From the IMG/VR virus record IMGVR_UViG_3300042320_001187, positions 1 to 21,884 of that record: a DNA stretch of 21,884 bases. The stretch is one strand, 5' to 3'. Below the pieces are notes generated by a model, which was not told the DNA's origin, ran no database searches, and saw only the letters and a program-made list of their open reading frames with translations. The stretch's first letter is position 1; every line of letters begins with the position of its first letter. Below are positions 1 to 21,884 of the stretch, one piece after another. The position numbers and the translations under genes are program-made. Source of the DNA: a virus.

Positions 1-60
1 ATATATAGCGGCGACTCGTTTTGCGCATGGGCGGGCGTTTTTGGGGCGTTTACGGCCTAT

Positions 61-93
61 GCAAGAAAATCGCGCCAATGTGTTTTTTCTTGC
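61..93. repeat. A/T-rich inverted repeat (9-bp arms)
   Basis: GCAAGAAAA (61-69) and TTTTCTTGC (85-93) are perfect inverted arms around a 15-base loop. The 3' arm is T-rich, so the element could act as a weak terminator or a protein-binding site upstream of the promoter-like sequence at 104. The arms are seen directly; the role is inference. The rest of 1-177 holds no gene I can support. Confidence 0.4.
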
Positions 94-103
94 TTTGGGG
101 TAA

Positions 104-132
104 TTGACATGATGGGTTTAACCTAATAGTGT
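104..132 (+). promoter_or_regulatory. Possible sigma70-type promoter for the 178 gene
   Basis: A perfect -35 hexamer TTGACA (104-109) is followed, after 17 bases, by TAGTGT (127-132), which matches the -10 consensus only at its first, second and last bases. Spacing is optimal but the -10 is poor. The small gene at 178 starts about 45 bases downstream. The hexamers are seen; activity is inferred. Confidence 0.35.
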
Positions 133-177
133 GTCTGAGTCGCATAAGCGATAGGCTTTTTGAAATCGGGGGACAAT

Positions 178-390
178 ATGACGCACGCGGAGCAACTCGC
201 CGCATATGTTGGCGATTATGTGAGTGATACGGGACTCGCCATGCCAATCGAGTCTATCATGCGAAAAGCGATAGACATGAAAACAATGGCCGGGAGTCGC
301 ATGTTCAACGAGTTTGGTCAATGGTTCATGGAGTTTTCGTTTATAGACGAGTCGAATATTACATATGGTATGGACGAGGAGGGAGCTTAG
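178..390 (+). CDS. Small hypothetical protein (70 aa)
   Basis: An acidic 70-residue protein that I do not recognise. The ATG at 178 is chosen because GGGGGAC lies about 5 bases upstream; an in-frame TTG at 160 would add six residues but has no comparable ribosome binding site. The N-terminal half (residues 1-40) looks helical, and the C-terminal part is rich in Phe, Trp and Met. There is no signal peptide or membrane segment. It is isolated from the late operon by about 270 bases, has its own promoter-like sequence, and its stop codon sits in the loop of a hairpin. It could be the last gene of an upstream region outside the window. No function can be given. Confidence 0.6.
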   Translation: MTHAEQLAAYVGDYVSDTGLAMPIESIMRKAIDMKTMAGSRMFNEFGQWFMEFSFIDESNITYGMDEEGA

Positions 391-399
391 GCTCCCTTC
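378..399 (+). terminator. Hairpin overlapping the stop codon of the 178 gene
   Basis: GGGAGC (381-386) pairs with GCTCCC (391-396) around the loop TTAG, which contains the TAG stop. Flanking bases extend the stem by an A-T, a G-T and a G-C pair. There is no T-run after it, so termination would be inefficient; it may instead protect a 3' end. Confidence 0.4.
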
Positions 400-502
400 C
401 AACCAACTGGCGCAGCCAGCAGCCTGCCGGGGGACTGGCCCAGCAAGGGATTGTTGTAATGCTTTGCCGATCCAACATTTGTCTGAGCCATGAAAAAGGT
501 GA

Positions 503-615
503 TGGGTCTATTTTACTCCCCTTCCTCTTATCCATGCAGTAATTGCCAAGCAGTCAGACCCAGCGCGCCGTGCGCGCAACCTATTGCAGCTCTGTTTGTA
601 ATTCGCTCAGACCCA
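503..615. repeat. Three AGACCCA boxes at exact 53-bp spacing
   Basis: AGACCCA occurs inverted (as TGGGTCT) at 503-509 and directly at 556-562 and 609-615. The two direct copies extend to the 9-mer TCAGACCCA (554-562 and 607-615). Start-to-start distances are 53 and 53 bp, about five helical turns, and the last copy lies inside the spacer of the promoter at 596-624. This fits operator sites for a looping or cooperative regulator, but that is inference. Confidence 0.45.
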
Positions 616-624
616 TGATATACT
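596..624 (+). promoter_or_regulatory. Extended -10 promoter for the late operon
   Basis: TTGTAA (596-601, four of six consensus bases) is followed by a 17-base spacer and TATACT (619-624, five of six), preceded by the extended -10 dinucleotide TG at 616-617. The 659 start codon is about 35 bases downstream. This is the best sigma70-type promoter I found in the window and could drive the operon starting with the putative small terminase gene. Confidence 0.6.
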
Positions 625-658
625 CAGTCCCAAATGGAACTAACCGTTTGGAGCCAGC

Positions 659-1537
659 ATGTATATCGCCCCGCCCGGAAAAGGCCGCAGACCCGCCCCG
701 ATCACCTACGGGGTGCCACGGCACCTCTCGGAGGCCGACATTGCCTCGATGTGGGATCACATGGGGAGCGGGCAAAAGGGGGTGCCCCGGATCAAGACGC
801 TCCGCTACAACCATCATCTTTTGGCAAAAGCGGTCGCCTCGGGCAAAAGCCTGCTGGAATGTTCAAACCTCTGCGGGCTGACCGTGGCGCGGATCTCTGA
901 CTTAAAGAATGATCCTGCCTTTCAGGAACTCGTTTCTTTCTACGCAGAGGAACTGAATGAGGTCTACGTGGACGTGCACCAGCGCATGGCGGCGCTTGGG
1001 ACCAGCGTTCTGGAAGAATTGCAAGAGCGTTTTGAAAGTGAACCGGAAAAGTTTTCGAAGCGGGAACTTATGGACCTGTTCACGACCATGGCGGATCGCT
1101 CCATCGCCACAGCCAAAGGCGGACCCTCGCCGCAGGCGGCGAACCTGTCAGTCGGGGGCGCGGGACTGGCGCTCCAGATCAACTTCGTCTCCCCCGCCAC
1201 AGCCGAGCCTGAAACCCTCGACGCCAAAATCGTCCCGACCTTACCCACAACCCAGGCGCCTGCGGCTCTGTCAGGCAACTCTTTGCCTGAAATTCCCGCC
1301 CTTCCCGAAATCGCTAGGCCCCTTTTAGCGGACGAACTTAACATGCCTCCCGGTTTCGATGTTGACGGGGAGCCTTACATCCCCCACACTCCAGTCCCAA
1401 AGCCCTCCCACGCCGAAATCGCGCAGGCCAAATTTGACGCTACCGGGGCCGCAATCGCCAAGCGGGAGGCGGACGCGAAGGAACGGGACAGGCTCCGCGC
1501 GGAATATATGGCGAAACGGGCCAACCGGCAGGTGTGA
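659..1537 (+). CDS. Helix-turn-helix protein, putative terminase small subunit
   Basis: A 292-residue protein with GGAG 5 bases before the ATG. Residues about 45-95 form a helix-turn-helix-like region (LLAKAVASGKSLLECSNLCG, then a second helix ending DPAFQELV). This pattern I associate with phage small-terminase-type DNA-binding proteins, which recognise the packaging site and load the large subunit. Residues about 100-150 look helical and could mediate oligomerisation. Residues 160-245 are Pro/Ala-rich and probably disordered. The C-terminus (250-292) is a charged helix rich in Ala, Arg and Glu. It is the first gene after the promoter at 596. The large terminase gene lies about 12 kb downstream, which is unusual and lowers certainty. 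Alternative: another phage DNA-binding regulator. Confidence 0.6.
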   Translation: MYIAPPGKGRRPAPITYGVPRHLSEADIASMWDHMGSGQKGVPRIKTLRYNHHLLAKAVASGKSLLECSNLCGLTVARISDLKNDPAFQELVSFYAEELNEVYVDVHQRMAALGTSVLEELQERFESEPEKFSKRELMDLFTTMADRSIATAKGGPSPQAANLSVGGAGLALQINFVSPATAEPETLDAKIVPTLPTTQAPAALSGNSLPEIPALPEIARPLLADELNMPPGFDVDGEPYIPHTPVPKPSHAEIAQAKFDATGAAIAKREADAKERDRLRAEYMAKRANRQV

Positions 1538-1538
1538 A

Positions 1539-1799
1539 ATGGCGAAAACTCCAGCATGGCAACGGGCCGAAGGTAAAAACCCGAAGGGCGGGCTGAACGC
1601 CAAAGGGCGAGCGAGCGCCAAGGCGCAGGGCATGAACCTGAAACCGCCCGCCCCGCACCCTAAGTCTGAGGCAGAAGCTGGACGGAAGAAATCGTTTTGC
1701 GCGAGAATGTCTGGGATGAAGAAAAAGCTCACGAGCGAAAAAACTGCGAAAGACCCGAACTCCCGCATTAACAAAAGCCTCCGGGCGTGGAACTGCTGA
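1539..1799 (+). CDS. DUF6321-like small basic protein
   Basis: An 86-residue lysine-rich protein with the hallmarks I recall for the DUF6321 family: N-terminal PAWQRAEGKNPKGGLNAKGR, a central SFCARMSGMKKKL and C-terminal DPNSRINKSLRAWNC. The family is found in many environmental phages and has no established role. The ATG is separated from the preceding TGA by a single base, so it is probably translationally coupled to the 659 gene. It is highly positively charged without membrane segments, which suggests nucleic-acid or DNA-packaging association, but that is inference. Confidence 0.75.
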   Translation: MAKTPAWQRAEGKNPKGGLNAKGRASAKAQGMNLKPPAPHPKSEAEAGRKKSFCARMSGMKKKLTSEKTAKDPNSRINKSLRAWNC

Positions 1800-1800
1800 T

Positions 1801-2004
1801 ATGGCGAAATGTTCGAAATGTGCCGCAGAGGGGGCGGACGACAAGAAACCTGTCTGGGAAAAACCCCGACCCAAGGCGCTAGGCAAGCCCAAAGCCCTGA
1901 CTGCAAAAGCGAAGGCGGGTGCGAAAGCTGCCGCAAAAGCTGCTGGCCGTCCTTACCCGAACCTCGTGGATAACATGCGGGCAAGCCGCAAGAGCGCAAA
2001 ATGA
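1801..2004 (+). CDS. Small Ala/Lys-rich protein with N-terminal CxxC
   Basis: A 67-residue basic protein beginning MAKCSKCAAEG, whose CxxC could bind a metal, followed by a repetitive Lys/Ala stretch (residues about 28-50, reminiscent of histone H1 tails) and a C-terminal RPYPNLVDNMRASRKSAK. I do not recognise a named family. It starts one base after the previous stop and overlaps the endolysin start by ATGA, so all three are probably translated in series. DNA binding is plausible from composition only. Confidence 0.65.
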   Translation: MAKCSKCAAEGADDKKPVWEKPRPKALGKPKALTAKAKAGAKAAAKAAGRPYPNLVDNMRASRKSAK

Positions 2005-2564
2005 ACGAGACGTATTTCTTCGAGCGAGTTCGCAGGGCGGTTTTTGGAGGACGCCTCACGGCGAAACAAGTAGACGGCATGACGCAGATCTTGGCCTATC
2101 GCGATGCGAAGTGGCCGAAAATGCCGGACGCGGAACTTGCCTATCTGTTGGCGACTGTCGTGCACGAGACGGCGTTCGAAATGCAGCCCATTCGCGAGCG
2201 GGGCGGACAAAAATACCTGCAGAAAAAACCCTATTTCCCGTTTTATGGCCGAGGCCTCGTGCAGATCACTTGGGAACGCAATTACAAACTTTTCGGAGTT
2301 TCGCCCCCGGACGCAGCGCTGGAATGGCCGACTGCACTCGACATTGCCTTTCGGGGCATGGTGCTGGGCCTTTTTACAGGCAAGAAACTGTCGGATTACA
2401 TCGGGCCGGGGAAATGCGATTACGTGGCGGCGCGGCGCATTATCAACGGCACTGACCGCGCCCGCCTGATCGCGGGCTATGCCCGGTCCTTTCAGGACGC
2501 CTTGAAGCAGGCGAACCAGACGCCCAAAGCGCCTGCGGCTCTAGCCGTGAAGAAGTCCGCTTAA
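2001..2564 (+). CDS. Endolysin, glycoside hydrolase family 19-like
   Basis: A 187-residue peptidoglycan hydrolase. Motifs typical of phage GH19 (chitinase-like) lysozymes are visible: the HET triplet at residues 55-57 with likely catalytic Glu56, further acids near 65-67, FYGRGLVQITWERNY at 81-95, and RRIING at 145-150. The length fits a single-domain enzyme; the last 15-20 residues are a Pro/Ala/Lys-rich tail. There is no signal peptide or membrane anchor, so release to the periplasm would need a holin. The ATG overlaps the preceding gene by ATGA. Small lysis proteins follow immediately, which supports the call. Confidence 0.9.
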   Translation: MNETYFFERVRRAVFGGRLTAKQVDGMTQILAYRDAKWPKMPDAELAYLLATVVHETAFEMQPIRERGGQKYLQKKPYFPFYGRGLVQITWERNYKLFGVSPPDAALEWPTALDIAFRGMVLGLFTGKKLSDYIGPGKCDYVAARRIINGTDRARLIAGYARSFQDALKQANQTPKAPAALAVKKSA

Positions 2565-2750
2565 ATGTCCGCTTCAACGAAGGGGCGCGAAATGCTGCAA
2601 GAGGCTGTAAGATTTGTGATTTGCGCCACGCTGGCGTGTTTGGTGCTGTTCGGGACGGCTATGCTGCTGGCCGGATGCCAAAGCACTCATGATGATGCGA
2701 AGTTTGTGGAATGCTGGTTTCGTGACGGCACGTCCCGTCCGTGTAACTGA
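2565..2750 (+). CDS. Small lipoprotein in the lysis cassette
   Basis: A 61-residue protein with one hydrophobic segment (residues about 15-35) ending in a lipobox, LLAGC, with Cys38 as the probable lipidated residue. The mature part has about 24 residues with two more Cys (50 and 60). The ATG at 2565 directly follows the endolysin stop. An internal ATG at 2592 has a better ribosome binding site (AGGGG six bases upstream), would give 52 residues and still keep the lipobox. It may be an accessory spanin-like lipoprotein, but the real outer spanin candidate lies further on, so its role is open. Confidence 0.65.
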   Translation: MSASTKGREMLQEAVRFVICATLACLVLFGTAMLLAGCQSTHDDAKFVECWFRDGTSRPCN

Positions 2751-2764
2751 GGCGTCCCGCCTTA
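2748..2764 (+). terminator. Small hairpin after the lipoprotein gene
   Basis: AGGCG (2750-2754) pairs with CGCCT (2758-2762) around TCC, extendable by two weaker pairs, and is followed by TAACCTTTT. The short stem begins in the stop codon. It could be a weak terminator or an mRNA-end structure. Confidence 0.3.
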
Positions 2765-2781
2765 ACCTTTTGGAGAGTGAA

Positions 2782-2955
2782 ATGTTTACGAATTGGATGA
2801 CGACGCTTCCGGGCATTTTCACCCTTATTTCTGTGCTCGCTCATGCGTGGCAGACGAAAGACATCAACTGGGTTGATCTGCAGAACGCGCTGATTGGCAT
2901 TGGCCTTGTGGCGGCGAAAGACTGGAACGTGACTGGCGGGACGAAGGGGCAGTGA
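2782..2955 (+). CDS. Holin-like small membrane protein
   Basis: A 57-residue protein starting at the ATG with GGAGAG 4-6 bases upstream (a longer in-frame opening to 2689 would overlap the lipoprotein gene). It has a hydrophobic segment at about residues 7-22 and a second, weaker one at 33-46, then AAKDWNVTGGT. A C-terminus of the form AKDxNVTGGT is, as I recall, common in small phage membrane proteins next to lysis genes. Position between endolysin and spanins fits a holin or holin-associated role. The GTGA overlap couples it to the next gene. A second holin-like protein exists at 13181. Confidence 0.6.
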   Translation: MFTNWMTTLPGIFTLISVLAHAWQTKDINWVDLQNALIGIGLVAAKDWNVTGGTKGQ

Positions 2956-3188
2956 TCCCCGCGCTTTTGACCGTGCTGGGCGCTTTGTTCAGCGCGGTCG
3001 GGAAGATTTTCGAGTTTCTCTACGCTCGAAATCTGGCAAATGCGGGAAAAGTGCAGGAGCAACTGGATGCGCTTAGACGCCAAGTCAAAGACGCGCAGAT
3101 CGCCGTCGCGGCGCGGGAAGCTGTGCGGGCTTCTATTGCTGCCAACCCTGACGGCGTGTCAGACGACGACCCCTTTAGACGGGACTGA
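2952..3188 (+). CDS. Inner-membrane spanin-like protein (Rz-type)
   Basis: A 78-residue protein using a GTG start that overlaps the preceding stop (GTGA). Residues 2-24 are a hydrophobic anchor (ALLTVLGALFSAVGKIFEFL). Residues 25-60 are a heptad-like helix rich in Ala, Gln, Arg and Val, and the end is DDDPFRRD. The form (N-terminal anchor plus periplasmic helix) and the nested lipoprotein frame at 3067 match i-spanin/o-spanin pairs, which fuse inner and outer membranes in Gram-negative lysis. It is shorter than lambda Rz (about 150 residues). Confidence 0.7.
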   Translation: MIPALLTVLGALFSAVGKIFEFLYARNLANAGKVQEQLDALRRQVKDAQIAVAAREAVRASIAANPDGVSDDDPFRRD

Positions 3189-3348
3189 TGCGACGCAAGG
3201 GGCTTCATTTTGCGAGGCGGCGCGGGCGATTTACTATTCAAAGCACGACACGCCCCCGACGATTGCGCAGATCAAAGAGCATAACGCAGTCGGCATGGCG
3301 CTGAAATGCGGGTGGGTTCCAGCCAACAAGCAAAAGGTGTCGAAATGA
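3067..3348 (+). CDS. Outer-membrane spanin-like lipoprotein (Rz1-type), out-of-frame overlap
   Basis: A 93-residue protein read in the +1 frame relative to the i-spanin and starting inside it. I chose ATG 3067 because AGGAG (3055-3059) lies 7 bases upstream; an upstream ATG at 3040 has no such site. The N-terminus carries seven Lys/Arg residues within the first 18, then a hydrophobic core and a lipobox (LTAC, Cys31). The mature part of about 60 residues has two further Cys. It extends 160 bases beyond the i-spanin stop and overlaps the next gene by ATGA. The charged start, lipobox and overlap strongly suggest an o-spanin. Confidence 0.75.
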   Translation: MRLDAKSKTRRSPSRRGKLCGLLLLPTLTACQTTTPLDGTDATQGASFCEAARAIYYSKHDTPPTIAQIKEHNAVGMALKCGWVPANKQKVSK

Positions 3349-3632
3349 TTGAAGATGGCTTTGCGGCTGCGGAAGATTATTTGACGCTGCATTTTAGTCG
3401 CGAAACAGCGATAGGTTTGGTGGATAGACTTCGCCGGGAAAATGTGCAATATTTCAAGGTGAAAGATATTTTTCGGGCAGCAAAAATGGAATATCGGCAG
3501 TTCACGGGGGCAGAACAGGTTGTGCTGCTGGTGCGGGCAAGTAACGGGCTGATTATCGCAGATGGGTATGAATTTGTTTGTGAGGCGTGGCTGGAAAATA
3601 AAGAAAAGTTGATTGCGTGTAAGATTGTTTAG
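3345..3632 (+). CDS. Hypothetical protein (95 aa)
   Basis: A soluble-looking 95-residue protein of mixed helix/strand character that I do not recognise. The N-terminal half (residues 5-50) is helical and the second half has hydrophobic strands (VVLLVRASNGLIIADG). Its ATG overlaps the o-spanin stop (ATGA), so it is translated with the lysis cassette. There is no signal peptide or membrane segment, and local base composition is more A/T-rich than in the preceding genes. No function is proposed. Confidence 0.6.
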   Translation: MIEDGFAAAEDYLTLHFSRETAIGLVDRLRRENVQYFKVKDIFRAAKMEYRQFTGAEQVVLLVRASNGLIIADGYEFVCEAWLENKEKLIACKIV

Positions 3633-3646
3633 GAAAGGGTTGAAAG

Positions 3647-4522
3647 ATGACATTTCCACAACCGTTCGACTTTGGGAAGCGCCTGCAGGATGGGCAGGAT
3701 TTGGACGGGGCGCTGGCAAACCCGGTGTGGTCGTATAGCAGGCCCCTGACGGCCACGATAGGCGGGACGCGGGCGACGAGCACGAAGATCACTGAGGCGA
3801 TTGCGAATGTTGCGACGGTTGGGGCGACGGGCGCAGGCGTGACCTTGCCGGTGGCGCTTCCGGGTAAAGTCGTGCTGGTTTACAATAATTCCGCCACGGA
3901 CATGCGGGTTTTTGCGGACGGCGGGTCAGCAATCGACGGCACAACGGGCGATGTGGGAATTTTGCAGCGCGCAAGCACCGCGTGTTTGTTCGTGGCGCAG
4001 GAACTTCGGAAATGGACTTTCTCGTTTATTCCGATTTCGTTGGCGGCGTCAAGTGATTACATCTCCGCGTATGACACGACAATCCAGCCAGCGGCTCCCC
4101 CGGCGACGGCGGAAAATGAACAGATTATGACGTTCAACACGGTGGACTCGTCGTTGGGCATTAGCATTGTCAGCGGCTCGCAGATAACTGTCACTCGAGC
4201 GGGAGTTTATAATCTGCAGTTCTCCGCGCAGTTTGATAAAACGGACTCCGGGCAGGACACATTTGAGATCTGGCTGAAGAAAAATGGTCAGCCATTGGCG
4301 TGGTCGAACACGTCGAGTGATGCGAATAACAACAATGCGAAAGTCGTGGCGGCGTGGAATTTTGTGCTGCCGTTGGCGGCAGGAGATTATTTGGAATTGG
4401 CGTGGTGGTCGCTGGATGTGAATATGCGGCTGTATGCGAGGGCTGCGCAAGCAGCGGTTCCGGGCGTGAGTCCTGCGCGCCCCGCGATCCCGTCTGTGAT
4501 TGTGACGATGCAAGGAGTTTAA
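3647..4522 (+). CDS. Virion protein with shared N-terminal domain and C1q-like C-terminal domain
   Basis: A 291-residue protein. Residues about 5-125 form a beta-rich domain (motifs NPVWS, TATIGGT, GAGVTLP, GDVGI) that is clearly related to residues 5-125 of the protein at 8795. Residues about 135-290 resemble the C1q/TNF-like jelly roll often seen in phage fibres: a TFNT segment, ITVTRAGVYNLQFSAQF, DTFEIWLKKNGQPL, and a final VIVTMQGV. This suggests a trimeric receptor-binding or decoration protein with a common anchoring domain and an exchangeable head. AGGAAAGG precedes the start. Family assignments are from recalled sequence patterns. Confidence 0.7.
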   Translation: MTFPQPFDFGKRLQDGQDLDGALANPVWSYSRPLTATIGGTRATSTKITEAIANVATVGATGAGVTLPVALPGKVVLVYNNSATDMRVFADGGSAIDGTTGDVGILQRASTACLFVAQELRKWTFSFIPISLAASSDYISAYDTTIQPAAPPATAENEQIMTFNTVDSSLGISIVSGSQITVTRAGVYNLQFSAQFDKTDSGQDTFEIWLKKNGQPLAWSNTSSDANNNNAKVVAAWNFVLPLAAGDYLELAWWSLDVNMRLYARAAQAAVPGVSPARPAIPSVIVTMQGV

Positions 4523-4523
4523 G

Positions 4524-4685
4524 ATGCCCGCGAAAAGTAAAGCGCAAGCGAAGATGATGGCGATGGTGGCGCATGACCCAAAGGCTGCAAAGCGGCTCGG
4601 CATTCCGCAGAGCGTGGGGAAGGAATTTGAGGTGAAGGGCAAAGGCGCGATGAAAAAGCTGCCTGCAAAAGTGAAGAAAAAATGA
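4524..4685 (+). CDS. DUF3008-like small lysine-rich protein
   Basis: A 53-residue protein with 14 lysines. The N-terminus MPAKSKAQAKMMAMVAHDPK followed by AAKRLGIPQSVGKEF matches what I remember of the DUF3008 family of small phage and bacterial proteins of unknown function. It starts one base after the previous stop, with AAGGAG inside the preceding codons as ribosome binding site. It overlaps the next gene by ATGA. Nucleic-acid contact is plausible from charge only. Confidence 0.75.
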   Translation: MPAKSKAQAKMMAMVAHDPKAAKRLGIPQSVGKEFEVKGKGAMKKLPAKVKKK

Positions 4686-4891
4686 CGCGGTATCGGCTTG
4701 GAGTGTTCGAAGGGCTGCTGGAGATTGAAGCAGTGGAAAGCGGCCCTTTTCCCCTCCGGGCGTATGGGTTTTTGCAGTTTTCCCCGAAAGATCATCCGAA
4801 TGGCGAATTGATGCTGGAAGTGAGGGGGAAAGAAATCTGGGTTTGGGTTGCGGAGAGAAAAAATGGCAAAATTGACGACGAAAGCGCGTAA
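4682..4891 (+). CDS. Hypothetical protein (69 aa)
   Basis: A 69-residue protein of beta-strand character (RLGVFEGLLEIEAVE, YGFLQF, ELMLEVRGKEIWVWVAE). I do not recognise it. It starts in an ATGA overlap with the DUF3008-like gene, and its 3' end overlaps the DUF6582-like gene by 29 bases, which is consistent with dense phage packing. There are no membrane segments. Confidence 0.55.
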   Translation: MTRYRLGVFEGLLEIEAVESGPFPLRAYGFLQFSPKDHPNGELMLEVRGKEIWVWVAERKNGKIDDESA

Positions 4892-5156
4892 GGCAATCCC
4901 GAAAGGGGAGTTTGGGCTTCCAGGGGAAAAGAAATATCCGATGCCGGATCGGGCTCACGCTGCGAATGCGAAAGCGCGGGCTACGCAGATGGTGAAAAAA
5001 GGTAAGTTGTCGGAAAGCAGTGCTGCAAAGATTAAGGCCAAGGCCAATAAGGTGCTGGGCGGTGGCGATGCAAAAGGCAAGGCGGAAGCGGTCGGAGCGG
5101 CGAAAAAGGCTGGCATGAAAATTGGGGAGAAAAAAGCCCCTTACGCCAAGGGGTAA
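4863..5156 (+). CDS. DUF6582-like small basic protein
   Basis: A 97-residue lysine-rich protein. The conserved core KARKAIPKGEFGLPGEKKYP followed by MPDRAHAANAKARATQMVKK is what I associate with the DUF6582 family, common in phages and mobile elements and without known function. The ATG at 4863 has GGAG 7 bases upstream. The C-terminal half is Ala/Gly/Lys-rich (residues 50-97). It resembles the other small basic proteins at 1539, 1801, 4524, 13410 and 13585 in composition. Confidence 0.75.
   Translation: MAKLTTKARKAIPKGEFGLPGEKKYPMPDRAHAANAKARATQMVKKGKLSESSAAKIKAKANKVLGGGDAKGKAEAVGAAKKAGMKIGEKKAPYAKG
5137..5153 (+). promoter_or_regulatory. Hairpin containing the ribosome binding site of the 5159 gene
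   Basis: CCCCTT (5137-5142) pairs perfectly with AAGGGG (5148-5153) around ACGCC. AAGGGG is the likely ribosome binding site for the GTG at 5159. The hairpin lies in the last codons of the DUF6582-like gene, so translating ribosomes would open it: a simple coupling device. The pairing is seen; the effect is inference. Confidence 0.45.
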
Positions 5157-5158
5157 AG

Positions 5159-5629
5159 GTGTATCATAGAAGCGTGGTCGGGCTGGTTTATGCGGCGAGG
5201 TGTTTGCGCCCCGCCCATATCCCAAAAAGCAGGCCGAAAGGCTCGAAAGCGGCAGGCTTGCGCTATGAAAAAGCGTTAAGCGCCGCGATTCCGCGCGCGG
5301 AACATGGGCAGTGGTTTGAATTTAAGGATTTGAATGGTCCGGGGCATTGCCAGATGGACTTGATTATTGAGGGGCAGAAACGGATTGTGGTGATTGAGTG
5401 TAAGCTGACTGACGTGGATCAGGGCATGAGGCAGCTGCATGAGTTGTATTTCCCGATTGTGGAGCAGGTTTGGCCGGACAAAAAGCCTCTTGGGATTGTC
5501 GCAGCGAGGCATTTAAGTAAATGCCCGGACACAAAACTCGTCGAAACGACGTTGAAAGGGGCGATTTTGCGGGCGGAAACGCAGGGCGTGATCCCGATTT
5601 TGCATTGGATGGAGAGGATGCCGATTTGA
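5159..5629 (+). CDS. PD-(D/E)XK nuclease-like protein
   Basis: A 156-residue protein with a GTG start preceded by AAGGGG at 5 bases. The core has the signature of the PD-(D/E)XK fold: Asp in CQMDLIIEG, then strand VVIECKLT with the ExK pair about 14 residues later, followed by a helix (QGMRQLHELYFPIVEQV) and strand LGIVAARHL. The basic N-terminus (IPKSRPKGSKAAGLRYEK) could bind DNA. Related short nucleases include resolvases and restriction-like endonucleases; the substrate cannot be told. In a late operon it could trim or resolve DNA for packaging. Catalytic residues appear intact. Confidence 0.65.
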   Translation: MYHRSVVGLVYAARCLRPAHIPKSRPKGSKAAGLRYEKALSAAIPRAEHGQWFEFKDLNGPGHCQMDLIIEGQKRIVVIECKLTDVDQGMRQLHELYFPIVEQVWPDKKPLGIVAARHLSKCPDTKLVETTLKGAILRAETQGVIPILHWMERMPI

Positions 5630-5736
5630 TTCCGCCTGATTGGGAAATTCATGTGCTTAAACTGGTCGGGCTGGGGATTGTAACGATTGTTGTTCATAAT
5701 GTTTTGAAATTGTTGTTAGGTCAGAGCCATTTTTGA
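5626..5736 (+). CDS. Possible tiny single-pass membrane protein
   Basis: A 36-residue reading frame starting at TTG in a TTGA overlap with the nuclease stop, with GGAGAGG 8 bases upstream. After a short polar start it has one hydrophobic stretch (LVGLGIVTIVVHNVLKLLL). The same frame is open from an ATG at 5521, which would overlap the nuclease gene by 109 bases with no hydrophobic content and is less likely. Very small size makes the call tentative. Confidence 0.4.
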   Translation: MIPPDWEIHVLKLVGLGIVTIVVHNVLKLLLGQSHF

Positions 5737-5847
5737 GAGTTTCTTGGGGGAAAAAGATTGACGGGAGGCGGGAAGGGGGCCAGTATGCTGGCAGGCCAAG
5801 GCCCGTGAGCGGAATGCTCCCTGTGCCGCATAGGCAAGGTTGGAAAA
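5737..5847 (+). other. Structured intergenic leader
   Basis: This 111-base gap contains GCCAG-TATG-CTGGC (5779-5792), a palindromic GGCCAAGGCC (5794-5803) that can alternatively pair GGGCC (5777-5781) with GGCCC (5800-5804), and GCGG/CCGC (5809-5812 with 5826-5829). A TTGACG at 5758 has no -10 at normal spacing. It is a candidate 5' leader or RNA-processing region for the exported-protein cassette. Confidence 0.35.
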
Positions 5848-6120
5848 ATGGCGAAAAGCAATAATAGCGGCAAAGTCCTTTCAGAACGCCCGTTGCGAGG
5901 CGTTAATTCCAGCGATATTCAGCATTCCACCGAATATAAATTCGATGAAAAGACCGGAATGTTTGGAAAAGATGCCCGGAAAGGCAATGCGAATTATCAG
6001 GCTCCTGACCGCTTTGTGCCGTCAAATCCTGATTATCAGTCTGGCGTCACCCAGAATGTTGGAAATCCCGTGCAGAGTGACGGACTGCGCGGAGCTATCT
6101 CGCTCATAAGAGGCAAATGA
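5848..6120 (+). CDS. Hypothetical protein (90 aa)
   Basis: A polar 90-residue protein rich in Asn, Ser, Gly and charged residues, with little predicted order and no membrane segment. I do not recognise it. The ATG has AAGG about 8 bases upstream. The gene overlaps the following exported-protein gene by ATGA, so it probably belongs to the same translational unit. It could be a small virion or assembly protein. Confidence 0.6.
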   Translation: MAKSNNSGKVLSERPLRGVNSSDIQHSTEYKFDEKTGMFGKDARKGNANYQAPDRFVPSNPDYQSGVTQNVGNPVQSDGLRGAISLIRGK

Positions 6121-6773
6121 TGAAAAAAGTTGCTCTTTACGGCGGACTGCTTGCGCTTCTGAGTGTGGGCTCCGCTTTTGCTGCTGGTCAGTTTCCGGGT
6201 TATCCGATTGCCACGGCTTCGCCGCCGACTGGTAATGCGGCCACTTCGCCGCTGACTGGTCTGGAGGCTATTCCGGCTGACACCAATCTGTTGGCGAATG
6301 CTGTTTCGACCACGGGCTCGATCTCGGGCACGGCGCTGACGGTTTCGAGCGGCACGGGCATTTATGTCGGTCAGAATGTGACTGGTGCGAATGTGCAGCC
6401 GGGAACGCAGATCGTTTCGGGTTCGGGCACGTCTTGGGTTGTTTCGCCGTCGCAGACGGTTGCTTCAACCACGATGAACTTCGGCGGTGGCGGTGTTAAT
6501 CCGCAAACGGAAGTTATCCAGACGCAGCAGCTTAAAGCGTATGTGCTGACTGCTCCGACTGTTACAAGCTATCTGATCCTGCCGACCTCGACCATTGCGA
6601 ACCTGCCTTCTTGCGCGGCTGGAACGCTGGGCGCGATTGCGCTGGTCAGCAATGGCACGGCGTATGGCACCGGCACGTATGGCTCGGCGGTCAGCGCGAC
6701 GGGTGCGGTTACTCGCGTTGTCGCTTGCACGAACACGGGCGGCGCGACCACTTACGCTTGGGCGTATAACTAA
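6117..6773 (+). CDS. Sec-exported virion-like protein with Ig-like module
   Basis: A 218-residue protein beginning with a textbook signal peptide: MMKK, hydrophobic core, and cleavage site SAFA after about residue 22. Residues about 65-121 form a beta module (VGQNVTG, PGTQIVSGSGTSWVVS, QTVASTTM) of a type common in phage fibre proteins and similar to an insertion in the tailspike at 9564. The C-terminal part (160-218) is Gly/Thr/Ala-rich with a Cys near each end. A phage protein with virion-type domains but a Sec signal is odd: it may act in the periplasm or at the cell surface. The gene starts in an ATGA overlap and ends before a strong hairpin. Confidence 0.7.
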   Translation: MMKKVALYGGLLALLSVGSAFAAGQFPGYPIATASPPTGNAATSPLTGLEAIPADTNLLANAVSTTGSISGTALTVSSGTGIYVGQNVTGANVQPGTQIVSGSGTSWVVSPSQTVASTTMNFGGGGVNPQTEVIQTQQLKAYVLTAPTVTSYLILPTSTIANLPSCAAGTLGAIALVSNGTAYGTGTYGSAVSATGAVTRVVACTNTGGATTYAWAYN

Positions 6774-6785
6774 GCATTGCGAAAT

Positions 6786-6813
6786 GAGGGGGCAAAAAGC
6801 CCCCTCTCCTTTT
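6786..6813 (+). terminator. Rho-independent terminator
   Basis: GAGGGGGC (6786-6793) and GCCCCCTC (6799-6806) form a perfect 8-bp stem around AAAAA, followed by TCCTTTT. This is the strongest terminator in the window and separates the two exported-protein genes, so it may lower expression of downstream genes rather than stop it fully. Confidence 0.75.
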
Positions 6814-6833
6814 AGGAAATTTTGGAGAATAGA

Positions 6834-7346
6834 ATGAAAAAGCTCCTTGCATCGACAGCCCTGATGTTTGGGGCTTTTTGCGTTACTGCAGCGTTTGCAC
6901 AGTTAAGCACGAGAGGCGGCGCGAGCGGAACTATTCAGTATAGCGTTGCGGTTTGCGATCCGAATAGCCCGTTTCATTGCACTGCGCCAAATGCGTCTGG
7001 AAATATTCCGGTGGTCGGCACGGTTACGGTATCGCCGGTTACGGGAACTTATACGAGCAAAAATGTGGCGCTGACGCTCGGTGGAACTTCGCAGACGTTG
7101 ATGGCGAGCAACACTTCGCGCAAAAGAATTTATATCCAAAATCCCTGCACGGCGACGGGTGAGGGCATTGCTGCGGTGGAAAGCATTTATATTAGCTTTA
7201 CAGGTGCGGCTGGTGTGAATAACGGAACGTCGATTGAGATTTTGGCGTGTGGTTCGTACGACTCGGATAATGGGCCGATCTCGACGCAGGCGATTACCGT
7301 GAACGCGGCGACGACTGGTCATAAGATTGTTGCGGGAGAAATGTAA
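6834..7346 (+). CDS. Second Sec-exported virion-like protein
   Basis: A 170-residue protein with a signal peptide (MKKLLASTALMFGAFCVTAA, cleavage after AFA at about residue 22). The mature part is beta-rich, with a segment TLGGTSQTLMASNTSRKRI followed by YIQNPC and a terminal GHKIVAGEM. This pattern I recall from small phage proteins associated with tail fibres. It has four Cys in the mature chain, consistent with periplasmic disulfides. The ATG has GGAG 6 bases upstream, just after the terminator. The stop overlaps the fibre start (TAATG), so it is coupled to the fibre gene. Confidence 0.7.
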   Translation: MKKLLASTALMFGAFCVTAAFAQLSTRGGASGTIQYSVAVCDPNSPFHCTAPNASGNIPVVGTVTVSPVTGTYTSKNVALTLGGTSQTLMASNTSRKRIYIQNPCTATGEGIAAVESIYISFTGAAGVNNGTSIEILACGSYDSDNGPISTQAITVNAATTGHKIVAGEM

Positions 7347-8377
7347 TGAGCGTTAATGTTCAACAGCCCCCGTATCTGATCCCTGGTATTCCCTCTGCGA
7401 TGGGGAATGCGAAAACGCTGACGACGGATGCTGCGGGCAATCTGGCGGTGCTTGCCGGTTCATACACGACACGAAATCGTATTATCAACGGTTCGATACT
7501 GATTGACCAGAGAAACATCACAAATCCGCAGACTTTTACGGCAGGCGCGGCTGCGGTTTACAGTGTGGACCGCTGGTTTGTGACTTGTTCAGGCGCGAAT
7601 GTTACGGGACAGCAGATTGTCGGGACGATCGGCAACTTTTTGTCCGGTTATCGCTTCACGGGTGCGGCGAGTGTTACGGGCATTAAGTTTGCGCAGCGGA
7701 TTGAAAGTTTTAACTGCGTTGGAATGACATCGCAGAATGTTACGCTTTCGGCACAGTTGCGGAACTCGGTCCTGACGACGGTGACGTGGACTGCGTATTC
7801 TGCGAATGCCACGGATAATTTCGCGGCGAAAACGCAGATTGCAACTGGCACGTTTACGGTTACGAATGCGTATGCGACGTATTCCGCGACGTTTAATGCT
7901 GGTGCGAACGCGGCGAACGGCATTGAGATTGAGTTCTCAGTTGGGGCGCAGACTTCCGGCACTTGGGAAATCTCGGGTGTGCAGTTAGAAATGGGCACGA
8001 CTGCGACAAACTTTGAAAATCGTTCGATTGCGCTGGAAGCCAATCTTTGCCGGAGATATTGCGTCGGGTTTATTGCCGATGGTTGGTATGTGATGGGAGG
8101 CATTGCGCTTTCGACAGCAGTAGGCCAGTTTTCGCTTCCATATCCGATGAGGGCTGCACCGACAGTTTCGGTGCCTGCCGGTGCGCCTGTCCCATTTTTG
8201 TATATAAACGATGGGTCCACGTATAATACTTTTACCAGTATTGATACGATTGTTTTTGGGAGGTCGTATTTTTCGTTTAGAGCAAACTGCGCAGCGGCAA
8301 CAATGATTGTTGCGCGCCCTCTGGGCATTGTATCGACTTCTTCACTGAACTACGTGATCTTCTCAGCGGAGCTGTAA
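7346..8377 (+). CDS. Tail fibre with carbohydrate-binding-like jelly roll
   Basis: A 343-residue fibre-type protein. Residues about 43-240 match a domain familiar from phage fibres: NRIINGSILIDQRN at the start, VDRW at 74-77, QRIES at 117-121, strands through 210, VQLEMG at 212-217, FENR at 223-226 and LCRRYC at 234-239. It resembles carbohydrate-binding beta-sandwiches. The N-terminal 40 residues probably attach to the tail; the C-terminal 100 residues are beta-rich with no family I recognise. It overlaps the exported-protein stop by one base and is followed by an assembly-type gene, as is usual for fibres. Confidence 0.75.
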   Translation: MSVNVQQPPYLIPGIPSAMGNAKTLTTDAAGNLAVLAGSYTTRNRIINGSILIDQRNITNPQTFTAGAAAVYSVDRWFVTCSGANVTGQQIVGTIGNFLSGYRFTGAASVTGIKFAQRIESFNCVGMTSQNVTLSAQLRNSVLTTVTWTAYSANATDNFAAKTQIATGTFTVTNAYATYSATFNAGANAANGIEIEFSVGAQTSGTWEISGVQLEMGTTATNFENRSIALEANLCRRYCVGFIADGWYVMGGIALSTAVGQFSLPYPMRAAPTVSVPAGAPVPFLYINDGSTYNTFTSIDTIVFGRSYFSFRANCAAATMIVARPLGIVSTSSLNYVIFSAEL

Positions 8378-8378
8378 A

Positions 8379-8777
8379 ATGTATAAATTGCTCATGAATG
8401 GTGAAGGTGAGATCAACACGGTTTTCAATCGTGCATCAAACTCGTATATCCCATTCGATGAAAATAATACGGATTATCGGAATTATCTAGCTTGGGTTGC
8501 AGAAGGCAATACGCCTGAGCCGCCGGACCCTCGCCCAGAAGAGCCGGTGGTGCTGTCGTTTTTGGAGTTTATGGGGCTGTTTGATCCAAGTGAACAGCAG
8601 GCGCTTGTGGAGTCGGTTGATCCGCAGGTGAAGTTGTTCACGCTGGCTGCAGCAGGTGCGTCTTATATTAGTTTTGCTGATCCGATAGTTGCACAGGGTT
8701 TGGAATATCTTGTGCAGATTGGATTATTAACCGAAGAACGGAAGCAACAGATTTTGGCGTATAAGCCGAGCGTCTGA
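8379..8777 (+). CDS. Tail fibre assembly-like protein
   Basis: A 132-residue protein. Residues 24-46 (IPFDENNTDYRNYLAWVAEG then NTP) match a pattern I associate with short proteins next to tail fibre genes, often called fibre assembly proteins. Residues 58-132 are helical (SFLEFMGLFDPSEQQALVES and a C-terminal RKQQILAYKPSV). It starts two bases after the fibre stop, with CGGAG upstream. It may chaperone fibre folding or trimerisation; it could also be a small structural subunit. Confidence 0.6.
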   Translation: MYKLLMNGEGEINTVFNRASNSYIPFDENNTDYRNYLAWVAEGNTPEPPDPRPEEPVVLSFLEFMGLFDPSEQQALVESVDPQVKLFTLAAAGASYISFADPIVAQGLEYLVQIGLLTEERKQQILAYKPSV

Positions 8778-8794
8778 GCTTTTGGAGAAAAGAC

Positions 8795-9559
8795 ATGACG
8801 CCAGATCCGTTTTTATCAGGGTATCGTCTGATTGATGGCGATGAACTGAACACGGTCATCGGAAATCCAGTTTGGTCTGTGTCTGGAGCGATTGGGGCGA
8901 CCGTTGGTGGGACGGCGGCAAACTCGCAAAAGATTTATTTCACGCTTACGGAAATCGTAAGTTCAAGTGGTCTGGGGGCAGGCGTTACGCTGCCGCAGGC
9001 GCTTGAAGGGCGAGTGCTTTTCATTCGAAACAGTTCTGCGCATAATGTCACGATTTATGCGGAAGACTCGACGATTGAAGGTGTTCCGGGGGATATAGGA
9101 TATATCATTGGTCCCGGCGTTGGGTTTTTGCTGACAGCTTTGACAAATAATAATTGGAGCGTGTTAAATTTAAGCATCATCTCCGCGTTTATCCTTCCGG
9201 GCGTGGTTGGATATGTTTATTCGGATGGGGTGACGCCGATTTACGGTGTGCCACAGTTGCCGGTGACGGCGCTGCCGTTGACGAATGGGCAAAGCCGTGG
9301 GGCACTGCTTAATTTTACCGGAACAACCGGGGCAGGTCCGGGGTTGACGTGGCTTGCGGTAGTGGAAAATGATTTGAACGCAAATCATAACGACTCCCAA
9401 GACCCGATCACGATTAGTTATTACGATGCGTTCTGGCCGGAACTGCAAACTGCTTGGACTTACGTGCGGGGAGTGCTGAAAGCGTATTACGGATGGTCAG
9501 ATTTGACTGCCGATGCGCGCATTTTAGCTGCACAAACTTACGCTTACGCGAATAGGTGA
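8795..9559 (+). CDS. Virion protein paralogous at its N-terminus to the 3647 protein
   Basis: A 254-residue protein. Residues about 5-125 align with the N-terminal domain of the 3647 protein (shared NPVWS, ATVGGT, GAGVTLP, GDIGY and a preserved pattern of strands). The C-terminal half is different: Gly/Thr-rich, then an acidic Asn/Asp stretch (NDLNANHNDSQDP) and a helical end rich in Trp, Tyr and Ala. The pair looks like a duplicated attachment domain with different tips. GGAG lies 7 bases before the ATG. The tailspike gene follows after four bases. A tail or fibre role is inferred. Confidence 0.65.
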   Translation: MTPDPFLSGYRLIDGDELNTVIGNPVWSVSGAIGATVGGTAANSQKIYFTLTEIVSSSGLGAGVTLPQALEGRVLFIRNSSAHNVTIYAEDSTIEGVPGDIGYIIGPGVGFLLTALTNNNWSVLNLSIISAFILPGVVGYVYSDGVTPIYGVPQLPVTALPLTNGQSRGALLNFTGTTGAGPGLTWLAVVENDLNANHNDSQDPITISYYDAFWPELQTAWTYVRGVLKAYYGWSDLTADARILAAQTYAYANR

Positions 9560-9563
9560 TAAA

Positions 9564-12500
9564 ATGACCGCACTTGGGCAGTATTACGGTATCGTCCCGA
9601 CAAATCTGGTGAAGAAGGCGACGACGATTGCGGATTTGCGTGATCTTCCGCCGGACGCGACGACAACGGTGGTTGTGGACGGATATACTGCTTCGGGAGA
9701 CGGTGGGGGCGGCAGTTTTTATGGCGTAACTGGTGGCACGAATACCGATTTTACTGGAGTAGTGCAGAATTACCCGACTCCAGGTTCGGTCACGAATGTT
9801 TCGATTTCGTGCAAAACGCCTTATGAAATTCGTCCGGGTTCGCAGACTTTTGAAATCGACACGTCGAGCCTTTCGACGCCGATAACGGTTGGCGATGCTG
9901 TTACGCTGAGAGATTATACCGATTTTCATAATATGATGTGGGGAACGGTTACGGCGTTTGCGGGAACGAGTATGACGGTGTTGGTCACGACTGTGACTGG
10001 CATGGGCACGGACATCTCGTCTACGACGAATTTGGCGGTCGGGCTTGGTGCGAAAACTTTTGTGGTGAATGCGTCTGCCACGACTTACCCGTTCGTGGTT
10101 TATCCTGCGGGCGCACTGGACCCCAATAACCAGTGGGTGCTGGCGTATAGTGCGGGAAACCCTGCGAATTATATGAAAGGGCAGATTACTTCTTACACAT
10201 CTGGATCAACACCGCCTTATAATATGGTGGTGAATGTTACGGAAGTTGGAGGACTGGGTAATTATTCGGATTGGGTGATTGTTCCGATTGTGAACATCAC
10301 GTCCACAACTGCGTTGGCGATTCCGGTAATTCCTTATGTCGGCACGTATGAAACGCTGCAGGTGCAGCAGTCTTCAAGCACTTACCCGTTTGAGGATAGT
10401 GCGTATGTGATTGCGTATAGCAAGTCCAACCCTGCGAATTACATTTACGGTCGCGTTGTCGGATATGGAGCCGATGGTGGTGGCTCTGTTGCTCCTCCAT
10501 ATCCGTTTTTCATCGTTCCGGCTGCGGTGGGTGGAACTGGCGTTGTCGTGAATGACTGGGTTATCTTGCCGATGCTTTCGGTATATGACGCAGCTTATAC
10601 AAACTCGACGCTGACGGCCTCTGCGGTTACAGGCACAATCCTTGACAACATGCAGATTACGTGGGCGGGGCTTGCCGATAATGTTTATATCGCGCCGTCT
10701 GTGCTGCTGACTTCTTCGACGAACTTGACGGTTCCGGTCGCGCCGGTTGCTCCGGTGACTGTTTCGACGACTTTCGATGTTGGGTCGCTGAACTCGCAGA
10801 TTGCGATTAAAGTTGGCGATGTGTTGCAGGCGAAAAGTGCTTCGGCGGCGACGGATTATATGCAAGGTCGTGTGACTGCGTATGCAGGCTCTACGATCAC
10901 CATTGCGGTGGAAACAGTCGGCGGTTCCGGCACGACTCATGCTGATTGGCAGATTGGCATTCCGAATTTTGGTGAGGGCGGCGCAGGTGTTTATCGTCTT
11001 GTGAACGCGCAAGGCGTGTTTCTGTATGATGTTCCGGCTGGCACGAGCAACGGAAGTTTTGTGGACCTTACCACAGCTTCTACTGCGATGACGGGTCTGT
11101 GTTTTTCGGATAACGGCGGCACGGTGATTTTACCGACAGGTGGTGATGGCACGACTGCGTGGCTGCGAAGCGGCATGGAACAGATTTCTCCCGGCGTTTT
11201 GGAATGGAGGGGAGAGGCGGTTAATGTTAAGTGGTTTGGAGCGACTGGTGACGGCGCGACGGATGATACATCTGGCATAACTTACGCATTGGCGCTAGGT
11301 AAAGACGTATATTTCCCGAATGGAACTTACAAAGTTAAGCCTTGGGGCAATCCAGCTATTCACCCGCGAATTGGCGAAGTGCACCGCACGTCTGGCTGGC
11401 TGCTGAAAAATGGGCAGACTGTGTTTGGCAATGGCGAAGGTTCGAAGCTGGAATGGTATGACGATTGGATCTTCAATCCAGTAAATGGTGGGGCCTATTT
11501 CCCAACAGCTCCTACCCTTTATGGCCCCGACTTCTTCTTTGGTCTGCGAAACGGTCAGCGCACCACGATCAAATCTTTGAGTTTCGTTCACGCTTATGGA
11601 TCAGTGATTATTGATCCGCTGGTGAATGATTGTGTGCAAGACACGATGATCCGTGATTGCTATTTCACGACAAATCTGAATGACATCTGCGCTGGTAATC
11701 AACCGCCGCTCGACAGCACTTCGCAGTATCATCGGAAACTTTCGATTATCGGGTGCATTGTGGAGTCCCCGTGCTATCACTCCATGACGCTCTCTAATTG
11801 TTATGATGTGGTGGTTTCTGGAAATATCTATCGTAATGTGATGGGCACGGATGGTCCAGGTGCGGATTATAACGGCGGGTTCTGCTGCGATATTTCGCAA
11901 GGCTCCAAAAATGTGCTTTTGGTTGGAAATGTTGCGGAACACTGCAAGTATTTCACAAAGGTTGAGTCTACGACGTTTACGCCTTTGTATGCGAATTTGT
12001 CGCTTTCGCAAAACGTGACTATCGCAGATAACGTGGCGACGGGTATTCGCTTGTGGGGTATTTATCTAAATAGTGCTGCGGATAATATCTCGATCACTGG
12101 GAATGTGCTGAAAGATTTCACGATTTACGGCATCACGTATCAGCAGCAGTCTGCTACTACGCAGTCTGGGATGGTCACGGCCTCAAATAATGTGATGTAT
12201 GGTAATATGGACGGCGGCGCGGTGGTGACGGCGACTCTTGCGCCAGATCCGCTTAACGTGCAAAATTCTATTATGACTGTGACGGGCGTGACGAGTGGAG
12301 CACTGCAAGTTGGGCAGTTGCTTTCGGGTGCTGGTGTTTATCCGACGACTAAGATTTTGAACACGATTACAGGTTCGGGCGGTGTCGGGACGTATCAAGT
12401 TTCGACAGCACAGACGATTGCTGTCCCTATCACTGTCACGGCTGTGCCGAATGCGATTGGCATTGCCGATTATATGAGTTCGGAAGCTCAAGTGCAGCAT

Positions 12501-13181
12501 ACGTTTGCGGATAATATGATCTCGAACGTCGCGGTTGGGTATGATGTTGTTCGCGATAAAGTGACGATCAATAGTGGTTATGTGAGTGCCTCGTCGGTAG
12601 GCATTCGTTTTGCGCAGGCCTCGTATGTAAGCGGAATGATCTTTAGCAAGGTTTCGATCATTTCGGGAGGTATGGGCATTTATTGCGAACCTCCTTCTTT
12701 GACAGGAGCGCCTGCTGCAGCTCCGGGCATTACGCAGGTTTATGTGCTGGATTGTCGTATTAAGTTTGAGACTTACGGCATCTTGATCCAGGGGCAGATT
12801 CAAGCCTCGGAGTTCTCGCGGAATGTGATTTCCTCGCTGAACACTTCGGGCGCGGTGATTGGCATGTCGCTTTCTACGCCGATTAGCGTGGGCATTCGGG
12901 ATAATTTGATCAATCTCCCGCCGTTGAACGCTACGCCGCCGGTTTCTATTGAAATCTTGAACGCGACGGGTGCGGTTATTGGTAATACAGACTTGGTGAT
13001 TACTGGCAATATCGCGTCGTCGAAAGGTGTTGCGGGCGGTGGTGCAGGTGGAACGCCGACGACCAGTTTAAACCCCGGTGCGCCATCTGCGACGTATCCT
13101 GAGCGTTATTTTGTTGACTCGACTAAAGCAACTGCTATCCCGGCAAATAACTGGTATGGCTATTATATCACGATGACTTGA
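9564..13181 (+). CDS. Tailspike with pectate-lyase-type beta-helix and inserted repeats
   Basis: A 1205-residue receptor-binding protein. Residues 1-60 resemble tailspike N-termini (ADLRDLPP, then GYTASGDGGGGSFYG). Residues about 75-468 carry four related beta modules, each with a core like NYMKGQITSY or DYMQGRVTAY (near 122, 200, 290 and 430) and often ending GxGxxxxDWxI. Residues 470-555 return to the spike N-domain pattern (DNGGTVILP), then NVKWFGATGDGATDDTSG (554-570) begins a right-handed parallel beta-helix running to about 1170, with NxxITGN-type rungs. An Ig-like module (about 903-960) interrupts the helix. Such spikes bind and often cleave surface polysaccharide; catalytic residues cannot be assigned. 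AGGTGA precedes the ATG. Confidence 0.85.
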   Translation: MTALGQYYGIVPTNLVKKATTIADLRDLPPDATTTVVVDGYTASGDGGGGSFYGVTGGTNTDFTGVVQNYPTPGSVTNVSISCKTPYEIRPGSQTFEIDTSSLSTPITVGDAVTLRDYTDFHNMMWGTVTAFAGTSMTVLVTTVTGMGTDISSTTNLAVGLGAKTFVVNASATTYPFVVYPAGALDPNNQWVLAYSAGNPANYMKGQITSYTSGSTPPYNMVVNVTEVGGLGNYSDWVIVPIVNITSTTALAIPVIPYVGTYETLQVQQSSSTYPFEDSAYVIAYSKSNPANYIYGRVVGYGADGGGSVAPPYPFFIVPAAVGGTGVVVNDWVILPMLSVYDAAYTNSTLTASAVTGTILDNMQITWAGLADNVYIAPSVLLTSSTNLTVPVAPVAPVTVSTTFDVGSLNSQIAIKVGDVLQAKSASAATDYMQGRVTAYAGSTITIAVETVGGSGTTHADWQIGIPNFGEGGAGVYRLVNAQGVFLYDVPAGTSNGSFVDLTTASTAMTGLCFSDNGGTVILPTGGDGTTAWLRSGMEQISPGVLEWRGEAVNVKWFGATGDGATDDTSGITYALALGKDVYFPNGTYKVKPWGNPAIHPRIGEVHRTSGWLLKNGQTVFGNGEGSKLEWYDDWIFNPVNGGAYFPTAPTLYGPDFFFGLRNGQRTTIKSLSFVHAYGSVIIDPLVNDCVQDTMIRDCYFTTNLNDICAGNQPPLDSTSQYHRKLSIIGCIVESPCYHSMTLSNCYDVVVSGNIYRNVMGTDGPGADYNGGFCCDISQGSKNVLLVGNVAEHCKYFTKVESTTFTPLYANLSLSQNVTIADNVATGIRLWGIYLNSAADNISITGNVLKDFTIYGITYQQQSATTQSGMVTASNNVMYGNMDGGAVVTATLAPDPLNVQNSIMTVTGVTSGALQVGQLLSGAGVYPTTKILNTITGSGGVGTYQVSTAQTIAVPITVTAVPNAIGIADYMSSEAQVQHTFADNMISNVAVGYDVVRDKVTINSGYVSASSVGIRFAQASYVSGMIFSKVSIISGGMGIYCEPPSLTGAPAAAPGITQVYVLDCRIKFETYGILIQGQIQASEFSRNVISSLNTSGAVIGMSLSTPISVGIRDNLINLPPLNATPPVSIEILNATGAVIGNTDLVITGNIASSKGVAGGGAGGTPTTSLNPGAPSATYPERYFVDSTKATAIPANNWYGYYITMT

Positions 13182-13408
13182 TGGAAAAGACGATGCCGAT
13201 AGAACATCACGATTTTGGGCTGGCCGTGTCCGGCGTGGATAAAATTTCCATGGTTGTCGCGGCTGGCATGGTCTCTTTACCTTTGTGGCTTGAGTCTGTA
13301 AAAGTTGTGTCGGAAGTAGCTGCGATTTTTGCACCTATTCTCGGCTGCATTTATCTGTCCATGCAGATCGGGTTTAAGTTGTGGGACAGGGCTAAAAGCG
13401 AGGATTGA
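13181..13408 (+). CDS. Holin-like two-helix membrane protein
   Basis: A 75-residue protein whose ATG overlaps the tailspike stop (TGATG). The N-terminal 22 residues are polar, then two hydrophobic segments (about 23-40 and 46-66; SMVVAAGMVSLPLWL and VAAIFAPILGCIYLSMQIGF) lie either side of a short charged turn, with a charged end KLWDRAKSED. This is the topology of a small class II holin. It sits far from the endolysin, beside the terminase block. An alternative role is a membrane component of virion exit or DNA entry. Confidence 0.55.
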   Translation: MEKTMPIEHHDFGLAVSGVDKISMVVAAGMVSLPLWLESVKVVSEVAAIFAPILGCIYLSMQIGFKLWDRAKSED

Positions 13409-13409
13409 A

Positions 13410-13583
13410 ATGAAAAAATACTGTGGAACTCATGCTGATGGCCGGACGAGTCATGTGATGTCTGTTCACCACGACATGAAAAAGTTGATGGCGGCAAAAG
13501 CTAATCGTGGTGGTATCGCTCCGAATACTCAGCAGAAAGAGCTGAAGAATTTGAAGGCGAGTAAGAAACTCGGGGGTGAATGA
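13410..13583 (+). CDS. Small basic protein (57 aa)
   Basis: A 57-residue protein rich in Lys and His, starting MKKYCGTHADGRTSHVMSVH and ending KNLKASKKLGGE. I do not recognise a family. The ATG starts two bases after the previous stop codon with GAGG about 6 bases upstream. It is followed after one base by another small basic gene. The single Cys and several His near the N-terminus could bind metal, but that is speculative. Confidence 0.6.
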   Translation: MKKYCGTHADGRTSHVMSVHHDMKKLMAAKANRGGIAPNTQQKELKNLKASKKLGGE

Positions 13584-13584
13584 T

Positions 13585-13758
13585 ATGGCTAAAGGCAAAA
13601 TGACGATGGCGCAGTGGGAGCGCTCTCCGATGGACAAGAAAAAAGATGCAGCGCTCCGTAAAAAGGGCGTTAAAGAGGGCTCTAAGGAAGACGTGAAGAT
13701 GGACAAAAAGGGCCTTGCAGCTTACAATACCAAGGTCGCCAAGGCCAAGAAGAAATAA
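13585..13758 (+). CDS. Small lysine-rich protein (57 aa)
   Basis: A 57-residue protein with many lysines (MAKGKMTMAQWERSPMDKKK at the start, KVAKAKKK at the end), alternating acidic and basic residues, helical and soluble. I chose ATG 13585, preceded by GGGGGTGA at suitable distance, over a GTG at 13576 that lies within the binding site. Similar Lys/Asp-rich tiny proteins with MDKK motifs are, from memory, common in phages. It is the last gene before the terminase. Confidence 0.6.
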   Translation: MAKGKMTMAQWERSPMDKKKDAALRKKGVKEGSKEDVKMDKKGLAAYNTKVAKAKKK

Positions 13759-13781
13759 GCCCATTACGGATTGCGTATAAG

Positions 13782-15146
13782 ATGGACTTAACCGCACAAA
13801 ATGCAAAAGTGATTGAATGGCCGGAAAAGCTCCAATGCTTATTCTGGCCAGAAGTCAATAGTATGCCTGTGCGTTATCGCGTGTTGTATGGGGGGCGTGG
13901 TGGAGCAAAGTCGTGGGGGATCGCGAGAGCACTTGTGATCCTTGCGGCGAAGCGCCCCCTTCGCATTCTTTGTGCTCGTGAATTGCAAAATTCAATTCGT
14001 GACTCGGTGCACAGAGTTTTAAGTGATCAGATTGATTTGTTAGGATTGCAAGGTTTTTATCAGATCGAGCAGGCAAGAATTTATTGCCCGTCCACAGGGT
14101 CTGAATTTTCTTTCGAAGGCATTCGAAATAATGTCACGAAGATTAAGTCATATGAAGGTGTGGACATTTGCTGGGTTGAGGAGGCGAACAAGGTCACGAA
14201 AACTTCGTGGGACGTTCTCATTCCTACGATTCGTAAGGAAGGTTCTGAAATCTGGGCTTCGTTTAACCCGGAGCTTGAAAGCGATGATACGTATGTAAGA
14301 TTTGTGCTGCAGCCGCCGAAAAACGCGATTGTGCAGAAAATTTCATGGCGTGATAATCCGTGGTTTCCGCAGGTTTTGAAGCAAGAAATGCTCGACTTAA
14401 AAGTGCGGGATCGTGACGCTTATCTGCATGTGTGGGAAGGTGAGTGCAGGAAAAGTCTGGAAGGAGCGGTTTATGCGGACGAACTTCGTGACTGCGCTGA
14501 AGAAGGTCGTATCACACACGTTCCTCACCATTCTAGCTCTGCTGTTAATTTGTATTTCGATCTTGGCCGGTCAGACAGCACGGCAATTATCTTCGAGCAA
14601 TACGTCGGAATGCAACGACGAGTCGTGGACTTTTACGAAAATCGACTCAAAGGGCTAGATCATTACATTCATGTGCTGCGCACACGCAGGGGCTCCACGG
14701 GCGAACTTTATGACTATGGTATTTGCTGGTTGCCGCATGATGCTCGGGCCAAGACATTAGGGTCGAAGAAGTCTATCGAGGAGCAGATGCGTGATGCGGG
14801 TTTTCAAGTTCGGATTGTGCCGAGGTTGAGCAAGTTCGACGGTATCATTGCGGCGAGAAGCATTTTCCCGACGTGCTGGTTTGACGCTGCAAAATGTGAG
14901 AAGGGCCTTTTACACGCTCTTCGCCATTATCATTACGAAGAAAACCCCGTGACTGAGACGTTCAGTGCAGAACCTGTGCATGATTGGTCGTCCCATGCCG
15001 CTGACGCTTTTCGATACATGGCTATTGCCTCGAACGAAGGTGGATCGGATGGGCGCAGTCGTAAAGTGGCGGGGGCGCTAAAACGTCAAAGCGGGTTAAT
15101 GGGTAAGTTGCAGAATTTGGGCGAAAGCCTGGGATGGATGGGATAA
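13782..15146 (+). CDS. terL: Terminase large subunit
   Basis: A 454-residue ATP-driven packaging motor and nuclease. The ATPase domain has Walker A GGRGGAKS (37-44), Walker B VDICWVEEA (127-135) with the catalytic acid pair, and FNPE (161-164) as the coupling motif. The nuclease domain has likely metal ligands at Asp260 (YFDLGRSDS), Asp320 (WLPHDARAK) and Asp408 (SHAADAFRY). The architecture fits the PBSX/Terminase_3 type. Length is normal for the family. The start lacks a clear ribosome binding site. The portal gene follows directly (stop TAA, then ATG), a standard phage order. Confidence 0.95.
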   Translation: MDLTAQNAKVIEWPEKLQCLFWPEVNSMPVRYRVLYGGRGGAKSWGIARALVILAAKRPLRILCARELQNSIRDSVHRVLSDQIDLLGLQGFYQIEQARIYCPSTGSEFSFEGIRNNVTKIKSYEGVDICWVEEANKVTKTSWDVLIPTIRKEGSEIWASFNPELESDDTYVRFVLQPPKNAIVQKISWRDNPWFPQVLKQEMLDLKVRDRDAYLHVWEGECRKSLEGAVYADELRDCAEEGRITHVPHHSSSAVNLYFDLGRSDSTAIIFEQYVGMQRRVVDFYENRLKGLDHYIHVLRTRRGSTGELYDYGICWLPHDARAKTLGSKKSIEEQMRDAGFQVRIVPRLSKFDGIIAARSIFPTCWFDAAKCEKGLLHALRHYHYEENPVTETFSAEPVHDWSSHAADAFRYMAIASNEGGSDGRSRKVAGALKRQSGLMGKLQNLGESLGWMG

Positions 15147-17348
15147 ATGGCACGGCAAGCAGTTGACAGCGATAAATTCCAGAAAGTCCTGAAACGTGCG
15201 CAAGAGCGTTTTAAGCGTTGCGAAGGCTGGGAGAGCTACGCCCGCAGATTGTTCATGGATGACATTCGTTTTGCGAATGCGGACGCTGACAACAAATATC
15301 AGTGGCCGACGCGCATGTGGAATGATCGGCAGCGCGATGAGCGTCCTGCCTTAACGATCAACAAGACCCGTCAGCATAATCTGAACATCATTAACGATGC
15401 GAAGATGAATAAGCCGGGGATTAAGTATCGCGCTGCTGGTAATGGTGCGACAGCGGAAAGTGCTCGAATTTGGGACGGAATCGCTCGGCACATTGAGTAT
15501 CAGTCAAATGCCCCGGCGCACTACGACTATGCCACCCGCTTTCAGGTCGAAGCTGGCATTGGCTATCTGCGTGTGAACACAGACTACGTGGACGAGAACT
15601 CGTTCGATCAGGAAATTTATATCACGAGTATCGCAGATCCGCTGACGGTTTATATTGACCCGGACGCGAAGGCTCCGGCGAAAGAAGATGCGCGCTTTGC
15701 GTTTATCTTCGAAGACATGCCGAAAGATTTGTTCGACCAGAAATATCCGCAGTATAAGCAGTTTGCTGGGCAGGAAGTTCTTGTTGGTGAAAAGGGCTGG
15801 TATGACGAGGACCATGTTCGCGTTGCGGAATATTTTGAAGCGGAAGATGTGAACGATGAACTGCTGATGTTCGATGGGCCGGATGGTCAGCCAATGACGC
15901 TCATGGCATCGGACTTGCGGAAGGTCGATCCGAAAAGTAAAATTTTTGATGATCCCCAGACTCGTAAGCGTGATGTCACTCGCCGCGTGATCCATTACCA
16001 CTTTATTGTTGGTAATCATGTGGTGCAGGAAGAAGAAAAGGTTTGGATCGGCAAGACCATTCCGATTATTCCAGTTGTTGGTGAGGAAACGATTATTGAG
16101 GGAAGGCTGGACCGTAAAGGTCATACCCGTGCGTTAAAAGACCCTCAGCGTATGTATAACTATTGGGCGTCTGCTGCAGTAGAATACGGAGCCTTGCAGT
16201 CCAAAACTCCATGGATCGTTGGAGTGGAAAGCGTAGAAGGCTTTGAGGAATACTGGGCTACGGCGAATCGCCAAAATCATGCGTATCTGCCTTATAAGTC
16301 TGTTGGAGATGATGGTAAGCCTTTGCCTCCACCTTCTCGTATTGAACCACCTGTGCCGTCGCCGGTCGCGCTAAAAGGCATGGAAGTGGCGAATGTTGAA
16401 ATGCAGATGGTTTCCGGGCAATACGAAAACCAACTGGGTATGCAGGGAAATGAACGCACGGGGAAGGCGATTGCTGAACGGCAGCGTCAGGGCGACCGCG
16501 CGACTTATCATTTTATCGACCATCTGGCGATTGCTATTCGGCAGGTGGGTAAGATCATTCTTGATCTCGTGCCGAAAGTTTACGACACCAACCGTGTTGT
16601 GATGATTTTGGCTGAGAACAATGAGAGTCTGGAAGTCAAGCTCGATCCGCAGTTGCAGCAAGCGCATATGCTGGAATTGAATGAGAATAACGAAGTGATC
16701 GGGCGGGTGCTGAACCCGGCGGTCGGAAGTTATGAAGTGCTGGCTGATGTGGGTCCGGGCTATGCGACGAGACGTGAAGAAGCGTTTAATGCGCTGACTC
16801 TGATCCTGACGCAGAACCCTGCGCTGACGAGTGTTATTGGCGACATCATGTTCCGCGCTGGCGACTTCCCGATGGCGGAAGAAGCTGCGGAGCGTTTGAA
16901 GCGCATGGTTCCCCCGCAGGCGCTCGGTCAAGGCCCGTCGCAAAACGAGCAGATGCTTGCCGCACAACTTCAGCAGATGCAGCAGGCGCTTCAAGCCTCT
17001 ATGGATGAGTTGGCGAAGGAAAAAGGCAAATCCCAGGCGAGACTCGAAAAAAGAGAGGTCGAGGTTTACGACGCAATCACGAAGCGTCTCGACATTCTGC
17101 TCAAGAATGTGGGAATGTCGCCGCAGCAGAACGCGCAAATTACCGATCAGGCTGTGCAGGAAAGCACCGAAGTCCCGATCAGCGATACTTACGAAGGTCA
17201 CGAAGATCAGATGGCGGGACGCCAGATGGCGTTGCCGCTTGAGGATCACGAAATGCCGGAAGGCGCGTTTCGTGGAGAAGATGGACATGCTTATGCGCCA
17301 CACCCGGAAATGCCCGGAATGATGGCCCGCGTTACGAAGGAGATGTGA
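15147..17348 (+). CDS. P22-like portal protein
   Basis: A 733-residue protein, close to the 725 residues of P22 gp1. It forms the dodecameric ring through which DNA enters and leaves the head. The N-terminal part (RPALTINKTRQHNLNIINDA, residues 66-85) and the following ADPLTVYIDPDA segment are typical of P22-type portals. The C-terminal 150 residues include a Gln-rich helix (residues about 605-660), compatible with the long helical barrel of P22 portals. It lies directly after the terminase and upstream of scaffold and coat, as expected. Confidence 0.9.
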   Translation: MARQAVDSDKFQKVLKRAQERFKRCEGWESYARRLFMDDIRFANADADNKYQWPTRMWNDRQRDERPALTINKTRQHNLNIINDAKMNKPGIKYRAAGNGATAESARIWDGIARHIEYQSNAPAHYDYATRFQVEAGIGYLRVNTDYVDENSFDQEIYITSIADPLTVYIDPDAKAPAKEDARFAFIFEDMPKDLFDQKYPQYKQFAGQEVLVGEKGWYDEDHVRVAEYFEAEDVNDELLMFDGPDGQPMTLMASDLRKVDPKSKIFDDPQTRKRDVTRRVIHYHFIVGNHVVQEEEKVWIGKTIPIIPVVGEETIIEGRLDRKGHTRALKDPQRMYNYWASAAVEYGALQSKTPWIVGVESVEGFEEYWATANRQNHAYLPYKSVGDDGKPLPPPSRIEPPVPSPVALKGMEVANVEMQMVSGQYENQLGMQGNERTGKAIAERQRQGDRATYHFIDHLAIAIRQVGKIILDLVPKVYDTNRVVMILAENNESLEVKLDPQLQQAHMLELNENNEVIGRVLNPAVGSYEVLADVGPGYATRREEAFNALTLILTQNPALTSVIGDIMFRAGDFPMAEEAAERLKRMVPPQALGQGPSQNEQMLAAQLQQMQQALQASMDELAKEKGKSQARLEKREVEVYDAITKRLDILLKNVGMSPQQNAQITDQAVQESTEVPISDTYEGHEDQMAGRQMALPLEDHEMPEGAFRGEDGHAYAPHPEMPGMMARVTKEM

Positions 17349-17349
17349 G

Positions 17350-18885
17350 ATGGCTGATCAGCGCATGACAAAAGAAGAGGCGAAAAGAGTTGCTGCGGAA
17401 AATCCTTACTTTGGGGACGTAGGTCCAATTAACAAACTCTACAATGTTTTGCAGGGTATTGGTGCCGAGTTGGGCGGCGCGGATATGGCTACACCTGTGG
17501 GCCAGCGTTATAATGAAGCTATGGCTGCGGGCGAGGCATATCGTCGTCGAGCAGAAGCCCTTCATGCCGCATTTCCCCAAGAATATGAAAATGCTCGAAT
17601 GGTCGCAGAAGATAGGTTGAACCCTGCATTGCTGGAGCAAGCAATCCCAGTATTACGGGCGATGCGTCCGGGCGTGACGACGTTTTCGCGGCTGCCGGGA
17701 GGCCCTGCTACACAAGAACAGCCGCTTTATGGCGGAGAACTAAGTTACCGCTTGCGAGGCAGAATGCCGTCCCCAGAAGGTCCGACGATAAATGCCGGAT
17801 TTGATGTGCCTCGAGGCATGAGTCGTTTTCAGGCAAATCAGTATTATATGACTCATGGTATTCCGGGAGATGAAATTTATCGTCGGTCTAATTATGGAGG
17901 AGAATTAGGGTTTAGTCCAAGAGGCAGAATGCCTTCACCTCCAGGTGAGCCGATTGAAATGGGAGCGCCTTACTGGCCGAATGCTGTTCCTCGGGGTATG
18001 AATCGATTTCGGGCGAATACGTTTGGTATGACGTATGGCCGCCCCGGCAATGAAATGTATAAATATTCAAATATGGACTTTGTGCCAACAGTTACGGAAG
18101 GGCAGGAAACTGCTCGTGCGGGACAAGCAGTTGCGCCGTATCGGCAGGGTGGACTGGTTTATGAGCCTGTCGGCGGGCCGCAAGGCGCTGCTCCTCGTCA
18201 GATCGGTGGCCCGCAGAGTGGTGGCCTTCCGACGATGGCACAGGGTCGTGGAATGCGTCCGACGCTGATAGAAGGGGAGTTCTCAGAAGTTCCGCCGCAA
18301 GGCCAGATACCTTATGGAATGGGTTATCGTCCGAACTTCACGATGGAAGGCGGCACATACACCCCGTCGATGGGTGCGGCTGAACAGTTTGGTGCTGGAA
18401 CACAGCGTGGTTATCGGGGATTTGGTCCACTTGGGGCAGGACTGGGTGTGGCAGCAGGTCCGGGCGTGATGTATATGGCAGATCGCACGGAGCGTCCAGT
18501 TTCGTCTTTGTCGAATAATCCCATGCAGCCATCTAATGTTGCTCCTGCATCTCCGCTTTATGGCACTTCGCCAGAAGGTTATCCGACTTTCGGTATTATG
18601 CCGGGGGCAGAAGGAATGAATTTTATTAACCGTGCTCGACAAGGCGCTGGGCCGGAAATGCCAAAAGGTGCAGGAAGACGTGCGGCTGGCGGTGGGGCGG
18701 TTGGCGGCGGGCAGAAAGCTGTGCCGCTTCCGCCAACTCGTCCAGAAGGACTGGGTGATACAGGTTGGGAAGGCAACTTGAACTACCTTGTGACGAGTTT
18801 AATTGATCGTATCTCAGGGCAAGGTGAGGCCGAACGTGGCCGCAACACTCAAGAATATTACGCCACAAACCCGTGGCCGTATTAA
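17350..18885 (+). CDS. Gly/Pro-rich protein with internal repeats between portal and scaffold
   Basis: A 511-residue protein with AAGGAG 7 bases before the ATG. Residues 1-105 look helical (PVGQRYNEAMAAGEAYRRRA). Residues 127-181 and 182-241 are two tandem copies of a 55-60 residue unit (YGGEL, RGRMPSP, VPRGM, RFxAN, GxPGxExY). The rest is Gly/Pro/Met-rich and probably disordered. PLPPTRPEGLG at about 459-469 resembles proline-rich motifs recurrent in phage virion proteins. No family is recognised. Position suggests a head-associated or internal (ejected) virion protein, which is inference. P22 itself has no such gene between portal and scaffold. Confidence 0.65.
   Translation: MADQRMTKEEAKRVAAENPYFGDVGPINKLYNVLQGIGAELGGADMATPVGQRYNEAMAAGEAYRRRAEALHAAFPQEYENARMVAEDRLNPALLEQAIPVLRAMRPGVTTFSRLPGGPATQEQPLYGGELSYRLRGRMPSPEGPTINAGFDVPRGMSRFQANQYYMTHGIPGDEIYRRSNYGGELGFSPRGRMPSPPGEPIEMGAPYWPNAVPRGMNRFRANTFGMTYGRPGNEMYKYSNMDFVPTVTEGQETARAGQAVAPYRQGGLVYEPVGGPQGAAPRQIGGPQSGGLPTMAQGRGMRPTLIEGEFSEVPPQGQIPYGMGYRPNFTMEGGTYTPSMGAAEQFGAGTQRGYRGFGPLGAGLGVAAGPGVMYMADRTERPVSSLSNNPMQPSNVAPASPLYGTSPEGYPTFGIMPGAEGMNFINRARQGAGPEMPKGAGRRAAGGGAVGGGQKAVPLPPTRPEGLGDTGWEGNLNYLVTSLIDRISGQGEAERGRNTQEYYATNPWPY
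17728..18072 (+). repeat. Tandem protein-level repeat in the 17350 gene
   Basis: Two copies of a unit of about 165-180 bases (17728-17892 and 17893-18072) encode similar peptides. Codon-level identity is only partial, suggesting an old duplication or selection on the peptide. Shared peptides include RGRMPSP and VPRGM. Confidence 0.6.
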
Positions 18886-18887
18886 CA

Positions 18888-18908
18888 GAAGGGGGAACTT
18901 CCCCCTTC
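18888..18908 (+). terminator. GC-rich hairpin after the 17350 gene
   Basis: GAAGGGGG (18888-18895) and CCCCCTTC (18901-18908) form an 8-bp stem around AACTT, three bases after the stop. No T-run follows (ACACTAAAGG), so it is probably an mRNA processing or stabilising element or an inefficient terminator rather than a full stop. Confidence 0.5.
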
Positions 18909-18926
18909 ACACTAAAGGAGCCAAGA

Positions 18927-19259
18927 ATGTCAAGAGAGCCGTTGATTAGGTTGCCGGGAAAAGGCGCACATGCCCATAAACTGGTGGCGAAAACTGCGAT
19001 GGAAATGGCGCAGGAAGTCTATGAAAAGAATGCTGGACGCTCAAACGATTTTTATGAAAAGTATCCAGATCGTGAAGCGTATGTTTCAAGTTGCTGGGCG
19101 CTTTATCTTGATGCTGCTAGGACCACTTTGACGCAGTTATTGACTACGAACATGGATGACAACTTGAAGCAAGAGATATATGATGCCTTGGTGAAAGACG
19201 CTACGTTGCGTCGAGGACGTGAGGGCGTCCTTCAAATGAAACACGGTGCAGGAGCCTAA
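18927..19259 (+). CDS. Hypothetical protein upstream of scaffold (110 aa)
   Basis: A 110-residue mostly helical protein. AAGGAG (18915-18920) fixes the ATG at 18927, just after the hairpin. Residues 10-45 (KLVAKTAMEMAQEVYEKNAG) and 55-95 (SCWALYLDAARTTLTQLL) form amphipathic helices, and the C-terminus is basic. Small helical proteins in this position are common in environmental podoviruses, from memory, without a defined role. It may assist head assembly. The scaffold ATG follows the TAA after one base. Confidence 0.6.
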   Translation: MSREPLIRLPGKGAHAHKLVAKTAMEMAQEVYEKNAGRSNDFYEKYPDREAYVSSCWALYLDAARTTLTQLLTTNMDDNLKQEIYDALVKDATLRRGREGVLQMKHGAGA

Positions 19260-19260
19260 C

Positions 19261-20034
19261 ATGAAAACTTTGATGCTGAATTTTTGGGAAGGCGCGATGC
19301 GCCAAAGTGACGGAGAGCAGGGCGCGGCACCGCCAGAGGCACCAGCCGCTGTCGAGGCTCCCGTTGTGGCCGATGTTGGTCAAGAAACGGTAGCAGATAG
19401 CGTTCCCCACGATGCTGCTCCCGATGAAAGCTCTGCGAAACCCCCGCAGGGTCTGCTTGACCGCATCGGCCAGCTTACTCGCCAAAAGCGTGAACTTGAA
19501 GAACGACTGCAGCAGGCTCAATACTATCAGCAGCCGCAGGCTTATGAACAGCCGCAGGAAGCTGGTTACGATCCCCGCACCGTGCAGTTGGAAATTCATC
19601 GGCAGGCCCAGGAACTTGCCAAACATCAGGCTTGGAAAGACACGACAGATAAAATTTGGAATGACGGCCTTTCCAAGTATGGCGACTGGGCTCCGCAGCT
19701 TAATAATATGGCGCAGCTTTTAGGCGGCATTCCTACCACTTTAACAGAAGCCGCCATTGAAACCGGAAATCCGCAGGAAGTGCTTTATCATCTGGCAAAG
19801 AACCCGGATGAGGCGGCGCGGATTGCGATGCTTCCGCCGACAAGGCAGGCTGTGGCGGTGGCAAAGGTTGCGAGTGGGTTGAACTCACCGAAGCGTGTAA
19901 GTTCGGCTCCTCCTCCCATTACTCCAAAGGTGCAAGGTATCGGCAGCGCCCCGGCGACACTTGACGATCCTAACATATCTATGGAAGAATGGGCGAGATT
20001 ACGCAACGAGCAATCTGCTCGTCGTAGAAGGTAG
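19261..20034 (+). CDS. Scaffold protein
   Basis: A 257-residue procapsid scaffold candidate. Residues 15-60 are Pro/Ala/Glu-rich and disordered. Residues 62-90 form a charged coiled-coil-like helix (LLDRIGQLTRQKRELEERLQ) followed by a Gln/Tyr-rich linker. A helical region follows (110-215), and the end, SMEEWARLRNEQSARRRR (240-257), is a basic helix of the type by which P22-like scaffolds bind coat. Position directly before the coat gene supports the call. AGGAG lies about 7 bases before the ATG. The sequence is not close enough to name a subfamily. Confidence 0.8.
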   Translation: MKTLMLNFWEGAMRQSDGEQGAAPPEAPAAVEAPVVADVGQETVADSVPHDAAPDESSAKPPQGLLDRIGQLTRQKRELEERLQQAQYYQQPQAYEQPQEAGYDPRTVQLEIHRQAQELAKHQAWKDTTDKIWNDGLSKYGDWAPQLNNMAQLLGGIPTTLTEAAIETGNPQEVLYHLAKNPDEAARIAMLPPTRQAVAVAKVASGLNSPKRVSSAPPPITPKVQGIGSAPATLDDPNISMEEWARLRNEQSARRRR

Positions 20035-20036
20035 GC

Positions 20037-20055
20037 GGAACCACCTTACGGTTCC
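20037..20055 (+). terminator. Hairpin directly after the scaffold gene
   Basis: GGAACC (20037-20042) pairs with GGTTCC (20050-20055) around ACCTTAC, two bases after the scaffold stop, followed by pyrimidines (CCCTCTCT) but no T-run. Probable 3'-end structure of the scaffold message. Confidence 0.4.
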
Positions 20056-20063
20056 CCCTCTCT

Positions 20064-20169
20064 GACTGTGGGGTAAACAGTCTGGGCTGGCCCGATAAAG
20101 TGACGGACGCGGGCACCGTCGAAACGCAGGGGACTCCCCCGTTGCTTTTTGGCACTCATGGCGCGTCCG
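20064..20169 (+). ncRNA. Structured 5' leader RNA of the coat gene
   Basis: Several helices can form in this leader: GACTGT/ACAGTC (20064-20069 with 20077-20082) around GGGGTAA; GGGC/GCCC (20084-20093); GACGG/CCGTC (20102-20106 with 20116-20120); CGGACGCG/CGCGTCCG (20104-20111 with 20162-20169). The last two share bases, so they are alternatives, or the loop bases 20107-20111 could pair with 20162-20166 as a pseudoknot. Between them lies a terminator-like hairpin. The arrangement looks like a regulatory or assembly-related RNA. Pairings are seen; function is unknown. Confidence 0.5.
20123..20150 (+). terminator. Terminator-like hairpin within the coat leader
   Basis: AACG (20123-20126) and GGGG (20129-20132) pair with CCCC (20136-20139) and CGTT (20140-20143), with a CA bulge and loop ACT. 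TTTTT follows at 20146-20150. It ends 42 bases before the coat ATG, so it could attenuate or pause transcription. Confidence 0.45.
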
Positions 20170-20192
20170 CGCTTTAACAAAAGGTCAGTAAA

Positions 20193-21404
20193 ATGTCTAA
20201 CTCACTCTTAACAATTAACATGATTACCCGTGAGGCCGTTCGCCTCTGGGTCAACACCAACTCGTTCCTGCAGCATATCGACACGCAGTATGACGATCAG
20301 TTCGCCATTACCGGCGCGAAGATCGGCCAGAGCCTGCGTATCCGCCTGCCGAACGATTATACCGTTCGCACGGGTCCGGTTGCGCAGATTCAGGATACGG
20401 CGGAACAGTCCACCACCCTGACGCTGGCGACCCAGAAGGGCGTTGACGTGTCGTTCAATTCTGCTGAACGCACGATGAGCTTGGACGATTACTCCAAGCG
20501 CATTCTTGCTCCGGCGGTCAACAATCTGGTGGGCGCGGTTGCGGCGGACGTTATGTCTGGCGTTGAAGGCGGCGTTTCTAACCTCGTTGGTAACTTTGAC
20601 GCTGCGGGCAATCTGCTTCGTCCGACGCTCGACACTTGGCTGCAGGCTAAGGCGCTGCTGTCCTTGCGTTCGGCCCCCACCGATAACCGTAAGTTCATTC
20701 TGGACCCGGTTTCGATGGCCCGCACGGTGCAGAGCCTGTCCGGCTTGCTGAACCCCGCGACGGAAATCTCTGAGCAGTATCGCAAGGGTGAAGTTTATAA
20801 CGCGATTGGCTTCGACTGGTTCGAGGATCAGACTGTCATCAAGCACACGACTGGCACGTATGTTGTTGGCGTCTCCCCGACCGTCAACGGCGCGAACCAG
20901 ACCGGCACCAGCATTAACGTGACGATTGGCGCGTCCTCCTTCACGGTTGGCGACATCATCACTTTTGCTGGCGTGAACGCGGTCAACCGCATCACCAAGG
21001 TTACGACTGGTGAACTGCAGCAGTTCGTTGTTACGAGCTACGCTGGCGGTGTCCTCGGCATTTATCCCGCGATTGTGCCGCCGTCCGGTGGTTCGACGGT
21101 TCAGTATCAGACGGTTACGGCTTCGCCCGCCAACGGCGCTGCCATTAACAGCCTGACGCTGACGGGCCAGGTTTATCGTAAGAACATCGCGTTCATCCCC
21201 GATGCGGTTACGATGGCGACTGCCGATCTGGAAATGCCGAAGAACATGCAGGAAGTTGCGCGTGAGCGTATGGACGGCGTGTCTCTCCGTATGGTGACGG
21301 GCTTCGACATTAAGTCGGATCAGTTCATCACCCGTCTGGACGTTCTTTACGGTTATCTCTGGGTTCGCCCGGAATGGGCCGTGGTCGTCGCGGACATTAT
21401 CTAA
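20193..21404 (+). CDS. Major coat protein, P22 gp5-like
   Basis: A 403-residue protein (P22 gp5 is 430), the shell subunit. The N-terminal segment (NMITREAVRLWVNTNSF), the RLPNDYTVRTG motif, a central beta-rich insertion (residues about 225-310, Gly/Thr/Val-rich) and the C-terminus with a MVTGFDIKSDQFITRLDVLY segment followed by WVRPEWAVVV fit the P22-type coat family with an HK97 fold and an inserted domain. Its codon choice seems more regular and GC-ending than in neighbours, consistent with high expression. It is preceded by a long structured leader and a modest AAGG site about 8 bases from the ATG, and followed by a hairpin. Confidence 0.9.
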   Translation: MSNSLLTINMITREAVRLWVNTNSFLQHIDTQYDDQFAITGAKIGQSLRIRLPNDYTVRTGPVAQIQDTAEQSTTLTLATQKGVDVSFNSAERTMSLDDYSKRILAPAVNNLVGAVAADVMSGVEGGVSNLVGNFDAAGNLLRPTLDTWLQAKALLSLRSAPTDNRKFILDPVSMARTVQSLSGLLNPATEISEQYRKGEVYNAIGFDWFEDQTVIKHTTGTYVVGVSPTVNGANQTGTSINVTIGASSFTVGDIITFAGVNAVNRITKVTTGELQQFVVTSYAGGVLGIYPAIVPPSGGSTVQYQTVTASPANGAAINSLTLTGQVYRKNIAFIPDAVTMATADLEMPKNMQEVARERMDGVSLRMVTGFDIKSDQFITRLDVLYGYLWVRPEWAVVVADII

Positions 21405-21411
21405 TCCCAAA

Positions 21412-21435
21412 GGGAGGGGCAGAAATGCCCCTCTC
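21412..21435 (+). terminator. Hairpin after the coat gene
   Basis: GAGGGGC (21414-21420) and GCCCCTC (21427-21433) pair around AGAAAT; two more pairs (one G-T) extend the stem outward. ATCTTTAAGG follows, with only three T in a row, so partial termination or 3'-end protection of the abundant coat message is likely. Confidence 0.6.
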
Positions 21436-21455
21436 ATCTTTAAGGAGCGAGTAAA

Positions 21456-21782
21456 ATGGCTAAAGCAAAACAGCAGTATCTGGGCGTTTATGAAAACATG
21501 GATTTTCCAGATTATAAATTTATGGAATATCCGAAAGTCGTCGGCTATCGGGATGACAAAAAGAACATTCCAATTATCGTAGCTGATGCTCGGGAAGAAG
21601 TTGAATTTATCACCACAGGTTCGCCGGGGGCGCATATTTCGCGTGAAGATGAACTTCAGGCTGAACTTGAGCGTAAAGCTGTAGAATTAGAAGCTGCAAA
21701 AAAACAGCTTGCAGAACTCAAAGCTGGGCAGGAAAAAGCGAAAGCCAGTATTCTGCCGACGCCTGCTAAGAAAGAGGGTTAA
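21456..21782 (+). CDS. Small protein with C-terminal coiled coil
   Basis: A 108-residue protein with AAGGAG at 21442-21447. Residues 1-60 are mixed (YENMDFPDYKFMEYPKVVGY, then strands and an acidic loop). Residues 64-95 form a strongly charged heptad-like helix (EDELQAELERKAVELEAAKK), and the end is Lys/Pro-rich. I do not recognise the family. Its place between coat and the gp4-like gene suggests a head-associated role such as decoration or connector assembly; this is inference. Confidence 0.6.
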   Translation: MAKAKQQYLGVYENMDFPDYKFMEYPKVVGYRDDKKNIPIIVADAREEVEFITTGSPGAHISREDELQAELERKAVELEAAKKQLAELKAGQEKAKASILPTPAKKEG

Positions 21783-21785
21783 TAA

Positions 21786-21884
21786 ATGGCAACGACTGCC
21801 AATGACATCATAACTCTTGCGTTCAAAGACGCAGGTATTCTCGGTGTCGGGCAGTCGATGCTCCCCGAGGATTACAATGACGCA
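21786..21884 (+). CDS. P22 gp4-like tail accessory factor (partial)
   Basis: The first 33 codons of a gene running off the window edge. The N-terminus MATTANDIITLAFKDAGILG with GVGQSMLPEDYNDA is characteristic of the family of P22 gp4-type packaged-DNA stabilisation proteins, which bind below the portal and close the head. The ATG lies three bases after the previous stop. Only the start can be assessed. Confidence 0.75.
   Translation, partial: MATTANDIITLAFKDAGILGVGQSMLPEDYNDA

Follow-up and report, generated by a model that had tools for sequence, protein, structure and literature searches.

How tailed phages balance coat against scaffolding protein is an old question, and to our knowledge post-transcriptional control of this balance is known mainly from P22, whose scaffolding protein reportedly autoregulates its own synthesis (King, Casjens and colleagues). 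Among described RNAs a close counterpart is the gene 32 operator of phages T4 and RB69, a pseudoknot upstream of the Shine-Dalgarno (SD) sequence that is bound by the gene's own product, gp32, in autogenous repression, and that has diverged in sequence between operators while its fold was retained (PMC535899).

The leader described here fills the 158 nt between the scaffold and coat genes of the window, that is, of the whole 21,884-nt stretch of viral DNA that was analysed. Judged from its sequence, it resembles the gene 32 operator as a phage mRNA leader with a predicted pseudoknot 5' of the SD, but differs in having two tandem pseudoknots, a long-range burial of the SD and a capsid gene downstream. 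Repeats of the gene 32 type (UUAAA/UAAA) near the SD are absent from 20154-20192, which is largely paired. With P22 it shares the scaffold-coat operon and the type of capsid, and control in P22 is likewise post-transcriptional; however, the P22 target is the synthesis of scaffold, whereas here it is the coat gene that has the leader. The leader is distinct from the mechanism of P22, since the gaps in twelve sampled P22-like phage records with coats less than 41% identical are no longer than 60 nt. As in SD-sequestering riboswitches and ribosomal-protein operators, alternative pairings would expose or hide the SD, with the switching putative in our case, but the leader belongs to no Rfam class and occurs with a single phage structural gene. 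In the open-access literature that was searched, we found no capsid gene with a tandem-pseudoknot leader.

Gene order and predicted fold

Upstream of the leader the genes run from the terminase through a P22-like portal gene and two genes whose products have no Pfam or PHROGs match to the scaffold gene, with its stop codon at 20032-20034; the coat ATG is at 20193 (Table 1). We infer that this coat gene is under the control of the leader.

Table 1. Positions of the leader elements and the neighbouring genes in the window
Feature	Position	Strand	Remarks
Terminase gene	13782-15146		
P22-like portal gene	15147-17348		between terminase and two unmatched genes
Two genes, portal-scaffold interval	17350-18885 and 18927-19259		
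Scaffold gene	19261-20034	+	phrog_8865 head scaffolding, E=6.7e-21; directly upstream of leader
Whole structured leader, scaffold-coat gap	20035-20192	+	158 nt; length conserved in close leaders
H1, hairpin right after scaffold stop	20037-20055	+	arms 20037-20042/20050-20055; loop CCUUA-like, conserved
PKa, H-type pseudoknot	20056-20082	+	CCCU/GGGG 20056-20059/20070-20073; GACUGU/ACAGUC 20064-20069/20077-20082; A-rich third loop
Anti-SD strand CUGGCC	20087-20092	+	MFE partner of SD region; three bases shared with PKb 5' arm
PKb, H-type pseudoknot	20090-20120	+	GCCCG/CGGGC 20090-20094/20110-20114; GACGG/CCGUC 20102-20106/20116-20120
LR (long-range helix), 5' strand	20096-20111	+	incompatible with PKb
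H3, long hairpin	20118-20153	+	near-invariant ACUC loop 20133-20136; U-run 20146-20150 in lower 3' arm
LR, 3' strand	20162-20176	+	
Coat SD AAAAGG and flank	20179-20188	+	GGUCAG 20183-20188 pairs with 20087-20092
P22-like coat gene	20193-21404	+	PF11651, E=2.9e-39; phrog_283 major head protein

A preliminary description had called the gap full of potential helices, and this is borne out: the leader reaches an MFE of -66 kcal/mol as against -53.5 ± 3.6 kcal/mol for dinucleotide shuffles (z -3.45), none of 200 being equally stable, and the named pairings exist at their coordinates. These are GACGG/CCGTC, which joins 20102-20106 to 20116-20120, and the long-range match CGGACGCG/CGCGTCCG (20104-20111 with 20162-20169), a perfect helix of 8 bp that is lengthened by seven further pairs (20096-20102 with 20170-20176). 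The pseudoknot that had been proposed through 20107-20111 did not hold, as the homologues instead back a pairing of 20090-20094 with 20110-20114. Two elements had been missed altogether, a second pseudoknot at 20056-20082 and the burial of the SD, where GGUCAG pairs with CUGGCC in the MFE fold of the window. The resulting arrangement of hairpin H1, two tandem H-type pseudoknots (PKa and PKb), hairpin H3 and a long-range element hiding the SD is supported as a conserved fold by the sequence comparisons below. Within the LR 3' region, 20161-20164 and 20169-20172 can alternatively pair as a local hairpin, H4 (GCGC-GUCC-GCGC).

The bulged hairpin at 20126-20145 and the TTTTT that follows it (20146-20150) had been considered part of a possible attenuator or anti-terminator. 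Both exist, but the T's are not free: they pair with 20121-20124, and the U-run forms the lower 3' arm of the H3 stem. An attenuator, in which H3 and the U-run would stop transcription before the coat gene unless an alternative fold intervenes, could explain why 7 of the 11 close leaders taken as representatives show a hairpin with a U-tract, as compared to 0-2 in shuffles. Nevertheless, the upper H3 stem has no competing fold, PKb and LR both leaving it intact; the run is just 4-6 U's long and paired inside the stem, so that there is no free U-tract; a terminator scan shows none at the leader; and the signal is weak in distant leaders, where 11 of 69 carry such a hairpin, for the most part elsewhere, as against 3-8 in shuffles. 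We therefore consider attenuation very improbable. As a separate observation, the H3 loop reads ACUC in 26 of the 27 close leaders (AUUC in L021) and is a possible site of protein or RNA contact.

Covariation among close relatives

Scanning IMG/VR with the coat protein gave 80 loci, and we define as the close family those with a coat about 81% identical or more, excluding L052, in which the upstream region differs. It comprises 27 distinct leaders and appears to be saturated, since further scans gave no additional close members. The leaders are 145-161 nt long and the architecture is conserved. Their lengths bear on the idea that the pseudoknots stimulate readthrough or frameshifting at the scaffold stop, or that the leader encodes a small peptide. 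A pseudoknot does begin about 20 nt past the stop codon, but the lengths show no preference for any frame (10/9/8 of 27) and the representatives have no small ORF in common, which makes recoding or a leader peptide exceedingly improbable.

Covariation among homologous leaders had been put forward at the outset as a way to check the pairings, with uncompensated changes speaking against them. Compensatory changes were found in H1, S2a, S1b, S2b, H3 and LR across the 27 distinct leaders. In the curated alignment, which was handmade with the proposed helices in mind so that pairing counts are biased towards them, H1 is paired in 150 of 151 cells, with compensatory change in five of its six pairs; PKa stem S2a in 159 of 160, with several compensatory pairs; PKb stem S1b in 133 of 135 (variants GCCCG/CGGGC, GCCUG/CAGGC and GCUCG/CGAGC); PKb stem S2b in all 135 (GACGG/CCGUC, GGCGG/CCGCU and GACGG/CCGUU); and the lower H3 stem in 161 of 162 over six pairs, the upper stem also covarying. 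The CCC/GGG core of PKa stem S1a is invariant in close leaders.

PKb and LR both use 20096-20114 and are therefore mutually exclusive. For LR, both-sided changes occur at alignment columns 79-150, 83-145 and 84-144, and two of these columns covary twice: column 83 (G/A) changes in step with both 65 in PKb and 145 in LR, and in L055 column 84 does likewise with 64 (PKb) and 144 (LR). This double covariation is as would be expected if the PKb and LR folds both matter. The competition between pairings that the preliminary description had suspected is thus upheld, with the alternative partners covarying. In an R-scape-like test that preserves the phylogeny, applied to what are effectively two large clades and of limited power, the top four of 9316 column pairs are all proposed pairs; a single pair, the best of H1, reaches E<0.05 (E=0.0125 over 9316 pairs), and none of the S1b, S2b or LR pairs does so individually.

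The H1 loop (20043-20049) retains CCUUA/CCUNA in close relatives while the arms vary freely. Because the loop is complementary to the SD and similar to the 16S rRNA 3' end, a contact between loop and SD can be imagined, and CCUU kissing the SD is a possible candidate that we spotted by eye.

Reach of the family

Where coats are 53-74% identical the leaders are also long, most of them 120-270 nt with a few short gaps; sequence similarity is nearly gone while the pseudoknot shapes persist. A descriptor of PKb (S1 5-6 bp, L1 3-9, L2 1-3, L3 0-1, cutoff <= -18 kcal/mol) is matched by 26 of 64 non-redundant distant leaders as compared to 4.7 for shuffles (maximum 9 of 60), the other control counts being 12 for reverse complements and 5 for coat coding sequence. 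The PKa descriptor (<= -20) is matched by 20 of the 64, against 2.9 in shuffles (maximum 6 of 40). The matches usually lie 5' of PKb, and in many the third loop is A-rich. Both enrichments are non-blind, as the descriptors were drawn up after some distant leaders had been seen. Scanning viral contigs with the PKb pattern gave mostly chance matches in GC-rich genomes, from which the true leaders were set apart by a covariance model.

This model covers 20056-20153 and was built from 14 close leaders. Run on 100 pattern-derived loci, it gives 17 strong matches, each a coat leader on a coat-family contig. In 63 distant loci (277 kb) searched at E<=5, seven of eight matches are on the + strand and precisely in the coat leader, although the leader makes up 1.8% of the search space (P about 6e-12). 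The family extends well beyond the close set, since the model recovers these distant coat leaders, and by such comparisons it is a conserved RNA family whose shape is conserved more than its sequence. A genome scan gave a single distant match, L281, in a Xanthobacteraceae MAG. Four loci of distant phages (L075, L267, L349 and L362) carry a strong terminator-like hairpin and U-tract within the first 60 nt after the scaffold stop; such hairpins would make the coat leader a separate transcript start.

Could the leader be a riboswitch, with a small molecule or ion coupling coat synthesis to the state of the host? Compact pseudoknots, a near-invariant ACUC loop and alternative folds are what one would look for. 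On the other hand, Rfam gave no match at gathering thresholds in the window or in 20 family loci, and chance-level matches at most in a permissive search; the strong covariance-model matches lie solely before one structural gene; and distant leaders show little sequence conservation, unlike most aptamers. We regard a riboswitch as very improbable.

Two phages bear on where the family stops. In Pseudomonas phage PAE2 (L200), with a coat 56% identical, the pre-coat gap is just 6 nt and the leader was either lost or never gained. Acetobacter phage phiAX1 (LC644973, L199 2361-2515), with a coat 40.5% identical, has a pre-coat gap of 140 nt. Right after the upstream gene this contains a candidate PKa-like pseudoknot, CUGC-uc-GCGGA-GCAG-ucuc-UCCGC, and a long-range helix, GCCACGGG/CCCGUGGC, is predicted over the GUG start of its coat gene; no clear PKb was found in this leader.

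Shine-Dalgarno burial and control of coat translation

Burial of the SD was evaluated as the cost of opening it, compared to leaders in which the upstream part was shuffled and the last 28 nt were kept. In the window this cost is 5.6 kcal/mol as against 3.5 kcal/mol in shuffles, which alone is not significant (p=0.21). Among distant leaders the mean z is 1.84 and 28 of 68 lie beyond nearly all shuffles where about 5.4 are expected (P about 8e-14); among close leaders the mean z is 0.94 and 7 of 21 do so (P about 9e-4), these P values being calculated from a per-leader null of 2/25 and optimistic, as the leaders are not fully independent. At the level of the group, therefore, burial of the coat SD by predicted long-range pairing beyond chance is supported. 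Its relation to PKb varies. In the window group PKb takes three anti-SD bases, while the anti-SD of group II, and of several distant leaders, sits next to PKb without overlapping it, so that PKb and SD burial could coexist there. Taken over the leaders in general, overlap between PKb and the anti-SD only mildly exceeds a sliding control (2.96 against 2.00).

The main rival is a static element for mRNA stability or processing, in which a processed coat mRNA would have its 5' end protected or marked by H1, the tandem pseudoknots and H3, and the SD pairing would be loosened by ribosomes or helicases, with no regulated switching. Coat is required in far larger amounts than the products of most neighbouring genes, H1 sits directly 3' of the scaffold stop, the folds are very stable, and PKa, conserved at the 5' side, itself has no contact with the SD, all of which would suit such an element. 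A pure stabiliser, however, has no need of an SD burial selected beyond shuffles, and the covariation of alternative partners also argues against it; we hold the static reading to be unlikely, though worth keeping in mind.

We favour translational control of some kind by the leader and consider it fairly probable. That the leader RNA, more specifically, acts in cis to control translation of the coat gene, probably with alternating folds, we judge to be evenly balanced, and true two-state switching is a tentative proposal, slightly below that. In this proposal PKa and PKb would form first on the nascent RNA, giving an open state in which PKb occupies bases needed by LR and, in the window subgroup, the three SD-hiding bases, so that the ribosome could land. 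The closed state would become possible only after the 3' third of the leader has been synthesised: LR would then displace PKb and the SD would be clamped onto 20087-20092. When growing prefixes of the leader are folded, S2b appears before LR, and LR only once its 3' strand exists; an order-of-folding switch between PKb and LR is thus plausible in these models. With an assumed pseudoknot penalty of 7-9.6, LR in the window is about 10-13 kcal/mol more stable than PKb, and in group IIb (L028, L042 and L079) the two energies nearly match.

The most plausible trigger would be an assembly protein, coat or scaffold, binding to PKa, PKb or the ACUC loop and thereby exerting feedback on coat synthesis. 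Putative feedback of this kind, raised already in the preliminary description, is compatible with our results, although as it stands a capsid protein is a doubtful effector. Somewhat more doubtful is the wider idea that the tandem-pseudoknot leaders are a widespread family of assembly sensors, where free coat or scaffold binds the pseudoknots and sets the translation of coat. If true, the output of capsid protein would track the state of capsid assembly.

Thus, in many uncultured phages related to P22 the landing site of the ribosome on the coat gene is predicted to be tucked into a two-knot leader of 130-270 nt. Its position between scaffold and coat in this large group, where it appears to hide the coat start, suggests an undescribed mode of timing or rationing the production of shell protein and permits a specific and cheap test of coat control, for which the cultured phiAX1, which may carry a version of the leader, would be a practical laboratory model. 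More generally, geometry can reveal structured RNAs in viral dark matter once sequence similarity has been lost.
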